Part shown: in pieces, positions 1 through 64,000 of the stretch
Position numbering within the stretch: the first letter of the stretch is position 1
How the letters are laid out: each line of letters begins with the position of its first letter
Source: Fusobacterium varium
Lineage (GTDB): Bacteria; Fusobacteriota; Fusobacteriia; Fusobacteriales; Fusobacteriaceae
Direction: 5' to 3'
DNA length: 64,000 bases
Assembly: GCA_900637705.1 (NCBI GenBank)
Contig: LR134390.1
Location: 1,178,001-1,242,000, forward strand
Notes under the pieces: generated by a model
What the model was told of the DNA's origin: nothing
Seen by the model: the letters and a program-made list of their open reading frames with translations, nothing else
Databases searched by the model: none
Position numbers and translations under genes: made by a program

Positions 1-822
1 AATTGCAATTGTTTTCATTCCAAGAATATCTCCCATAGTCATTTTAGCACCTATCAAAGCTCCTCCCAATACCTGAATAAACTGTCTTAGTTTTATAGGC
101 ATAAAGGCTTTATTGCTTTTTATATTATATGCAGCTACCCCAGCCATAGATACACTCATAGCACCAGCAGGAATACCGACATAATATCCAGCAAAACCAG
201 ATATGACACCTATTGTCATTGTTATAATAATTTTTTTTAGATCTTCCATAAATGGAATTTTTTCTTTTTTCTTTTCAGAGATTGTTTCTTTTGAGGATTT
301 TAAATTTTCAGTTTCCTCAGCAGGAGATTTTGATTTATAATACTTAATAACTCCTTTTATAAGCCAAGGAATAAGGCACATGACAGAAATCAGACGCATC
401 ATCTGCATAACAGCCACCTTAGATGTATCAGCTCCAAAATCATAAGCTATCAGAGTCATATCCATTATTCCTCCAGGAGCAGTACAAAAAAGAGCTGTTT
501 TCATATCAATATCAGAAGAACTATAAAGAAAATATCCCATAACAAAATTAATAAGAGCCATAAGAATTACCATTATAGCAGCAGGTTTAAAAACTTTTTT
601 TAATTCAATAATATCATTGTATTTTATACGGGCTCCTATAAATGCTCCAGTAGATATTTGAGCTATAATTTTATAGCTTTGAGGAAGATAAGCTTTTCCT
701 GTAACAACGCTAAAAATAGCAACTGCAAATAATGAACCAATCATAGCACCAGCAGGAACTTTGTATTTTAAGGCAATTCCAGCACCTATCAAACCAACAA
801 AAAAAGTAATAAAAAACCACAA
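1..822 (-). CDS. AbrB-family (COG3180) membrane protein, C-terminus beyond window
   Basis: The frame is open from a TTG start at 822 to the window edge (274 codons), so the C-terminus is missing. I chose TTG because an AGGGGGG Shine-Dalgarno lies 8-9 bases upstream and no in-frame ATG is better placed. The protein is hydrophobic throughout. It carries the AbrB-type signatures of two repeats: a first half with VPAGAMIGSLFA and ISTGAFIGARI, then APGGIMDMTLIAYDFGAD and VAVMQMMRLISVMCLIPWL, a charged Lys/Glu-rich cytoplasmic linker, and a second VGIPAGAMSVSMAG copy. Family members are putative transporters of unknown substrate, formerly misnamed ammonia monooxygenase. It is divergent from the regulator at 967, which may control it. 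The family call is firm, the substrate is unknown. Confidence 0.85.
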   Translation of the reverse strand, partial: MWFFITFFVGLIGAGIALKYKVPAGAMIGSLFAVAIFSVVTGKAYLPQSYKIIAQISTGAFIGARIKYNDIIELKKVFKPAAIMVILMALINFVMGYFLYSSSDIDMKTALFCTAPGGIMDMTLIAYDFGADTSKVAVMQMMRLISVMCLIPWLIKGVIKYYKSKSPAEETENLKSSKETISEKKKEKIPFMEDLKKIIITMTIGVISGFAGYYVGIPAGAMSVSMAGVAAYNIKSNKAFMPIKLRQFIQVLGGALIGAKMTMGDILGMKTIAI

Positions 823-966
823 AATACTTTCCCCCCTTATTGTATATATTTTAAATATCCATAGAGATATTATAACTCAAAACTAACATAAGTGAAATGA
901 AAATCATAATTTTTCTAAAAATATGATATAATTATTATAAAAGATAATGGTTGAAAGGAAAAATTT

Positions 967-2166
967 ATGATAAAAATAGCAATTTTAACTCCTAAAAATT
1001 CATACTCCTATGTAAGAGATGCATTAAAAGATGTAGAGGGAGAAAAGGAATATATTTTTTATGATAATCTTAACCAATTAAAAGATATATACCGAGAAAA
1101 TGCGCATAAATTTGATGGAGTAGTTACCAGTGGGCCTATTGGTTTTGAGATTATAAGAAAAAATACAAAAATAACTACACCTGTATATTATATAGAGATT
1201 GCAAAATATGAATTATATAAATGTTTATTTCAGGTATTATCAGAGAATCCGGGAATAGATTTTTCAAGAGTTTATATAGATTTTGTATCTGAAGTTGAAA
1301 AAGAATACTGGCTGGAAGATACTTTTTCAAAAGGAAAAGAGCCGATATTCCTTCCTTTAGACTATAGTGATGTAAAATTATATGAAAACTTTAAGGAAAA
1401 ATATCTTAGATTGATAGCTGAGAACAAAGTTGATTTAATTTTGACAAGGATAAGTAATATGCTCTCATTTTTAGATACTTTAAATGTACCTTACATATTT
1501 TTGTTTCCATCTAAAAATACTATAAAGGAAACAGTAGAGTTTGCTATAAGAGATATCAAGGCTTCAAAAGCTGATAGTAAAGAGATAGTAATGGGAAAAA
1601 TAACTTCTGATGGAGATATAAATGAATTAAAAAATAGGCTGGGATATGATTTTAAAAATTTTATTACTCAGAAGGTAGATGATTATGTAGAAGTTTTTAT
1701 GTTGAAAAAAGAATTTTTCAATATTGTTCCCAAGGAAATAATTAAAAAAGAGTATAAATCAAAAGTGAACATAGGTTGGGGTGGTGGAGCTAGCATTAGT
1801 GAAGCTAGATTTTATGCTGATGAATCATATAGAAAAAATGTTGAATCTAATGGGGAAGTTTTGTGTTTAATAGAAGCTGGAGGCACTACAATTCTTACAG
1901 GAACTTCTGAAGAAAGTAAAAAGGATTTAGATATAATAGAAAGATTAAAAGAGATAAACATAACTGGAGAAAAGGCCAGAGAGCTTATAGAACTTTATAA
2001 AAGAGGTGAAGAGGTAACGATAGATAAACTGGCAAAATACCTCAATACAACTGAAAGAACAACAAGCAGAATACTTCTTAAACTTGAGGATAGCAAAATG
2101 GCAGATTATTCTATTGAAAAGATAACTAGAGGACGACCTAAAAAAGTTTATAGATTTACATTTTAA
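967..2166 (+). CDS. Sensor-type transcriptional regulator with C-terminal winged helix
   Basis: A 399-residue soluble protein. The first ~200 residues look like a PrpR_N/periplasmic-binding-like sensor fold (VVTSGPIGFEII, VDLILTRISNMLSFLDTLNVPYIFLFPS). A middle segment around residues 265-315 (VNIGWGGGASISEARFYADESY) resembles the degenerate GTP-cyclohydrolase-III/nucleotidyl-cyclase-like domain found in some clostridial regulators. The last ~70 residues form a helix-turn-helix (EEVTIDKLAKYLNTTERTTSRILLKLED) with a basic GRPKK wing. The start has an AAGG ribosome site. It is divergent from the AbrB-type transporter gene with a ~145-bp shared promoter region, so local control of that transporter is likely. 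Domain assignment of the middle is my inference. Confidence 0.7.
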   Translation: MIKIAILTPKNSYSYVRDALKDVEGEKEYIFYDNLNQLKDIYRENAHKFDGVVTSGPIGFEIIRKNTKITTPVYYIEIAKYELYKCLFQVLSENPGIDFSRVYIDFVSEVEKEYWLEDTFSKGKEPIFLPLDYSDVKLYENFKEKYLRLIAENKVDLILTRISNMLSFLDTLNVPYIFLFPSKNTIKETVEFAIRDIKASKADSKEIVMGKITSDGDINELKNRLGYDFKNFITQKVDDYVEVFMLKKEFFNIVPKEIIKKEYKSKVNIGWGGGASISEARFYADESYRKNVESNGEVLCLIEAGGTTILTGTSEESKKDLDIIERLKEINITGEKARELIELYKRGEEVTIDKLAKYLNTTERTTSRILLKLEDSKMADYSIEKITRGRPKKVYRFTF

Positions 2167-2381
2167 TAATATAAAAGAATGATAAATACAGATATTTTTT
2201 ATAATATTTTGTTATTGAAACATTAAAATATTTTAAATTTTGTAAAAAATAGTATTATAGAATGTTAAGAAAAATTTTATTAATAACTATGTTTTTATAA
2301 TTATTTTTGACATATCTAGGACATAATTTATTGATATATATTATAATTAAGAATGTAAAAAATTATTGAAGGAGAAAAGTT

Positions 2382-2621
2382 ATGAAAAAATATATTCTAT
2401 CATTTGTTTTACTTATTTTATTATTAACTGGCTGTTATCATGCTCCTCCATCTAATAATTATGGACGCCCAACAAGAGATTATGAAATGGCTCCTCCTAC
2501 AGTTAAATATAAACCTTACCATAGATATAACCCACAATATAATAATCATAATTACAATAATCATAAATCGGGGCCTCCATACCATAACTATAAATATCCA
2601 AATCATAAAAAACCAAAATAA
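2382..2621 (+). CDS. Small Asn/Tyr/His-rich lipoprotein
   Basis: A 79-residue protein with a lipoprotein signal peptide: MKKY, a hydrophobic stretch, and lipobox LLTGC with Cys18 as the predicted lipidation site. The mature part is extremely rich in Asn, Tyr, His and Pro (YNNHNYNNHK), low-complexity and probably unstructured. The His/Asn content might bind metal, but nothing in the sequence proves it. A GGAGAA ribosome site sits upstream and a strong terminator directly downstream. It is convergent with the broken secreted-protein gene at 2652-3436. No family recognised. Confidence 0.75.
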   Translation: MKKYILSFVLLILLLTGCYHAPPSNNYGRPTRDYEMAPPTVKYKPYHRYNPQYNNHNYNNHKSGPPYHNYKYPNHKKPK

Positions 2622-2624
2622 AAA

Positions 2625-2656
2625 CTCAGTCTTAATTCGACTGAGCTTTTTTTAAT
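2625..2656 (+). terminator. Bidirectional rho-independent terminator
   Basis: CTCAGTC (2625-2631) pairs with GACTGAG (2639-2645) across a 7-base loop, followed by CTTTTTTT. On the opposite strand the same stem is followed by a T-rich run, so it can also end the minus-strand gene that stops at 2652. Confidence 0.85.
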
Positions 2657-3436
2657 TATTTCCATGATATAAAAAATTTCCTTTAGTATCAATGAGATAA
2701 TACTCACCATAAGATACATCAATAATATTTACTCCATCTTTTAATCTTTTTAATGCTTCTTTTGGGAAAGTTTCTTTTCCATGAAAAAAATTAATTGGCT
2801 GATCTTCATACAATATCTCATTATCATATTTTATCTGTGTATATAATATTATCACATACATTTCACTGCAATAAGTAGAATTTTCTGTAATACGATTAAA
2901 ATTGTTTGGAAAAGGTTTTACTACTACTGTTGTAATTAATTTATTTTTATCAAGAGTTTTAGCTTTTTCTAAAGGAACTTTTAAATAATGGGAAGAATTT
3001 TCCAATGTAGAACTAAAATATCCATATATATTAGAATAAACATTATTTAAAGTGGAATTATTATTTTGGGCAAGTACATTAGTATAATAATTAGGAGAAA
3101 GTCGAAACTTTTCATCTAATGCATCATATTTTATTTCTTGATTTATATTTATAGCAAAATATTCTGTTCCGAATCTTTTTTTAACTTCCTCATTAAATCG
3201 ATTTGTGTATTCATCATTTTTTCAAATTCACTTTTTTCAATTTTTAATTTATTCATGGTTTTAACTATTTTTAGTATTTCATCATGTGTATATATTTTTT
3301 TAGCTATTATATTTCTATAAAATTCTTTATCACTTTCATCTAATAATTGTATTTTAGGATTTGCAGCTTCAACAACTAATGAGGAGTAATTAAAAAACAT
3401 CACAGTTAGTATCATCATAGAAAAAAGTTTTTTCAT
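2652..3436 (-). pseudogene. Frameshifted secreted protein of unknown function
   Basis: Two minus-strand pieces (3436-3149 and ~3220-2652) join into one ~261-residue protein if one base is added to the T6 run at 3217-3222 (A6 on the coding strand). After that base the second frame is open and reads on as KNDEYTNRFNEEVKKRFGTE without a stop. The N-terminus is a signal peptide (MKKLFSMMILTVMFFNYSS, cleavage near VEAA). The C-terminal half, including VNIIDVSYGEYYLIDTKGNF, matches no family I know. A separate start at 3005 would need TTG without a convincing ribosome site, which argues for one gene. It is either a real frameshift or a homopolymer miscall. Confidence 0.7.
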
Positions 3437-3561
3437 AAAATTTCCCCCTTGTTTATATATTTATTTAAATTTTCCTATATTTTCCAGAAAAAGTCAAGGA
3501 ATTAAAAAACAGAAAACATATATATTGCAGTGTCTTCTGTTTTTATTTTTATAGATATCAA

Positions 3562-4755
3562 TTATTCCAAGGAGTTTAATCTGTCTAATACAATTTTACA
3601 CAAAACTTTTATTCCTACTTTTATAGAATTTTCATCAGCCATAAATTCTGGATTATGAAGAATACATTTTCCTTTATTGAAATCAGTTTCTGTTCCAAGC
3701 CAAAGGAAAACAGAAGGGACTTTTTTAGTTATAAATGAAAAATCTTCTCCTGCTGGCAATGGGTTAGGCTGAATAATTATATTATCTTTTCCCAATAAAG
3801 GACTTAATGATTTTATAACTTCATCTGAAAGAGTTAAGTCATTGAACATAAAATCGTAGCCATCTTGATAATCCAGTGTACCTACGCATTCATAAGCATC
3901 AGCTATATCCATAACTATTCTGTTAAGCCTTTTTTTTATGAGTTCAGCAGTACCAGTATCAAAAGTTCTGACAGTTCCCTCTAATTTCACATAGTCAGAA
4001 ACAACATTGTATCTGCTTCCACCAGTTATTTTTCCAATAGTAACTACAGCATTTTCACAAGGTCCCATATTTCTGCTGATAATTGTTTGAATAGAGGATA
4101 TGATATTTGCAGCTGTAACTATGGCATCTCTTCCTTCACCAGGCAGAGAACCATGGCTGCTTTTTCCTTTAATTTCTATAGTTATTCTGTCTGATCTGGA
4201 ATTTGCAACTCCAGGTCTAAAAGCTACAGTTCCTGTAGGATTACCAAAAACGTGAAGGGCATAAGCTTCATCAACTTTTGGATTTTCCAGAAGTCCATCT
4301 TCCATCATGGCTCGAGAACCACCAATTGGAGCCGATTCTTCATTAGGCTGGAACATGAATTTTACATTTCCTTTTATTTTATCTTTTAATTCACTTAATA
4401 CAATAGCAGTACCTAGTATTATAGAGGTATGCATATCATGTCCACAGGCATGCATTATATCAGGAACTTTAGAGGAAAAAGAAAGGTCATTGCTTTCATT
4501 GATAGGAAGTGCGTCCATATCACCTCTCAGTAAAATAGTCTTTCCTCCTTCAATTCCAGTAAGGTCAGCAATTATTCCATGGCCACCTATATTTTCTCTT
4601 ATTTTTACAGGTAATTTTTTTAATTGTTCAGTTACTTTAGAAGAAGTTCTGACTTCGTTTCCTCCAAGTTCTGGATGTTCATGCAGATCCCTTCTAAAAG
4701 CTATTATTTCATTTATATGTTTATCTATAACATTTTCTATATCAGAAAATTTCAT
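3562..4755 (-). CDS. M20 family amidohydrolase (AbgA/AbgB, aminoacylase type)
   Basis: A 397-residue metallo-amidohydrolase of the M20D group, which removes acyl or aryl groups from amino acids or short peptides. Metal and catalytic motifs are intact: LLRGDMDALP (~77-84), MHACGHDMHTS (~101-110) with the invariant HACGHD, QPNEES (~136-141) carrying the catalytic Glu, and a C-terminal PAGEDFS. Length fits the family. The start at 4755 has an AGGAGGC site. It lies 37 bp downstream of an AbgT-family transporter (4793-6310) on the same strand, so the pair probably imports and cleaves one substrate such as an N-acyl or p-aminobenzoyl amino acid. The exact substrate cannot be read from sequence. Confidence 0.9.
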   Translation of the reverse strand: MKFSDIENVIDKHINEIIAFRRDLHEHPELGGNEVRTSSKVTEQLKKLPVKIRENIGGHGIIADLTGIEGGKTILLRGDMDALPINESNDLSFSSKVPDIMHACGHDMHTSIILGTAIVLSELKDKIKGNVKFMFQPNEESAPIGGSRAMMEDGLLENPKVDEAYALHVFGNPTGTVAFRPGVANSRSDRITIEIKGKSSHGSLPGEGRDAIVTAANIISSIQTIISRNMGPCENAVVTIGKITGGSRYNVVSDYVKLEGTVRTFDTGTAELIKKRLNRIVMDIADAYECVGTLDYQDGYDFMFNDLTLSDEVIKSLSPLLGKDNIIIQPNPLPAGEDFSFITKKVPSVFLWLGTETDFNKGKCILHNPEFMADENSIKVGIKVLCKIVLDRLNSLE

Positions 4756-4792
4756 GTAAGAAGCCTCCAGTCATAAATTATTTATTAGTTAT

Positions 4793-6310
4793 TTAAAGAT
4801 AAAGTACTTCTCCTGGTCCTAAAGGAATACCTAAAGTTATCCAGATAATAGCCATGATTATCCACATGATAAGCATTGCTATTGTGTATGGAATCATAGT
4901 AGAAATAACTGTACCCATTCCATAGTCCTCATCATATTCCTGTGCTAATCCTAAAATGATAGGCATATATGGGAATAACGGAGAAATTATGTTAGTAGTT
5001 GAATCTCCAATTCTATAAAGCAATTGTGTAAGAGATGGAGCATATCCCAACATATAAAACATAGGAACAAATATTGGTGCCAATAGAGCCCATTTAGCAG
5101 AACCACTTCCTATAAATAAATTGATAAATGCAGTTAGTAAAATAAACATTATAAAAAGAGGAATTCCCTTTAAATTCATTGAAGTAAGCATTTCTGCTCC
5201 ATTAACAGCAAGTATATATCCAAGTTTGCTCCAGTTGAAGTATGAAACAAACTGTCCAATGATAAATACCAGAACAATATATGAAGACATATCTTTCATT
5301 GCAATAGTCATATATTTAGGAACATCTCCAGCTGATTTAATTTTTCCCATAGTTATACCATAAGAGATACCAGCTACTAAGAAAAGTATCAAAAGTATAG
5401 GAATAATAGCTTTTAAAAGAGGTGAATCCAATAGAGAACCAGTTTTTGCATTTCTAAGGAAACTATTTTGAGGAAAAACTGCTATAAATAATATAATCAG
5501 ATAAATAGCAGTTGCTATTCCAGAATTTTTTAATGCTTTTTTCTCTAATGGAGAAACTTCTTCTTGAGGAATTATTTTTTTACCAGTGTATTTTCCAAGT
5601 CTTGGTTCAATTATTCTTTCAGTAACAATAGTACCTACTATTGCAAGAAGGAAAGTAGAAGTAGCCATAAAATACCAGTTACAAACTACAGATACTTGGA
5701 AATTAGGATTTACTATCTTAACAGCTTCTGTAGTAATACCTGCTAAAAGTGCATCTGTTCCTGCAACTAAAAGGTTGGCACTAAATCCTGCTGTAGTAGC
5801 AGCATATCCTACTGCAATACCAGCCAAGGGATGTTTTCCTAAAGAAAGGAAAATAAAAGCTGATATAACTGGAATGACAACAATAGCAGCATCAGAAGCT
5901 AGATTTCCACATATTCCAATTATCATTATCATAAAAGTTATTATTCTTGGATAGTCTTTTAAAGTCAGTATACTATTTCTCATAAATGAAGAAACTAATC
6001 CAACATGCTCAGCAAGACCGATACCAAGAGTCATAACCAATACAAGTCCCAGAGGAGAAAATCCAGTAAAATTTTTAACCATACTTTGTAACATAAAATT
6101 TATACCTTCTGCAGACAATAAACTTTTTGCAACTACAGCTTTGTTTGTAACAGGATCAATTACCTGAATATCGAAAAAAGTACATATAGCTGAAATTATT
6201 ATAATTGCAGCAGCTAAGCAACAGAAAAGAATAAAAGGATGAGGGATTTTATTTCCTACTCTTTCTACCCAATCAAGAAAACCATGTTTTTTAATATTTG
6301 TATCTGCCAT
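4793..6310 (-). CDS. AbgT-family transporter 1
   Basis: A 505-residue polytopic membrane protein of the AbgT/YdaH (p-aminobenzoyl-glutamate transporter) family. It has the usual N-terminus VERVGNKIPHPFILF, then GIGLAEHVGLVSSFMR, the hairpin ASDAAIVVIPVISAFIF, LLVAGTDALLAGITTEAV, GSGSAKWALLAPIFVPM and RIGDSTTNIISPLFPYMPIILG. E. coli AbgT imports p-aminobenzoyl-glutamate, and other members have been reported as drug exporters. The start has a GGGAGG site. The adjacent M20 hydrolase downstream suggests uptake followed by cleavage. A tandem GTCTGAAAA motif sits in the 5' region (6344-6364). It is one of three AbgT paralogues in 8 kb. Confidence 0.93.
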   Translation of the reverse strand: MADTNIKKHGFLDWVERVGNKIPHPFILFCCLAAAIIIISAICTFFDIQVIDPVTNKAVVAKSLLSAEGINFMLQSMVKNFTGFSPLGLVLVMTLGIGLAEHVGLVSSFMRNSILTLKDYPRIITFMIMIIGICGNLASDAAIVVIPVISAFIFLSLGKHPLAGIAVGYAATTAGFSANLLVAGTDALLAGITTEAVKIVNPNFQVSVVCNWYFMATSTFLLAIVGTIVTERIIEPRLGKYTGKKIIPQEEVSPLEKKALKNSGIATAIYLIILFIAVFPQNSFLRNAKTGSLLDSPLLKAIIPILLILFLVAGISYGITMGKIKSAGDVPKYMTIAMKDMSSYIVLVFIIGQFVSYFNWSKLGYILAVNGAEMLTSMNLKGIPLFIMFILLTAFINLFIGSGSAKWALLAPIFVPMFYMLGYAPSLTQLLYRIGDSTTNIISPLFPYMPIILGLAQEYDEDYGMGTVISTMIPYTIAMLIMWIIMAIIWITLGIPLGPGEVLYL

Positions 6311-6343
6311 AATAAAACCTCCCTTGTTAAAAGTATTACAGTG

Positions 6344-6364
6344 TTTTCAGACGTCTTTTCAGAC
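6344..6364 (-). promoter_or_regulatory. Tandem GTCTGAAAA operator-like repeat upstream of AbgT 1
   Basis: Two direct copies of GTCTGAAAA (minus strand) start exactly 12 bp apart, separated by 3 bp. The same arrangement with the same period recurs at 9315-9335 upstream of AbgT 2. It sits just downstream of a plausible -10, so it may be a repressor operator or an element of the 5' RNA. Confidence 0.6.
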
Positions 6365-6371
6365 ATTTATT

Positions 6372-6400
6372 ATAATACTTTATTATATATCTTATTTGAA
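6372..6400 (-). promoter_or_regulatory. Candidate sigma-70 promoter of AbgT 1
   Basis: TTCAAA (6400-6395) and TATTAT (6377-6372) are separated by 17 bp on the minus strand. The predicted start of transcription falls at about 6365, so the tandem GTCTGAAAA motif would cover +1 to about +20. The -35 is weak. Confidence 0.4.
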
Positions 6401-6526
6401 AAAAATCAACTTTTTTATATTAAAAAAATATATAAAAAAGATATTTTTACATTTACAAAATATATAAAAAAAGGAAAAATTTAGAAACCGAGATGATGTT
6501 GAAATATATTAAATTATATTCAAAAA

Positions 6527-7708
6527 TTAATCTTTAAAAAAATTATCTGCTATTGCTACTAAAGTAAGAACACCAACAACTATAGAATCCTCATTAGGAT
6601 TGAAAGAATTTGAATGTAAAGGATAATTTTTTTCATTTTCAAATCCACATCCCAGTCTATACATTGCCCCAGGTATTTGTTCAAGATAATAGGCAAAATC
6701 TTCAGAACCCATAGAAGGATATGGATTGTATATAACATTTTCTTTTCCTAAAATATTTTCACATGTATTTTGTATTAAAGCAGATATTTTATAATCATTT
6801 ATAACAACAGGAGTACCTTTGTTTATTTCAACAATAGCACTGCCTCTAAAAGTTTTGGCAGTTCCTTCAGCTATTTCTGTTAATCTCTGGTGAAGGAAAG
6901 TTCTGATTTCAGGTGAAAGGGCCCTGATACTCCCTATTATTTCAACAGTTTTAGGAATGACATTTGCAGCATTTCCACCATTGATGGCAGATAAAGTTAT
7001 AACACCAGATTCTAATGGAGATACTTCTCTTGAAATAATATTCTGAACACCACAGATGATATTTCCTACAATCATGATGGGATCTACAGCTTTATAAGGA
7101 TGAGCAGCATGTCCCTGACTTCCTTCAATAATAATTTTAAAAGTATCAGAAGAAGCACTCATTTTCCCTGAACGATGGAAAATAGAACCAGCTTTGACAT
7201 CAGGCCAGCAGTGAAGACCAAAAATAGCTTCTGGAACAGGATTATTTAAAGCACCATTTTCAATCATTGACTTAGCACCAACACCTTTTTCTTCACCAGG
7301 TTGAAATAAAAGTTTAACTGTACCATCAAAATTATTTTTATATTTATTCAAAATATAAGCACAGCCCAATAAACAGGTTGTGTGTATATCATGTCCACAG
7401 GCATGAGCTATTCCGTCATTTTTTGATGAATAAGCTACAGGAGTATTTTCCTGAAAAGGAAGAGCATCCATGTCGGCTCTTATAGCCAGACAACGATTGC
7501 TGTTTCCTTTTATCAATGCTGTTACACCAGTTGCTCCAACTCTTTCTATATCTGTTATTCCAAAAGATTTTAATTTTTCAATTATAAACTCAGAAGTATT
7601 ATACTCTGTCATGGATAATTCTGGATTTTGATGTATATATCTTCTGATTTTTATAAGTTCATCTTCAAAATTTTTTATTTCATTTTTTATAATATCTAAA
7701 TCTAACAT
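6527..7708 (-). CDS. M20 family amidohydrolase 2
   Basis: A 393-residue M20D metallo-amidohydrolase, paralogous to the one at 3562-4755. Motifs: AIRADMDALPFQ (~76-86), AHACGHDIHTT (~101-111), FQPGEEKGVGAKSM with the catalytic Glu (~140), and a C-terminal GSEDFAYY. Expected reaction is hydrolysis of N-acyl or N-aryl amino acids to a free amino acid. The start (MLDLDIIKNE) has an AGGAGG site. It lies 21 bp downstream of AbgT 2 (7730-9295), forming a transporter-hydrolase pair with the same layout as the previous one. Substrate undetermined. Confidence 0.9.
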   Translation of the reverse strand: MLDLDIIKNEIKNFEDELIKIRRYIHQNPELSMTEYNTSEFIIEKLKSFGITDIERVGATGVTALIKGNSNRCLAIRADMDALPFQENTPVAYSSKNDGIAHACGHDIHTTCLLGCAYILNKYKNNFDGTVKLLFQPGEEKGVGAKSMIENGALNNPVPEAIFGLHCWPDVKAGSIFHRSGKMSASSDTFKIIIEGSQGHAAHPYKAVDPIMIVGNIICGVQNIISREVSPLESGVITLSAINGGNAANVIPKTVEIIGSIRALSPEIRTFLHQRLTEIAEGTAKTFRGSAIVEINKGTPVVINDYKISALIQNTCENILGKENVIYNPYPSMGSEDFAYYLEQIPGAMYRLGCGFENEKNYPLHSNSFNPNEDSIVVGVLTLVAIADNFFKD

Positions 7709-7729
7709 AACAATCCTCCTAATAGTTAT

Positions 7730-9295
7730 CTAACAAAAAACTCCAGCTCCAGGTCCTAAGGGAATATTAAATGTAAACCAGATAATAATTGCAATTGTTT
7801 GAACAACTAAGAGCGTAATAGTAAAAGGAAGTTCAAGTGAAATCATAGTACCAACACCAATTTTTTTATCATAATTATCAGGCTTATACTGTTCTAAAAG
7901 TCCTAAAATAACAGGGACAGCTCCAGCAATAGGTGAAATAATATTTGTTGAACCATCTCCTATACGATAAGCAGCTTGAGTAAGTGCAGGAGAAAAACCG
8001 ACCATTGAGAACATAGGAATAAATATAGGTGCAAGGATTAACCATTTAGCTGATGAACTTCCCATTAAAAGATTCAGTGCTGTACAGAGAAGAATCAATA
8101 AAATGAGAAGAGGTATTGCTCCAATATCTAAGTCTTTTATTCTGTCTGCACCTTTTACTGCAACAATAGTAGCAAGTTTGCTTCTGCCAAAAAGATAAAC
8201 AAACATAGAAGCAGGAAACATAGTTACAAAAATTGATGTCATACCCAATAGTTCTTTTTGCATAAGTTTAGGGATATCTTCAAGTTTTTTAATAACTTTT
8301 GCTCCAACTCCATATGCAGTTCCAGTAATAAAAAATATTGAAAATATTATTGGAAGAACAGATGACATAAGTGGCGACTTTGGAAGAAAATGTCCATTAT
8401 CATTTCTAAAAAAAGAATTTTGAGGAAGAGATAAAAATAACAATACTATAATAACGATTACTACAGCAATTCCAGAATAAAATAATCCTTTTTTTTCATC
8501 TTGAGTTAATTCATACTGTGATTTTTCATGCTCTTTCATTTCTATTTTAGTATCATCAACTAATTTTGCTAAAACTTTTTCAGTAACAAATGTAAGGACT
8601 ACAGTAAGAATAAGAGTCATGGCAGACATAAAATACCAGTTTATAACTGGAGAAGTAGAACCTGCTATATTCATAGATTTTGCAGCACTTTCAGTTATAC
8701 CAGCCAGAACGACATCACTTCCTGAAATGAATAAGCTTGCACTCAGTCCACCAGAAGCAGCAGCATAACCTGCAATTACACCTAGCCATGGATTTCTTCC
8801 AAGTGCTTTGAATACAGCAGCTCCTATAGTTGGAGTAAAAAGTATTCCAGCATCAGATGCAATACTTGAGTTGATTCCTATAAACATCAAAACAGCAGTA
8901 ACTACATAAGGTGGAGCTTGCAGAATCATCTTTCTTATGAGAGAAGAAAGAAGTCCAGTCTGCTCAATAAGACCTACTCCCATCATCATGACTAAAACTA
9001 AACCTAATGGCGGAAATGTGATATAAGTTTTTACAAGATTAGATAGAAAATTTCTCATTTCAGGATAAGATAAAAGATTTTCTACTTTGACAGTAGTCAT
9101 TGCAGCACCTGTTGCTTGTGCAGACATATATTCTACTGAAACGCCAAAGTGAGAAAAAACAGATGAAGCAACTAATGTGATGACACATAAGAAAACAAAC
9201 AGCCAGAAAGGATGAGGCAGTTTGTTTCCCAAAGATTCAATAACATCAATAAAAATATTGATGACCCCAGTTTTTTTCATTGTTGAACTCGACAT
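7730..9295 (-). CDS. AbgT-family transporter 2
   Basis: A ~521-residue AbgT-family membrane protein with the family landmarks ESLGNKLPHPFWLF, GVGLIEQTGLLSSLIR, ASDAGILFTPTIGAAVF, LFISGSDVVLAGITESA, GSSSAKWLILAPIFIPM and RIGDGSTNIISPIAG. The frame is open to 9337, but I place the start at 9295 (MSSSTMKK) because AAGGGGG lies 7 bases upstream. The earlier in-frame start would put the tandem GTCTGAAAA motif inside the coding region. It is followed at 21 bp by its own M20 hydrolase. Likely imports an acylated or aryl amino acid for the hydrolase to cleave. Confidence 0.93.
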   Translation of the reverse strand: MSSSTMKKTGVINIFIDVIESLGNKLPHPFWLFVFLCVITLVASSVFSHFGVSVEYMSAQATGAAMTTVKVENLLSYPEMRNFLSNLVKTYITFPPLGLVLVMMMGVGLIEQTGLLSSLIRKMILQAPPYVVTAVLMFIGINSSIASDAGILFTPTIGAAVFKALGRNPWLGVIAGYAAASGGLSASLFISGSDVVLAGITESAAKSMNIAGSTSPVINWYFMSAMTLILTVVLTFVTEKVLAKLVDDTKIEMKEHEKSQYELTQDEKKGLFYSGIAVVIVIIVLLFLSLPQNSFFRNDNGHFLPKSPLMSSVLPIIFSIFFITGTAYGVGAKVIKKLEDIPKLMQKELLGMTSIFVTMFPASMFVYLFGRSKLATIVAVKGADRIKDLDIGAIPLLILLILLCTALNLLMGSSSAKWLILAPIFIPMFSMVGFSPALTQAAYRIGDGSTNIISPIAGAVPVILGLLEQYKPDNYDKKIGVGTMISLELPFTITLLVVQTIAIIIWFTFNIPLGPGAGVFC

Positions 9296-9314
9296 ATAAA
9301 TCCCCCTTAAAATA

Positions 9315-9335
9315 TTTTCAGACATATTTTCAGAC
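9315..9335 (-). promoter_or_regulatory. Tandem GTCTGAAAA operator-like repeat upstream of AbgT 2
   Basis: Two direct copies of GTCTGAAAA with a 12-bp period, as at 6344-6364. They lie between a candidate promoter (9355-9382) and the ribosome site of AbgT 2, about +13 to +33 of the predicted transcript. Confidence 0.6.
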
Positions 9336-9354
9336 AAGAAGTCCTTGTTAAAAA

Positions 9355-9382
9355 GTTATACACTAAAAATAAAAAAAGTCAA
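9355..9382 (-). promoter_or_regulatory. Candidate promoter of AbgT 2
   Basis: TTGACT (9382-9377) and TATAAC (9360-9355), 16 bp apart on the minus strand, the latter preceded by TG as in an extended -10. Confidence 0.5.
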
Positions 9383-9414
9383 TATGTTTTATAAAACTCT
9401 ATAAAATTAAAAAT

Positions 9415-9475
9415 AAAAAAGGACTATCTAAATTAATGATTAAAAATCATCAATTTATAACAGCCCCTTTAGCAA
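9415..9475 (-). terminator. Terminator after the amidohydrolase, part of a repeated hairpin family
   Basis: On the minus strand a long hairpin with TTGATGATT and AATCATTAA arms closes with GGGGCTGT/ATAGTCC and is followed by TTTTTT. Nearly the same hairpin ends the symporter gene at about 40725-40787. Confidence 0.7.
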
Positions 9476-9492
9476 AATTAATTTTTATAAAA

Positions 9493-10652
9493 TTATTTGT
9501 CTATTCCTTCTACAACCTCTCCATTTACCAATACATAATTAGGAAGTGCAAAATTAGATAGTGGATAATCATTCCAAATGACTATATCAGCGTCTTTTCC
9601 AACTTTAATACTTCCAACCTTGTGATCTTGTTTCATAAATGAAGCAGGATATAATGATATTGCTCTTAAAGCTTCCCATTTATCCATTCCCGATCTTACA
9701 GCAAGGCCAGCACAGATATTCAAATATTGCAATGGTACTACTGGTGCATCTGTAGTAATAGCTATTTTTTTACCAGCATTGCTGAACAAAGCAACAGAAT
9801 CAAATCCTTTTCCTTGCAATTCTATTTTTCCTCTATGTCCAAGAGATGGTCCCATTATCATTGGATAATCAACTTTCATAAGAGAATTAAATACATCTTT
9901 AGCACAAGTACAATGATCAAGAGTCATATCTAAATCTAATTCTTTGGCAAGTCTAACAGCAGTCATAATATCATCTGCTCTATGAACATGAGCTTTTACA
10001 GGAATTTCTTTTTTACTACAGGAATAAGAGCTTCCAATTTCATGTCAAATTTAGGATTTTTTCCACTTTCTTTATCTCTTAAATATTCTTTAGCTTTAAA
10101 AATATATTCTCTGAATAAAGCAGCAATTCCCATTCTTGTCATAGGAGTTTTTTTCTTATCATTATATGTTCTTTTTACATTTTCTCCAAATGCAGATTTC
10201 ATGGCAACTGAATCACTTAAAAGCATGTCATCAACACATTCTCCATATGTTTTTATACATGCAAAAGTACCTCCAAATACATTTGTAGAACCAGGACCGC
10301 TTCCAACAGTAGTTACACCATGAGCAAGAGCTTCTTTGACAGTGACATCCAAAGGATTTATTCCATCCAGTCCTCTCATTTGAGGTGTAACAGGGTCATT
10401 TTTTTCATTGTGGTCAATACCTTCAAAACCTTGACTGTCTCCTTTTAATCCTAAATGAGTATGACAATCTACCAATCCAGAAGTTACATATCTTTTTCCA
10501 GCTTCAATAACATTGTCAGCAGAAGTTTCAATATTATGTTCTATTGCAGCTATTTTTCCATCTTTTATTAAAATATCAGCTTCAACTTCTCTTTTCTCCT
10601 CTACATCTAGTATAGTTGCATTTTTAATTAACAATACTTTATTATTTTCCAT
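9493..10652 (-). pseudogene. Frameshifted metal-dependent amidohydrolase
   Basis: Two minus-strand pieces (10652-9996 and ~10010-9493) form one ~387-residue amidohydrolase if one base is added to the T6 run at 10009-10014. The join then reads VVKKEIPVKAHVHRADDIMTA. Motifs of the imidazolonepropionase/dihydroorotase-like superfamily span both pieces: VDCHTHLG (metal His pair), VKAHVHRADD, LDHCTCAKDV, AITTDAPVVP (metal Asp) and the C-terminal GSIKVGKDADIVIWND. It lies 27 bp behind AbgT 3, completing a third transporter-hydrolase pair with a different hydrolase fold. Because both halves are well conserved, the break may be a homopolymer miscall. Confidence 0.82.
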
Positions 10653-10678
10653 TTAAATCCCTCCAATAATTTAATATT

Positions 10679-12280
10679 TTATTTTATAAATAAATATTCC
10701 CCAGGTCCAATAGGAAGTCCTAAGAAATACCATATTACCATTAGTCCAGCAAGTGTAACAAAAATAACAATTGAATAAGGAAGAGTAAGGGAAAAAATAG
10801 TACCAAATCCTGCTTCTTCCTCTTTTGAAACTGAAATACCTCTTTTTCTTCTTTCTTCATCATATTGAGCCATTAATCCTAAAATAACAGGTATATCAGA
10901 TCTTAGTGGAGAAATTATATTAGTTGCAGAATCTCCTATTCTAAATGCTAGTTGTGCAAATGCAGGAGAGATATTTAAAAATGCCAGCATTGGAACTATC
11001 ATAGGAGAAAGAAGCACCCATTTAGTAGAACCAGATACCATGAAAGGATTTATAACAGCAGTAATAATAGCAACTAATATAAGTAGAGGTAGTGGTCCAA
11101 CATTAGCATTTTTTAATATAAAAGAACCTTTTATTGCCATAATTTTAAAAATATTACTTTTGTTTAGAAGCTCAATAAATACAGCTGAACTTAGTATTGT
11201 TACTAGTAATGGAACTGCTTTAGCAACTCCCTTTTGAAGAAATTTAGGAACATCTCTTGAAGATGTTATTTTTTTTACTCCAATTCCAAATCCAATTCCC
11301 ACAGACACAAACAAGAAAAATATTATTGGAACAAGGGAAGAAAGTAATGGAGAATTAGGAAGAAAAGCCCCATTTGCATTTCTGAAAAAAGCATTAGATG
11401 GAAGAGTAAGAACAGCCATTACTACTGCAAAGAATAAAAATCCATAAAAAGAGTATTTTAATCCTTTTTCTTCATCTTGAGTTAATTTGTATTGATCAAG
11501 AGCATCAGTATTTCCTAATCCAAAATTTTCTCCACCAGTTATTTTTACCATAAATTTTTCAGTTACCCATGTAAGTGTTAAAGTCAGAAAAATTGTAGAA
11601 ACAGCCATAAAATAGTAATTACAAAGTGGTGTGATAGTAACATTTACACCTACACTTGAAGCAGCCTGTTCTGTAATTCCAGCAAGAAGAGCATCAGTAC
11701 CAGAAATAAGTATATTAGAAGTATACCCTCCACTGCAGGCAGCGAAACCAAGGATAATACCTAATTTTGGGTTTCTGCCAATAGAAGCAAAAAGCACTCC
11801 ACCAATAGTAAAAGCAAGAATTACTCCAGCTCCTGACATGATATTAGAATTTACACATACAAATATAAGGACAGCTGTAATAAGACTTTTAGGTGCTTTT
11901 AGAAGATACTTTCTCATTAATACATTAAAAAATCCTGTTTCTTCGACTACTCCAATTGCCATCATAACAATTAGTACTATTTTTAATGATGGAAATCTAA
12001 CATAAGTATCTGGAAGATTAACAATAAGTTTTCTCATATTATCAAAAGTAAGAAGGTTTACCACTTTTACAGTAACCATTTTGGCAGTATCTCCAATTTT
12101 TTTACCTTCATCAAGGTAAGTGGCTTCAAAACCTAATTTAGATAAGATAAAAGATATTAAAAGAGTAACCAGAATAAATATTCCAAATAAAATAAAAGGA
12201 TGAGGTAGTTTATTTCCAGCTCTTTCAATAAACTTAATACATTTGGCAGCAATACCAGTTTTTTTTGTAGTTGTTGACAT
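10679..12280 (-). CDS. AbgT-family transporter 3
   Basis: A 533-residue AbgT-family membrane protein with the conserved ERAGNKLPHPFILF start, AIGVVEETGFFNVLMR, ILISGTDALLAGITEQA, VSGSTKWVLLSPMIVPM and RIGDSATNIISPLRSDIPVILG. Relative to the other two copies it has GAGVILAFTIGGVLF at the position of the ASDA hairpin and a longer charged loop near residues 470-480 (DEERRKRGISVSKEEE), suggesting a different substrate. The start follows AAGGGGG. It is first in an operon with the amidohydrolase 27 bp downstream. No GTCTGAAAA pair precedes it. Confidence 0.92.
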   Translation of the reverse strand: MSTTTKKTGIAAKCIKFIERAGNKLPHPFILFGIFILVTLLISFILSKLGFEATYLDEGKKIGDTAKMVTVKVVNLLTFDNMRKLIVNLPDTYVRFPSLKIVLIVMMAIGVVEETGFFNVLMRKYLLKAPKSLITAVLIFVCVNSNIMSGAGVILAFTIGGVLFASIGRNPKLGIILGFAACSGGYTSNILISGTDALLAGITEQAASSVGVNVTITPLCNYYFMAVSTIFLTLTLTWVTEKFMVKITGGENFGLGNTDALDQYKLTQDEEKGLKYSFYGFLFFAVVMAVLTLPSNAFFRNANGAFLPNSPLLSSLVPIIFFLFVSVGIGFGIGVKKITSSRDVPKFLQKGVAKAVPLLVTILSSAVFIELLNKSNIFKIMAIKGSFILKNANVGPLPLLILVAIITAVINPFMVSGSTKWVLLSPMIVPMLAFLNISPAFAQLAFRIGDSATNIISPLRSDIPVILGLMAQYDEERRKRGISVSKEEEAGFGTIFSLTLPYSIVIFVTLAGLMVIWYFLGLPIGPGEYLFIK

Positions 12281-12332
12281 AAAATTTCCCCCTTAGAAGC
12301 ATATAATGGTTTATATAAAATTCTTTTGTACA

Positions 12333-12361
12333 ATATTACTACAAAATATATATAAAGTCAA
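12333..12361 (-). promoter_or_regulatory. Candidate promoter of AbgT 3
   Basis: TTGACT (12361-12356) and TAATAT (12338-12333) with a 17-bp spacer on the minus strand, about 50 bp upstream of the start codon. Confidence 0.5.
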
Positions 12362-12500
12362 TTGCTAAAATAGGAAAAATTTTAAAAATATATCAAATAA
12401 AAATCATAATGTTATTTAAGCGTAAAATAAAAATAAAATTTTATAAAAATGATACATTTTTCTAAAAAAGTTAAAAATGAAAATAATTATATTGAAATTA

Positions 12501-12538
12501 TAAAAATAAAAAGACTGTTTCATAAATTGAAACAGTCT
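12501..12538 (-). terminator. Terminator after the HIT gene
   Basis: AGACTGTTTCA and TGAAACAGTCT (12512-12538) form an 11-bp perfect stem with a 5-base loop, followed on the minus strand by TTTTTATTTTTA. Confidence 0.88.
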
Positions 12539-12558
12539 GAGCTTATAAAAATTAATTG

Positions 12559-12900
12559 TTATGAAATTAAAGGACCTAATTTTTTACCTCCAAGAAGATG
12601 AAAATGGAGATGGAATACTTCCTGACCACCATATTCATTACAGTTGGTAATAACTCTATATCCCTCTTGATCTATTCCTAAATCTTTAGCTATTTTACCA
12701 ATAGCAAGATACATATCTCCTATTATTTCTTTATCTTCAGGAGTTATATCATTTACTGTAGGAATTTCTTTTTTAGGTACTATTAAAATATGGACAGGTG
12801 CAGCTGGATTAATATCTTTGAAAGCTAGAACATTGTCAGTTTCATAGACAATAGTTGCTGGGATTTCTCTATTTATTATTTTTGTAAAAAGAGTAGCCAT
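12559..12900 (-). CDS. HIT family nucleotide phosphoramidase/hydrolase
   Basis: A 113-residue histidine-triad protein. The catalytic triad HLHFHLLGG is at ~97-105 and the N-terminal CIF-like motif is LFTKIINREIPATIVYE. Members of the HINT branch hydrolyse AMP-lysine or other nucleoside phosphoramidates in the cytosol. It lacks the zinc Cys residues found in some HIT proteins. It lies 46 bp downstream of rpiB on the same strand and ends at a strong terminator. Family assignment is safe, the physiological substrate is not known. Confidence 0.93.
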   Translation of the reverse strand: MATLFTKIINREIPATIVYETDNVLAFKDINPAAPVHILIVPKKEIPTVNDITPEDKEIIGDMYLAIGKIAKDLGIDQEGYRVITNCNEYGGQEVFHLHFHLLGGKKLGPLIS

Positions 12901-12946
12901 AAAATCATCTCCTAATTTAAATATAATTTATTGTAAAATAAACTAT

Positions 12947-13378
12947 TTAGATAGTTTCTATTTTATTGATTCTTTTCTCATGTCTTCCACCTTGGAATTC
13001 AGTAGCAAGAAAAACATCTACCATTTCAAGTGCAAGAACATCTCCAACAATTCTGCCACCCATTGCAAGAATATTAGCATTATTATGTTCTCTAGTCAAT
13101 CTTGCCATTGTAGTATTAGTGCAAAGAGCTGCTCTGACACCAGGAACTTTATTAGCAGCAATGGAAATACCTATTCCAGTTCCACAGATAACTATTCCAA
13201 ATTCAGCTTTTTTTTCAACAACAGCATGACCAACAGCATGACCAAATTCAGGATAATCTACAGAGTCAGTTGAATTTGTCCCAAGATCTAATACTTCATA
13301 TCCATTTTTTATAAGATGTGTTTTTACTTTTTCTTTTAGTTCAAATCCTCCATGATCTGCACCTAAAGCAATTTTCAT
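12947..13378 (-). CDS. rpiB: Ribose 5-phosphate isomerase B
   Basis: A 143-residue RpiB/LacA/LacB-family sugar-phosphate isomerase interconverting ribose 5-phosphate and ribulose 5-phosphate in the non-oxidative pentose phosphate pathway. Visible motifs: GADHGGFELK (~6-15), the active-site Cys in GIVICGTGIGISIAANK (Cys65), RAALC and the phosphate-binding NANILAMGGRIVG. Length is typical. The presence of the catalytic Cys and the DHGG motif favours RpiB over the LacA subunit. Upstream gene of the HIT protein on the same strand. Confidence 0.93.
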   Translation of the reverse strand: MKIALGADHGGFELKEKVKTHLIKNGYEVLDLGTNSTDSVDYPEFGHAVGHAVVEKKAEFGIVICGTGIGISIAANKVPGVRAALCTNTTMARLTREHNNANILAMGGRIVGDVLALEMVDVFLATEFQGGRHEKRINKIETI

Positions 13379-13410
13379 AATTATTACGCCTCCAAAATTT
13401 AAAATTAAAA

Positions 13411-13456
13411 AACAAAAGAACAGGCTGGCAAAAATCTCACTTTTAGTCAGCCTGTT
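13411..13456 (-). terminator. Terminator after the SlyD-like gene
   Basis: AACAGGCTG (13419-13427) pairs with CAGCCTGTT (13448-13456). On the minus strand the stem is followed by CTTTTGTTTTTT. Confidence 0.85.
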
Positions 13457-13470
13457 AGTAACACTATTGA

Positions 13471-13956
13471 TTAATTTTCAAAACCTTCAAAGTGAGGGTG
13501 TCCATGTTCTAATTCTTTTTCAGTAGCCTCTCTTACACCAGTTACTTCAACTTCAAATCTTATATTTTTACCAGCAAATGGGTGATTTCCATCAGCAGTT
13601 ACAACATCATCTTCAATAGCAGTAATTACATATTGCTGCTCAGTTCCATCATCCATATCTGCTATGAATTCAAGCCCTTCATAGATATCTTCAAATTCTT
13701 CAAAATCAGCCTTGTCCATTTTTTCAACAAGTTCTTCATCATAATCTCCATACCCTTCTTCAGGAGTAAGAGTCATAACAGTTTTAAATCCTTTTTCCTG
13801 TCCCTCTAAAGTTTCTTCAATTTTTGGAACAAAATTTCCTAATCCATGAATGTAAAAAAATGGTCCAACTTCTTTTGTATCCTCTAAAAGTTCATTTGTA
13901 TCATTATCATAAACTTTAAATTCTAATGTTACTACATTGCTTTCAGCAATTTTCAT
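13471..13956 (-). CDS. FKBP-type peptidyl-prolyl isomerase (SlyD-like)
   Basis: A 161-residue cytosolic FKBP of the SlyD/FkpB group. It starts VVTLEFKVYDNDTNELLEDT and carries GPFFYIHGLGNFVPKIEETLEGQEKG, the flap-domain insertion ~70-125 (LTPEEGYGDYDEELV) and DGNHPFAGKNIRFEVEVTGVREAT. It catalyses proline cis-trans isomerisation and chaperones folding. The C-terminus HGHPHFEG keeps a short His motif that may bind metal, but lacks the long His-rich tail of E. coli SlyD. Monocistronic, with its own terminator. Confidence 0.9.
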   Translation of the reverse strand: MKIAESNVVTLEFKVYDNDTNELLEDTKEVGPFFYIHGLGNFVPKIEETLEGQEKGFKTVMTLTPEEGYGDYDEELVEKMDKADFEEFEDIYEGLEFIADMDDGTEQQYVITAIEDDVVTADGNHPFAGKNIRFEVEVTGVREATEKELEHGHPHFEGFEN

Positions 13957-14153
13957 AAAAAATTCACCTCTTTAAAATAGTTTTTTCTAAAAATCTTTAT
14001 ATAAATAAGAATACCATAATTTCTAATAAATTTCATCAACTTTTTTAAATAATAAAATAATCATAGAATAGAATAATGTTGGAACTCAAAATATATAAAA
14101 AATAATTTTGGTATAAAATATTTTTAAAGGATTTACATATGTAATTTGGTAGT

Positions 14154-14252
14154 TAAAAAGTATCAGAGAAAATAAAATCAGGTTTGAGTTAATATTTTAT
14201 TGTTAGATTTATTTAAATCTACCGATTAAAAAGTATCAGAGAAATTAAAATC
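14154..14252. repeat. 25-bp direct repeat at the 3' end of the DJ-1 gene
   Basis: A near-identical stretch beginning TTAAAAAGTATCAGAGAAA and continuing into TAAAATC occurs at about 14154-14179 and again at 14226-14252. The second copy overlaps the last codons of the DJ-1 family gene, so this is probably a small tandem duplication of its 3' end. Confidence 0.55.
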
Positions 14253-14832
14253 CCATATTATATTTTACTTTTTCCATGTTTTCTTTAGAAGTTAATTTTT
14301 CAAGAAGAATAAATGCTGTTTCCAAAGCATTTTTAGGAGCTGAAGAGGTAATGATATTACCATCAATTACAATTTCTTCTCTTATAGGAATTGCTCCAAA
14401 ATTTAAGAGCTGCCTGAAATATCTGTCATTATCTAAAAGATAGGTAGTAGCTTTTCTGTTTTTGAGAATACCACTTTCTCCAAGAGCTATAACTCCAGTA
14501 CAAACACCAAGTATTATCTTATCTTGGCTATGAAAATATTTAATGATATTTTGAAATTCAGTAATTTTCATATCATTGAAAAAACCTGCTTTGCCAAAGC
14601 CACCAGGAATTATTAAAGCATCGTATATTTCTAAATTTAATTTTGTATCTTTTAAATTTACTTCTGGTAAAATTTTAATATTCCATGTACAATTGATTAT
14701 ATCATGGAAGCTACAAGTAGTAAGAAAAGTGTCCTTTTTTCCTACAATCATATTCCAGCCAAAAACGTCGATAAATGGAGATACTTCAAGAATTTCAACA
14801 CCTTGAGAAATAAGTAATAGTATGTTTTTCAT
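14245..14832 (-). CDS. DJ-1/PfpI family protein
   Basis: A 195-residue DJ-1/ThiJ/PfpI superfamily protein. The nucleophilic-elbow Cys is in ILGVCTGVIAL (Cys111), preceded by YDALIIPGGFGKAGF, and there is an early Glu in GVEILEVSPFIDV as in YajL/DJ-1. Family members act as redox-sensitive chaperones, glyoxalases or deglycases, and the sequence does not say which. It is divergent from the decarboxylase-arginase gene, sharing a ~155-bp upstream region. Confidence 0.88.
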   Translation of the reverse strand: MKNILLLISQGVEILEVSPFIDVFGWNMIVGKKDTFLTTCSFHDIINCTWNIKILPEVNLKDTKLNLEIYDALIIPGGFGKAGFFNDMKITEFQNIIKYFHSQDKIILGVCTGVIALGESGILKNRKATTYLLDNDRYFRQLLNFGAIPIREEIVIDGNIITSSAPKNALETAFILLEKLTSKENMEKVKYNMGF

Positions 14833-14986
14833 AATTTTCTCCTAAAAAAATAAATTTTATTGACTAATTAGATAAAAAGCTTTACAATACATCGTATTTA
14901 ACTTTTTATATAAATATGTTATTTTCAACATTATATTATAAAAACAAATAAATATCTATAACAAAAAAATTACTAAAGGAGGTAAG

Positions 14987-17335
14987 ATGTCAAAGCTAGA
15001 CCAAAATAAGACTCCACTATTCTCTGTATTGAAAGATGAATATGTTGGAAGGGATATTCTTCCATTTCATGTGCCTGGTCACAAGAGAGGAAAAGGAGTA
15101 GACAAAGAATTTTATGATTTCATGGGGAATGGACCTTTCTCCATAGATGTAACTATTTTTAAAATGGTAGATGGATTACATCAGCCAAAAAGCTGTATAA
15201 AAGAAGCTCAAGAATTAGCAGCAGATGCTTATGGTGTTAAGAAAAGCTTTTTTGCAGTAAATGGGACTTCTGGTGCTATTCAAGCAATGATTATGTCTGT
15301 AATGAAAGCTGGAGATAAGATATTAGTACCAAGAAATGTACATAAATCAGTTTCTGCTGGTATCATATTAAGTGGTTCTGAACCTATTTATATGAATCCG
15401 GAAGTTGATGAGGAGTTGGGAATAGCCCATGGTGTCAGACCTCAGACTGTAGAAAATATGCTGAAACAGCATCCAGATATAAAAGCAGTATTAATTATAA
15501 ATCCTACATATTACGGAGTAGCAACTGATATAAAAAAAATTGCTGACATAGTTCATAGTTATGATATTCCTCTTATAGTAGATGAAGCTCATGGACCACA
15601 TCTTCATTTTCATGATGAACTTCCTTTATCAGCAGTAGATGCTGGAGCAGATATTTGTACTCAAAGTACACATAAAATAATCGGGGCTATGACTCAAATG
15701 TCACTTTTACATATAAATTCTGACAGAATTGATCCAAATAGAGTACAGCAGATATTAAGTCTTTTACATACAACATCACCTTCTTATCCATTGATGGCTT
15801 CATTGGATTGTGCAAGAAGACAGATAGCAACAGAAGGATATGAACTTTTAGATAGAACTATAAAATTAGCTAAAAGATTCAGAAATGAAGTTAATAGAAT
15901 ACCTGGAATGTTTTGCTTTGGTGATGAAATAGTAGGAAGAGAAGGAATTTTTGCTTTTGATCCAACAAAAGTTACAGTTACAGCAAAGGAATTAGGACTT
16001 ACAGGATTTGAGCTGGAAACTCTTCTTGTAGATGATTATAATATACAAGTAGAACTTTCAGATTTCTATAATGTATTAGGACTTATTACTATTGGAGATA
16101 CAGATGAAAGTATAGATAAATTTATAGCTGCTTTGAAATCGATAAGTGAAAGATTCTATGGAAAAGTTACAAAGGTAAAAAGAAACTTTATAAAAATGCC
16201 TACTATTCCAGAACAGGTATTGATACCGAGAGAAGCTTTTTACAGTGATAAAAATACTATACTTTTTGAAGAGAGTGCTGGTAAGATATGTGGTGAAATG
16301 ATAATGGCTTATCCACCTGGAATACCTATTATCACTCCTGGAGAAAGAATAACAGAAGAGATAATTGATTATATAAAAGAATTAAAAGAGGCTAAACTTC
16401 ATATCCAGGGAATGGCTGACCCTGAACTTATAAATATCAATGTAATTGAAGAGGAAGATGCTATCTACTTGTATACAGAAAAGATGAAGAGTATGATGTT
16501 TGGTGTTCCAATGAATCTTGGAGCAAACAAAGCTGGAATTGAATTTGGACCTGATACACTTTGTGAATACTATCCAGATACATTTGATGAAATGGAAATC
16601 ATAGAAGTTGAAAAACAAAAAGAAAACTTTAATGAATGGAATCTTAAATATAAAAATACTATTCTTAACACTTGTGAAAAACTTGCAGCTTCTGTAAATG
16701 AAGCAGTAAGAGATGGATATAGACCAATTGTAATAGGTGGAGATCACTCTATAGCACTTGGAAGTATATCTGGAGTTTCATTAGAAAAAGAAATAGGAGT
16801 AATATGGATAGATGCTCATGGTGATATGAATACTGATGAATCTACTATTACAGGAAATATTCATGGAATGCCTCTTGCACTTTTACAAGGAGCAGGGGAT
16901 AGGGATTTGGTAAACTGTTTCTATGAAGGAGCTAAAATCGATAGCAAAAATGTGGTTATACTTGGTGCCAGAGATTTAGATTTCAAAGAAAGAGAGATAA
17001 TAGACCAGCTTGGAGTAAAAGTTATATATCATGATGAAGTTCTTCAAAAAGGATTGGAAAATATTCTTGAAGAGATAAAGGATTACCTGAAAATTGATAA
17101 TCTTCATATAAGTTTTGATGTTGATTCAGTAAATCCTGAAATGGCTCCTGGAGTAAGTACACCAGTTAGAAACGGATTTACAACTGATGAAATTTTCCAG
17201 ACATTTAAATATTTATTCAAGAACTATTTTGTAACATCAGTTGATATAGTAGAATTTAATCCAGTAAATGATAAGAATGATAAGACACTTAAATTTGTAA
17301 ATGAATTAACTGAATATGTAATAAATCCAGACTAA
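14987..17335 (+). CDS. Fused Orn/Lys/Arg decarboxylase - arginase (putrescine synthesis)
   Basis: A 782-residue two-domain enzyme. Residues ~1-480 are a PLP-dependent Orn/Lys/Arg decarboxylase of the Bacillus SpeA/YaaO type: PFHVPGHKRG, NGTSGAIQA (~92-100), VDEAHGPHLHF (~198-208) and the PLP lysine in STHKIIGAMTQ (Lys230). Residues ~500-782 are a ureohydrolase with all Mn ligand motifs: IGGDHSIALGS (~582), WIDAHGDMNT (~607) and SFDVDSVNPEMAPG (~709). GNIHGMPLALL after DAHGD and NLGANKAGIEFGP look like arginase rather than agmatinase. The likely flow is arginine to ornithine plus urea, then ornithine to putrescine, although arginine decarboxylation cannot be excluded. An AAAGGAGGT site precedes the ATG and a strong terminator follows. 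Confidence 0.92.
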   Translation: MSKLDQNKTPLFSVLKDEYVGRDILPFHVPGHKRGKGVDKEFYDFMGNGPFSIDVTIFKMVDGLHQPKSCIKEAQELAADAYGVKKSFFAVNGTSGAIQAMIMSVMKAGDKILVPRNVHKSVSAGIILSGSEPIYMNPEVDEELGIAHGVRPQTVENMLKQHPDIKAVLIINPTYYGVATDIKKIADIVHSYDIPLIVDEAHGPHLHFHDELPLSAVDAGADICTQSTHKIIGAMTQMSLLHINSDRIDPNRVQQILSLLHTTSPSYPLMASLDCARRQIATEGYELLDRTIKLAKRFRNEVNRIPGMFCFGDEIVGREGIFAFDPTKVTVTAKELGLTGFELETLLVDDYNIQVELSDFYNVLGLITIGDTDESIDKFIAALKSISERFYGKVTKVKRNFIKMPTIPEQVLIPREAFYSDKNTILFEESAGKICGEMIMAYPPGIPIITPGERITEEIIDYIKELKEAKLHIQGMADPELININVIEEEDAIYLYTEKMKSMMFGVPMNLGANKAGIEFGPDTLCEYYPDTFDEMEIIEVEKQKENFNEWNLKYKNTILNTCEKLAASVNEAVRDGYRPIVIGGDHSIALGSISGVSLEKEIGVIWIDAHGDMNTDESTITGNIHGMPLALLQGAGDRDLVNCFYEGAKIDSKNVVILGARDLDFKEREIIDQLGVKVIYHDEVLQKGLENILEEIKDYLKIDNLHISFDVDSVNPEMAPGVSTPVRNGFTTDEIFQTFKYLFKNYFVTSVDIVEFNPVNDKNDKTLKFVNELTEYVINPD

Positions 17336-17352
17336 TAATTTGGTATTTTTAC

Positions 17353-17393
17353 GAGGTGATTAAAAATAAACTTTAATTGCCTCTTTTTTTTTC
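17353..17393 (+). terminator. Terminator after the decarboxylase-arginase gene
   Basis: GAGGTGATTAAA (17353-17364) pairs with TTTAATTGCCTC (17372-17383) and is followed by nine T residues. Confidence 0.88.
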
Positions 17394-17451
17394 TAAAAAT
17401 AAAGGTTATAATATATTATAGGGTGAACACTTCTAAATGGGAGGTACAGTT

Positions 17452-18213
17452 ATGATTAAATTACTTATTGCTTTGATAATGATATCAACAACACTTTTTG
17501 GAGAAGGCTTTATCAAAATAAATAATTACATTGTAGAGGAAGTCCCTATAAAAAGGAAATTGAAGGACCATAAAATAGTCAGAGTAGTAGATGGAGATCA
17601 GGCTTCTATTGGATTGTATGGAATAATAGATTCAAATAATAAATTTATTACTAAACCCAATAATATGCTTATAGCTATAAAAAGCAATTATATTTATCTT
17701 GTAGATATAAATTATCATGAAGGAATGATGTCTAAAGATGGAAGATGGATAGGAGAAATGGGAGTCTACAATTATAAAGATAAAGAATCTCAAATGTATA
17801 GTGAGTTAAAAGATGAAGTAGAAAGAGATCTTATAATAATTTATAAAAAAGATGGGAAAAATTTCTTATATGGATATTTAAATTTTGATGGTAAGATTCA
17901 GATTCCGATGATTTATGAAGAAGTAAATTTTTTTTCAGAGGAGCTTGCAGCAGTTAAACATAATGGAAAATGGGGCTATATAAATAAAGATGGAGAAAAA
18001 GTTATAGATTTTAAATATTCAAAAGCTAGTAACTTTAAGAATGGAGAAGCTTTAGTAAAATTAGATGGAAAAGAATTTAAAATAGATAAATTAGGAAATA
18101 AAAAGGTAATTAAAAGCTTTTTTAGAAATATAAAAGAGAATGTAAGTGATTTTTTTTACAGCATAAAACTTACATTGACTTCCTTGTGGAGCGAAAAAAT
18201 AAAGGAAAAATAA
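17452..18213 (+). CDS. Secreted WG-repeat protein
   Basis: About 253 residues. The frame opens at 17437, but GGGAGGT is positioned for the ATG at 17452 (MIKLLIALIMISTTLFGEG), which starts a signal peptide. C-terminal residues ~135-215 hold WG/KWG-type beta repeats: FLYGYLNFDGKIQIPMIYEE, then WGYINKDGEKVIDFKYSKA, then a degenerate copy. WG repeats are usually surface or envelope modules of unknown binding. The C-terminus is basic and hydrophobic (DFFYSIKLTLTSLW). It stands upstream of mscS with ~48 bp between. Function unknown. Confidence 0.75.
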   Translation: MIKLLIALIMISTTLFGEGFIKINNYIVEEVPIKRKLKDHKIVRVVDGDQASIGLYGIIDSNNKFITKPNNMLIAIKSNYIYLVDINYHEGMMSKDGRWIGEMGVYNYKDKESQMYSELKDEVERDLIIIYKKDGKNFLYGYLNFDGKIQIPMIYEEVNFFSEELAAVKHNGKWGYINKDGEKVIDFKYSKASNFKNGEALVKLDGKEFKIDKLGNKKVIKSFFRNIKENVSDFFYSIKLTLTSLWSEKIKEK

Positions 18214-18261
18214 TCTGTTTAGATTAATATCTCGGGGAAAATGATATAAGGAGATGTTAAA

Positions 18262-19103
18262 ATGAACTTTTTTGCAACAATTGCATCTTTAGAAAATAAA
18301 GATGGTGAAAAAATATTTAAAATTATTTTAAATGATGCTTTGATTTTTTTAATCAAACTGCTCATTTTTTACTTATTCTCTATATAGGTAAAAAGATAAC
18401 TGAAATAATATTGAAATATATTGAGAAGGTGTCAAGGAATAGAATTGATCCTGGGGCAAAACAATTCAGTAAATCCTTTATTAAATTAGGATTATATATT
18501 ATATTTTTTCTGTTTGGACTTCTCGTATTTGGATTTAAAGAACAATCAATTATAACAATGATAAGTGCAGTAGGTCTTGGAGTAGGTATTTCACTCAAAG
18601 GATTTCTCTCTAATTTTGCTGGAGGAGTGGTAATCTTATTCACAAGACCTTTTACTGTGGGAGAATATATTGAAGTAAATGGAGCTTTTGGTGAAGTTTA
18701 TAAAATAGATGTGTTTTCAACCCACATAAATACACTGGACAGCAAAAGAGTGATAATTCCAAATAATGTTATGATAAACAGTAATGTAATTAATCATGAT
18801 GCAAATGAGTACAGAAGAATAAAGCTTACTGTACCTGTAGCTTATGAATGTGATCAAAACAAAGCTGTAGAAGTACTAGAAAGAATAAGTAAAACTTTTG
18901 AAGGATTGGAAACTGAAAGAAAAAGTTTTATCAATATAATGAGCTATGGAGATTCTTCAGTAAATATTTATTTTATAGTATGGGCGAGAAGAGAGCATTA
19001 TTACAGTACAAGAAGCAGGCTTATGGCTTATATTATTAAAGTCTTTAATGAAGAAAATATAGAGATTCCATATAATAAATTAGAAGTAAATTTAAAAAAT
19101 TAG
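18262..19103 (+). pseudogene. Small-conductance mechanosensitive channel MscS, frameshifted
   Basis: The ATG at 18262 (AAGGAGATG site) begins MNFFATIASLENKDGEK and a first membrane helix, but the frame stops at ~18388. Adding one base to the T6 run at 18365-18370 joins it to the long frame ending at 19103, giving a ~280-residue MscS. The TM3 pore region AVGLGVGISLKGFLSNFAGGVVIL and the beta domain (PFTVGEYIEVNGAFGEV, VIIPNNVMINSNVINHD) are intact. MscS opens under membrane tension to release solutes on hypo-osmotic shock. The break is a likely homopolymer miscall. YitT follows 7 bp downstream. Confidence 0.82.
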
Positions 19104-19110
19104 AATAGGG

Positions 19111-19971
19111 GTGAGTAACATAGAAAAAAAAGTTTTAAGATTCTTAAAGGATTATTTTTTTATAACATTAGGGTGCTTTTTATATGCTTTTGCAGTAAAT
19201 TATTTTTATGTAAGCAATCATTTAGCTGAGGGAGGAGTTACAGGAATAGCTCTTATTATTTTCTATCTTTTTAAAACACCAGTAGGAACAACTTATTTTG
19301 TAATAAACATTCCTTTATTAATAGTAGGTTGGAAAATGCTGGGAAAAGATTTTATAGTAAAAACTCTTTATGGAACAGCTATGATGTCTTTTGCATTAGA
19401 TTTTACTTCAGGATTAAACGGTGCTACAGATGATGTACTTTTAGCTTCTCTTTATGGAGGTTTTATAGGTGGAATTGGATTAGGAATAATATTTATGTCT
19501 GGTGGGTCTACTGGAGGAACAGATATTATAGCTAGAATAATGACAAAATATAGAGGAATACCAGTAGGAAGAGCTATGTTTATATTAGATGTAGTAGTAC
19601 TATCAGCAGTGGCATTTTTATTTGGAAAAGAAATATTTATGTATACTTTGATAGCTGCTATGGTACTGACTAAAACTATAGATTTTCTGCAAGAAGGATT
19701 GGATAAAGCTAAAGCTGTAACTATAATTTCTCGAAAAGCAGAAGAATTAAGGGTTAAAATTATGGACGAAACAGGAAGAGGAGTAACGATATTAGATGGT
19801 TCTGGAGGATACACAAGAGATTCTTTTGATATAATATATTGTGTTGTAAGTAAATTCCAGATAGTAAAATTGAAAAGAATAGTAAGGGATATTGATCCTG
19901 AAGCTTTTCTTACTATAACTGATGTGTCAGAAGTCTTAGGAGAAGGATTTAAAGAACTTGACAAAGAATGA
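19111..19971 (+). CDS. YitT family membrane protein (DUF161-DUF2179)
   Basis: A 286-residue protein with a GTG start directly after GAATAGGG. The N-terminal ~200 residues contain five or six membrane segments with the YitT signatures YFYVSNHLAEGGVTGIALI, GTTYFVINIPLLI and FMSGGSTGGTDIIARIM. The C-terminal ~80 residues are a cytosolic DUF2179 domain (VTIISRKAEELRVKIMDETGRGVTILDGSGGYTR). Members are widespread in Firmicutes and Fusobacteria with no settled transport substrate. It follows mscS by 7 bp, probably the same transcript. Confidence 0.9.
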   Translation: MSNIEKKVLRFLKDYFFITLGCFLYAFAVNYFYVSNHLAEGGVTGIALIIFYLFKTPVGTTYFVINIPLLIVGWKMLGKDFIVKTLYGTAMMSFALDFTSGLNGATDDVLLASLYGGFIGGIGLGIIFMSGGSTGGTDIIARIMTKYRGIPVGRAMFILDVVVLSAVAFLFGKEIFMYTLIAAMVLTKTIDFLQEGLDKAKAVTIISRKAEELRVKIMDETGRGVTILDGSGGYTRDSFDIIYCVVSKFQIVKLKRIVRDIDPEAFLTITDVSEVLGEGFKELDKE

Positions 19972-20020
19972 AAAATAAAAAAATATCTGCACCTGAAAAT
20001 TGACATAATGAAAAGCATAC

Positions 20021-20049
20021 TTGATTGTATATAAAGAATAGTTTATGAT
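20021..20049 (+). promoter_or_regulatory. Candidate promoter of the TPR gene
   Basis: TTGATT (20021-20026) and TATGAT (20044-20049) with a 17-bp spacer, about 45 bp before the start codon. Confidence 0.45.
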
Positions 20050-20093
20050 AAAATAAAATATGCTGAATACAATTCATTCAAGGAGGAATCTAA

Positions 20094-22305
20094 ATGAGCA
20101 AAGAACTAAAAGAGAAGATAGCACTTCTTAATGATGAAGAAAAATATCAGGAAATTGTAGATATGATTCTTGAGATAAAAGAGAAAGATAGAGATTTTGA
20201 AATTATATCTGAATGGGGAAGAGCAGAAAATAATCTAGGAAATTATAAGAAAGCCTTGGAAATACTTTTTTCTATCAAAGAAGAGGGAGAAGAAGATTCG
20301 TTGTGGAATTATAGAGTAGGATATGCTTATAGTGGTTTGGAAAATTATGAAAAAGCAGCTGAATATTTTGAGAAATCAAAAAATTTAGATCCTGATTATG
20401 CATGGACATATTTTGAATTAGGCTGGAATCTTCAAAGAATTGAAAAAATGAGGAAGCATTAAATGCTTTAAAAAAGCTGTAGAATTAGATTCAGAAAATA
20501 CTTTTGCTCTTGCAGAAATAGGAGATATATATGAAAAGTTAGATAATTATGAAAGTGCATTAGAATATTTTAAAAAGGCTGAAGAGTTTGGGAGAGATGA
20601 CTACTGGGTGATTACACATATAGGGTGGTGTCTAAATCAATTAGATAGAGATGAAGAAGCATTAGAATACTATATGAAAGCACTTGCAGGAGAAGAGGAT
20701 AATATATGGCTTTTATCACAGATTGGAGTAACGCTTGGAGTTATAAGAAGATATGAAGAGGGAATAGAATATTTAAAGAAAGCAGAAGAACTAGGAAGAA
20801 ATGATATATGGTTAAATTCAGAGTTGGGGTGGCAGTTAGCAAGAATAGAAAAACATGAAGAAGCAGTAGAATATTTTAAGAAGGCTGAAGAATTAGGGAG
20901 AAGTGATACTTGGCTTTATAATCAATTAGGCTGGAATCTTGGAGTTTTGGATAAATATGAAGAAGAATTAGAATATCTTTATAAATCTAAAAAAATATCA
21001 GAAGACGATGTATGGCTTGAATCTGAAATAGGTTGGACTTTAAGAAATATGTCAAAACCAGAAGAAGCTCTGGTATATTTAAAGAAAGCACAAGAATTGG
21101 GAAGAGATGATGCATGGCTTCATTTAGAAATGGGACTTTCTTTGGGAGATTTAGGAAAAAATGAAGAAGCATTGGCAGAATTAAAGAAAGCAGAAGAAAA
21201 TGGAGATGAAAGTATTCGTCTTTATTCTACTATAGCATGGAATTTAGGACAGTTAAATAAAAATGAAGAAGCTTTGAAGTATTTAGAAAAAGTAGAGAAA
21301 TTAGGAAGAAACGATATATGGCTCTATTCAGAAATGGGTTGGAATTTAGATGCTGTAGGAAAAACTGAAGAAGGGGAAAAATATCTCCAAAAAGCCATTG
21401 AAATGGGAAGAAATGATTCGTGGATATATTCTGAAATAGGATATAGCCTTTCAAGAAATCAAAAAGTAGAAGAAGGGATAGAATATTATCTTAAAGCGAA
21501 AGAGTTAGGAAGAAATGATGTATGGTTGAACTCAGAAATAGCTTGGTCATATGATATTATTGGAAAGTATGAAGAGGCACTTCCATATCTTGAAACAACT
21601 GAAAAATTAGGTAGAGATGATATATGGCTGAATTGTGAATTTGCTATCTGTTTAGGAAGAACTGGGAAAAGTGAGGAAGCAATAGCAAGATTATTTAAAG
21701 CTCAAGAGTTAGGAAGAGAAGATGACTGGCTGTATTCAGAGATAGCTTATAATTATGGAAGGCTGGATAGAGCAGAGGAAGCTTTAATTTATTTGGATAA
21801 AGCAGAAAAGTTAGGAAGAGAAGATGTTTGGTTATATTCAGAAATAGGTTGGAATTTAGGAACTTTAAAAAAATATGAAGAGGGATTAAAATATTTTGAA
21901 AAAGTAATAGAGATGGGAAGAAATGATGAGTGGATCTATTCACAGATAGGCTGGACTCTAGCCAAGTTAGGAAGAAATGAAGAGGCAGTAGAAAACTTTA
22001 AAAAGGCAGTTGAGCTTAATCCATATGACAGCTGGATAGAATATAATCTAGGAAGAGTTTTAAGAAAGTGTGGGAAATTCATTGAAGCTATGGAACATAT
22101 AAAAAAATCTGCTGAAATAGGTGGGTATGAAGGCTGGACTGATTTGGAATTAGCTTGGGATTATGCTGAGATAGATGAAAAAGAAATAGCGAAAGAATAT
22201 CTTGAAAATGTAGAAAAATATTTAGATATAAATTCTGATGCTGTCAAAGAAGATTATAATATAGTTAAATCATTAATAAATGCTATGCCAATTATGTTTA
22301 GTTAA
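20094..22305 (+). pseudogene. Long tetratricopeptide-repeat protein with two frame breaks
   Basis: A cytosolic, acidic TPR protein of ~737 residues once two missing bases are restored, in A6 runs at 20443-20448 and 20470-20475. As given, it splits into 20094-20462 and ~20608-22305, with an open stretch between. It is an almost uninterrupted ladder of 34-residue units whose most regular form reads LGRNDIWLYSEIGWNLG followed by KYEEALEYFKKAEE. The Trp after Asp and the GW pair are unusually constant. Such repeats form a superhelical protein-binding scaffold. No signal peptide, membrane segment or enzymatic domain is seen. An AAGGAGGAA site precedes the ATG. Partner and role unknown. Confidence 0.78.
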
Positions 22306-22404
22306 AATATGAATATTAATTGTAAAAATTATCTTTTTAGAGAGAAATCATTGTAATTTCATTGCTACAGCTAAAAACTGAATATAAAGCTAAAAAATAA
22401 ATAT

Positions 22405-22448
22405 AAATAGAAAAGACAGGCATTCCTTATTAGGAAACCTGTCTTTTC
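22405..22448 (-). terminator. Bidirectional terminator overlapping the end of the ABC operon
   Basis: AAAAGACAGG (22411-22420) pairs with CCTGTCTTTT (22438-22447). The stem overlaps the stop codon of the ATPase gene on the minus strand and has T-rich sequence on both sides, so it can also end the TPR transcript. Confidence 0.8.
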
Positions 22449-23083
22449 TTCTTGTTTACCACTATATCTTTTATATTCCCGTTTTCCATAACAACTATTC
22501 TGTCAGAAATCTGATTAACAAAATCTATTTCGTGGCTTACTATTACCATAGTTATATTGCTTGAATCTCTGAGTTGTTCAATAACATTCAATACTTCTTT
22601 TACCATATCAGGGTCAAGAGCAGATGTAGGTTCATCAAAAAGTAAAACTTCTGGATTTCTTGCTAAAGCTCTGGCAATAGCTACTCTTTGTTTCTGTCCA
22701 CCAGAAAGAGCTTTAGGATAAAAATCAGCTCTGTCCTTAAGTCCAACTTTTTCTAAAAGATCATAAGCTATTTTTTTTGCTTCAGATTTATCCATTTTAT
22801 CTACAACTATGAGTGATTCCATTATATTTTGAATAGCTGTCTTGTGTGGAAAAAGGTTAAAAGATTGAAAAACCATTCCCATTTTCTTTTTATCAGGAAC
22901 TTTTACATCTCCAGAATCTATTTCTTCCAAGCCTATAAGACATCTGAGAAGAGTAGATTTACCACCTCCAGATGGTCCTATAATGGAAACAACTTCTCCT
23001 TTTTCGATACCAAGATTAATATTTTTAAGTATTACATCTCCTTCTAAATACTGTTTAGATAAATTATTAACTTGAATAATCAT
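22430..23083 (-). CDS. Polar amino-acid ABC transporter ATPase (probably histidine)
   Basis: A 217-residue HisP/GlnQ-type ATPase with Walker A GPSGGGKSTLLR (~37-48), Q-loop VFQSFNLFPHKT, signature LSGGQKQRVAIARAL, Walker B VLLFDEPTSALDPD and the switch His in IVSHEIDFV. The Walker A has GGG where GSG is more common, still consensus (GxxGxGK[ST]). It is last in a three-gene operon with the permease, one base apart, and the binding protein. Substrate is inferred as histidine from the His-rich leader peptide at 24673-24726. Confidence 0.9.
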   Translation of the reverse strand: MIIQVNNLSKQYLEGDVILKNINLGIEKGEVVSIIGPSGGGKSTLLRCLIGLEEIDSGDVKVPDKKKMGMVFQSFNLFPHKTAIQNIMESLIVVDKMDKSEAKKIAYDLLEKVGLKDRADFYPKALSGGQKQRVAIARALARNPEVLLFDEPTSALDPDMVKEVLNVIEQLRDSSNITMVIVSHEIDFVNQISDRIVVMENGNIKDIVVNKKKRQVS

Positions 23084-23084
23084 A

Positions 23085-23711
23085 TTATATCATCACCTTT
23101 TTTTCCATTTTTTTAAAGAATAAAACAACTATTGTAGAAAGACCCAAATAAATAACTGCACATATAAAAAATGGTGTTATTGAGAAATCACGAGTAACAA
23201 GTTCTCTTGAATTTCTTAATATCTCAGCCATTCCAATAGCAGAAACTAATGAAGTATCTTTGATAAGTGATATAGCTTCATTTGATAATGGCGGAAGTGC
23301 TGTAATAAGAGCCTGTGGGATTATTATTCTAATCATAGTCTGCCAGTACTTCATACCAAGTACTTTTGCAGCTTCATATTGTCCTGGATCAATTCCCAGA
23401 ATGCTTCCTCTAAATATTTCACAGAAATAAGCTGTATAGTTTATAACAAATGTAAGAGAAGCAGCAGCAAAAGGTGATAAAGTAATACCAACTACTGGAA
23501 GACCATAGTATACAAAGAAAAGCTGCAGTAAAAGTGGCGTTCCTCTGAATATCCATGTATACACTTGGATAATATTGCTTAATGTTGTATTTTTTGAAAC
23601 TCTTCCTAGGGATAATAATATCCCTAGAGGAAGAGAGAAAAGCATAGTCACAACATATAAGTTAACTGTTAATTTCATACCTTTTAAAATAAATATTATA
23701 TTTCCGTCCAT
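23085..23711 (-). CDS. Polar amino-acid ABC transporter permease (probably histidine)
   Basis: A 208-residue HisM/GlnP-type permease: GMKLTVNLYVVTMLFSLPLG, then VYTWIFRGTPLLLQLFFVYYGLP and the EAA loop YEAAKVLGMKYWQTMIRIIIPQALI. It makes about five membrane spans and presumably forms a homodimer, because only one permease gene is present. It sits between the binding protein and the ATPase genes on the minus strand. Substrate inferred from the leader peptide. Confidence 0.9.
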   Translation of the reverse strand: MDGNIIFILKGMKLTVNLYVVTMLFSLPLGILLSLGRVSKNTTLSNIIQVYTWIFRGTPLLLQLFFVYYGLPVVGITLSPFAAASLTFVINYTAYFCEIFRGSILGIDPGQYEAAKVLGMKYWQTMIRIIIPQALITALPPLSNEAISLIKDTSLVSAIGMAEILRNSRELVTRDFSITPFFICAVIYLGLSTIVVLFFKKMEKKVMI

Positions 23712-23732
23712 AAAGTTTATTCTCCTTATTAT

Positions 23733-24498
23733 TTAGTTGTTCCTAGCCATTTTAAAGAAATTTGGTCAAATGTTCCATCTTTTTTCATTTCATCTAGTAA
23801 TCTATTGATTTCATCTAGTAAGGCTTTGTCATCTTTTCTTAAAGCTATTGCAAAGTATTCATCTGATAAAGATTCTTCAGAGAAGCTTAAAGTATTTTCT
23901 TAGCATTGTAGTATTTTCCAGAGATGGCGTCCATAACAACTGCATCTGTTCTTCCAGCTTCAAGATCAAGAAGTGCTTCAACATTTGTTGCATATTTTTT
24001 AATTCCTTTAAGTTTTGGTGCAATGGCATTTCTTTCAACTGCTTGAGCTCCAGAGCTTCCTAATTGAACTCCTACTACTTTTCCTTCCAATTCACTGACT
24101 TTATTTATTTCATTACCTTTTCTAGAAAAAATAATCTGTCCATCTACCAGATATGGAGTAGAGAAGGCAGCTTGTTTGCTTCTTTCTTCTGTTATTGTCA
24201 TTCCATTCCATACCATATCAATATTCTTACTTCTAAGATCGAAAATGATTCCGTCCCACTCACAAGGTTTGAATTTTACTTCAACACCCATTCTTTTAGC
24301 AACTTCTTTAGCAAGGTCAATGTCAAATCCAACTATTTCTTCGTTTTCATCTCTGAATCCCATTGGAGCAAAAGTAGCATCTAAGCCAACTGTGAAGTAT
24401 CCATCTTTTTTCACTTTTTCCAAAGAATTGTCAGCTGCAAATAAGCTGATAGAAGCTGATACCATAATAACTAAAACTGCCATAAATAATTTTTTCAT
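23733..24498 (-). pseudogene. Polar amino-acid binding protein (probably histidine), frameshifted
   Basis: The frame from 24498 has a signal peptide (MKKLFMAVLVIMVSASISLF, then AADNS) and SBP family 3 motifs: VGLDATFAPMGFRDENEEIVGFDIDLA, WNGMTITEERSKQAAFSTPY, GVQLGSSGAQAVE and DAVVMDAISGKYY. It stops at 23887, ~50 residues short. Adding one base near the T4 run at 23895-23898 restores KKNTLSFSEESLSDEYFAIA and a normal C-terminus ending LKWLGTT at 23733. The restored length of ~255 residues is usual for the family. It is the first structural gene of the operon, behind the histidine leader/attenuator. Confidence 0.85.
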
Positions 24499-24536
24499 AA
24501 AGATCTCCTCCCGTATTATTAAATCAAAATTAAAAT

Positions 24537-24570
24537 AAAAAAGCCATCTGATACAAGTATCCAGATGGCT
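24537..24570 (-). terminator. Attenuator terminator of the histidine transport operon
   Basis: On the minus strand AGCCATCTG (24570-24562) pairs with CAGATGGCT (24550-24542), extended by GATAC/GTATC with one bulged G, then TTTTTTATTTTA. It lies between the leader peptide and the binding-protein gene, so it must be read through for expression. Confidence 0.82.
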
Positions 24571-24600
24571 TCAACTAAATTAGAAAGCATTAAGTTCCAC

Positions 24601-24648
24601 CATAGATACAGACTCGTTTTTGAATTACAACATGAGTCTGTATCTATG
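24601..24648 (-). promoter_or_regulatory. Perfect 15-bp leader hairpin of the attenuator
   Basis: CATAGATACAGACTC and its exact complement (24601-24615 and 24634-24648) enclose an 18-base loop. The downstream arm of the RNA ends GTATCTATGG, which can alternatively pair with CCATCTGGATAC, the 5' arm of the terminator. That makes it a candidate antiterminator switch. The pairing scheme is my inference. Confidence 0.65.
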
Positions 24649-24672
24649 AATTAAATTCACAAAAACAAACTC

Positions 24673-24726
24673 TTATCTATGATGATGGTGATGTAATGTG
24701 TTTTTAAGAACTTTAGTAACTTTCAT
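24673..24726 (-). CDS. Histidine leader peptide (attenuation)
   Basis: A 17-residue open frame, MKVTKVLKNTLHHHHHR, with five consecutive His codons and a good AGAGGAG site 6-7 bases upstream. It is too short for normal gene calling. It lies 30 to 70 bp after a strong promoter and before a 15-bp hairpin and a rho-independent terminator, upstream of a polar amino-acid ABC operon. This is the layout of his-type transcription attenuation, in which a ribosome stalling at His codons under histidine starvation prevents terminator formation. It identifies the operon as a probable histidine importer. Confidence 0.88.
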   Translation of the reverse strand: MKVTKVLKNTLHHHHHR

Positions 24727-24763
24727 AATTATCTCCTCTTTAATTAAAATTTATTATGAACTT

Positions 24764-24792
24764 ATAATACTCTCATAAAAAGAAAATGTCAA
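24764..24792 (-). promoter_or_regulatory. Promoter of the histidine leader and ABC operon
   Basis: TTGACA (24792-24787) and TATTAT (24769-24764) with a 17-bp spacer on the minus strand, about 38 bp upstream of the leader peptide start. Confidence 0.75.
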
Positions 24793-24824
24793 TAGTTTTT
24801 TTTATAAAAACTTTTTTTGCTGAT

Positions 24825-25391
24825 TTATCTAAACTTAATAATACCATTTTCAAGAGAATCAACCACAGCAAGAGCTTCTACTTTAATACCATTATCAGTC
24901 AACAATTTTTCACCTTGCTGAAATCCTTTTTCTACTGCTATACCAGCACCAATAACTATAGCACCAGCAGATTCAACTAATGTTTTAAGACCTAATACAG
25001 CATTTCCCATAGCTAGAAAATCATCTACAATAAGAACTTTATCATTAGGTGTTAGAAATTCTTTAGCTACACAGATTGTATAATCTTTATTTTTAGTGAA
25101 TGAAAAGACATTAGTTGTATAAAAATCTCCCATAGTAGAAGGAATTTTCTTTTTAGCAAAAACAAGAGGCACATTGAAGGCGTAAGCAGCAGCCAGACCT
25201 ATTGCAATTCCAGAAGCCTCTATTGTAAGTATTTTATTAACTCCCTGATCTTTAAATCTTCTTTTAAATTCTTCTCCCATAGCCATCATTAGATTAGGAT
25301 CTATTTGATGGTTTAAAAAACTATCTACTTTCAGAATATTTGTTCCAATGGCTTTACCATTTTTCTCTATATATTCTTTTAATAATTTCAT
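24825..25391 (-). CDS. xpt: Xanthine phosphoribosyltransferase
   Basis: A 188-residue type-I phosphoribosyltransferase of the Xpt group, converting xanthine and PRPP to XMP in purine salvage. It starts MKLLKEYIEKNGKAIGTNILKVDSFLNHQIDP, the typical Xpt N-terminus. The PRPP loop is VLIVDDFLAMGNAVLGL, preceded by EASGIAIGLAAAYAF and VPLVFAKKKIPSTM. Length is standard. The start has an AGGAGG-like site (CGGAGGAA). I found no purine riboswitch in its 5' region, unlike the xanthine permease operon at 53.8 kb. Monocistronic. Confidence 0.93.
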   Translation of the reverse strand: MKLLKEYIEKNGKAIGTNILKVDSFLNHQIDPNLMMAMGEEFKRRFKDQGVNKILTIEASGIAIGLAAAYAFNVPLVFAKKKIPSTMGDFYTTNVFSFTKNKDYTICVAKEFLTPNDKVLIVDDFLAMGNAVLGLKTLVESAGAIVIGAGIAVEKGFQQGEKLLTDNGIKVEALAVVDSLENGIIKFR

Positions 25392-25966
25392 ATAAAAATT
25401 CCTCCGACAAATTATGATTGTTTATTTAATAGTAAGTAACATATATAATAGCATATTTTCAAGAAAAATGTAATACAGATTTGATACATTTTAAAAAATA
25501 TTGAATTAAAGATAAAAAATGAGAATATTTTTATGGAAAATTACTGCTAAAATTCAATAAAAATACGCTGAAATAGAATTATAACTAACACATAGCAACA
25601 AAGATTATTTTATTATTATATAATTAAATCTGCAAGATTAAAAATTGATAGAAGATAAAAAAGTACCCCAATAAAATATAGACTAAGATATGTTATGAAT
25701 AAAAAATATAAGTGGAGATGATATGAGATTAACTGTACATCAAGAGTTCTATACATGAAATAAGCACCCACAGAATGAGTGCCTATTTCATCAAAATTTT
25801 TACTAATTTATTAAGGTTGTGGTTATAACATATTTTATCATGAGTTTTAAAGTGTTTTAAATCGTTTTTAATTTTAACATAGAAAATGATTAAACAATTA
25901 AAGAATTTTTCAGAAAAAATATAAAGGACGACAAATGCTTTCTAAAATAAATATGATAAATTTCAA
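25392..25966. other. Intergenic 575 bp with possible insertion-sequence end remnant
   Basis: No convincing gene. Near 25662-25683 the stretch GTACCCCAATAAAATATAGA resembles the terminal repeat of IS3-type elements, sharing CAATAAAATA with the end at 31601-31620. It is followed by an 11-codon frame at 25723 and a hairpin at 25757-25789 (GAAATA and TATTTC arms). I read this as a decayed mobile-element end, with low confidence. Confidence 0.3.
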
Positions 25967-26569
25967 TTACAACCCTAAGCTTTTTATTCCGTCCATTACA
26001 CGATATCCTTTAGGAATTTCAAAAAGAGAGGCAGGAGCATTAGAGCTGCATTCCAATATTTCCATTATAAAATCATTTCCCAGATTTTTTCCAGTTATGT
26101 AGGCAAGTTTTTCTCCTTCAAAGTAGTATCTTATTTTCCCACCATTTTTTACATCCATTTCCTCGTAAGGAAGTTTTTTACCCATAACAGTATCAGTTCC
26201 AGAAGAAGTAATTTTAATTCCTACATAATCAGGCTGTTTAAGAGTAGATGGATTTATTCCAATCATATTCAAATCCATTGCCATTTTATCTTGGTCAACT
26301 ATCATATAGATTTTCTTTTCTTCCATCAAAATTCTTACTGGTTTTCCTTCATAAGTCATTTTAGTAACTTGCTTTTTCCCTTTATTAGCTAATGTCACAT
26401 CACTTTTAGAAGGTTTTTTATTAATAGTGTTGTGCATTATAAAGTGCATCATAAAATCTTTTCCCTCAAATTGTTTCATGTACTTTTCTGCTTTTCCAGC
26501 TGCATTTATGTTAGTCATAAAAAACATAAATGTAAAAATAGTTGTTAGTAATAATTGTATTTTTTTCAT
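25967..26569 (-). CDS. Secreted protein, DUF4412-like
   Basis: A 200-residue exported protein: signal peptide MKKIQLLLTTIFTFMFFMTNINA, then a mature part that looks like a lipid-binding-type beta sheet (DFMMHFIMHNTINKKPSKSDVTLANKG, VRILMEEKKIYMIVDQDKMAMDLNM, GKIRYYFEGEKLAYI). The layout resembles periplasmic DUF4412/LolA-like proteins, but I cannot name a specific family with certainty. The start has GGAGGTT. It stands alone between long AT-rich spacers. Function unknown. Confidence 0.75.
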   Translation of the reverse strand: MKKIQLLLTTIFTFMFFMTNINAAGKAEKYMKQFEGKDFMMHFIMHNTINKKPSKSDVTLANKGKKQVTKMTYEGKPVRILMEEKKIYMIVDQDKMAMDLNMIGINPSTLKQPDYVGIKITSSGTDTVMGKKLPYEEMDVKNGGKIRYYFEGEKLAYITGKNLGNDFIMEILECSSNAPASLFEIPKGYRVMDGIKSLGL

Positions 26570-26955
26570 GTATAACCTCCACAGTATAGTATTATTTAAT
26601 TATACATTTATTTTCTTTGAAATGTAAAGTAATAAATTTTACAAAAAATATTTATAGAGAAAATATTCTCTATAAAGGTAAGAAAATTATTTGATTTTTT
26701 ATTTTTATCAGTTTATGATTGTATATTATTTGACTGACAAAAAATATAAAAACAGAAAATTTATTTTATAGCTATGGTAAAAGTAGGTACTTTTAATTTT
26801 CTGTAGCATTTTCTTTAATTAGTTTTGACAAATTAACTTATTATAGAATATTAAAGTGATATAAGTACTTAATTCCAAATAAAAAAAGTTAATAAAATGC
26901 TTTGAAAAATTAAAAAATAGGTATATAATAATAAAAATTGAAAGGTGGAATATAA
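26570..26955. other. Intergenic 386 bp, no gene seen
   Basis: AT-rich spacer between divergent genes. The only structure noted is an imperfect palindrome of TATAGAGAA and TTCTCTATA at 26653-26674, a possible operator. Confidence 0.4.
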
Positions 26956-27177
26956 ATGAACTTAAGTGAAAATTATAAATATATGATTAGAATTCTAGAT
27001 GGAAAAGAAAAATATGAAGGAAAGGAATATGATAAGGTAATTGAAAAATATTTATATACTTCTCTGTCTAAGTTAGAAGAGAAAAAAGAAGAATTGAAAT
27101 TAAAACACCCAGACAAAGAAATAGAAATAAGGGAGAAAAAGGAAAAAAAGTGGGAAAGAATAATGCTAAAAAAATAG
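26956..27177 (+). CDS. Small charged hypothetical protein
   Basis: A 73-residue Lys/Glu-rich protein with an AAAGGTGG site before the ATG. It reads MNLSENYKYMIRILDGKEKY, then amphipathic helices and a very basic C-terminus (KEKKWERIMLKK). No domain recognised. Its ribosome site and coding-like composition favour a real gene. The product could be a small helical regulator or part of an unrecognised toxin-antitoxin pair, but there is no direct support. Confidence 0.55.
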   Translation: MNLSENYKYMIRILDGKEKYEGKEYDKVIEKYLYTSLSKLEEKKEELKLKHPDKEIEIREKKEKKWERIMLKK

Positions 27178-27326
27178 ATTAAGAATTATGAGAAAGTATT
27201 TAATAAAATTAGAAAACAACAATATTTATTTATAGAAGAAAAATATTTTAAAAGAATTAGATTCAGTTTTAAATTTTGCTTTTTAATTAAAATAAAATAG
27301 AAGAATTATAGTAAAAGGAGATAATA

Positions 27327-28099
27327 ATGAAATTTTCTTATGTAGATGAAGGTAAAGGAGAGGTTCTTGTATTTGTTCATTCGTATCTTTGGGATAAAGA
27401 GATGTGGAAACCTCAAGTAGAAGAGTTAAAAAAGATTTTAGATGTATTGCAATTGATCTTCCAAATCATGGAGAATCAAAAAATATTAATGAAAGTTTTT
27501 CATTAAGAGAATTAGCCAAGGAAATTTCCATTTTTTTAAAGGGAATGAAGATTGAAAAATATACTTATATAGGTCTTTCTGTGGGAGGAATGCTGGCACC
27601 ATATATTTATGATTATGATAAAGATAGAATAAATAAAATGATAATTATGGACTCTTATGTTGGAGAAGAGCCACTAAAAACAAAAGAATTATATTTTTCT
27701 ATGTTAGATACAATAGAAAAAGCTAAGTTTGTTCCAGATATTCTTATTGAAAAGATTGCACCAATGTTTTTTAGTCCTTTTATAGATAAAACAGGTATGT
27801 TGTACAAGTCATTTGTTGAAAATTTAAAAATGATACAAGGAGAAAGAGTTGAAGGAATAGTTAAATTGGGAAGAGCAATTTTCGGAAGAGAAGATGCTTT
27901 GAATCTTTTGAGTGAAATAGAAAAACCAACATATTTTATAGTAGGTGAGTATGATATTCCAAGACCATATAATGAATCTGTAGAAATGGCTACTTATATA
28001 AAAAATTCTAAAGTAATAAAAATAAAAAATGCAGGACACATTTCTAATTTGGAAAATGTTGAAGAAACAAACAAAATATTGGCAGATATTTTGAAATAA
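27327..28099 (+). pseudogene. Alpha/beta hydrolase, frameshifted
   Basis: The ATG at 27327 (AAAGGAG site) begins MKFSYVDEGKGEVLVFVHSYLWDKEMWKPQ, the oxyanion-hole region, then leaves frame. Adding one base to the A6 run at 27428-27433 restores ELKKDFRCIAIDLPNHGESK and joins the frame ending at 28099, giving ~257 residues. The catalytic Ser is in YIGLSVGGMLAP, the acid probably in VGEYDIP, and the His in NAGHISNLEN. Substrate unknown. A terminator follows. Confidence 0.82.
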
Positions 28100-28125
28100 A
28101 ATAATGTGGAATATGATTAAAAGGT

Positions 28126-28196
28126 AAAGAAGCTTTTAAGCGAGAATAATATAATTTTTGAATTATTTTATTCAGCTGAATAGCTTCTTTTTTATT
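28126..28196 (+). terminator. Terminator after the alpha/beta hydrolase
   Basis: AAAGAAGCT near 28127-28133 pairs with AGCTTCTTT (28182-28190), with an inner AT-rich stem, followed by TTTTATTTT. Confidence 0.7.
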
Positions 28197-28260
28197 TTAT
28201 TAAAAAGTGGATTTTAATAACAAACAAATAAATAAATTATAAAAATATTACAAGAATTTT

Positions 28261-28374
28261 GTATACATTTTCAAAAAAAATCGTATACAAACATTGAGAA
28301 CAGATAAATTATTTATAGAATTTGTCTTAATTATAAACATATAATTTTATATATGGTAGTTATGGATTGTATAC
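28261..28374 (+). promoter_or_regulatory. Three GTATAC-centred operator-like sites
   Basis: GTATAC occurs at 28261-28266, 28283-28288 and 28369-28374, each inside a TTGTATACAA-like context. The third is a perfect 10-bp palindrome. The core resembles GntR-family operators such as the B. subtilis gluconate repressor site. The third copy lies just upstream of a TATAAT at 28409-28414, where a repressor could block the -35. Confidence 0.55.
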
Positions 28375-28502
28375 AAACGTTATATTTTTAATTACTAAAA
28401 AAATAGACTATAATCATATTAATACATAGAAATTAAATATCTTTTAAACCTAATTTTGTATCAAACAAAAATATCAAAGTTTAAAGGAAGCAGGAGGAAA
28501 GT

Positions 28503-29878
28503 ATGGGGACAAGTGAGAGTTCAGAATTAAAAAGAGAAATAGGAGTATTTGGTGGTATCAGTATTATTGGTGGAATAATGATAGGAGCAGGAATTTTTTA
28601 TATAGGTTCTTATGTTTTGATGAGAGTAGGAATGAATATTGGATTAGCACTAATCTGCTGGCTGATAGGAGGGCTTATAAGTCTGATGGGAGGTTTGTGT
28701 TTTGCTGAATTGGGAAGTATGATGCCCAAGGCAGGAGGTACTACAGTATACTTAAATGAAGCTTATCACCCAATAGTTGGATTTATGTCTGGAATGTCAT
28801 CGTGTTTGCTTGCAGGACCTGGATCGATAGCAGGGCTTTCAATAGCTTTGATTGTATCTTTCAGAACTTTTTTACTATAAGTGATGTAGGAGTAAAGGTT
28901 TTGGCAGTAATACTGATAATTTTTCTTACTATATGCAATTGTTATGGAGTAAAAAAAGCTTCACTATTGCAAAATGTGTCGATGGTAGCAAAATTGATAC
29001 CGATTCTTTTAATTATGATATCAGCTTTGTTTATGGGAAATATTTTTCCAGATGTTTCATTGTCTACAGTAAATGAAGCAGCTCAAAGTACAGGAAGAAG
29101 TGTTATAGGTATGATAGCTTTTGCTGTAGTTGCAACTTTGTGGGCATATGATGGATGGCAGAATTTAAATTCTCTGGCAGAAGAAATAAAAGAGCCTCAA
29201 AGAAATCTACCTTTGTCATTGGCAATTGGAATTGGTGGAGTAATAATACTGTATATGTTATTTAATTTTTCTATATTCCGTGTTCTTCCAATGGAGGATA
29301 TTAAAAATATGATTGCTAAAGGTGATTATTATTTAGGTACAGAAGTAGCTAGGAGAATATTTGGAAATACAGGAGCAATAATAGTTGTTGTAGGAATGAT
29401 ATTGGCTATTTTCGGTTCATTAAATGGATTGATATTATCAGGACCACGTATTTATTATGCTTTGGCAAGAGAAGGGCATTTCTTCAAGATGTTTTTAAAT
29501 GTACATCCAGTATATAAAGTTCCAACAAATGCAATAATAGCTCAAGCAATAGTTTCAATAACTCTTGTATTGTCACGTAATTTGGAACAACTGGCTACTC
29601 TAGTTGTATTTACTGGAATGATTTTTAAGCTTTTGACAATATTATCAGTTGTAGTATTTCGTAAAAAATATCCAAATATGGAACGTCCATATAAGGTAAT
29701 AGCTTACCCTGTAACAGTTATCATAACATCTTTGGTATTTTTAGGATTGATATTGAATAATCTTGTAAAAGATCCAGTAAACTCTATCTTGAGTTGTGTA
29801 GTTCAAATATTTGCAGTAGCTTTATATATGTATTTTGATAGAAAAATTAAAAAAGAAAAAATAGATCTAGAAGCATAG
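28503..29878 (+). pseudogene. APC-family amino-acid permease, frameshifted
   Basis: The start at 28503 has an AGGAGG site and reads GTSESSELKREIGVFGGISIIGGIMIGAGIFYIG, the TM1 glycine motif of APC transporters. It stops at 28880. Adding one base to the T6 run at 28868-28873 restores SFRTFFTISDVGVKVLAVIL and joins the frame ending at 29878 (~459 residues, ~12 membrane spans). TM6 AVVATLWAYDGWQNLNSLAEEIKEPQRNLP is conserved as in LAT/SteT-type exchangers. It is 32 bp upstream of a YtcJ-like amidohydrolase, presumably one operon that imports an amidated substrate. The break is a likely homopolymer miscall. Confidence 0.83.
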
Positions 29879-29909
29879 CATATATATTTTATAATACAAG
29901 GAGGCAGAA

Positions 29910-31538
29910 ATGGAAACATTATTTTATAATGCAAAAGTGTATTTAGAGAGAGAAAAATTTGCTGAGGCAGTTTTAGTAAAAGAAGGGTTGATATCAAAAG
30001 TAGGAACAAGTGAAGAACTTTTAAAAATAGCACAGAAAGACTGTAAAAAAATAGATTGTCATGGAAAAACAATAATCCCCGGATTAAATGATTCTCATAT
30101 GCATTTGTTAGTATTGGGAGAATCACTTCAGACAGTAAAACTTACGAACAGTAAATCTGTAGATGAAATAATAGAAAGATGTAGGAAGTTTATAAAAGAA
30201 AATCCTGAATTATCAAAGAATGGAGTCTTTGCAATTGGTTGGAATCAAGATTTATTTGAAGGAGATAAGAGAATACCTAACAGACATGATGCTGATAAAA
30301 TATCTACAGAAATTCCAATTATTTTAAGAAGAGTATGTGGACATTTGATGGTTTCAAATACTAAAGCTATAGAAATGCTTGGAATAGATGGGAATTCTGA
30401 ACAGTTTGAAGGAGGTACATTTGAAATAGGTGAAGATGGATATCCAAATGGAATATTTACTGAAAATGCTTGCCGTCAACTGAGAAAAGTTATTCCGGAA
30501 TTTTCTTTGGAAGATAGGGAAAGAATGGCAGTAGAAGCCATGAAACATGCTGTTTCTTTTGGGGTAACAAGTGTACAGAGCAATGATTTGGGAGCAGTTG
30601 TTTTAGGAGAAAAGGATAAATATTTTAAAATGTTCCGTAAAATCTATGAAGAAGGTAAAGGACTTCTTCGTTACCATCATCAAATAACTTTTCAATCACC
30701 AGAAGAGTTAAAAAATTATGCAGAGAATGGAGAACTTGCAAAAGGAAACTATCCAGAAGATTCATGGGTAACATTAGGGCCACTAAAATTATTCAAAGAT
30801 GGAAGTCTGGGTGCCAGAACAGCAATGCTGGAAAATGATTATGCTGATGATCCAGGAAATCGTGGAGAAGAAAGATTTGATGAAAAATATATTGAAGAAC
30901 TTTGCAAAGCTGCTGATGAGCATGGAATACAGGTAGTTACACATGTAATAGGCGATGCTGCAGTAAATAGTGTTATGAAAACATATGAGAAACTTATAAA
31001 AAATGGAAAAAATCCTTTACGCCATGCTTTAATTCATTGTCAAATAACTAATAAAGCAATGTTGGAAAATATAGCTAAAAATAATGTTCTAGTAATGTAT
31101 CAGCCAATATTTTTAGATTATGATATGCATATTGTAGAATCGAGATGTGGAAAAGAACTTGCTTCTACATCATATGCTTTTAATACTTTAGATAAATTAG
31201 GAGGTAAAATTTCCTATGGAACAGATTGCCCAGTAGAAGGCTGCAATCCTTTTCCAAATATATATTGTGCAGTAACTCGTAAAGATTTAAAAGGGAATCC
31301 AGAAGGTGGATTCTATCCAGAAGAATGTGTAGATATATATACAGCAGTTGATGCTTATACAGAAGGAAGTGCCTACGCAGAATTTATGGAAAATAAAAAA
31401 GGAAGAATCAAAGAAGGATTTTATGCAGATATGGTTATATTAGATAAGGATATATTTACAGTAGATTCTTCTGAAATAAAGGATATCCAACCTATATTAA
31501 CTATGGTTGGTGGAAAAGTAGTATATGAAAAAAAATAA
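29910..31538 (+). CDS. YtcJ-like amidohydrolase
   Basis: A 542-residue metal-dependent hydrolase of the COG1574/YtcJ group (amidohydrolase_3). Motifs: IDCHGKTIIPGLNDSHMHL (metal HxH, ~50-68), LGPLKLFKDGSLGARTAML with the carboxylated Lys (~295), VVTHVIGDAAVN, LIHCQI, SYGTDCPVEGCNPF (metal Asp, ~430) and a closing ADMVILDKDIFTVDSSEI. Family members hydrolyse amides or formamides. Substrate unknown. The start follows AAGGAGG. It is paired with the APC permease. Confidence 0.9.
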   Translation: METLFYNAKVYLEREKFAEAVLVKEGLISKVGTSEELLKIAQKDCKKIDCHGKTIIPGLNDSHMHLLVLGESLQTVKLTNSKSVDEIIERCRKFIKENPELSKNGVFAIGWNQDLFEGDKRIPNRHDADKISTEIPIILRRVCGHLMVSNTKAIEMLGIDGNSEQFEGGTFEIGEDGYPNGIFTENACRQLRKVIPEFSLEDRERMAVEAMKHAVSFGVTSVQSNDLGAVVLGEKDKYFKMFRKIYEEGKGLLRYHHQITFQSPEELKNYAENGELAKGNYPEDSWVTLGPLKLFKDGSLGARTAMLENDYADDPGNRGEERFDEKYIEELCKAADEHGIQVVTHVIGDAAVNSVMKTYEKLIKNGKNPLRHALIHCQITNKAMLENIAKNNVLVMYQPIFLDYDMHIVESRCGKELASTSYAFNTLDKLGGKISYGTDCPVEGCNPFPNIYCAVTRKDLKGNPEGGFYPEECVDIYTAVDAYTEGSAYAEFMENKKGRIKEGFYADMVILDKDIFTVDSSEIKDIQPILTMVGGKVVYEKK

Positions 31539-31591
31539 TATGAAGATAGTGAAATTTGAATAAAGAAAATTATAAAAAATTTCCTAAATGA

Positions 31592-31745
31592 TCAATATCC
31601 TGTTAAGGGGACAATAAAATAAAAGAGTGGGTAAATGGTTTGAGTTCGGTATTCTACTGGATTCAAACCATTTTGTTTTTTGGGTTTCTTCATTGTTGTA
31701 AAAGTCTATATAATTTTTTATTATTTCAATTGTTGTTTCAATGTT
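31592..31745 (-). mobile_element. IS3-family transposase (orfB) C-terminal remnant
   Basis: On the minus strand a decayed frame reads ETTIEIIKNYIDFYNNE and, after a one-base shift, NGLNPVEYRTQTI, the characteristic end of IS3-family OrfB (Y-I-x-F/Y-Y-N-N-E then L-x-P-V-x-Y-R). Just outside lies GTTAAGGGGACAATAAAATA (31602-31620 region), an IS3-like terminal repeat. The NGLNPVEYRTQT codons form a hairpin followed by T-rich sequence, so on the plus strand they could double as a terminator for the amidohydrolase gene. Confidence 0.6.
31633..31682 (+). terminator. Hairpin with T-run after the amidohydrolase
   Basis: AAATGGTTTGA (31633-31643) pairs with TTCAAACCATTT (31661-31672), followed by TGTTTTTT. 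It overlaps the IS3 remnant, which may have supplied the terminator. Confidence 0.6.
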
Positions 31746-31992
31746 TTAAAAATATTTTGAACTACTCTAGCTGTGGAAGTAATAAGAACTACTAAATAGT
31801 TTACCAATATAAAATATTATTTATAAATATTTTCTATTTAAATAGTCCTTAAAAAAGGCTATTCAATTAGTAAATGAAAAACTTATTTTAGTTTTTTTTC
31901 TGAAATTTAAAAATAAATATTTTATAATTTGAAAAAAACTGATATATTAGAATTGAAATAAACTTATTTTGATTTAAAAAGTGGGAGGGATT

Positions 31993-33303
31993 ATGAAAAA
32001 ATTATTGATTTTATTTTTTGTTGTACTGAACCTATCAATACTAGGAAGAGAAGTAGATATGGAACAACTGAAAGCTCAAAATGACATTATGTATATAAAT
32101 GGAGAAAAGGAAGCTTTTACAGGAATAGCAAGAACATACTTTGATAATGGAAATATAAAAGAAGAAATAGAATTCAAAAATGGAATGAAAGATGGAACTT
32201 CAAAAGAGTATGCTAGAAATGGAAGTCTTAGAGAAGAAGCAGAATTTAAAAATGGAGAGGTCAATGGAATTCGTAAAATGTATTATGATAGTGGAAAATT
32301 ATTGCTTTCTCAAGAATGGAAAGATAATGAGATAAATGGTATATCAAAAGACTATTATGAAAATGGAAATTTAAGTTATGAAAGTATAGATATCAATGGT
32401 AAGAAAGATGGATTTATTAAATTTTATTATGAAGATGGGACTCTTGAAAGAGAAACAAGTTTTAAAATGGGAATACAAGATGGTCCAACTAGAACATATT
32501 TTGAAAATGGACAGCTTTCTTCAGAAGGGAATTATAAAAATAATATACAGGAAGGTAAATATAAAGAATACTATGAAAATGGAAATATAAGACTTACAGG
32601 TCAATACAAAAATGGGGAAAGAGTTGGAAAGTGGATAGAATATCATCAGAATGGAAAAGTAAGCAGGGAAAAAATATATGATGAAAATACAGATGAAGAG
32701 AAAAAAACAGAAGGAAAAAAGCAGATTCCTCCAACTGTGGAACTAGAGTATAATGAAAAAAAATCAAAATATTGTTTGAAAGGTAAAAACACTCCATATA
32801 CTGGAGAGGTAAAAACATTTTATGACAATGGAAACACAAAGAGTCTAAATATATATAAAGATGGAATTGAAGTACATTCATGGTTATATAGTTATTTTCA
32901 AAATGAAAAAATAGAAGTGGAAGATACTAAAAATGGGGATATATCAGAAAGAAAATTATATAATCATAAAGGAGGAGTAAGTTATCATTCCATACAAAAC
33001 ACCAAAGAAGATAGAGGAGAAGATAGAATGTACTATGAAAATGGACAACTGAAAAATATAGCAAGATATGTAGGATTGACTTTTCAATTTAGAAAAAAAG
33101 AGGGGCTTCAAGAAGAATATTATGAGAATGGAAAACTAGAACTAAAGGCTGAATTTAAAAATGGAACTCATAATGGAAAATATGAGGAATACTATAAAAA
33201 TGGAAATTTATATAAAAAGGGACAATGTAAAGATGGAGAAAAAATTGGATATTGGGAATTTTATTCAGAAGATGGTAAACTGAAAGATAAAAGAAATTAT
33301 TAA
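31993..33303 (+). CDS. Secreted YwqK/MORN_2-repeat protein
   Basis: A ~436-residue exported protein. The frame opens at a GTG at 31981, but GGGAGGG is positioned for the ATG at 31993, which starts a signal peptide (MKKLLILFFVVLNLSILG). The rest is a run of ~12 repeats of about 22 residues with the pattern YYENGNLxxEGxYKNGxxxGxxxxY, i.e. the MORN_2/YwqK antitoxin-like repeat, interrupted near residues 230-250 by a charged linker (EEKKTEGKKQIPP). Such proteins are abundant in fusobacteria and of unknown role, probably envelope or inter-bacterial. Followed by a membrane-anchored protein with similar repeats. Confidence 0.8.
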   Translation: MKKLLILFFVVLNLSILGREVDMEQLKAQNDIMYINGEKEAFTGIARTYFDNGNIKEEIEFKNGMKDGTSKEYARNGSLREEAEFKNGEVNGIRKMYYDSGKLLLSQEWKDNEINGISKDYYENGNLSYESIDINGKKDGFIKFYYEDGTLERETSFKMGIQDGPTRTYFENGQLSSEGNYKNNIQEGKYKEYYENGNIRLTGQYKNGERVGKWIEYHQNGKVSREKIYDENTDEEKKTEGKKQIPPTVELEYNEKKSKYCLKGKNTPYTGEVKTFYDNGNTKSLNIYKDGIEVHSWLYSYFQNEKIEVEDTKNGDISERKLYNHKGGVSYHSIQNTKEDRGEDRMYYENGQLKNIARYVGLTFQFRKKEGLQEEYYENGKLELKAEFKNGTHNGKYEEYYKNGNLYKKGQCKDGEKIGYWEFYSEDGKLKDKRNY

Positions 33304-33332
33304 ATATTTTTTAAAATAGAAAGGTTGAAATT

Positions 33333-34160
33333 ATGATAGATTTGAAAATATTTCTAATATTGTTTTTGATTCTTCTCATTCTTGTAATACTACTGATAAT
33401 TAAAGCAAAAAGAGAAAGAAAAGAGGAAGAATATAAGAAATTTGATTATGATGAAGAGGAAGAAAAAAATAAAAAGATATTGAAGAGAATACTTTTTTTA
33501 ATAATTGTAGGAGGAAGTGGTATATTTTTTTATTCCAATAGATTTTTAATACAAAATAGAACTTTAATTTTTTTCAAAGAGGTAAAAAGTGACAGGCAAC
33601 AAAAAATAAATTTAAAAAAAGAGTTAGAAAGAGAGTTAGAAAAAGAAGAAATTTCTGAGGAGCTTGTTTTTTCTATAGATGATATTAAATACACTGAAAT
33701 AGGAAAAGATATTGATATGTTAGATATTCTTCAACAGCCTTATATAAATCAAGGAATTTTTTATGAAGATACAGACAAAATTTTAGAAAAAAGAAAAACT
33801 GAAGATAGAGAATATTTATATAATATAAAAGGAAAAGGAAGACAGTATACTGGGGAACTAACAGAAAAGATAAAGAATAATAAAATTAAAATTTCTAAGT
33901 ATATAAATGGTTTTTTGATGGAATACAGAATTTATGATAACGAGATTAAAGATAAAAATCTGGTACAAATAAAAAGATACTATAAAAGTGGAAATGAAAG
34001 ATTAGAAGTACTATATGAAAATGGTCAGATAGTACAGGTAAAAGAAAGTTATGATAAACAGGGATCGGAAAATTACAAGAGAATAACCTCATATAAAAAT
34101 GGAAAGAAAGATGGAAAGGAATCATTCTGGGATAATGATGGAAGAAAAATAAAAAATTAA
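33333..34160 (+). CDS. Membrane-anchored protein with YwqK-like C-terminus
   Basis: A 275-residue protein with an N-terminal membrane helix (LKIFLILFLILLILVILLII), a charged Lys/Glu linker, a second helix (ILFLIIVGGSGIFFYS) and a long extracytoplasmic part. The last ~90 residues contain two or three degenerate YwqK repeats (MEYRIYDNEIKDKN, YYKSGNERLEVLYENGQIVQ, SYKNGKKDGKESFW). It follows the secreted repeat protein by 30 bp, probably one operon, and may be its membrane partner (inference). A terminator ends the unit. Confidence 0.72.
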   Translation: MIDLKIFLILFLILLILVILLIIKAKRERKEEEYKKFDYDEEEEKNKKILKRILFLIIVGGSGIFFYSNRFLIQNRTLIFFKEVKSDRQQKINLKKELERELEKEEISEELVFSIDDIKYTEIGKDIDMLDILQQPYINQGIFYEDTDKILEKRKTEDREYLYNIKGKGRQYTGELTEKIKNNKIKISKYINGFLMEYRIYDNEIKDKNLVQIKRYYKSGNERLEVLYENGQIVQVKESYDKQGSENYKRITSYKNGKKDGKESFWDNDGRKIKN

Positions 34161-34192
34161 AGAATAATTATAGTATAGTTTAAAAACATACG

Positions 34193-34235
34193 AATAGGTT
34201 AAATGGTGTGTACATTTTAACCTATTTATTTTTTG
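34193..34235 (+). terminator. Terminator after the YwqK-repeat operon
   Basis: AATAGGTTAAA (34193-34203) pairs with TTTAACCTATT (34216-34226), followed by TATTTTTT. Confidence 0.82.
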
Positions 34236-34304
34236 GAGTGTATAAATTTTAGAGGAAACCAACAATTTTAGAAAAATATAAGATAAAATATTGATAATAT
34301 ACTA

Positions 34305-34320
34305 TGGCATAAAAATTGCT
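34305..34320 (+). promoter_or_regulatory. Sigma-54 promoter upstream of the PatB/MalY gene
   Basis: TGGCATAAAAATTGCT matches the sigma-54 consensus TGGCAYRNNNNTTGCW at every fixed position. It lies 44 bp before the start codon. An identical 16-mer is at 38116-38131, and a sigma-54 activator gene lies between them. Confidence 0.88.
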
Positions 34321-34364
34321 TTATTATTAAAATATAAAAATTTTATTATATTAAAGGAGAGAGT

Positions 34365-35549
34365 ATGAAATATTGTTTTGATGAAAAAATTGATAGAAGT
34401 AAAAATCACTCAGCTAAATGGGCAGAGTTAGGAAAAAAATTTGGAACAGATGATTTATTCCCAATGTGGATTGCAGATATGGATATAAAAACAGCTCCTG
34501 AAATAGTTCAAGCAATGAAGGAAAAAGTAGAACAGGAAATTTTTGGATATGTCTATAGACCAGACTCATATTATAAAAGTGCAGCAGAATGGTTGGAGAG
34601 AAGATTTGGATATAAAATATCAGAAAAAACTCTTATTCATAGCCCAGGAGTAGTTCCAAGTCTTTCTATTCTTGTAAAACTTATGACTAATGAAGATGAA
34701 AAAATATTGATACAAACACCAGTATATTATCCATTTGCTGAAACTATAAAAGATAATAACAGAACTCTGGTAACAAATGAACTGGTAAGAGATGAAAATG
34801 GATACTATACAATGAATTTTGATGATTTAGAAGAAAAACTTTCTGATGAAAAAGTAACTTTATTTATCTTATGCAGTCCTCATAATCCAGTAGGAAGAGT
34901 ATGGAAAAAAGAAGAATTAGCAAAAGTAGGGGAATTATGTCTGAAATATAATGTAAGAATAATAGCAGATGAAATTTGGAGAGATATTATCATGCCTGGA
35001 GTAGTTCACACACCTATGGCTTCTATAAGCAAAGAAATAGAAGATATTACTGTAACTTGTTTTTCTCCGACTAAAACTTTTAACATAGCAGGATTGCAAG
35101 CTTCATTTGCAACATTCCCTAGAAAAGAGGAATTGGAAAGATTTGATCGTGAACTGGGAATACTTGATATAAAAAGAAATAATCCATTTAGTTTAGTAGC
35201 TTTTGAAACTGCTTACACTAAATGTGATGAATGGGTAAATCAATTAAATGAATTTTTAAGTAGCAATATGGATTATGCAATAGATTTTATAAAGAATAGA
35301 ATTCCAGAAGTAAAAATCTGCAAAGCAGAAGGGACATATCTATTATGGCTTGATTTTTCATCTTTAGGCTTTACAAAAGAGGAATTATCAGAATTTATGA
35401 AAAGAGAAGCTAAAGTAGCAATGGACGATGGATATTGGTTTGGAGATAATGGGATAGGATATGAAAGAATGAATATTGCATGTCCTAGGTATATGCTGGA
35501 AGAAGGATTGACAAGAATAGAGAAAGCAGTAAAATCTTTGAGAAAATAA
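34365..35549 (+). CDS. PatB/MalY-type cystathionine beta-lyase / aminotransferase
   Basis: A 394-residue fold-type-I PLP enzyme of the MalY/PatB group: KWAELGKKFGTDDLFPMWIADMD, LIHSPGVVPSLSILV, the substrate region LCSPHNPVGRVWKKEEL, RIIADEIWRDI and the PLP lysine in CFSPTKTFNIAGLQ. MalY/PatB members cleave C-S bonds of cystathionine or cysteine (giving pyruvate, ammonia and a thiol or H2S) and some transaminate. A perfect sigma-54 promoter 44 bp upstream and the downstream activator and D-cysteine desulfhydrase genes suggest a role in cysteine or sulfide metabolism. Confidence 0.9.
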   Translation: MKYCFDEKIDRSKNHSAKWAELGKKFGTDDLFPMWIADMDIKTAPEIVQAMKEKVEQEIFGYVYRPDSYYKSAAEWLERRFGYKISEKTLIHSPGVVPSLSILVKLMTNEDEKILIQTPVYYPFAETIKDNNRTLVTNELVRDENGYYTMNFDDLEEKLSDEKVTLFILCSPHNPVGRVWKKEELAKVGELCLKYNVRIIADEIWRDIIMPGVVHTPMASISKEIEDITVTCFSPTKTFNIAGLQASFATFPRKEELERFDRELGILDIKRNNPFSLVAFETAYTKCDEWVNQLNEFLSSNMDYAIDFIKNRIPEVKICKAEGTYLLWLDFSSLGFTKEELSEFMKREAKVAMDDGYWFGDNGIGYERMNIACPRYMLEEGLTRIEKAVKSLRK

Positions 35550-35933
35550 AAGGATAAAAAATTAATAAAATAGTAGAATAATACTGAGGGTAACTAGAAA
35601 ATAAATTTTAGAAGTTTAGAAATTAGAAAGATTTATACAATTAATGAAGTAAATAAAACGTGAAAAACAGTATGTTTGAGTAAAACGAGTTTCCAGCAAT
35701 TAAGCAGTTAGAATTTTAACTGCCATAATTATTGAGATGCAACAATGGAACCGTTATAATTCTTCATCTGTCTTCTATGTTTTAAGAACAAAATTAATAA
35801 TAAATTTTTCTACTGGAAAAGTTCTAAAATTATATTATATATGATAGTTACTCTCTTTTTTAATAAATTTTGAATCATTGAGATAAGAATGATACAATAG
35901 AAATATAATAATATAAAAAGTTGAGGGGTGGAA
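35550..35933. other. Intergenic 384 bp, no gene seen
   Basis: AT-rich spacer between the PatB/MalY gene and the sigma-54 activator. A small inverted repeat CAGTTA/TAACTG lies near 35706-35722 without a T-run. No -24/-12 element was seen before the activator, so it is probably transcribed from an ordinary promoter. The minus strand has short coding-like scraps I could not assign. Confidence 0.4.
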
Positions 35934-37994
35934 ATGAGAAAAAAAGTAGCAATAGTGACTAATGCAAAAGAAGTAATAAGTGCATATGCAACTCAGATAA
36001 AAACTCTTTTTGGAGATCTGGTAGAAACAGAGCTGTATAACTTTGAAGATGGAAGTGCAAAAAATATAAGTAAGACAGATCTTTATCTTATATCTACCAG
36101 TGCTTGTGAATTTTTTGATGATAAATTTTTGAAAAATAAAAATGTGGTAATATGCGATTTAACTATAACAAAAGATAAACTTGAATTTCTTAAAAAATTT
36201 CCTGAAGGAACAAGAGCAGTGCTATTCAATGTAACAGTAAAAATGACATATGAAACTATTTCCTGTCTGTATCATTTAGGGGTAAATAATATTGAACTGC
36301 TTCCTGGATATCCACAGATGGAAGAATTACCTGATACTTCAATAATAATAACACCAGCAGAAACAGCTTTGATACCTGAAAAATATTCAGATAGAGAAAT
36401 AATTGACATAGGACATAGAGTACTTGATGCTAATACTATAATAGAAATAGCTTTAAAACTAGAATATGAACATATACTTTATTATAAGGAAATAAAAGAA
36501 TACTTGAAAACAGTGGCTTCAAATGATTTCAGCCTCAATGAAATATTAGAGAAAGCTACAACGGCAGAAAGTCAGCTTCAGATATTATTAAAAACTATGG
36601 ACATAGGGATAGTAGCTGTAGATAAAGATAATTATGTATGTGCCTGTAATGAGGGAGCAGAAAAAATTTTAAACAGAAAAGCCAGTACACTTCTTGGAGA
36701 AAAAGCAGATATTCTATTTCCATCGATACCTTTTGCTGAAGTAAAGAAGAACAAAAAAGAGATAAAATCAAAGTTAATAAAAATAAATGAGCAGCCTATA
36801 AATTTAAACATAACTCCAATAGTAAGAACTGCTAACTATATGGGAGCTTTTGCTTTTATCCAAAAGTTCCAAGATGAAGAATTGAAGCAGCAGGAATTAA
36901 GAAGACAGTTGATGAATAAAGGTCATGTGGCTAAGTATAATTTTGATGATATAATTGGAGATTCTATTCAGATATTGAAAATAAAAGATATTGCCAAAAA
37001 AATGTCAAAAACTAATGCAGCAATATTAATAACTGGTGAAAGTGGTACTGGAAAAGAATTATTTGCACACTCTATACATAATTGTTCAGAGAGAAAAGAT
37101 GCACCATTTGTAGCTATAAATTGTGCAGCCATACCAGAAAATCTTTTGGAAAGTGAACTTTTCGGATATGAGGAAGGGGCTTTTACAGGAGCAAAAAAAG
37201 GTGGAAAGATAGGACTTTTTGAATTTGCTCATATGGGGACACTATTTCTTGACGAAATTGAGGGAATGAGTCCTCTGCTTCAAATAAAATTATTAAGAGT
37301 GATTCAAGAAAAGGAAATAATGAAGATAGGAGGAGATAAGGTAATAAAAATAGATGTCAGACTTATTGCAGCTACAAATGAAAATCTTAAATCTTTGATG
37401 AAAGAGGGAAAATTTAGAAAAGACTTATATTATAGAATAAATACTCTTCCTATAATGATACCTCCTCTTAGAGAAAGAAAAGAAGATATATCACTGCTTA
37501 TGAATAAATTTATAAAAGAAACTGGGGGAGAATTTAGATTTTCTAGAAAGGCAAAAGAGGCCTTTGATTTCTATAACTGGGAAGGAAATATAAGAGAAAT
37601 GAAAAATTATGCTGAGTTTTTCTCTTATCTGGATAAAGAAGTAATAGAATATGAAGATCTTCCAGCAGCTATAACCGATTACTTTGAAGAAGAATATCAA
37701 AAAGATGTTAATATAAAATCTGAAATTAGTGATGAGGAAAAATTAAGAAGAAAAGCTGGAAGAAGGTATGACAGTTATTTTTTTATTTTAGAAAAGATAA
37801 AAGAAAGCAACATGAAAGGAAAATCTTCTGGAAGAAAAGGACTGGCAGAAGAATGTCATAAAAATGATATTTCCCTATCTGAACAGGAAATAAGAAAAAT
37901 CTTAAAAGATTTAGAAGAACTTGGTTTTATAGAGATATATAAAGGAAGAAAAGGAAGCATTCTTTCAGATAAGGGAAGAAAATTTATAAAATAA
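35934..37994 (+). CDS. Sigma-54-dependent transcriptional activator (PrpR_N-like, PAS, AAA+, winged helix)
   Basis: About 686 residues. I start at the ATG at 35934 because the GAGGGG site fits it, although a GTG at 35928 is in frame. Domains: residues ~1-190 resemble the PrpR N-terminal sensor, ~205-310 is a PAS domain (LLKTMDIGIVAVDKDNYVCACNEGAEKIL), and ~335-580 is the AAA+ module with Walker A GESGTGKELFA (~368), the sigma-54 loop EGAFTGAKKGG (~415), Walker B LFLDEIEGM, and RKDLYYRINTLPIMIPPLRER. The C-terminus is unusual: in place of a Fis-type helix there is a winged-helix segment (SEQEIRKILKDLEELGFIEIYKGRKG). It lies between two identical sigma-54 promoters that it probably activates. 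Confidence 0.9.
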   Translation: MRKKVAIVTNAKEVISAYATQIKTLFGDLVETELYNFEDGSAKNISKTDLYLISTSACEFFDDKFLKNKNVVICDLTITKDKLEFLKKFPEGTRAVLFNVTVKMTYETISCLYHLGVNNIELLPGYPQMEELPDTSIIITPAETALIPEKYSDREIIDIGHRVLDANTIIEIALKLEYEHILYYKEIKEYLKTVASNDFSLNEILEKATTAESQLQILLKTMDIGIVAVDKDNYVCACNEGAEKILNRKASTLLGEKADILFPSIPFAEVKKNKKEIKSKLIKINEQPINLNITPIVRTANYMGAFAFIQKFQDEELKQQELRRQLMNKGHVAKYNFDDIIGDSIQILKIKDIAKKMSKTNAAILITGESGTGKELFAHSIHNCSERKDAPFVAINCAAIPENLLESELFGYEEGAFTGAKKGGKIGLFEFAHMGTLFLDEIEGMSPLLQIKLLRVIQEKEIMKIGGDKVIKIDVRLIAATNENLKSLMKEGKFRKDLYYRINTLPIMIPPLRERKEDISLLMNKFIKETGGEFRFSRKAKEAFDFYNWEGNIREMKNYAEFFSYLDKEVIEYEDLPAAITDYFEEEYQKDVNIKSEISDEEKLRRKAGRRYDSYFFILEKIKESNMKGKSSGRKGLAEECHKNDISLSEQEIRKILKDLEELGFIEIYKGRKGSILSDKGRKFIK

Positions 37995-38002
37995 ATAGGC
38001 AG

Positions 38003-38046
38003 AAAAAGGGTAAATGGGTTTTTCTATTCAACCTTTTTATTTTTTA
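38003..38046 (+). terminator. Probable terminator after the activator
   Basis: AAAAAGGGT near 38003-38011 can pair with ACCTTTTT (38031-38038), followed by ATTTTTT. The loop is large and T-rich, so the call is moderate. Confidence 0.5.
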
Positions 38047-38115
38047 AAAAAGAATAAAATTGAAAATATATGTTCTTATTTAGATTAAATAACTCTTTGA
38101 AATTTTTTATTTTTT

Positions 38116-38131
38116 TGGCATAAAAATTGCT
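38116..38131 (+). promoter_or_regulatory. Sigma-54 promoter of the glutaredoxin-like / D-cysteine desulfhydrase / symporter unit
   Basis: TGGCATAAAAATTGCT, a full match to the -24/-12 consensus and identical to the site at 34305-34320, lies 41 bp before the first gene. Confidence 0.88.
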
Positions 38132-38172
38132 ATTATAATTAGCAATAAAAAATAAAATTAGGAGGTTTAATT

Positions 38173-38424
38173 ATGATTATTGTAATAGGAAGTAATTTAT
38201 GTTCAGATACTATGGGAGCAGTGGCAAGATTAAAAGAGGAAGGTATGAAATTTGAATTTCATGATATCTCAGCTAGTCTTGATAATTTAAAAGAATATCT
38301 TGAGCTTAGAGAAAAAAGTCCTTTATATGTTCCAGTAAAAGCAGAAGGAAGAATAGGAATACCATGTTTTATAACTGAAGATGAAACTGAAACTATGGAT
38401 TTAGATGCTATATTGAAAAAATAA
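38173..38424 (+). CDS. Glutaredoxin-like thioredoxin-fold protein
   Basis: An 83-residue protein with a thioredoxin-fold layout: MIIVIGSNLCSDTMGAVARLKEEGMKFEFHD, a single Cys in CSDT at the usual active-site turn, then a cis-Pro-like RIGIPCFITEDE with a second Cys. It resembles glutaredoxin-related proteins that use a monothiol or CxxD/T motif. An AGGAGGT site precedes it. It is the first gene after a sigma-54 promoter and 10 bp from a D-cysteine desulfhydrase family gene, so it may act in thiol or persulfide handling. That role is inferred. Confidence 0.75.
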   Translation: MIIVIGSNLCSDTMGAVARLKEEGMKFEFHDISASLDNLKEYLELREKSPLYVPVKAEGRIGIPCFITEDETETMDLDAILKK

Positions 38425-38434
38425 GGAGGAAAAA

Positions 38435-39415
38435 ATGCAAAAAAAATTAAGTTTGGCTAATTTCCCAACTAAGATAGAAAAATTAGAAAAAATATCAAAT
38501 GAATCAGGAGTAAATATTTATATAAAAAGAGATGATCAGACAGGATCAGAAATATCAGGAAACAAAATAAGAAAACTAGAATATTCTATATATGAAGCAC
38601 TAGAAAATGGTTGTGATACATTAATTACTTGTGGAGGAATACAATCTAACCATGCTAGAGCAACAGCTGCTGCTGGAATAAAACTTGGTATGAGGGCAAT
38701 ACTTGTGCTTAGATCAGATGAAACACCAGAGATGGAAGGAAATTACTTTCTTGATAAAGTGATAGGAGCAGATGTAAGAATAATATCAAGTGATGATTAC
38801 AGAGAAAGAAGAATGGAAATTATGCAGAAAATAAAAGCTGAGTCTGATGCTGGAGGACATAAAGCATACATTATTCCAGAGGGAGCATCTAATGGGATAG
38901 GAAGCCTTGGATATTATTCAGCTATGAAGGAAATCAAGGAACAGGAAAAAGAACTAGGAATAAAATTTGATAGAATAGTTGCAGCAGTGGGATCAGGAGG
39001 AACTTATGCAGGTCTGTGTATGGGAAATGCAGAGTTTTTTAATGGTGAGAAGAAAATTACAGGATTTAATGTGTGTGATGATGCAGAGTTTTTTAAAAAG
39101 AGATCTGAAGAAATAATAGAGGAAGCTCAGAAGTATTTAGATAAAAGTATCATTATAAAAGCAGAAGAGATGGATATAATAGATGGGTATGTAGGAATAG
39201 GATATGCACAGAGTAGAGATGAAGAATTAGAGTTTATTCAGAAGACTGCTAAAAAAGAAGGAGTAATATTTGATCCAGTATATACTGGAAAAGCTATGTA
39301 TGGAATGATGAATGAAATAGAAAAAGGAACTTTTAAAAAAGGTGAAAATGTACTATTTATCCATACTGGAGGGCTATTTGGAATATTCTCTAAAAGAAAT
39401 CAATTTAAATTCTAA
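38435..39415 (+). CDS. D-cysteine desulfhydrase / ACC-deaminase family PLP enzyme
   Basis: A 326-residue fold-type-II PLP enzyme of the DcyD/AcdS group: FPTKIEKLEKISNESGVNIYIKRDDQTGSEISGNKIRKLEYS, with the PLP lysine in SGNKIRKLE (~45-53), then TCGGIQSNHARATAAAGIKLG, AAVGSGGTYAGLCMG and a C-terminal FIHTGGLFGIF. Family enzymes convert D-cysteine to pyruvate, H2S and ammonia, or deaminate ACC or related amino acids. Context with a C-S lyase and a sigma-54 activator favours D-cysteine. AAGGAGGA precedes the ATG. Confidence 0.9.
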   Translation: MQKKLSLANFPTKIEKLEKISNESGVNIYIKRDDQTGSEISGNKIRKLEYSIYEALENGCDTLITCGGIQSNHARATAAAGIKLGMRAILVLRSDETPEMEGNYFLDKVIGADVRIISSDDYRERRMEIMQKIKAESDAGGHKAYIIPEGASNGIGSLGYYSAMKEIKEQEKELGIKFDRIVAAVGSGGTYAGLCMGNAEFFNGEKKITGFNVCDDAEFFKKRSEEIIEEAQKYLDKSIIIKAEEMDIIDGYVGIGYAQSRDEELEFIQKTAKKEGVIFDPVYTGKAMYGMMNEIEKGTFKKGENVLFIHTGGLFGIFSKRNQFKF

Positions 39416-39468
39416 AATTAAAGAATAGAAAAAGTTAGAGTATAAAACAACATAAAAGGAGAAAGATA

Positions 39469-40707
39469 ATGGCAGAAAATAAGAAAAAAAGTGTATGGGA
39501 AGCATATAGATTTTCCATTATACTAGTGGGGGCTATATTAATAGGAAGTCTAATTGGAATAAAAATGGGACCAAGGGCATCTATGTTTAAGCCTTTAGGA
39601 GATCTTTTCATAAATGGAATGTTTATGGTAGTGGTACCATTAGTTTTTGTTACAATAAGTGGTTCAATATCAGCTATGAGTGATATGGCAAGATTGGGAA
39701 AAATATTAAAAAGTTTGTTGCTTGTATTTGTTTCAACTGGTGCAGTAGCTGCTGTACTTATACTTATTACAGTAAATATTTTTCCACCTGCAAAGGGAGT
39801 GGTACTCAGCATGCCTGCAGCTGAAGCGTTAAAACCTTTCTCTACAGGAAGTCAGATAGTTTCAGCACTTACAGTTACAGATTTCCCAGAACTTATTTCA
39901 AGAAAAAATATGCTTCCATTGATATTATTTTCACTGGTATTTGGAATGTGTGTAAATGCAATAGGAGAAAAAGGAAAGGTAATAGCTGGAGGACTTGAAG
40001 CATTATCAGAAGTTTTTCTGAAAATAATCGGATTATTAATGTATTATGCTCCTATAGGGCTTGGAGCTTATTTTGCTGCCTTAGTGGGAGAACATGGAAA
40101 AGAACTTATTGGTTCTTATGCAAGAGCATTGGCAATATATTATCCTCTGTGTTTTGTATATATGGCTACTGCTTTCCCTGTATATGCATATATTTCCGGA
40201 GGAATGAACGGAATAAAAGCTTTGAAGCATGTAATATCTCCAGCAGTTACAGCAGTAGCTACTCAAAGCAGTATAGCTACACTGCCGGTAAATTTAGAAG
40301 CTTGTGAAAATATAGGTGTACCAAAGGATATAAGAGAGATAGTGCTTCCAATAGGAGCAACTGCACATATGGACGGAACTGTACTTAGTACTATATTGAA
40401 AATATCTTTTCTCTTTGGAATATTTCAGATACCATTTGCAGGTGTAGGAACTTATGTAAGTGCAATAATGCTTGCAATAGCTGGAGGAGTAGTAATGTCA
40501 GGAGTTCCAGGAGGAGGGCTTATAGGAGAAATGCTGATAGTAACTATGTATGGTTTTCCACCAGAAGCATTTCCTATTATAGCTACAATTGGATATCTTG
40601 TTGACCCACCTGCTACAATGATAAATGCAAGCGGAGATACATTAGCATCAATGCTTGTAACTAGATTTGTAGAAGGAAAAGACTGGATGAAAAGAAACTT
40701 AGGATAA
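39469..40707 (+). CDS. Dicarboxylate/amino-acid:cation symporter (DAACS)
   Basis: A 412-residue glutamate-transporter-homologue (GltP/SstT/TcyP-like). Family landmarks: GDLFINGMFMVVVPLVFVTISGSISAM, the HP1 serine-rich hairpin AVATQSSIATLP, the TM7 motif MDGTVLST, HP2 GGVVMSGVPGGGLIGEM, and TM8 with ATMINASGDTLASMLV. The motifs MDGT and NASGD deviate from the NMDGT/D-x3-D-x2-R-T-x2-N of glutamate transporters, so a neutral or sulfur amino acid is plausible. Third gene behind the sigma-54 promoter at 38116, probably importing the module's substrate. Followed by a large terminator. Confidence 0.9.
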   Translation: MAENKKKSVWEAYRFSIILVGAILIGSLIGIKMGPRASMFKPLGDLFINGMFMVVVPLVFVTISGSISAMSDMARLGKILKSLLLVFVSTGAVAAVLILITVNIFPPAKGVVLSMPAAEALKPFSTGSQIVSALTVTDFPELISRKNMLPLILFSLVFGMCVNAIGEKGKVIAGGLEALSEVFLKIIGLLMYYAPIGLGAYFAALVGEHGKELIGSYARALAIYYPLCFVYMATAFPVYAYISGGMNGIKALKHVISPAVTAVATQSSIATLPVNLEACENIGVPKDIREIVLPIGATAHMDGTVLSTILKISFLFGIFQIPFAGVGTYVSAIMLAIAGGVVMSGVPGGGLIGEMLIVTMYGFPPEAFPIIATIGYLVDPPATMINASGDTLASMLVTRFVEGKDWMKRNLG

Positions 40708-40724
40708 TAGATACCCTGAATATG

Positions 40725-40787
40725 GGAGCTGTTATAAATTGATGATTTTTAATCATTGATTTGGACAGCTCCTTTTTATAATTTGAC
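40725..40787 (+). terminator. Large terminator hairpin after the symporter
   Basis: GGAGCTGT pairs with ACAGCTCC, with an inner TTGATGATT/AATCATTGA stem, followed by TTTTT. The inner core is almost identical to the minus-strand terminator at 9415-9475. Confidence 0.82.
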
Positions 40788-40799
40788 CCTTATAAAATA

Positions 40800-41160
40800 A
40801 TAATTTGCAGGTATAGGATGAAATAATTTCTATTTAAAAATCTGGTATTTACGAAATAGTAATTTTATCAAACTTCTCTTTTCCTGTATATTCAAATAAA
40901 TTTCCTACAATATTTCCTACTTTATCTCTAGCAAATTTTTCTTGCTTTAATGTATTTTCATATAAAAATTCATGATATTCAAAAATATAATAAAACATTA
41001 ATTTATAAGTATAGGATAAAATAATTACTATTTAAAAATCGAAATAGTAATTTACAAATATAAGATGAAGTAATTTTTATTTTAAAATTTAGTATTCGCA
41101 AAATAATTGTTTACAAGTGCAGTGGGAGTTAATTGCTAATTTTAAAATCTGACACTGGAG
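40800..41160. repeat. Degenerate ~50-bp repeats in a gene-free region
   Basis: Four diverged copies of a unit like TATAGGATGAAATAATTNCT followed by ATTTAAAAATC start near 40811, 41010, 41058 and 41115, the last three roughly in tandem. Between the first two lies a minus-strand 49-codon frame (40849-40998) without a ribosome site. Copy two contains the hairpin AATTACTATTT/AAATAGTAATT. Probably a decayed repeat or mobile element. Confidence 0.45.
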
Positions 41161-41179
41161 AATTGAAAATATATATATA

Positions 41180-41195
41180 AATCTGAATTCAGATT
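41180..41195. promoter_or_regulatory. Perfect 16-bp palindrome
   Basis: AATCTGAATTCAGATT, self-complementary, 20 bp upstream of the MerR-type promoter. Possible operator for a second regulator. Confidence 0.35.
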
Positions 41196-41215
41196 AAAAA
41201 AAATTAAAAAAATTC

Positions 41216-41246
41216 TTGACTTGGAGTTAACTCGAGGTGCTAAAAT
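41216..41246 (+). promoter_or_regulatory. MerR-family-type promoter (19-bp spacer)
   Basis: TTGACT (41216-41221) and TAAAAT (41241-41246) are separated by 19 bp, and the spacer contains the dyad GAGTTAACTC (41224-41233). This geometry is the hallmark of promoters activated by MerR-family regulators of the AdhR/NmlR type. The regulator gene is not in the window. Confidence 0.7.
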
Positions 41247-41441
41247 TAAAAAAATGGGAAACTTATAAAATAAAAAAAGAAATTCTAAAAGCAGAAAAAA
41301 TTTATATTTATAAGATTGACAATTGGGTAAATAAGGGGGAAGATATAAAAAAGGAACATTGATTTTTGTGGCAGTAACAGTATTGATAATAGATAATTTT
41401 ATTTTAAGAATTTAATATCACAGACAAAAGGAGAGGTTGAA

Positions 41442-42563
41442 ATGGAACAGAAAAAATTGGGATTTGGATTTATGCGTCTTCCATTACTAAATAAGGAAGA
41501 TCCTGAAAGTATTGATTTTGAACAACTGAAAAAAATGGTAGATGTGTTCTTGGAAGAAGGATTTACTTATTTTGATACTGCATATATGTATCATAATTTT
41601 AAAAGTGAAATTGCTTTGAGAGAAACTCTGGTAAAACGTCATGACAGAAAAACTTTTACAGTAGCTTCAAAGCTTCCTACTATGCTTTTAAAAACTCAGG
41701 AAGATGTGGAGAGAATATTTAATGAACAATTAGAAAAATGTGGAGTAGAATATTTTGATTATTATCTGCTTCACAATTTAGGAGTAACAAATTATGAAAC
41801 AGCTGAAAAATTTGATGCCTTCAATTTTGTTTTAAAGAAAAAAGCAGAGGGAAAAGTTAAAAAGGTAGGATTTTCATTCCATGATACAGCTGACTTATTG
41901 GATAAAATATTGGCTGCACACCCTGAAATGGAATTTGTACAGCTCCAGATTAATTATTTAGATTGGGAAACTGAAAGTATTCAATCAAGAAAATGTTATG
42001 AAGTGGCTAAAAAATATAATAAACCTGTTATTGTAATGGAACCAGTGAAAGGTGGAGTTCTGGCAAATGTTCCAGAAAAAGCAGAGAAAATATTCAAGGA
42101 ATATGCTCCAGATATGTCAGTTGCCTCTTGGGCAGTTCGTTTTGCTGCAAGTCAGAAAGATGTAATGATGGTATTGAGTGGTATGTCTGAAATGTCACAG
42201 CTTCTGGATAATATAGGATATATGAAGGACTTTAAACCTCTTACAACAAAAGAACAGGAGATAGTGGATAATGTAGTTAAAATAATTTCTGAATCTATAG
42301 CTATTCCTTGTACAGCGTGTCAATATTGCGTAGATGGATGTCCTAAAAAAATAGCTATTCCAAATTATTTTTCTTTATATAATAATGAAAAACAATCAGC
42401 AGCAAGAACTGGATTTTCTATACAGAAAGCATATTATGCAAATCTTACTCAGGTTCATGGAAAAGCATCTGACTGTATAGGATGTAAAAAATGCGAAAAA
42501 GCCTGCCCTCAACATATTGAAATTGTAAAATTTTTAAAAGTTGTAGCAGAAACATTTGAATAA
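41442..42563 (+). CDS. Aldo/keto reductase with C-terminal 2[4Fe-4S] ferredoxin domain
   Basis: A 373-residue predicted oxidoreductase (COG1453). The N-terminal TIM barrel (~1-270) has [19 protein letters not shown] with the catalytic Tyr, YYLLHNLGV and VMEPVKGG. The C-terminus binds two clusters: [18 protein letters not shown] and [17 protein letters not shown]. Members couple NAD(P)H to ferredoxin-type electron transfer on unknown carbonyl substrates. AAAGGAGAGG precedes the ATG. The MerR-type promoter ~200 bp upstream suggests induction by aldehyde or electrophile stress (inferred). It precedes the lar operon by 60 bp and may or may not be co-transcribed. Confidence 0.9.
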
Positions 42564-42623
42564 AATTCTAACTACTATGAGGCTGCTCTAAAAAAAATTA
42601 TTTAAAAGAATAAAGGAGATAAA

Positions 42624-43370
42624 ATGGAAACACATGAAATATTATCAAAGTTAAAGGAAGATAAAATTTCTATAGAAGAAGCAGAACTCTTGTTGCGCAG
42701 ACAGCCTTTTGAAGAAATGGGATTTGCCAAGCTGGATACTCATAGAAAAATCAGATCAGGATTTTCAGAAGTAATTTTCTGCAGTGGAAAAACTGATGAA
42801 CATCTTTTAAAAATATTCGGCAGATTGTATGAAGAAGATGGTGAAGTCCTTGGAACAAGGGCTTCAAAACATCAATATGATATTATAAAAGAAGTATACC
42901 CAGAAACTGAATATGATGAAGTGTCGCATATAATAAAAATAGAAAAAAAAGATAAGAAAAAAACAGGAAAAATAGTTGTCTGTTCTGCTGGAACGGCAGA
43001 TATTTCTGTAGCAGAAGAGGCAGCCAAAACAGCTGAATTTTTTGGTTCAAATGTTGAAAGAGTTTATGATGTGGGAGTAAGCGGAATACATAGGCTGTTG
43101 TCAAAACTGGATATTATTCAAAGTGCAAACTGTGTTATAGCAGTGGCAGGAATGGAAGGTGCATTGGCAGGGGTTTTGGGCGGACTGGTAGATAAACCTG
43201 TAATAGCAGTTCCTACATCAGTAGGTTATGGAGCTAATATGAAAGGACTTTCTGCTCTGCTGACAATGATAAATTCATGTTCTAATGGGATAGCAGTGGT
43301 TAATATTGACAATGGTTTCGGTGCCGGCTATATAGCAACACAAATCAACAGATTAGGAGAGAAAAGATGA
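42624..43370 (+). CDS. larB: LarB, pyridinium-3,5-biscarboxylic acid mononucleotide synthase
   Basis: A 248-residue LarB: N-terminal ~110-residue helical region (LLRRQPFEEMGFAKLDTHRKIRSGFSEVIFCSGK, with the family motif around the conserved Arg and Cys), then a PurE-like C-terminal domain (VVCSAGTADISVAEEAA, GVSGIHRLLSKL, VAGMEGALAGVLGGLVDKPVIAVPTSVGYGA). LarB carboxylates and hydrolyses NaAD to start nickel-pincer nucleotide (NPN) synthesis. AAAGGAGA precedes the ATG, and the 3' end overlaps larC by four bases. First of six genes for NPN assembly and nickel uptake. Confidence 0.95.
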   Translation: METHEILSKLKEDKISIEEAELLLRRQPFEEMGFAKLDTHRKIRSGFSEVIFCSGKTDEHLLKIFGRLYEEDGEVLGTRASKHQYDIIKEVYPETEYDEVSHIIKIEKKDKKKTGKIVVCSAGTADISVAEEAAKTAEFFGSNVERVYDVGVSGIHRLLSKLDIIQSANCVIAVAGMEGALAGVLGGLVDKPVIAVPTSVGYGANMKGLSALLTMINSCSNGIAVVNIDNGFGAGYIATQINRLGEKR

Positions 43371-44710
43371 AAAATACATTATATTTAGAATGTTATAGTG
43401 GAATCAGTGGAGATATGACAGTAGCTGCATTGCTGGATTTAGGTGCTGATAGGGAAGTATTGGAAAAAGCATTAAAAACTCTTCCAGTGGAAGGATTTGA
43501 AATTAAAATCAGCAGGGTAAAAAAATCAGGACTGGATGTATGTGACTTTAGTGTTATTCTGGATAAGGAGCATGAAAATCATGATCACGATATGGAGTAT
43601 CTTCATGGAAGCCATAAACATGGAGAGGAAGAACATACACATGAAGAAGATGAAGCTCACCAGCACAGCCATATACATCTTCATGAGAAATCTCACGACC
43701 ATGGGCATGTACATCTGCATGAACATTCTCACCACCATGAACATAGAAATTTAAGCGGAATATTACATATTATCAGTCATGCGGATATTACCCCAAGAGC
43801 TAAAGAAATAGCAGAGAGAATTTTTACTATACTGGCAGAAGCAGAAGCAAAGGCTCACGGAACAGAACTTGACAAGGTGCATTTTCATGAAGTGGGAGCA
43901 GTGGATTCCATTGTTGATATAGTGGCAGTGGCCGTATGTTTGGATAATCTGAATATTACAGATGTAATAGCAACTGAATTGTGTGAAGGGCATGGATTTG
44001 TAAGGTGTCAGCATGGAATAATACCAGTTCCTGTACCAGCAGTAGTCAATATAGCTGAAAAGCATAAATTATCTTTACGTATTACAGATACAGAGGGGGA
44101 GCTTGTAACACCTACAGGAGCAGCAATAATAGCAGCTGTAAGGAGTATGGACAAACTTCCTAAAAAATTCTCTATTGAAAAAATAGGAATAGGTGCAGGG
44201 AAAAGAAATTATGACAGACCAAGTCTGTTAAGAGCTATGCTGATAAAAGATAAAACTTTTGAAGACAATCAGATCTATAAATTAGAAAGCAACATAGACG
44301 ACTGTACTGGAGAAATGCTTGGATATGTAATGGAATTATTGTTTAAAGCCGGAGCAAGGGATGTTCACTATATACCAGTTTACATGAAGAAAAATCGTCC
44401 TGCCTACCAGCTGAACGTTGTATGTCTGGAAAAAGATATAGAAATTTTGGAAAATATAATTTTTGAGGAAACTACTACAATAGGTATAAGACGTATTCCA
44501 GTAGAAAGATCAGTTCTGAAAAGAAGAATTGAAAAGATAATGACATCTCTTGGAGAGGCAGAAGTGAAGATTTGCCTTTTAAAGGAAAAAGAAAAAGTAT
44601 ATCCAGAATATGAAAGTGTTAAAAAGCTGTGTTTACAGCATAAATTAAATTTTCAGGAAGTGTATCAGCTCATTCAGAGAGAATACAATGAAACAAAGGA
44701 ACAAAGATGA
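43367..44710 (+). CDS. larC: LarC, nickel insertase for the pincer cofactor, uninterrupted
   Basis: A 447-residue CTP-dependent cyclometallase that inserts Ni into the pincer precursor. N-terminal domain: YLECYSGISGDMTVAALLDLGAD. A His/Glu/Asp-rich segment at ~68-127 is packed with HxH pairs and probably stores or delivers nickel. Then GTELDKVHFHEVGAVDSIVDIVA, TPTGAAI and the C-terminal domain with NIDDCTGEMLGYVMELLFKAGARDVHY. In Lactiplantibacillus plantarum the protein is made by ribosomal frameshifting between larC1 and larC2, but here the frame is continuous. It overlaps both neighbours. Confidence 0.95.
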   Translation: MKNTLYLECYSGISGDMTVAALLDLGADREVLEKALKTLPVEGFEIKISRVKKSGLDVCDFSVILDKEHENHDHDMEYLHGSHKHGEEEHTHEEDEAHQHSHIHLHEKSHDHGHVHLHEHSHHHEHRNLSGILHIISHADITPRAKEIAERIFTILAEAEAKAHGTELDKVHFHEVGAVDSIVDIVAVAVCLDNLNITDVIATELCEGHGFVRCQHGIIPVPVPAVVNIAEKHKLSLRITDTEGELVTPTGAAIIAAVRSMDKLPKKFSIEKIGIGAGKRNYDRPSLLRAMLIKDKTFEDNQIYKLESNIDDCTGEMLGYVMELLFKAGARDVHYIPVYMKKNRPAYQLNVVCLEKDIEILENIIFEETTTIGIRRIPVERSVLKRRIEKIMTSLGEAEVKICLLKEKEKVYPEYESVKKLCLQHKLNFQEVYQLIQREYNETKEQR

Positions 44711-45615
44711 TTACAAAAGAAGCAGGTAGAAAAGAGATAAATGCAAAAGAAACAGGTATAAAAGAGATAAATACAAAAGAAACAAGTACATATAAAGAAA
44801 AAAATATATTTCTGCAAAACCTGATGGAGAAATATACAATGGAAAATGTGGCAGTGGCATTTTCAGGAGGGGTAGACAGCAGTCTTCTTCTCAAAGCAGC
44901 TTGTTTGAGTGCTGTAAAAAACGGGAAAAAAGTATATGCAGTTACAATGCACACAACACTTCATCCAATGAATGAAATAGAAAGTTCAAAAAAAACTGCT
45001 GAAGAAATAGGGGCAGAGCATTTAATAATAAAAGTTGATGAATTGAGAGAAGCTGGAATAGAAAATAATCCAGTGGAAAGATGTTATTTATGTAAGAAAT
45101 ATCTTTTTCAAAAGATACTGGATAAAGCTGAAAGTCTGGGGATAAAAACTGTTTTGGATGGGACAAATGAGGACGATCTTCATCTGTTCAGACCTGGATT
45201 GAAAGCATTAAGAGAATTAGGAATAAAAAGTCCATTGGCAGAAAGCGGTTTTACTAAAAGTGATGTAAGAAAACTGGCAGAAGAATATGGACTGTCTGTT
45301 TCAAAAAAGCCTTCAACACCCTGTCTTGCTACAAGATTTCCATATGGAAGCAGATTGACATATGAGGAAATGCAGAAAGTGGAAAAGGGAGAAAATTTTC
45401 TTAAAAATTTAGGATTATATAATGTGAGATTGAGAATACATGGAGATATTGCAAGAATAGAAACAGACAAAGAAGATATAGAAAAAATAGTAAAATACAG
45501 AGAAAAAACAATATCTTATTTAAAAAAACTGGGGTATAGATATATCACAATAGATTTAGAGGGATTTCGTTCTGGAAGTATGGACTATTTTTTGGAAAAT
45601 AAAAGGGAGGAATAA
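44707..45615 (+). CDS. larE: LarE, sulfur transferase of the nickel-pincer pathway (three-Cys type)
   Basis: A 302-residue PP-loop ATPase that thiolates the pincer precursor. PP-loop VAVAFSGGVDSSLLLKA (~53-59). It has Cys126 and Cys129 in ERCYLCKKYLF and Cys206 in STPCLATRF. Three cysteines at these places fit the [4Fe-4S]-binding catalytic LarE type rather than the sacrificial single-Cys L. plantarum enzyme. The first ~30 residues are an unusual extension made of three 10-residue repeats (ITKEAGRKE, NAKETGIKE, NTKETSTYK). A later start at Met40 is possible, but the 44707 ATG overlaps the larC stop codon in the usual coupled way. Confidence 0.93.
   Translation: MITKEAGRKEINAKETGIKEINTKETSTYKEKNIFLQNLMEKYTMENVAVAFSGGVDSSLLLKAACLSAVKNGKKVYAVTMHTTLHPMNEIESSKKTAEEIGAEHLIIKVDELREAGIENNPVERCYLCKKYLFQKILDKAESLGIKTVLDGTNEDDLHLFRPGLKALRELGIKSPLAESGFTKSDVRKLAEEYGLSVSKKPSTPCLATRFPYGSRLTYEEMQKVEKGENFLKNLGLYNVRLRIHGDIARIETDKEDIEKIVKYREKTISYLKKLGYRYITIDLEGFRSGSMDYFLENKREE
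44711..44800 (+). repeat. 30-bp tandem repeat inside the 5' end of larE
   Basis: Three in-frame 30-bp units start at 44711, 44741 and 44771. The first two match at most positions (core CAAAAGAA, CAGGTA, AAAGAGATAA), the third is diverged at its end. Confidence 0.7.
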
Positions 45616-45617
45616 TT

Positions 45618-46610
45618 ATGCATATGGCAGATGCATTGATTACACCGACAGTGGCTGGAGCTATGTATATCTGTTCGGCAGCAGCAGCAAAATATTCGAT
45701 GAAAAAGCTGAGTTTAGAAAATGATCCTAAAAAAATACCATTGATGGGAATAATGGGGGCATTTGTATTTGCAGCCCAAATGATAAATTTTACTATTCCG
45801 GGAACAGGTTCTTCAGGACATCTCTGTGGAGGAATGCTTTTGTCAGCAGTACTGGGACCTTATGCAGGTTTTCTGACAATGATAGGAGTGCTGTTTATAC
45901 AATGTCTTTTATTTGCTGACGGAGGAATACTAGCCTTTGGTGCTAATGTCTGGAATATGGCATTTTATGGGTGTTTTATTGGTGCAATGATTATATGGAG
46001 ATATACTATGGCAAAAGGGATAACTAAGAAGAAGATTATTCTGGCTTCCATAATCGGTTCTGTTGTGACTTTACAGCTTGGAGCTTTCTCTGTAACTTTG
46101 GAAACACTGGCTTCAAATATCACAGAACTTCCCTTTGCAGTTTTTGTTTCAGCTATGCAGCCGATTCATCTGGCTATTGGACTGGTAGAAGGATTGATTA
46201 CAGCCTCAGTACTATGTTTCATATTTGAGGCAAGACCGGAACTTCTATGGGAAAGCTGTGAAAAAGAAGGAAAAGTATCATATAAAAATACAGTGATTAT
46301 TTTAGCAGCAGTAGCTTCTGTCATAGGAGGACTGCTGTCATTGATGGCTTCATCTCATCCTGACGGACTGGAATGGTCTATTGAAAAAATAGCAGGTTCA
46401 CCAGAACTTCAGGCTTCAGGTACAGCATATGATATTGCTGAAAAAATACAGGGAGCAACAGCATTACTTCCAGATTATTCATTCAAGGGTTCTGAATCGA
46501 TGTTTGGAACATCGTTTTCAGGGATAATTGGTGGAATTGCAGTGGTAGTCCTATGTATTCTAAGCTGTTATCTTTTCAATTTCTTCAGAGGAAAATCTAA
46601 AAATGAGTAA
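45618..46610 (+). CDS. NikMN/CbiM-type nickel ECF transporter component with PDGLE domain
   Basis: A 330-residue substrate-binding membrane component. The N-terminus MHMADALITPTVAGAMY keeps His2, which with the N-terminal amine forms the Ni/Co binding site, so this ATG must be the start. About seven membrane helices follow with GTGSSGHLCGGMLLSAVLGP and FADGGILAFGANVWNMAF. The C-terminal ~90 residues (SSHPDGLEWSIEKIAGS plus a last helix) are the fused NikN/PDGLE part. Context with larBCE argues for nickel rather than cobalt. Overlaps nikQ by eight bases. Confidence 0.92.
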   Translation: MHMADALITPTVAGAMYICSAAAAKYSMKKLSLENDPKKIPLMGIMGAFVFAAQMINFTIPGTGSSGHLCGGMLLSAVLGPYAGFLTMIGVLFIQCLLFADGGILAFGANVWNMAFYGCFIGAMIIWRYTMAKGITKKKIILASIIGSVVTLQLGAFSVTLETLASNITELPFAVFVSAMQPIHLAIGLVEGLITASVLCFIFEARPELLWESCEKEGKVSYKNTVIILAAVASVIGGLLSLMASSHPDGLEWSIEKIAGSPELQASGTAYDIAEKIQGATALLPDYSFKGSESMFGTSFSGIIGGIAVVVLCILSCYLFNFFRGKSKNE

Positions 46611-47382
46611 ATTAAACGAAGCAATACACACTATACACTATTTGGATAGAATGTCACTGGAAAATAAATGGATTAATAATATCCATCCACTGGTTAAATT
46701 AGTTGTCACTTTTGTATATATCTCTGTTTTGATATCTTTTAATAAATATAATTTAACTGGTCTGGCAGGAATGAGTATATATATAGCAGTTGTTTTTATT
46801 TTAGGAAGAATATCATTGAGGCAGAGTATAAAGCAGTTGAGAGGAATAATTATAATTTTATGTATAATAGGTATAGCTAATCCTTTTTTAGATAAAAAGG
46901 TTCTTCTTGATATAGGCACAGTAAAAATTACTGGGGGAGTAATATCTATGGCGACATTGATAGCAAAAGGAGTTCTGTCAGTTCTGGCATCCTATTTTCT
47001 CATAGCTACTACCTCAATAGAAAATATATGTTATGCTTTGAGGATTATTCACATTCCAAAAATATTTGTTACAGTGGTGCTTCTGATTTACAGATATATC
47101 ATATTATTTTTAAAAGAAGTTGAAAGAATGACAACAGCATATGAACTTCGTGCCCCGAATCAAAAAGGAATACATATAAAAGTATGGGGTTCTATGGTGG
47201 GTATGCTTCTATTACGGAGCATAGACAGGGCGCAGACAGTTTATGAAAGTATGCTGCTAAGGGGATTTGATGGAGAATTTAAAATGAAATCTTCTGGGGA
47301 ATCCCTATTGAAAAGCTATATATACTGTATATTCTGGGTTGGAGCAATAATTTTTTTCAGGCTTCATCAATCAGATTATTAG
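46603..47382 (+). CDS. NikQ/CbiQ, ECF transporter T component
   Basis: A 259-residue energy-coupling membrane protein of the CbiQ/EcfT family: NKWINNIHPLVKLVVTFVYISVLISFN, five to six membrane spans, and the coupling motifs ELRAPNQKG and a second S-MLLRGFDGEF (the A-R-G type helices that contact the ATPase). It transmits ATP hydrolysis by NikO to the NikM core. It begins inside nikMN and ends 17 bp before the ATPase gene. Confidence 0.92.
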   Translation: MSKLNEAIHTIHYLDRMSLENKWINNIHPLVKLVVTFVYISVLISFNKYNLTGLAGMSIYIAVVFILGRISLRQSIKQLRGIIIILCIIGIANPFLDKKVLLDIGTVKITGGVISMATLIAKGVLSVLASYFLIATTSIENICYALRIIHIPKIFVTVVLLIYRYIILFLKEVERMTTAYELRAPNQKGIHIKVWGSMVGMLLLRSIDRAQTVYESMLLRGFDGEFKMKSSGESLLKSYIYCIFWVGAIIFFRLHQSDY

Positions 47383-47399
47383 CAGAATGTGGAGGATAA

Positions 47400-48128
47400 A
47401 TGCAGAGAATAAAAATAGAACATCTCAATTTTTCCTATAGAGGATTTAAAGAAGTTCTTACAGATATTAATTTGGAAATATCTGTAGGGGAAACAATAGG
47501 AATTATAGGAGAAAATGGAGCTGGAAAATCCACTCTTTTAAAATTAATAATAGGACTGCTTTCCGACTATTCAGGAAAAATTGAAATAGATAAAGTAGAA
47601 GTAAAAAAATCTACCTTATCAGATATACGAAAAAAAATCGGATATGTATTTCAAGATTCTGACAGTCAGTTATTTATGTCCAATGTGTATGACGATATAG
47701 CATTTGCTCCACAGAATTATGGGTATTCAGAAGAAGAAACAGAGAGATGCGTTGAAAAAGCTATGAAAACAGTAAAGATAGAGGATTTGAAAAACAGAAT
47801 GATTTATCAGCTCTCTGGAGGGCAAAAAAAACTTGTTTCCCTTGCTGCAGTTCTTTCTATAGAACCTGAAATAATATTGCTTGATGAACCTTCGGCAGCT
47901 CTTGATCCTAAAAATAGAAGGAATTTAATAAATATTCTGAATTCTATAAAAGGGATAAAAGTGATCGCTTCCCATGATTTAGATATGATACTGGATACAT
48001 GTGATAAGACAATATTAATATCAAAAGGGAAGATAATAAAAGAGGGAAATACTGAAAATATATTGTCAGACAAAAACTTATTGGAAGAGAATGGATTGGA
48101 ACTTCCATTGTCTTTTAGATGGAAATAA
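47400..48128 (+). CDS. NikO/CbiO, nickel ECF transporter ATPase
   Basis: A 242-residue ECF-type ABC ATPase: Walker A GENGAGKSTLLK (~37-48), Q-loop GYVFQDSDSQLFMSNVYDDIAF, signature YQLSGGQKKLVSLAAVL, Walker B IILLDEPSAALDPK and the switch His in IASHDLDMI. It powers nickel import with NikMN and NikQ, supplying LarC. Last gene of the lar-nik operon. Confidence 0.93.
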   Translation: MQRIKIEHLNFSYRGFKEVLTDINLEISVGETIGIIGENGAGKSTLLKLIIGLLSDYSGKIEIDKVEVKKSTLSDIRKKIGYVFQDSDSQLFMSNVYDDIAFAPQNYGYSEEETERCVEKAMKTVKIEDLKNRMIYQLSGGQKKLVSLAAVLSIEPEIILLDEPSAALDPKNRRNLINILNSIKGIKVIASHDLDMILDTCDKTILISKGKIIKEGNTENILSDKNLLEENGLELPLSFRWK

Positions 48129-48214
48129 ATAGGCAAACAAAAAATTTTTAAAAGAAAGTTTTTTAGTTTAAAGAAATAAATGGTTCATAGAAAAAAATGT
48201 GTAAAAGAAAAAGC

Positions 48215-48427
48215 TTGAAAACCCTTGCTAAATATAGTATTATTTATTAAAGTTGTTGCTTTGATGTTTGTTTTATGAAAAGAGTATATAAAAATACTGC
48301 AATTTAAAATAAATGGAATGGAATGACTTATATGAATGTACTCTCACTCCAAAGAATACATTCTTACTTTCGAGGGAAAATATAGTTTAGGAAAAGAGAG
48401 GCTATTGTAGAGGTAGCTTCTTTTTTA
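48215..48427 (+). ncRNA. Candidate ~175-nt non-coding transcript
   Basis: TTGAAA (48215-48220) and TATTAT (48238-48243) with a 17-bp spacer form a plausible promoter, and a hairpin with six T residues ends at 48427. No frame with a ribosome site lies between them. The internal hairpin GAATGTA/TACATTC is near 48334-48364. It could be a small RNA or just the tail of the nik transcript. No known family recognised. Confidence 0.3.
48396..48427 (+). terminator. Terminator downstream of the lar-nik operon
   Basis: GAGGCTA near 48397-48403 pairs with TAGCTTC (48414-48420, one G-U), followed by TTTTTT. Confidence 0.7.
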
Positions 48428-48604
48428 TATTTGAAAAATAATAAAAAATACAATAAAAGAAAATTAAAAGGAGTACAGAAAGAAGAGCTTAAAAAGCTAA
48501 GTAAGAAAAGTTATAGAAATATATGTTATAAAAATATTAATTATATTTTAAGGAATGATAAATATTGAACAAAAGAAATAAGCTACATTCAAAAAACTTT
48601 CTTT

Positions 48605-48667
48605 AAAAATAAAAACTCCTTTGATAGAATTAATCAAGTTTGCCAACCAATTAACTAATCAAAGGAG
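48605..48667 (-). terminator. Terminator of the xanthine dehydrogenase operon
   Basis: CTCCTTTGAT (48616-48625) pairs with ATCAAAGGAG (48658-48667). On the minus strand the stem is followed by TTTTTATTTTT. It lies ~150 bp past the stop codon of the molybdenum subunit gene. Confidence 0.75.
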
Positions 48668-48815
48668 CTCATAAAATATGTGACAACAATAACCATCTGC
48701 CACATACAACATTTATAGCTAAAATTATGCAGAAATAAAATATATTTATAAAAGAAATTTAGAAAATTATCTAAATTCAAAGTATTTAAATATATCAAAA
48801 ATGATATTTTTTTAA

Positions 48816-51059
48816 TTATTTTGCATGAATTTCCCAAAATAATTTTTCACTTGTAATAGGAAGGCTTCTCACTCTAGCCTTTGTTGCATTATATATAGCA
48901 TCTGCAATAGCTGGAGAAGCTGTATTAATAACTACTTCACCAATAGATTTGGCTCCAAATGGACCAGTAGGTTCATTTGAATAACTGAATAAAACCTTTA
49001 TATTTCCTAAATCTTTTCTAGAAGGGATTTTATACTGCATAAGAGTATCATGTTTGACTTTACCATTTTTATCAAATTGAATATCCTCATAAAGAGCTAG
49101 ACCAATACCTTGAGCAATTCCCCCTTCTACTTGTACTTGAGCTAATGCTGGATTGATAGGAACACCACAGTCTACTACTGAAAGGAAATCTATAACTTCA
49201 GTATGTCCAGTAAGAGTATCAACTTCTACTTCTGCAAAACTTGCAATAAATGGTGGAGGAGAAGTTTCTCCACCCCAAGTTGCTGTCGTAATAATTTGAT
49301 TTTTTCCTTCAAAGGATACAGCTCTTTCACCAATATCTCTCAAAGAAAGTGTATTGCCATTTTTATCTTGTACACTTTCTCCTAAATATTCCACTTCTTC
49401 AGCAGGAATTTTCATTAATTTAGAAGCCATATCAATAATTTCTTTTTTCATTTTTTCAGCAGCTAAAATTACAGCATTTCCTGTAACATAAGTACCACTG
49501 GAAGCATAAGCACCTGGATCATATGGAGAAGTGTCAGTATCAGCAGTATTTACTATAATTTTTTCTACAGGTACTTCAAGTATTTCAGAAGCCATTTGAG
49601 CCAAAACAGTGTCACACCCCTGTCCCATGTCAGTAACTCCTAAATAAAGTGTATAATCTCCACTATCATGAAGCTTTAAAGTTGCAGAAGCAGTATCTAC
49701 ATTAGCAATACCAGATCCCTGCATTGTAACAGCCATTCCACTAGCTCTTACTTTACCATTTCCCATATCTTTTACAGTTCTGTTTTTCCAATCAAAAGCT
49801 TCTTTTCCAATAGAGATACATTTTTTAATATCTCCACTAACTTTTTCAGATTGATTTACAAGATTTTTCATTCTTATTTCTGTTGGATCAATTCCTAATT
49901 TATGAGCAAGCTCATTGACAGCTGATTCTACAGCAAAAGTTCCCTGAGTAGCTCCATATCCTCTAAATGCAGCTCCAACCATAGTATTAGAATAAACTAT
50001 GTCAGCTTTACATCTCATAGGAACTTTGGCATATAGAGGAAAAGTTTTATAAACCACAAGTGAAGTAACAGTTGGAGCATGTTCTCCATAAGCACCTGTA
50101 TTTGATAAAACATTTATATCAATAGCTTTTATATTTCCTTCATTATCAGAACCAATTTTAACTTTTAATCTCATAGCATGTCTTGTATTTGAATATGCTT
50201 GAGTTTCTTTTCTAGAATAAATTATTTTAGAAGGTTTTCCAGTTTTCATAGTAACGAAGGCTGGATATATTTCGCAAACAGAAGTCTGCTTTCCTCCAAA
50301 GCCACCACCTATTTTAGGCTTTATAACTCTTATTCTGCTGCTTGGTATTTCAAGAGCTCTAGCCAAATGTCTTCTTACATGAAAAGGAATTTGAGTAGAT
50401 GAAACTACAACCAGTCTTCCATGTGCATCTAAATAACATGCAGTTCTGTAAGTTTCCATCATTGCATGTATTTGAGGCTGAGTATAATAAGTTTTTTCTA
50501 TAATGACATCACTTTCTTCAAATCCTCTGTCCACATCTCCTTTAGTTTCAAGATATGAAGAAGCTAGATTTCTTTTATTATCAAATCCTATTGGAAAGTT
50601 TATATGTATATCTTCAGGGTGAACTAAAATATCTGAATCTAAAGCTTTTTCATAATCAATGACAGCTTCAAGAATTTCATATTTTACTTTTATAAGCTTC
50701 ATTGCTTTTTCAGCAGTCTTTTCATCAACAGCAGCAACAATTGCCACAGGATCTCCTACATATCTAACATACTCAGATAATATTTTTCTGTCGTATGGAG
50801 ATGGTTCAGGATAAGATTGACCAGCAAGAGTAAACATAGTTTTTGGAACATCATGATGTGTATAGATAGCTTCTACACCAGGCACTTTTTTAGCAATACT
50901 TGTATCAATATCCAATATTTTTGCAAAGGGATGAGGTGATCTTAAAAGCTTCACAATAAGAGAATTATTATTTATAACTAAATCATCTGTATATAGAGGT
51001 CTTCCTGTTATTATTCCAATACTATCTATTTTTTTTATAGATTTATTTACTATTTTCAT
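48816..51059 (-). CDS. xdhA: Xanthine dehydrogenase molybdenum-binding subunit
   Basis: A 747-residue molybdopterin subunit of the xanthine oxidase family: GRPLYTDDL, ALDSDILVHPEDIH, KIGGGFGGKQTS, GAFRGYGATQGTFAVESAVNELA, QGSGIANVDTASATLKL, GCDTVLAQMASEIL and a C-terminal GPFGAKSIGEVVINTASPAIADAI with the catalytic Glu in KSIGE. It hydroxylates xanthine or hypoxanthine at the Mo centre. It overlaps the [2Fe-2S] subunit by 17 bp and is the last gene behind the purine riboswitch. Selenium-dependent purine hydroxylases share the fold, so the exact purine substrate is inferred from the xanthine-type permease. Confidence 0.92.
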   Translation of the reverse strand: MKIVNKSIKKIDSIGIITGRPLYTDDLVINNNSLIVKLLRSPHPFAKILDIDTSIAKKVPGVEAIYTHHDVPKTMFTLAGQSYPEPSPYDRKILSEYVRYVGDPVAIVAAVDEKTAEKAMKLIKVKYEILEAVIDYEKALDSDILVHPEDIHINFPIGFDNKRNLASSYLETKGDVDRGFEESDVIIEKTYYTQPQIHAMMETYRTACYLDAHGRLVVVSSTQIPFHVRRHLARALEIPSSRIRVIKPKIGGGFGGKQTSVCEIYPAFVTMKTGKPSKIIYSRKETQAYSNTRHAMRLKVKIGSDNEGNIKAIDINVLSNTGAYGEHAPTVTSLVVYKTFPLYAKVPMRCKADIVYSNTMVGAAFRGYGATQGTFAVESAVNELAHKLGIDPTEIRMKNLVNQSEKVSGDIKKCISIGKEAFDWKNRTVKDMGNGKVRASGMAVTMQGSGIANVDTASATLKLHDSGDYTLYLGVTDMGQGCDTVLAQMASEILEVPVEKIIVNTADTDTSPYDPGAYASSGTYVTGNAVILAAEKMKKEIIDMASKLMKIPAEEVEYLGESVQDKNGNTLSLRDIGERAVSFEGKNQIITTATWGGETSPPPFIASFAEVEVDTLTGHTEVIDFLSVVDCGVPINPALAQVQVEGGIAQGIGLALYEDIQFDKNGKVKHDTLMQYKIPSRKDLGNIKVLFSYSNEPTGPFGAKSIGEVVINTASPAIADAIYNATKARVRSLPITSEKLFWEIHAK

Positions 51060-51513
51060 TAGATTTTTCAGCCTCCATAAAGTTTTTTATTGCTCTGAGT
51101 TGTGAAACATATCCACTGCATCTGCATAAATTTCCATTTAAATAATGTAAGATTTCTTCATCAGTTGGATTTTTATATTCTTTCATCATAGCAAGAACTG
51201 TTAAAGTAAATCCAGGAGCGCAGTAACCACATTGCTCTGCTCCCTCATCAGCCATGAAATTAGCAAATTTCATAGCTTCTTCTTGACAACCTTCAATAGT
51301 GGTGATTCTTTTATTATTCATTCTGGCAGATAATGTACTGCAGGAAAGAATGGGTTTATCATCAACAAGAACAGTACAAAGTCCACAAGACCCTGTATCA
51401 CAACCTCTTTTTACACTTAAATATCCAGCTTTTCTTAATGTATCCAGAAGGTACTCGTCTTCTGATATTAATAATTCTCTTTTTAAACCATTTACAGTTA
51501 ATGTCAAAAGCAT
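51043..51513 (-). CDS. xdhC: Xanthine dehydrogenase iron-sulfur subunit
   Basis: A 156-residue subunit with two [2Fe-2S] clusters: the plant-type site RGCDTGSCGLCTVLVDDKPILSC (~36-60) and the C-terminal helical site EQCGYCAPGFTL plus GNLCRCSGY. It carries electrons from the Mo centre to FAD. Its stop overlaps the Mo subunit start, and its ATG touches the end of the FAD subunit gene, indicating translational coupling. Confidence 0.94.
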   Translation of the reverse strand: MLLTLTVNGLKRELLISEDEYLLDTLRKAGYLSVKRGCDTGSCGLCTVLVDDKPILSCSTLSARMNNKRITTIEGCQEEAMKFANFMADEGAEQCGYCAPGFTLTVLAMMKEYKNPTDEEILHYLNGNLCRCSGYVSQLRAIKNFMEAEKSNENSK

Positions 51514-52307
51514 TATAATACCTCCTTTAAAGCTCTTTTAGTTATAACTTTAGATATTGCAGCTCTATATTCACTGCTTCCTCTCATGTTGGAACCAAAA
51601 GTAATTTCTTCATCTATAAAGCTACATGCTCTATCTATAACTTCATCAGTAATATTGTCAGAATTATTTAATATCTCCATTGCTTTATGAGCTAACTTAG
51701 CTTTTCCAGGTCTTACACCAATGGCGATTTTAAAAGTTCCATTTTCATTTGTAACAGCTGTATTTGTTATAGCATAATCAGTTTTACTTTTTCTTATACT
51801 TTTAAAAGCTCCTTTTCCATTGGTTTTTCTTATTTTTATTTCAACAAGAATATCTCTTGTTTTACCTTCGATAGATAAATATTCTTCCAGGGAGATTTCT
51901 CCACCATTAAAAAGTATAACAGTAGTATCAAGTGCTAAAAGTGCAGGGATAAGATCGGAAAAACCATATTTGGAAAAAACAGTAGCTCCAACTGTAACAT
52001 TATTTCTAAATTGAACTCCAATTATGTTATTTACAGATTTTGAAAGCACTCCATCAAATAAATTTAGAATAATAGGATTAGTTTCAATTTCTCTAAATGA
52101 AACCATAGCTCCAATGTGTATATACTTCTCCTCTTCTTTTATATAGTTAAGAGAAAGAGAAGAAAGATCTATAGCAGTATTATATGAAGTATTTTCCATT
52201 CTAAGATAAGAAGTTCCTCCAAGTATAATATTTTTTTTGTTTTTTAAAAGTTCATCATAGGCTTCCTGCAAAGATTGAGCAGGGAAATATTTGGAAAAAC
52301 TAAACAA
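51513..52307 (-). CDS. xdhB: Xanthine dehydrogenase FAD-binding subunit
   Basis: A 264-residue FAD subunit of the CO-dehydrogenase flavoprotein type: YFPAQSLQEAYDELLKNKKNIILGGTSYL (first FAD loop), GVQFRNNVTVGATVFSKYGFSDLIPALLALDT (second loop) and the C-terminal domain GSSEYRAAISKVITKRAL. It passes electrons from the Fe-S clusters to NAD+ or another acceptor. The start has GGAGGT. First of the three xdh genes, 143 bp after the permease gene. Confidence 0.92.
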   Translation of the reverse strand: MFSFSKYFPAQSLQEAYDELLKNKKNIILGGTSYLRMENTSYNTAIDLSSLSLNYIKEEEKYIHIGAMVSFREIETNPIILNLFDGVLSKSVNNIIGVQFRNNVTVGATVFSKYGFSDLIPALLALDTTVILFNGGEISLEEYLSIEGKTRDILVEIKIRKTNGKGAFKSIRKSKTDYAITNTAVTNENGTFKIAIGVRPGKAKLAHKAMEILNNSDNITDEVIDRACSFIDEEITFGSNMRGSSEYRAAISKVITKRALKEVL

Positions 52308-52351
52308 AATTAACCTCCTGTATTATTATAATTTTTTTATTATACCACGAA

Positions 52352-52416
52352 AAGACAGCAGAGTATCAATAAGAAATCCTCAAAAGAAGACAGCTTATAT
52401 AACTGCTCTGCTGTGT
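52352..52416 (-). terminator. Hairpin between the permease and xdhB
   Basis: ACAGCAGAG (52355-52363 on the plus strand) pairs with CTCTGCTGT (52406-52414), extended by TACCAC/GTGGTA, with CTTTT at the end on the minus strand. It can end or attenuate transcription between the permease and the xdh genes. Confidence 0.6.
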
Positions 52417-52450
52417 GGTAATTTATTTTATTGAGAAACTTTTTCAGTCT

Positions 52451-53758
52451 TTAATGTTTTTTTAATTTTTCATCTAAAGGTAGAACAATATTAAGAATCA
52501 CAGCAATAGAACCAGAAACAACTATTCCAGAACCACCAAATATAAGCTGAATACTTTCAGGGAAATATTTAAGAGCAGCAGGAACACTTCCAAGTCCATA
52601 ACCTAATCCTAAAGAAACAGATAAAATAACAGCATTTCTACCTACAAGGGGTTCTTTTGTAATAAGATTGATACCACTTATAGAGATCATGGCAAAAATC
52701 ATTACTAAACTTCCACCAAGAACACTAGCAGGAACTATTGACAGAATAGCACCTATTTTAGGAAAGAAAGCTCCTGCAACTAAGAAAGCTGCTCCAGTAC
52801 CAACAACAAATCTGCTCATGATACCAGTCATTGCAACTATACCAGTATTTTGGCTGAAAGATGTAGTTGGCAGAACAGAAAATACAGAAGCAAGTGCACT
52901 TCCAAATCCATCAGCTAAAATACCACCAGAAAGTTCTTTATCAGTAACTTCTCTATTAGCTCCTCCCATTGTAACTCCAGACATATCTCCTACTGTTTCA
53001 ACAGCAGAAACTATAAACATCATTATCATTGCTAAGCATGCATCTGCATGGAAAGTTATTCCATAGGTAAAAGGGGTAGGAAAACTTATAATAGCAGCAT
53101 TTCTTACAGGAGTAAGATCAACTTTTCCCATAAAGAAAGCAACAATAAATCCAACAACTGTTCCTACGAATATGGAACCAGTACTTGTGATTCCTTTAGT
53201 AAATTGTTTAAAAAATATAACTGTTATAAGAACTACCATACCTATAAAAAGATTTGGAAAAGAACCAAAATCAGCACTTCCAACTCCACCAGCAAAGTTG
53301 CTTACTCCAACTGGTAAAAGAGATAATCCAATAGATAAAACTATTACACCTGTTACAACAGGAGGAAAATATCTTCTTATTTTCTTTATGATGGCACCTA
53401 TAAATATTTCAAATATAGCACCAACTAAAGCAGCTCCAAGAATACCTTCATATCCATATTTGCTTCCAATAGAAAGGGCAACAGGAACAAAAGCAAAACT
53501 TGTACCAACAACAATTGGAAGCCTAGCTCCAATTGGGCCAATACGGTATGCTTGAATTAAAGTATTAACTCCAGCTACAAGCATAGTACATTGAATAAGA
53601 AAAGTTTTTGTTTCACTTGGCATTTTCATAGCTCCAGCTACAATAATTAGAGGAGTAATATTACTTACAAACATGGCAAGAATGTGTTGAAGACCAAGAG
53701 GAATTGCCTCTCTTAGAACTGGGATACCATCAAGATCATATGGTGATGTGTTTCTCAT
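52451..53758 (-). CDS. NCS2-family xanthine/uracil permease
   Basis: A ~435-residue nucleobase:cation symporter-2 permease with ~14 helices: ILAMFVSNITPLIIVAGA, GTSFAFVPVALSIGSKYGYEGILGAAL, SAVETVGDMSGVTMGG (the QH-type region with the key acidic residue), GFGSALASVFSVLPTTSFSQNTGIVAMTGI and LGYGLGSVP. The frame extends to 53776, but TTGGAGGT is the ribosome site for the ATG at 53758 (MRNTSPYDLDGIPVL). SQNTGIVAMTG is typical of PbuX/UapA-type purine permeases. With the purine riboswitch and the xdh genes, xanthine or hypoxanthine import is likely. Confidence 0.92.
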   Translation of the reverse strand: MRNTSPYDLDGIPVLREAIPLGLQHILAMFVSNITPLIIVAGAMKMPSETKTFLIQCTMLVAGVNTLIQAYRIGPIGARLPIVVGTSFAFVPVALSIGSKYGYEGILGAALVGAIFEIFIGAIIKKIRRYFPPVVTGVIVLSIGLSLLPVGVSNFAGGVGSADFGSFPNLFIGMVVLITVIFFKQFTKGITSTGSIFVGTVVGFIVAFFMGKVDLTPVRNAAIISFPTPFTYGITFHADACLAMIMMFIVSAVETVGDMSGVTMGGANREVTDKELSGGILADGFGSALASVFSVLPTTSFSQNTGIVAMTGIMSRFVVGTGAAFLVAGAFFPKIGAILSIVPASVLGGSLVMIFAMISISGINLITKEPLVGRNAVILSVSLGLGYGLGSVPAALKYFPESIQLIFGGSGIVVSGSIAVILNIVLPLDEKLKKH

Positions 53759-53823
53759 TTTTTCGTTTACCTCCAAGATTTTACTTCACATATCTCTGAA
53801 AGGGAAGAAAGGAAGAGGAAAAT

Positions 53824-53875
53824 AAAAAAGACTATTTCCTTTCTCAAAGACTACAATGTGAAAGAAAATAATCCT
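53824..53875 (-). terminator. Riboswitch expression-platform terminator
   Basis: On the minus strand AGGATTATTTTCTTTC (53874-53860) pairs with GAAAGGAAATAGTC (53843-53830), followed by TTTTTTA. The 5' arm can instead pair with AATAGTCCT (53896-53888) right after the aptamer, giving an antiterminator. Confidence 0.75.
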
Positions 53876-53902
53876 AAAATATAAAAAAGGACTATTAAAT
53901 TC

Positions 53903-53968
53903 ACCCATAGCGGCTTGTTAATTGGCAACCCGTAGAGACTCCTGACCATATTACAGGGATATATGAGT
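53903..53968 (-). promoter_or_regulatory. Purine (guanine-type) riboswitch aptamer
   Basis: The minus strand matches the purine riboswitch: P1 ACTCAT/ATGGGT, P2 CCTG/CAGG with loop TAATATGGT, the J2/3 core AGTCTCTAC, a P3 with loop CCAATTAA, and CCGCTATGG closing P1. The discriminator base is C (CTATGG), as in guanine/hypoxanthine-sensing rather than adenine aptamers. It precedes a terminator and the xanthine permease-xdh operon. P3 is less regular than usual. Confidence 0.88.
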
Positions 53969-54120
53969 AATTTATTTTTTAATAATTTTACTTACTTCAA
54001 TTTCATTTTATAATATTATACAGTTAAAACATTTTAATTGTACTCTCTATCTCTATTATAAAATCTGCATAAAAATAATATCATACTTCCTCTAACATTT
54101 CAACAATTTTTTTCTTTTAA

Positions 54121-54160
54121 CATGAGAATATATGAGAGTACATGAGAATATATGAGAGTA
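54121..54160. repeat. Exact 20-bp tandem duplication
   Basis: CATGAGAATATATGAGAGTA occurs twice in a row (54121-54140 and 54141-54160). It lies between the riboswitch operon and the small gene at 54324, a possible operator pair. Confidence 0.7.
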
Positions 54161-54294
54161 AATATTTAATATCATACTTTTATAATTGAAGAAAGAGAAT
54201 ATTAATAAAAAATATTATAATAGAAAGATGGATAATTATTCATAATTAGTAATGGTAAAAACAATTATAGTAAGAAAAAATATATTAGAAATAT

Positions 54295-54319
54295 ATAAAA
54301 AAGGCGAATAAATCGCCTT
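54295..54319 (-). terminator. Terminator after the small Sm-like gene
   Basis: AAGGCGA (54301-54307) pairs with TCGCCTT (54313-54319), followed on the minus strand by TTTTTATA. Confidence 0.8.
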
Positions 54320-54323
54320 AAAA

Positions 54324-54530
54324 TTAATACTCTTCTTTATATTCATAAATTTGAAGAATAAAGTTTTTATTTAAAATATGCTGTTGGTGATTAGCGTATT
54401 GAGAATAATCAGTAGTGATTTCAATAAAATTTTCAAATTCATCAATTATTTTTCCATCAAAACTAATTTTATCAGCTGTATTTAAGATTATATGAACTTT
54501 TTTATCTTTAAATTTTTTTAATAAAGTCAT
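54324..54530 (-). CDS. Small Sm/LSm-like hypothetical protein
   Basis: A 68-residue protein with an AAAGGAGGT site and its own terminator. The pattern FKDKKVHIILNTADKISFDGKIIDEFENFIEITT, with alternating strands, a Gly before the third strand and a bent-strand-like DEFENFIEI, resembles an Sm1 motif as in Hfq or LSm proteins. The second half (HQQHILNKNFILQIYEY) could be Sm2. This is only a fold impression. It is not the canonical Hfq, which has a conserved KH motif. Monocistronic, function unknown. Confidence 0.6.
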   Translation of the reverse strand: MTLLKKFKDKKVHIILNTADKISFDGKIIDEFENFIEITTDYSQYANHQQHILNKNFILQIYEYKEEY

Positions 54531-54747
54531 AAAATACCTCCTTTGATGATGTATTGCTGTAAAGATATTATAACTTTTTGAAAGATTAAATACAAGAAAT
54601 TTAAAAAACAGAATATAATTTTTCCTAATAAATATTCTTTTATAATAAAAAATTTAAGATTTATACATTAGGAACTGAAACTGACTTAACAATATCAAAA
54701 TACTTTCATATGTTATAATGAACTTAAAAGTAAAAAAGGAGTTGTTT

Positions 54748-55220
54748 ATGGATAGAATTGAAAAGCTTAGGGGATATATTGATGAAGTATTATTGAATAA
54801 TAAAAATATTATGGAAAGGTGAAATAGATATATACATCTTTATGGTGTAGCTCAATTAAGTGTAATACTTGCTAAAAAACGTAATCTTAATAAAGAGATT
54901 GCAATTATGGCTGGAATGTTACATGATATATACACTTATAAATTTGAATATTCAAAAGATCATGGACAAAAAGGAGCAATTATGGCTCGTAAAATATTAG
55001 AAAATTACAGGTGGCAACTTCTACAGAAATTGATATAATCTGTACAGCCATTCACAACCATAGTAATAAGGAAAGGATAGATTCAGAATATGATGAATTA
55101 CTAAAAGATGCAGATGTGTTTCAGCATTGTATTTATAATCTATTAATTCCAGTAAAAAATCATGAATTAAAAAGATATAATGACTTATTAATGGAGCTTG
55201 ATATTTTATTCGATAAGTAA
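54748..55220 (+). pseudogene. HD-domain phosphohydrolase remnant
   Basis: The ATG at 54748 (AAAGGAG site) begins MDRIEKLRGYIDEVLLNNKNIM, then meets an in-frame TGA at ~54820. Downstream in the same frame is RYIHLYGVAQLSVILAKKR and the HD motif AIMAGMLHDIYTYK, then a one-base shift near 55010 (not in a homopolymer) leads to STEIDIICTAIHNHSNKERIDSEYDELLKDADVFQH ending at 55220. These are the metal-binding HD and D-x-D-x regions of a YfbR/RelA-type HD hydrolase. Two independent lesions suggest a true pseudogene. Confidence 0.72.
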
Positions 55221-55272
55221 TTAATAATAAATAATTAACATTAAGAATGTAATAAAATAAGAATTTGAAATT

Positions 55273-55340
55273 TTAGAGAAGTTGAAGATATAGCAAAATG
55301 TCATGAGCTAATATCCAGTTCTTCTCTTTTTTATTTGAAA
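55273..55340 (+). terminator. Terminator downstream of the HD remnant
   Basis: GAGAAG near 55275 pairs with CTTCTC near 55323, with an inner ATAT-containing stem, followed by TTTTTTATTT. Confidence 0.6.
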
Positions 55341-55405
55341 AAGGGAGAAAACTTATGAGTTGAGATTCAATCTTACTGCTGAGAAAGAATTTGATGGAAA
55401 AGTAT

Positions 55406-56593
55406 ATTTAAAAACTTATCAGTTGATATTCAATTTGGAGCAATTGATATATCGAATCAACTAGAGGTATTTAAAAACTTCCAAGTTACTATTCAAGACT
55501 ACATCTCTTCCATTATCTGCATTTTCAATTATTATTTAAAAACTTCCAAGTTACTATTCAAGAAAACCCTACACATTTTTTTATGTGTAGGATTTGCATT
55601 TAAAAACTTCCAAGTTACTATTCAAGTTATATAATATTTCTATTCAAATACTACTTTGTATATTTAAAAACTTCCAAGTTACTATTCAAGAGGAATACCT
55701 CTTATAGTTTTAAGCTGGTTTAGATGATTTAAAAACTTCCAAGTTACTATTCAAGACTCCGAAAAAAGCTGAAATATAAGGAGTTATTATAATTTAAAAA
55801 CTTCCAAGTTACTATTCAAGAGAAAATGCTGAAATGTTAAAGGTTCTTAAAAGTGTATTTAAAAACTTCCAAGTTACTATTCAAGACTAAATATAAAGGA
55901 CCTAAAGGATTATATATATAAATTTAAAAACTTCCAAGTTACTATTCAAGTATTTATCGTTTTACAGTATGACAGGAGCAGTAGAATTTAAAAACTTCCA
56001 AGTTACTATTCAAGATTGGTCAAGAAAAGAGATACTGAATTAACTTATAATTTAAAAACTTCCAAGTTACTATTCAAGTTTCTTAGTCTTTCTAATACTT
56101 TTAAGTCCTGTGTCATTTAAAAACTTCCAAGTTACTATTCAAGAGCAGTGTTAGATTCAATTTTAGAATTTCTTTTAATATTTAAAAACTTCCAAGTTAC
56201 TATTCAAGTATGAATGTATTTATGAATATAGTTATACTACTGATTTAAAAACTTCCAAGTTACTATTCAAGCAGGCAATATATTAAGAGATAAGTATGAG
56301 AAACTATTTAAAAACTTCCAAGTTACTATTCAAGAGTTAAGTATAGCAACTGATTTAAGTGAGCTATATATTTAAAAACTTCCAAGTTACTATTCAAGTC
56401 ATTTATTATCTCCTTTAAAAATTATTTTTACACCATTTAAAAACTTCCAAGTTACTATTCAAGACATTAACGAAATGATTTTTAATTCTGTGGACTATAA
56501 TTTAAAAACTTCCAAGTTACTATTCAAGATAGACTTCCTTACACCTCTACAAGTATGTGGCCCAATTTAAAAACTTCCAAGTTACTATTCAAG
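55406..56593 (-). CRISPR. CRISPR array: 18 identical 29-bp repeats plus one degenerate
   Basis: Eighteen identical repeats begin ATTTAAAAACTTCC and end TACTATTCAAG on the plus strand (first at 55469, last 56565-56593), with spacers of 34-36 bp. A degenerate copy at 55406-55434 precedes them. The degenerate repeat marks the leader-distal end, so transcription is probably on the minus strand with the AT-rich leader after 56593. In that direction the repeat ends TTTTTAAAT, like many type I-B repeats. No cas gene is present within the window on either side, so the effector must lie elsewhere or be absent. Confidence 0.97.
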
Positions 56594-57031
56594 GGTCATA
56601 AATTTAAACTTTCTTAATATTTTATTGCTTGCTAATGTACAAATTATAACATATTAAGTAAAAAAATTCCAACAAATATACTATAAATTACTGATGTTGA
56701 AATAAATAATCTTAAAGAATGCTATTGTAAAAAATACAATTTTTAACTTGGAAAATAAAAATTATAATGTTGTAGGAATATACAAGTAATTTATTTTTTA
56801 TATAACAAAATTCTTATATTGTAATTGCCTAACTATATTAATAAAAATTTAAAAAGTTTAGAAAAATTTGTTTGTTTTTATTAAAATAATATGAAATATT
56901 TCAAAATTGAGCTATATGTGAAAATATATATTGAGATTATTTTTCAATTCTGTATTGTAAAAACTTTCGCTAGAGAGTATATTATATAGTAGAATGTAAT
57001 AGAACAAAGAGATGTTGAGGAGGAAAAATAA
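56594..57031. promoter_or_regulatory. Probable CRISPR leader and upstream region of the amidotransferase-like gene
   Basis: A 438-bp AT-rich gene-free stretch. The part next to the last repeat (56594 to about 56800) is the likely leader, reading towards the array on the minus strand. The right part holds the GAGGAGGAA ribosome site of the next gene at ~57016. No other structure seen. Confidence 0.5.
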
Positions 57032-57757
57032 TTGAAACCAATAATAGGAATAACTACTTTTAGAGAGATGAGAGAAAAGGGAGAATACAATTCTATAAAT
57101 TATGGATATGCAGAAGCTATACTTGCAGCTGGTGGACTTCCAGTTTTTATTCCGATAGTTCCAGAAGGGATAGCAAAGGAATATTTAGAAGACTATCGTT
57201 TAGATGGGATAATATTTAGCGGAGGAGCAGATGTAGCACCTAGATTTTATGGGGAAGATCCTGGACTTCAGATTCCTGGAATTGATACTAAAAGAGATAT
57301 AATGGAATTTGAACTATTAGAAGAAGCTGTTAAAAGAAAAATACCAGTTCTAGGAATATGCAGAGGACATCAATTAATAAATGTAGCTTTTGATGGAACT
57401 CTTTATCAAGATATAGATACTCAGGTACAGTCAGCTATGGGGCATCATCCATCACACATTAATAGAGATGAATTATTTCATAGTGTAAATATAAAGAAGG
57501 AAAGTGTTCTTCATGATATCTTTGGAGATGAAAAAATATATGTAAATTCTTTTCATCATCAGGCAGTAAAAAAATTAGGTAAAGGGCTTAAAGCAACAGC
57601 TTTTTCTTGTGAAGGAATTGTAGAAGCATTTGAAACTGTAGATATGAATGAAAGATTTGTATTGGGTATACAATGGCACCCTGAGAATCTTGTTAATAGG
57701 TATAACGAATTTTTAGGGATATTTAAATTGCTAGTAGATAGAGCGAAGGAGAGATAG
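57032..57757 (+). CDS. Gamma-glutamyl-gamma-aminobutyrate hydrolase-like (peptidase C26, PuuD family)
   Basis: A 241-residue class-I glutamine-amidotransferase-like hydrolase starting at TTG 57032 with a strong GAGGAGG site. Motifs: KPIIGITTFREM, GIIFSGGADVAPRFYGE, the nucleophile LGICRGHQLINVAFDGTLYQD (Cys ~111), VNSFHHQAVKKLG, and the His/Glu pair in LGIQWHPENL. PuuD-type enzymes split gamma-glutamyl-GABA or other gamma-glutamyl conjugates. It lies ~156 bp upstream of an ABC importer on the same strand, but a link is not shown. Confidence 0.9.
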   Translation: MKPIIGITTFREMREKGEYNSINYGYAEAILAAGGLPVFIPIVPEGIAKEYLEDYRLDGIIFSGGADVAPRFYGEDPGLQIPGIDTKRDIMEFELLEEAVKRKIPVLGICRGHQLINVAFDGTLYQDIDTQVQSAMGHHPSHINRDELFHSVNIKKESVLHDIFGDEKIYVNSFHHQAVKKLGKGLKATAFSCEGIVEAFETVDMNERFVLGIQWHPENLVNRYNEFLGIFKLLVDRAKER

Positions 57758-57913
57758 AAAGAAATTATTTAAAAGGAAAATGTGTAGATAAATTGAAAAT
57801 TATAAAAAATCAATTCAAAATAAATTTTAATTTATTTCTGTTGTGTTTTTAACAGAAAAAATTAAGTAAAAATATACTGGAAACAGTCTAAAATCATTGA
57901 GGAGGTTTAATTT

Positions 57914-58936
57914 ATGAAGAAATTATCAGCGATAGTAATTACTTTTTTACTCTCTTTAACAACGACTTTTGCAGCAGGAGAAAAAGAAACAGAACATCTT
58001 CTTATTTATGCTGGGTTGATGGAAGACCATGCAATAGCAGCAGTAAAAGAATTTGAAAAGGAAACAGGAATTAAAACTGAATTTGTAAGAATGAGCAGTG
58101 GGGAAACATTGGCTAGAATAAGAGCAGAAAAAGACAATATGACAGCTTCTGTATGGTTTGGAGGTCCAATAGATGCTTTTGTAGCAGCAAATGAAGAAAA
58201 TCTTATTGAGCCATACATCTCACCTGTAGCTAAAGATATTCCTGATAAATTTAAAGATCCAAATGGAATTTGGACAGGAATATATGTGGGATATCTTGGA
58301 TTTGTAGGTAACAAAGAAGTGTTGAAAGAAATAGGAGCTGAGATGCCTAAATCTTGGGCTGACCTTTTAAAACCTGAATATAAGGGAGAAATAGTTACTG
58401 CTCATCCAGGTTCATCTGGAACTGCCTTCACAATGCTTGCAACTATTGTTCAATTAAAAGGTGAAAAAGATGGAATGGCTTATATGCAAAAACTAAATGA
58501 GCAAGTAAGACAATATACTAAATCAGGAACTGCACCTGGAAGAATGGTAGGTTTAGGAGAAACAGCTGTTGGAATAACATTCCTTCATGATGCTATAAAA
58601 TATAGAAAAGAAGGTTATGAAGATATTATAATTTCTGCTCCAGAAGAAGGAACAGGATTTGAAATAGGTGGAGTTGCAATTCTTAAAAATGGTCCAGATC
58701 AAGTATCAGCTAAAAAGTTTGTAGACTGGGCACTTTCTAAGAAAGCACAAGAATTGGGTCAAACTGTAGGATCTTTCCAATTCTTGACTAATCAGACTGC
58801 AAATGCACCAGAAGATGTAAAAGAAATTGCTGGTACAAAACTAATAGACTATAATTTTGAATGGGCTGGAAAAAATAGAAAAGATTTACTAGATAAATTC
58901 AGTACTGCAACAAAAACAACAGCGCCTACAAAATAA
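57914..58936 (+). CDS. Ferric-type (FbpA/AfuA-like) ABC transporter binding protein
   Basis: A 340-residue exported binding protein: signal peptide MKKLSAIVITFLLSLTTTFAA, then LLIYAGLMEDHAIAAVKEFEKETGIKTEFVRMSSGETLARI, the WFGGPIDAFVAANEENLIEPY region, WADLLKPEYKGEIVTAHPGSSG and GFEIGGVAILKNGPDQVSAKKFVDWALS. The fold is that of ferric-ion, sulfate or 2-aminoethylphosphonate binding proteins. I see no obvious paired Tyr iron ligands, so the substrate stays open. AGGAGGT precedes the ATG. First of a three-gene operon. Confidence 0.88.
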   Translation: MKKLSAIVITFLLSLTTTFAAGEKETEHLLIYAGLMEDHAIAAVKEFEKETGIKTEFVRMSSGETLARIRAEKDNMTASVWFGGPIDAFVAANEENLIEPYISPVAKDIPDKFKDPNGIWTGIYVGYLGFVGNKEVLKEIGAEMPKSWADLLKPEYKGEIVTAHPGSSGTAFTMLATIVQLKGEKDGMAYMQKLNEQVRQYTKSGTAPGRMVGLGETAVGITFLHDAIKYRKEGYEDIIISAPEEGTGFEIGGVAILKNGPDQVSAKKFVDWALSKKAQELGQTVGSFQFLTNQTANAPEDVKEIAGTKLIDYNFEWAGKNRKDLLDKFSTATKTTAPTK

Positions 58937-58951
58937 TAAAGGTGGAATCAT

Positions 58952-60634
58952 ATGTCGAATTTACAGCTTAAAATTAATACTGAATTAAAAAATATGAAGA
59001 AAGTATTCAATGATCCTATATTATTTTCAACAATAGTATTTATTTTAGTTATTCTTATTATGTTCATTCTCTTTCCCATGTATAATATTTTGAAAGAGAG
59101 TTTTACATATAAGGGTGAATTTTCATTAATCCATTATAAGAATATAAAAGAAATGCAGGAAAATTTTATTATAATATTGAATACCTTAAAATTAGGGGTA
59201 GTGACTTCTGTAATATCTACAGCTATTGGATTCTTTTTTGCATATGGAATGACTTATGTAAAAATACCTTTTAGAAAGTTTTTTAATTCTATTGCTATAC
59301 TTCCAATAGTATCTCCACCATTTGTTATAGCATTATCAGCTATACTTTTGTTAGGGAGAAGAGGTTTTATTACTAGGAATTTATTAGGAATAAGAAATGC
59401 TGAAATATATGGATTTCATGGATTGGTTTTGGTACAAGTATTAACTTTTTTCCCAGTTGCATATTTGATGCTGGTAGGACTACTACAGAAAATAGATCCC
59501 TCTGTAGAAGAAGCTTCAAGAGATTTAGGAGCTTCCAGATGGGATGTATTTAGAACAATAACATTTCCTTTAATGATACCAGGATTGGCAAATGCTATTC
59601 TTGTAATATTTATACAAGCAATAGCTGATTTTGGAAATCCAATGGTAATTGGAGGAAATTTTACAACAGTAGCAGTTCAGATATATCTTCAGGGAATAGG
59701 AAACTATGATATGGGAAGTGCAACAGCTCTTGCAGTTGTTTTAATACTTATGTCTATATCTATTTTTGTAACACAGAAATATTATATTAGTAAAAAGTCT
59801 TATGTTACAGTTACAGGAAAAGTTTCAAGAGAAAGAGAAAAAATTAGTGAAAAAAATATAACAATGCCAATTTTTATTATTATGGCATTCCTCACTTTCT
59901 GTGTATTTCTTATGTATATAATGATACCAATAGGTTCTTTTGTAAAACTTTGGGGAGTAAAATATGATTTTTCTCTAGAACATTACAAATATGTATTTGC
60001 TTTGGGAATGAAACCAATATGGGATACAACATTCCTATCTATAATATCTACTCCTATTACAGGTATATTAGCCATGATAATAGCTTTTCTTATAGTAAGA
60101 AGAAAATTTTTAGGAAAAGGATTTATTGAATTTATTACTATGATGGCTATTGCTATACCTGGAACGATAGTTGGATTAGGATATATTATAACATATAATA
60201 CAAAACCTTTTGTTCTTACTGGAACAGCAACTATACTTATAATAGCATTTATAATGAGAAATATGCCTATAGGAATAAGATCAGGAATAGCTGCTCTTCA
60301 GCAGATAGATCCATCAATTGAAGAAGCTGCTACTGTATTGGGAGCAAATAGTAAAAAGGTATTTACATCAGTGACTCTTCCAATGATAAAACCTGCTTTT
60401 TTTAGTGGATTGGTATATGCCTTTGTTAGAAGTATGACTTTGGTAAGCACGATTATCTTCTTAGTTTCTGCTAAGTATAATCTATTAACAGTTGCTATCA
60501 TGAATCAGATAGATGTTGGTAAGATAGGAGTAGCATCAGCTTATTGTACTATACTTATCATCATAGTATTTTTCGTAATAGGAATAATGACATATATATT
60601 GAAAAAAATGGGAATAGATAGTATTTCAGAATAG
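58952..60634 (+). CDS. FbpB/AfuB-type ABC permease (two fused domains)
   Basis: A 560-residue membrane protein with two homologous six-helix permease halves. The EAA loops are EEASRDLGASRWDVFRTITFPLMIPG (~189-214) and EEAATVLGANSKKVFTSVTLPMIKP (~458-482). The first half starts after a cytosolic N-terminus at ~24 (LFSTIVFILVILIMFILFPMYN). The fused layout is typical of ferric and 2-aminoethylphosphonate importers. It sits 15 bp after the binding protein gene and 13 bp before the ATPase gene. Confidence 0.92.
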   Translation: MSNLQLKINTELKNMKKVFNDPILFSTIVFILVILIMFILFPMYNILKESFTYKGEFSLIHYKNIKEMQENFIIILNTLKLGVVTSVISTAIGFFFAYGMTYVKIPFRKFFNSIAILPIVSPPFVIALSAILLLGRRGFITRNLLGIRNAEIYGFHGLVLVQVLTFFPVAYLMLVGLLQKIDPSVEEASRDLGASRWDVFRTITFPLMIPGLANAILVIFIQAIADFGNPMVIGGNFTTVAVQIYLQGIGNYDMGSATALAVVLILMSISIFVTQKYYISKKSYVTVTGKVSREREKISEKNITMPIFIIMAFLTFCVFLMYIMIPIGSFVKLWGVKYDFSLEHYKYVFALGMKPIWDTTFLSIISTPITGILAMIIAFLIVRRKFLGKGFIEFITMMAIAIPGTIVGLGYIITYNTKPFVLTGTATILIIAFIMRNMPIGIRSGIAALQQIDPSIEEAATVLGANSKKVFTSVTLPMIKPAFFSGLVYAFVRSMTLVSTIIFLVSAKYNLLTVAIMNQIDVGKIGVASAYCTILIIIVFFVIGIMTYILKKMGIDSISE

Positions 60635-60647
60635 TAAGGAGAGAGTT

Positions 60648-61712
60648 ATGGGAGCTAAAAGAGTAAAATTTGAAAATATAAATAAGATATTCTTAACAGG
60701 AGATAACAGAAAAGTTCATGCAGTAGCAGACCTTAATCTTGACATAAAAGCAGGAGAGTTTATATGTCTTTTAGGGCCAAGTGGGTGTGGAAAGACAACT
60801 ATATTAAGAATGCTGGCAGGATTTGAAGTCCCTACTGAAGGACATATCTATATTGGTGATGAAAATGTAGAAAGAATCACTCCAGATAAAAGAGATACAG
60901 CTATGGTGTTTCAAAACTATGCTTTATTCCCACATATGAATGTATATGATAATATTGCATATGGACTGAAGCTTCAAAAGTTACCAAAAAGTGAAGTAGA
61001 TGAAAGAGTTCATAGAATATTGAAAATGATGAATATGGAGGATTTTGCTGAAAGAGTACCTTCACAAATGTCTGGAGGACAGCAGCAGAGAGTTTCTCTT
61101 GCAAGAGCTTTGGTAATGGAGCCTGGAGTTCTTTTATTTGATGAACCTTTATCTAATCTTGATGCAAAGCTCAGAATACATATGAGAGATGAAATCAGAA
61201 AAATTCAACAGCAAGTTGGAATAACTTCAATATATGTGACACATGATCAGGCAGAAGCTATGGGACTTGCTGATAAAATTATAATAATGAAAGATGGAAG
61301 AATACAACAGGCAGGTTCACCTATTGAAATATATCAAAATCCAGTAAATGAATTTGTTGCTAACTTTATCGGAAGAGCAAATATATTTACAGGAGAGTTA
61401 GTTTATAAAACTGATAATAAATGTACAATAGATATTTGTGGAGTTAGGTATGAAGTACCACAAAAGGTAACTCATAATATAGGTGATGAAATAAAAATAG
61501 TAGCAAGACCTGAAAGTATAATTATATCTAAAAATGATTTTAAGGGAAAAGTAATAAAAAGTATGTTTATGGGAGCTTATCATGAGTACGAAGTGATGTT
61601 TGAAGGATTTAAAGTAGAAATATCAGTAAGCAATCCAAAAGGTAAAAAAACTTATGCTTTAGATTCAGAACTTGATTTCTCATTAGATGTTGAATCAATA
61701 CATATACTATAG
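60648..61712 (+). CDS. FbpC/PotA-type ABC ATPase
   Basis: A 354-residue ATPase: Walker A GPSGCGKTTILRM (~42-54), Q-loop VFQNYALFPHMNVYDNIAYGL, signature PSQMSGGQQQRVSLARALV, Walker B VLLFDEPLSNLDAKL, switch His in YVTHDQAEAM, and a C-terminal TOBE domain (RPESIIISKNDFKGKVIKSMFMGAYHEYEV) that regulates transport. The AAGGAGAG site precedes the ATG. Last gene of the operon, followed by a terminator. Confidence 0.93.
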   Translation: MGAKRVKFENINKIFLTGDNRKVHAVADLNLDIKAGEFICLLGPSGCGKTTILRMLAGFEVPTEGHIYIGDENVERITPDKRDTAMVFQNYALFPHMNVYDNIAYGLKLQKLPKSEVDERVHRILKMMNMEDFAERVPSQMSGGQQQRVSLARALVMEPGVLLFDEPLSNLDAKLRIHMRDEIRKIQQQVGITSIYVTHDQAEAMGLADKIIIMKDGRIQQAGSPIEIYQNPVNEFVANFIGRANIFTGELVYKTDNKCTIDICGVRYEVPQKVTHNIGDEIKIVARPESIIISKNDFKGKVIKSMFMGAYHEYEVMFEGFKVEISVSNPKGKKTYALDSELDFSLDVESIHIL

Positions 61713-61723
61713 TAAATTAAAAG

Positions 61724-61756
61724 GAGCTGTGAGATGATAATCTGACAGCTCTTTTC
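61724..61756 (+). terminator. Terminator after the ABC operon
   Basis: GAGCTGT (61724-61730) pairs with ACAGCTC (61745-61751), followed by TTTTC. Confidence 0.75.
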
Positions 61757-61762
61757 ATATAA

Positions 61763-61790
61763 AAAATAGCCTTTCAAAATTATGAAAGGC
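61763..61790 (-). terminator. Terminator after the small membrane protein gene
   Basis: GCCTTTC (61769-61775) pairs with GAAAGGC (61784-61790). On the minus strand the stem is followed by TATTTTTTAT. Confidence 0.75.
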
Positions 61791-61801
61791 GGAAAAAGCA
61801 A

Positions 61802-62065
61802 TTAAAATCTTCTTTTTTTCTTTTTTTTACATATTCTATTAACTATTATTACCATAAATAAAGGAATAATAGAGATAGAAGCTACGGCTAAAAATATTGA
61901 GAGCTTTACATGCATGCCTGTTACATAGGCTATAGAATAGGCAATAGATCCGACTATTTCTATTGGGTTAAGATACATTATCGTCCCAAAAGGAGGCATT
62001 ATATATTCTAAACCAAAAATAACAAGTAAAAATGTCAAAGCAAAAACTATAAGACTTCTAAACAT
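61802..62065 (-). CDS. Small membrane protein of unknown function
   Basis: An 87-residue protein with two to three hydrophobic helices (FRSLIVFALTFLLVIFGLEYI, IVGSIAYSIAYVTGM, IFLAVASISIIPLFMVIIV) and a very basic C-terminus (CKKKKKRRF) that should stay in the cytosol. GAGGTGA-type site upstream. Its own terminator follows on the minus strand. No family recognised. Confidence 0.65.
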   Translation of the reverse strand: MFRSLIVFALTFLLVIFGLEYIMPPFGTIMYLNPIEIVGSIAYSIAYVTGMHVKLSIFLAVASISIIPLFMVIIVNRICKKKKKRRF

Positions 62066-62241
62066 TTTTAATCACCTCAAATAAGTTTAACTAATTATAA
62101 CCAAAAATTGTCCTAAAATGCAACCTTTTATTTCACAGTAAAATTTAAAAGTGGTTTTATAGATGCTTTTAAATGAAAAATAATTATTATGTATGGTAAA
62201 AGATTAAAATAAATAAGAGATTTATTTTTGAGATTAAAAAA

Positions 62242-62598
62242 CTAATCTAAAGAGCTATATTCTCTTATTAGTTCTGGACAATTTCCAAGCCATGATTTTT
62301 TAGTTTTAAAACCAAATTTAGAAAAAGTTTCTATAAGATGTTTTCTATTTCTAATTGCTAATTTCATAACTAGAGTTATAGCATATTTGTCAGCAATTTT
62401 ACATATTTCTTCTACAGCTTTAATTTCAGAAGCCTCATTTTTAGGGTTAGATTTAAGTTTAAAAATTTGGACAGAATTAGGATAATTAAGTACATTTCTA
62501 AAAACAACAACTACATAAGGAATATTTAATTTTTGGCACTCTATACTCAAGATTCCTGCTTTCCCTGTAGTACTACCCAGTTTAAAATTAATATTCAT
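62242..62598 (-). CDS. Hypothetical protein, possibly GNAT-like
   Basis: A 118-residue protein with a GGAGGTT site. It reads MNINFKLGSTTGKAGILSIECQKLNIPYVVVVFRN, then AVEEICKIADKYAITLVMKL and KHLIETFSKFGFKTKKSW. The last part resembles the L-x-x-F-Y-x-K-F-G-F segment of small GNAT acetyltransferases encoded by phages, but no acetyl-CoA loop is clear. It lies ~50 bp downstream of dinB on the same strand. Function unknown. Confidence 0.55.
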   Translation of the reverse strand: MNINFKLGSTTGKAGILSIECQKLNIPYVVVVFRNVLNYPNSVQIFKLKSNPKNEASEIKAVEEICKIADKYAITLVMKLAIRNRKHLIETFSKFGFKTKKSWLGNCPELIREYSSLD

Positions 62599-62645
62599 AA
62601 AACCTCCATTGGAATATTTTATTACATTTATTATACTCTATTTTT

Positions 62646-63696
62646 TTAGAAAAAAGCTAGCTGTCTAACAGATTTTTTTGTTAAGTTTCCGAAAGAAATT
62701 CCTAAAAGTCTTATACTATCTATCAAATCAATATTTTCTAAAAGATCTTCTGAAACTTTTTTTAATTTTTCATATGAATCAGTAGGAATTTCTAAAGTTT
62801 TTGATCGTGTGATAGTTTCATTAGAAGAAAAACGAATTTTTAATATAATTGTTTTGCTTATAAAATCATCTTTTAAAAGACGTTTATATGAATGTTCAAA
62901 TAGGTCATCGAACTCTCTTTTTATTTCTAACTCAGTATTCAAAGGATATTTAAAAGTATTTTCATTTCCAATGGAATGAATGGGCTTTTTATATTCTACC
63001 TCTCTATAATCTATTCCTCTGGAAAAAGAATATAAAAGTTCACCACGAGATTTTCCATATGAAGTACAAAGTGCAGACAAGGAATATGGGTAGATGTCCT
63101 TTACTTTAAATATAGAATCTTTTGCTAATAAAGAGGAAAGTTTTCTGCCAACACCAGGAATTATTCCAATGTTTTTATCTGAAATATATTTGCTAAAATC
63201 TAAAGGTGAAAGAAAAATATATTGTCCATGAGGTTTATTTATATTACTGGCCATTTTTGCACTGAGTTTATTAAAACCTATTCCAACAGAACATGTAAGA
63301 CCAGTATGATATTTGATTCTTTCTCTAAATTTTTTAGCAAAAATTCTTTAGAAGGATATAAATCTATAATGTCAGATATATCTATATACCCTTCATCTAA
63401 GGCTATGAATTCTATTTTATGAGTTAAACGAAGGACAAGTCCTTGTATTTTTTTGATATTTCACTGTATTTTTCTTTATTTACTGGAATAACCAATAGAG
63501 AAGGACAAAGTTTTTTAGCATCAGAAACTTTCATGGCAGAATGTATACCGAATTTTCTAGCTTCATAACTAGCAGTAGTTACTATGCTTCCTCCAACAAC
63601 TAAAGGTTTATTGAGTAATTTAGGATTATCTCTTATTTCAATTGAAGCATAATATGCGTCCATATCATAGTGGAGAATAGTTCTATCTTTTTTCAT
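62646..63696 (-). pseudogene. dinB: DNA polymerase IV (DinB), two frame breaks
   Basis: Three consecutive minus-strand pieces encode one ~350-residue Y-family polymerase. The N-terminal piece has ILHYDMDAYYASIEIRDNP (catalytic Asp) and VTTASYEARKFGIHSAM. One base is missing at the T7 run 63448-63454, after which KIEFIALDEGYIDISD follows with the catalytic Asp-Glu. A second base is missing at the A5 run 63339-63343, after which GLTCSVGIGFNKLSAKMASNINKPHG and the helix-hairpin-helix GIIPGVGRKLSSLL are intact, then the little-finger domain. Both breaks look like homopolymer miscalls. It performs translesion synthesis. Confidence 0.85.
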
Positions 63697-63809
63697 ATAT
63701 AACCTCTTAAAAGTGTATTTTACTATATTATATCACGTTTTATAGAGATAGTAAAATTTAGTTATCTTTTTTTAGAGATAATAAGGGCTTTGTAAGGACA
63801 GTAGTGAAA

Positions 63810-64000
63810 TTATTCAGACAAGATAATGGAATAAATTTCTTTCATTTCAACTAAATTATTTTGAATTTTTTCAATATCACCATCAAAATATTCATTAAGC
63901 AAAGTTGAGTACAAAGAGAAAAAATCATTAAATACTAATGCTTTTGTATTGATGAGAGATTTTATAATAATATAGGAGAAGTTATTTTGAATTTTCTCTC
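63810..64000 (-). CDS. Unidentified protein, C-terminal part only
   Basis: A minus-strand frame enters from the right edge and ends with TAA at 63812-63810, giving ~63 residues including SYIIIKSLINTKALVFNDFF and LLNEYFDGDIEKIQNNLVEM. It is helical and reminiscent of the C-terminal ligand domain of a TetR-type regulator, but too short to assign. Confidence 0.55.
   Translation of the reverse strand, partial: EKIQNNFSYIIIKSLINTKALVFNDFFSLYSTLLNEYFDGDIEKIQNNLVEMKEIYSIILSE

Follow-up and report, generated by a model that had tools for sequence, protein, structure and literature searches.

We conclude that a short element on the minus strand of the window (the whole 64,000-nucleotide stretch of DNA analyzed here) is a ribosome-mediated transcription attenuator which senses charged histidyl-tRNA through five His codons in a leader peptide, controls an amino acid importer whose substrate is probably histidine, and belongs to a modular family related to the orphan trpB motif (Rfam RF04312). 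In the absence of any expression data, we put the probability of this reading at about 0.9. What we observe are the parts of the element, their conservation, their complementarities, and the match between leader codons and downstream genes. The earlier note on this DNA recognized the attenuator, but missed both its kinship with RF04312 and its membership in a family that serves many amino acids.

Anatomy of the element and its operon

The strands of the leader RNA are named A (the leader end), B (after the stop codon), C and D (which form hairpin P1), and E and F (which form the terminator). The features are as follows:

24764-24792, minus strand: promoter, TTGACA (24792-24787), 17 nt, TATTAT (24769-24764); 11 of 12 consensus matches
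about 24737-24732, minus strand: Shine-Dalgarno (SD) sequence AGGAGA, 5′ of the leader ORF
24673-24726, minus strand: leader peptide ORF of 17 codons, MKVTKVLKNTLHHHHHR*, read from the sequence
24679-24693, minus strand: the five regulatory His codons (the sensor), CAT CAC CAT CAT CAT
24658-24672, minus strand: strand B, GAGUUUGUUUUUGUG, immediately 3′ of the leader stop and complementary to strand C
24634-24648, minus strand: strand C, 5′ arm of P1 (the 15-bp hairpin; P1 of the trpB motif)
24597-24615, minus strand: strand D, 3′ arm of P1 plus a GUGG extension; its partners are C, the leader end, or E (antiterminator)
24557-24571, minus strand: strand E, terminator 5′ arm and loop side, whose CCAUC and GAUA form the antiterminator with D
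24537-24550, minus strand: intrinsic terminator 3′ arm (strand F) with its U tract, placed by sequence and by E:F compensatory changes
24532-24650, minus strand: RF04312 (trpB motif) relative, 46.3 bits against a gathering score of 59, full length (1-107)
23887-24498, minus strand: gene 1, polar amino acid ABC substrate-binding protein (SBP_bac_3, TIGR01096 and others), frameshifted at its 3′ end
23085-23711, minus strand: gene 2, polar amino acid ABC permease (BPD_transp_1; HEQRo_perm_3TM over cut-off)
22430-23083, minus strand: gene 3, polar amino acid ABC ATPase (ABC_tran)

The earlier note had claimed a 17-residue leader with five consecutive His codons, a TTGACA-17-TATTAT promoter, a 15-bp hairpin, and a rho-independent terminator, and all are present: i) the leader is led by an SD sequence and its C-terminal end reads HHHHHR*; ii) the promoter departs from consensus at a single position; iii) the hairpin is perfect, with 24648-24634 paired to 24615-24601; and iv) the terminator has a T run after its 10-bp stem (24571-24562 paired to 24550-24541). 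The leader RNA is predicted to fold far better than dinucleotide shuffles of itself (-59.7 versus -37.1 kcal/mol, z -5.9, equaled by 0 of 200 shuffles). An SD-led short ORF, tandem codons cognate to the inferred substrate of the importer, and an intrinsic terminator before the first gene, as expected for an attenuator, are all in place.

The claim that a polar amino acid importer lies downstream holds for the presence of the genes, but the binding-protein gene is frameshifted in the assembly: its ORF stops early, at 23887-23900, where a run of A lacks one base by comparison with relatives, and the remainder lies in another frame. The operon may be damaged in this strain, or a base call may be wrong. 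A xanthine phosphoribosyltransferase gene (24825-25391, over the NCBIfam cut-off) immediately precedes the leader and shares its strand, and a 565-residue protein of TPR-like repeats is encoded past the ATPase gene on the other strand (20608-22305).

Conservation across the genus

The test set earlier, that related genomes should carry the same parts in the same place, was passed: in 12 of 12 genomes of the genus, HHHHH, hairpin, and terminator all lie 5′ of the orthologous gene. The same 12 orthologs share the promoter (TTGACA, a 17-nt spacer, and TATNAT, 30 to 37 nt before the leader ATG), and the His codons always number exactly five, with synonymous changes among them and variable leader N-termini. 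Related genera have His-rich leaders at the corresponding position, and 36 orthologous or similar binding-protein genes are preceded by one. A His-leader copy, MKRFREAMHHHR (L188, G081:C1:975981-976105), was also seen in another family of the same order.

We could find no hisD in any of the 12 genus genomes, whereas 13 of 14 control genomes have one, and the genus thus looks auxotrophic for histidine.

Kinship with the trpB motif

The trpB motif (RF04312, SRC-39-1) was ranked as a strong riboswitch candidate when it was described in 2024. More than 900 representatives were reported, from Firmicutes and Fusobacteria, and the commonest position was 5′ of an uncharacterized amino acid-type ABC transporter. 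Its authors saw that the right arm of P1 contains an antiterminator, were unable to exclude a classic attenuator, and kept a separate category for motifs with upstream ORFs in which they did not place the trpB motif (PMC11109978). The words "leader peptide" do not occur in the main text of that paper. The match of the window copy to RF04312 covers both hairpin and terminator (E about 1e-5 for the stretch searched), although neither this copy nor any other in 98 Fusobacteriota genomes reaches the gathering threshold of 59 bits. Because the P1 core is shared, the window element is likely homologous to RF04312. The two are alike in the P1 hairpin CAUAGAUAC...GUAUCUAUG, in the terminator, in the antiterminator within the P1 right arm, and in their location in the 5′ UTRs of amino acid genes, and Bacillota members scoring above threshold have the same anatomy as the window element. 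They differ in that the trpB motif was described without a leader peptide; the present analysis adds leader codons, strand B, and a ribosome-based mechanism.

We collected 149 matches in all, from genomes that are samples rather than complete sets. RF04312 matches occur in 46 of the 98 Fusobacteriota genomes, and only within the window's family; in 2 of a sample of 398 genomes from the phylum of an Oscillospiraceae genome; and, for one Bacillota family, in 19 of 29 genomes, of which 12 exceed the gathering score. Short SD-led ORFs that end close to where P1 begins accompany 84 of 94 matches, compared with 121 of 940 dinucleotide-shuffled upstream regions, and a codon run or double Trp is found in 70 of 94 matches compared with 1 of 940 shuffled regions; among matches above 55 bits this signature is invariably present (16 of 16). 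Low-scoring matches that have no convincing leader (for example G021_L108, G023_L113, G005_L046, G054_L123, G057_L135, and G508_L098) look like chance double hairpins, and were rejected. After inspection, 16 matches were excluded from the pairing tests described below; one of these, G011_L047, has a WWW leader 5′ of a TrpX-family gene and may be real.

We also built a model, R1, from the RNA part alone, leaving the leader codons out, and searched the Fusobacteriota anew. All 55 previously unseen copies have an SD-led leader, and 38 pass the run test; those that fail are mostly proline leaders 5′ of putP. Asn runs were recovered 5′ of asnA, a class absent from the training set, including in two genomes of the window's genus. 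The new copies are not all independent, since many are orthologs of classes already modeled.

The sequence UUGU in the loop of P1 is kept across leader classes in Fusobacterial copies (80 of 111 in alignment A1, compared with about 21 in shuffles), but is not clearly present in Bacillota copies; it is perhaps a polymerase pause site.

Leader codons match downstream genes

In nearly all credible copies an SD-led leader is present, and its codons fit the gene that comes next. We used NCBIfam to identify these genes, several of them from partial sequences scoring below full-length cut-offs. His leaders precede hisZ; Trp leaders, trpX and trpB; Tyr leaders, tyrS; Thr leaders, thrS; Asn leaders, asnA; Pro leaders, putP; and mixed Trp/Tyr/Phe leaders, DAHP synthase. 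The codons name the right amino acid in 8 of 8 downstream gene classes whose function is independently known, and this calibrates the reading of histidine for the window importer.

That the importer takes histidine, as the earlier note proposed, is well supported by this calibration, and the absence of hisD from the genus is consistent with it; it remains an inference from regulation, because the sequence of the binding protein does not fix the ligand. The same attenuator could instead control an importer for another substrate, arginine or cystine for example, with the His codons reporting a general or linked starvation. The family models for the binding protein favor cationic amino acids or cystine equally with histidine, all below cut-off, and neither these models nor solved relatives in the PDB fix the ligand; we nonetheless consider this alternative unlikely, given that the codons are right in all the known gene classes and that the genus lacks hisD.

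Other transporters of unknown substrate can be read in the same way, and the resulting predictions are histidine for the window importer, tyrosine for AgcS symporters and a TrpX-like system, and tryptophan or leucine for NSS transporters. Specifically, five-Tyr leaders 5′ of AgcS-type sodium symporters (L133, L134, L140, L206, L221, and L115) suggest that the substrate of these symporters is tyrosine, not alanine or glycine, and a six-Tyr leader precedes a TrpX-family binding protein that falls well below the TrpX cut-off (L204, G015:C2:1166-1288), which we predict to belong to a tyrosine importer. The leader MKRFREAMCMS, next to a MetN-like ABC gene (L210, G084:C1:1162484-1162601), is possibly a methionine version of the switch, on weak evidence.

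The variety of leaders and genes also bears on what the RNA is. If it bound a metabolite, in line with the riboswitch proposal for the trpB motif, the short ORF would be incidental, and it is true that RF04312 was published as a strong candidate with a conserved P1 and a terminator (PMC11109978), and that Fusobacterial copies conserve UUGU in the loop of P1. A single ligand is hard to reconcile, however, with copies that precede His, Trp, Tyr, Thr, Asn, Pro, and mixed aromatic amino acid genes and have leader codons that track gene function; moreover, P1 is no elaborate aptamer but a simple hairpin, flanked on either side by strands complementary to it. We regard a riboswitch as very improbable.

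Five consecutive His residues are a metal-binding sequence, and the peptide itself might act, for example by binding nickel, copper, or zinc, without codon-dependent stalling. In homologous leaders the same place is taken by runs of other residues (Tyr5, Thr4, Asn5-9, Pro, or Leu), each matching its genes, which leaves this idea scarcely tenable. A tRNA-sensing RNA of the T-box kind, despite similar target genes (synthetases, transporters, and biosynthesis) and a comparable terminator/antiterminator switch, can be virtually dismissed, as there is no RF00230 match in the window or in 11 of the 12 genus genomes, and a translated codon run stands in place of a specifier loop. The riboswitch, metal-peptide, and T-box readings were accordingly rejected on target variety, non-His homologous leaders, and the absent T-box match, respectively.

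Returning to the attenuator, we think it probable that RF04312 and its relatives form one homologous modular family in which a fixed six-strand chassis has been recruited repeatedly. Its exchangeable leaders, with codons for His, Trp, Tyr, Thr, Asn, Pro, or mixed aromatic residues and probably also for Leu, Phe, and Met, would control synthetases, transporters, and biosynthesis, doing a T-box-like job in a genus mostly without T-boxes (one was found in only 1 of the 12 genomes), and would allow transporter substrates to be read from codons. On this reading, an RNA class with more than 900 representatives gains a mechanism, and there is probably no reason to go on looking for its ligand; in Fusobacteria and some Bacillota, leader-peptide attenuation for many amino acids rests on one common RNA scaffold.

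Strand pairing and the proposed switch

Across 133 copies, the B:C, D:E, leader-end:D, and C:D pairings all beat both shuffles and cross-class pairs on average. For B:C the mean duplex energy over the family is -15.6 kcal/mol, compared with -6.9 for shuffled B and -9.0 when B and C are taken from different leader classes. Pairing of the leader end with D is clear in the His and Trp classes, but not in the Tyr and mixed-aromatic classes.

Among 20 His orthologs, B:C is 99.4% paired, and the alternative arrangements (leader-end:D with B:C; C:D; and B:C with D:E) are kept in 93 to 99% of cells, as against 12 to 55% when slid. RNAalifold chooses leader-end:D enclosing B:C, together with the terminator. 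In several of these orthologs C:D has degenerated at its base, with B:C still intact. The E:F terminator stem shows compensatory changes across the 20 orthologs; the alternative helices do not exceed shuffle controls in a formal covariation test, which is uninformative here because the helices hardly vary.

Folding of the window RNA with a ribosome stalled at the first His codon gives 16 expected D:E pairs and only 0.7 expected C:D pairs, whereas a ribosome at the stop codon gives 17 expected C:D pairs. The stalled and stop states thus differ as attenuation requires, in computation and not by measurement, and for the window RNA the dependence of antiterminator/terminator exclusivity on ribosome position is supported by folding only. 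When 78 leaders were treated in this way, C:D fell on stalling in 51 and rose in none; the remaining 27 had no clear C:D switch, and D:E moved in the wrong direction in 9. These are equilibrium calculations which ignore kinetics and pausing.

The six complementary strands explain how such a switch could operate, and hence point to a ribosome-mediated attenuator. When His-tRNA is short, the ribosome would stall on the His codons, leaving B free to pair with C; D would then be free for E, no terminator would form, and the operon would be transcribed. When histidine is ample, the ribosome would reach the stop codon and cover the leader end and B, so that C:D and E:F could form and transcription would end. 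Without translation, either the leader end would pair with D around B:C, or C would pair with D, and the terminator would again be expected to form. We wish to stress that three steps are inferred: that the ribosome stalls, that the structures switch in vivo, and that the element responds to histidine.

Comparison with known systems

The enterobacterial his operon attenuator is alike in having a leader peptide with His codons, alternative hairpins, an intrinsic terminator, and stall-dependent antitermination. It differs from the window element in three respects: i) the gene set under control of the window element encodes an importer, and the genus lacks hisD; ii) its leader end can pair with D around B:C; and iii) its core sequence is common to leaders for other amino acids. 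The His_leader family (RF00514) has no match in the window at any threshold used.

Outside the Proteobacteria, His leaders were reported earlier for his operons and hisS/hisZ of Firmicutes (PMC9413887, PMC2965389). These share His codon runs and the combination of leader, attenuator, and terminator with the window element, but they serve biosynthetic operons or hisS/hisZ, and have not been described as a chassis common to many amino acids; Fusobacteria are not mentioned in the main texts of the two papers. The ilvB-II motif was likewise a riboswitch candidate first, and was later shown to behave as an upstream-ORF attenuator (PMC10272879); it differs in being confined to a single gene in a single genus, and to branched-chain amino acids. 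T-box riboswitches resemble the RF04312-related family in that one RNA family serves the synthetase, transport, and biosynthesis genes of many amino acids, but they sense uncharged tRNA directly whereas the RF04312-related family uses translated codons.

We were unable to find leader-peptide attenuators in Fusobacteria, or the trpB motif treated as an attenuator, in the open-access literature; subscription papers lay outside the search. An older attenuation survey (PubMed 20198868) was outside our comparison, so that individual Fusobacterial leaders may have been mentioned before.

A purine riboswitch elsewhere in the window

The window also contains a purine riboswitch (RF00167, 55.6 bits, 53888-53986, minus strand). 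It appears ordinary, and lies just 5′ of a purine-permease-like ORF and xanthine-dehydrogenase-like genes (region 52451-53986).
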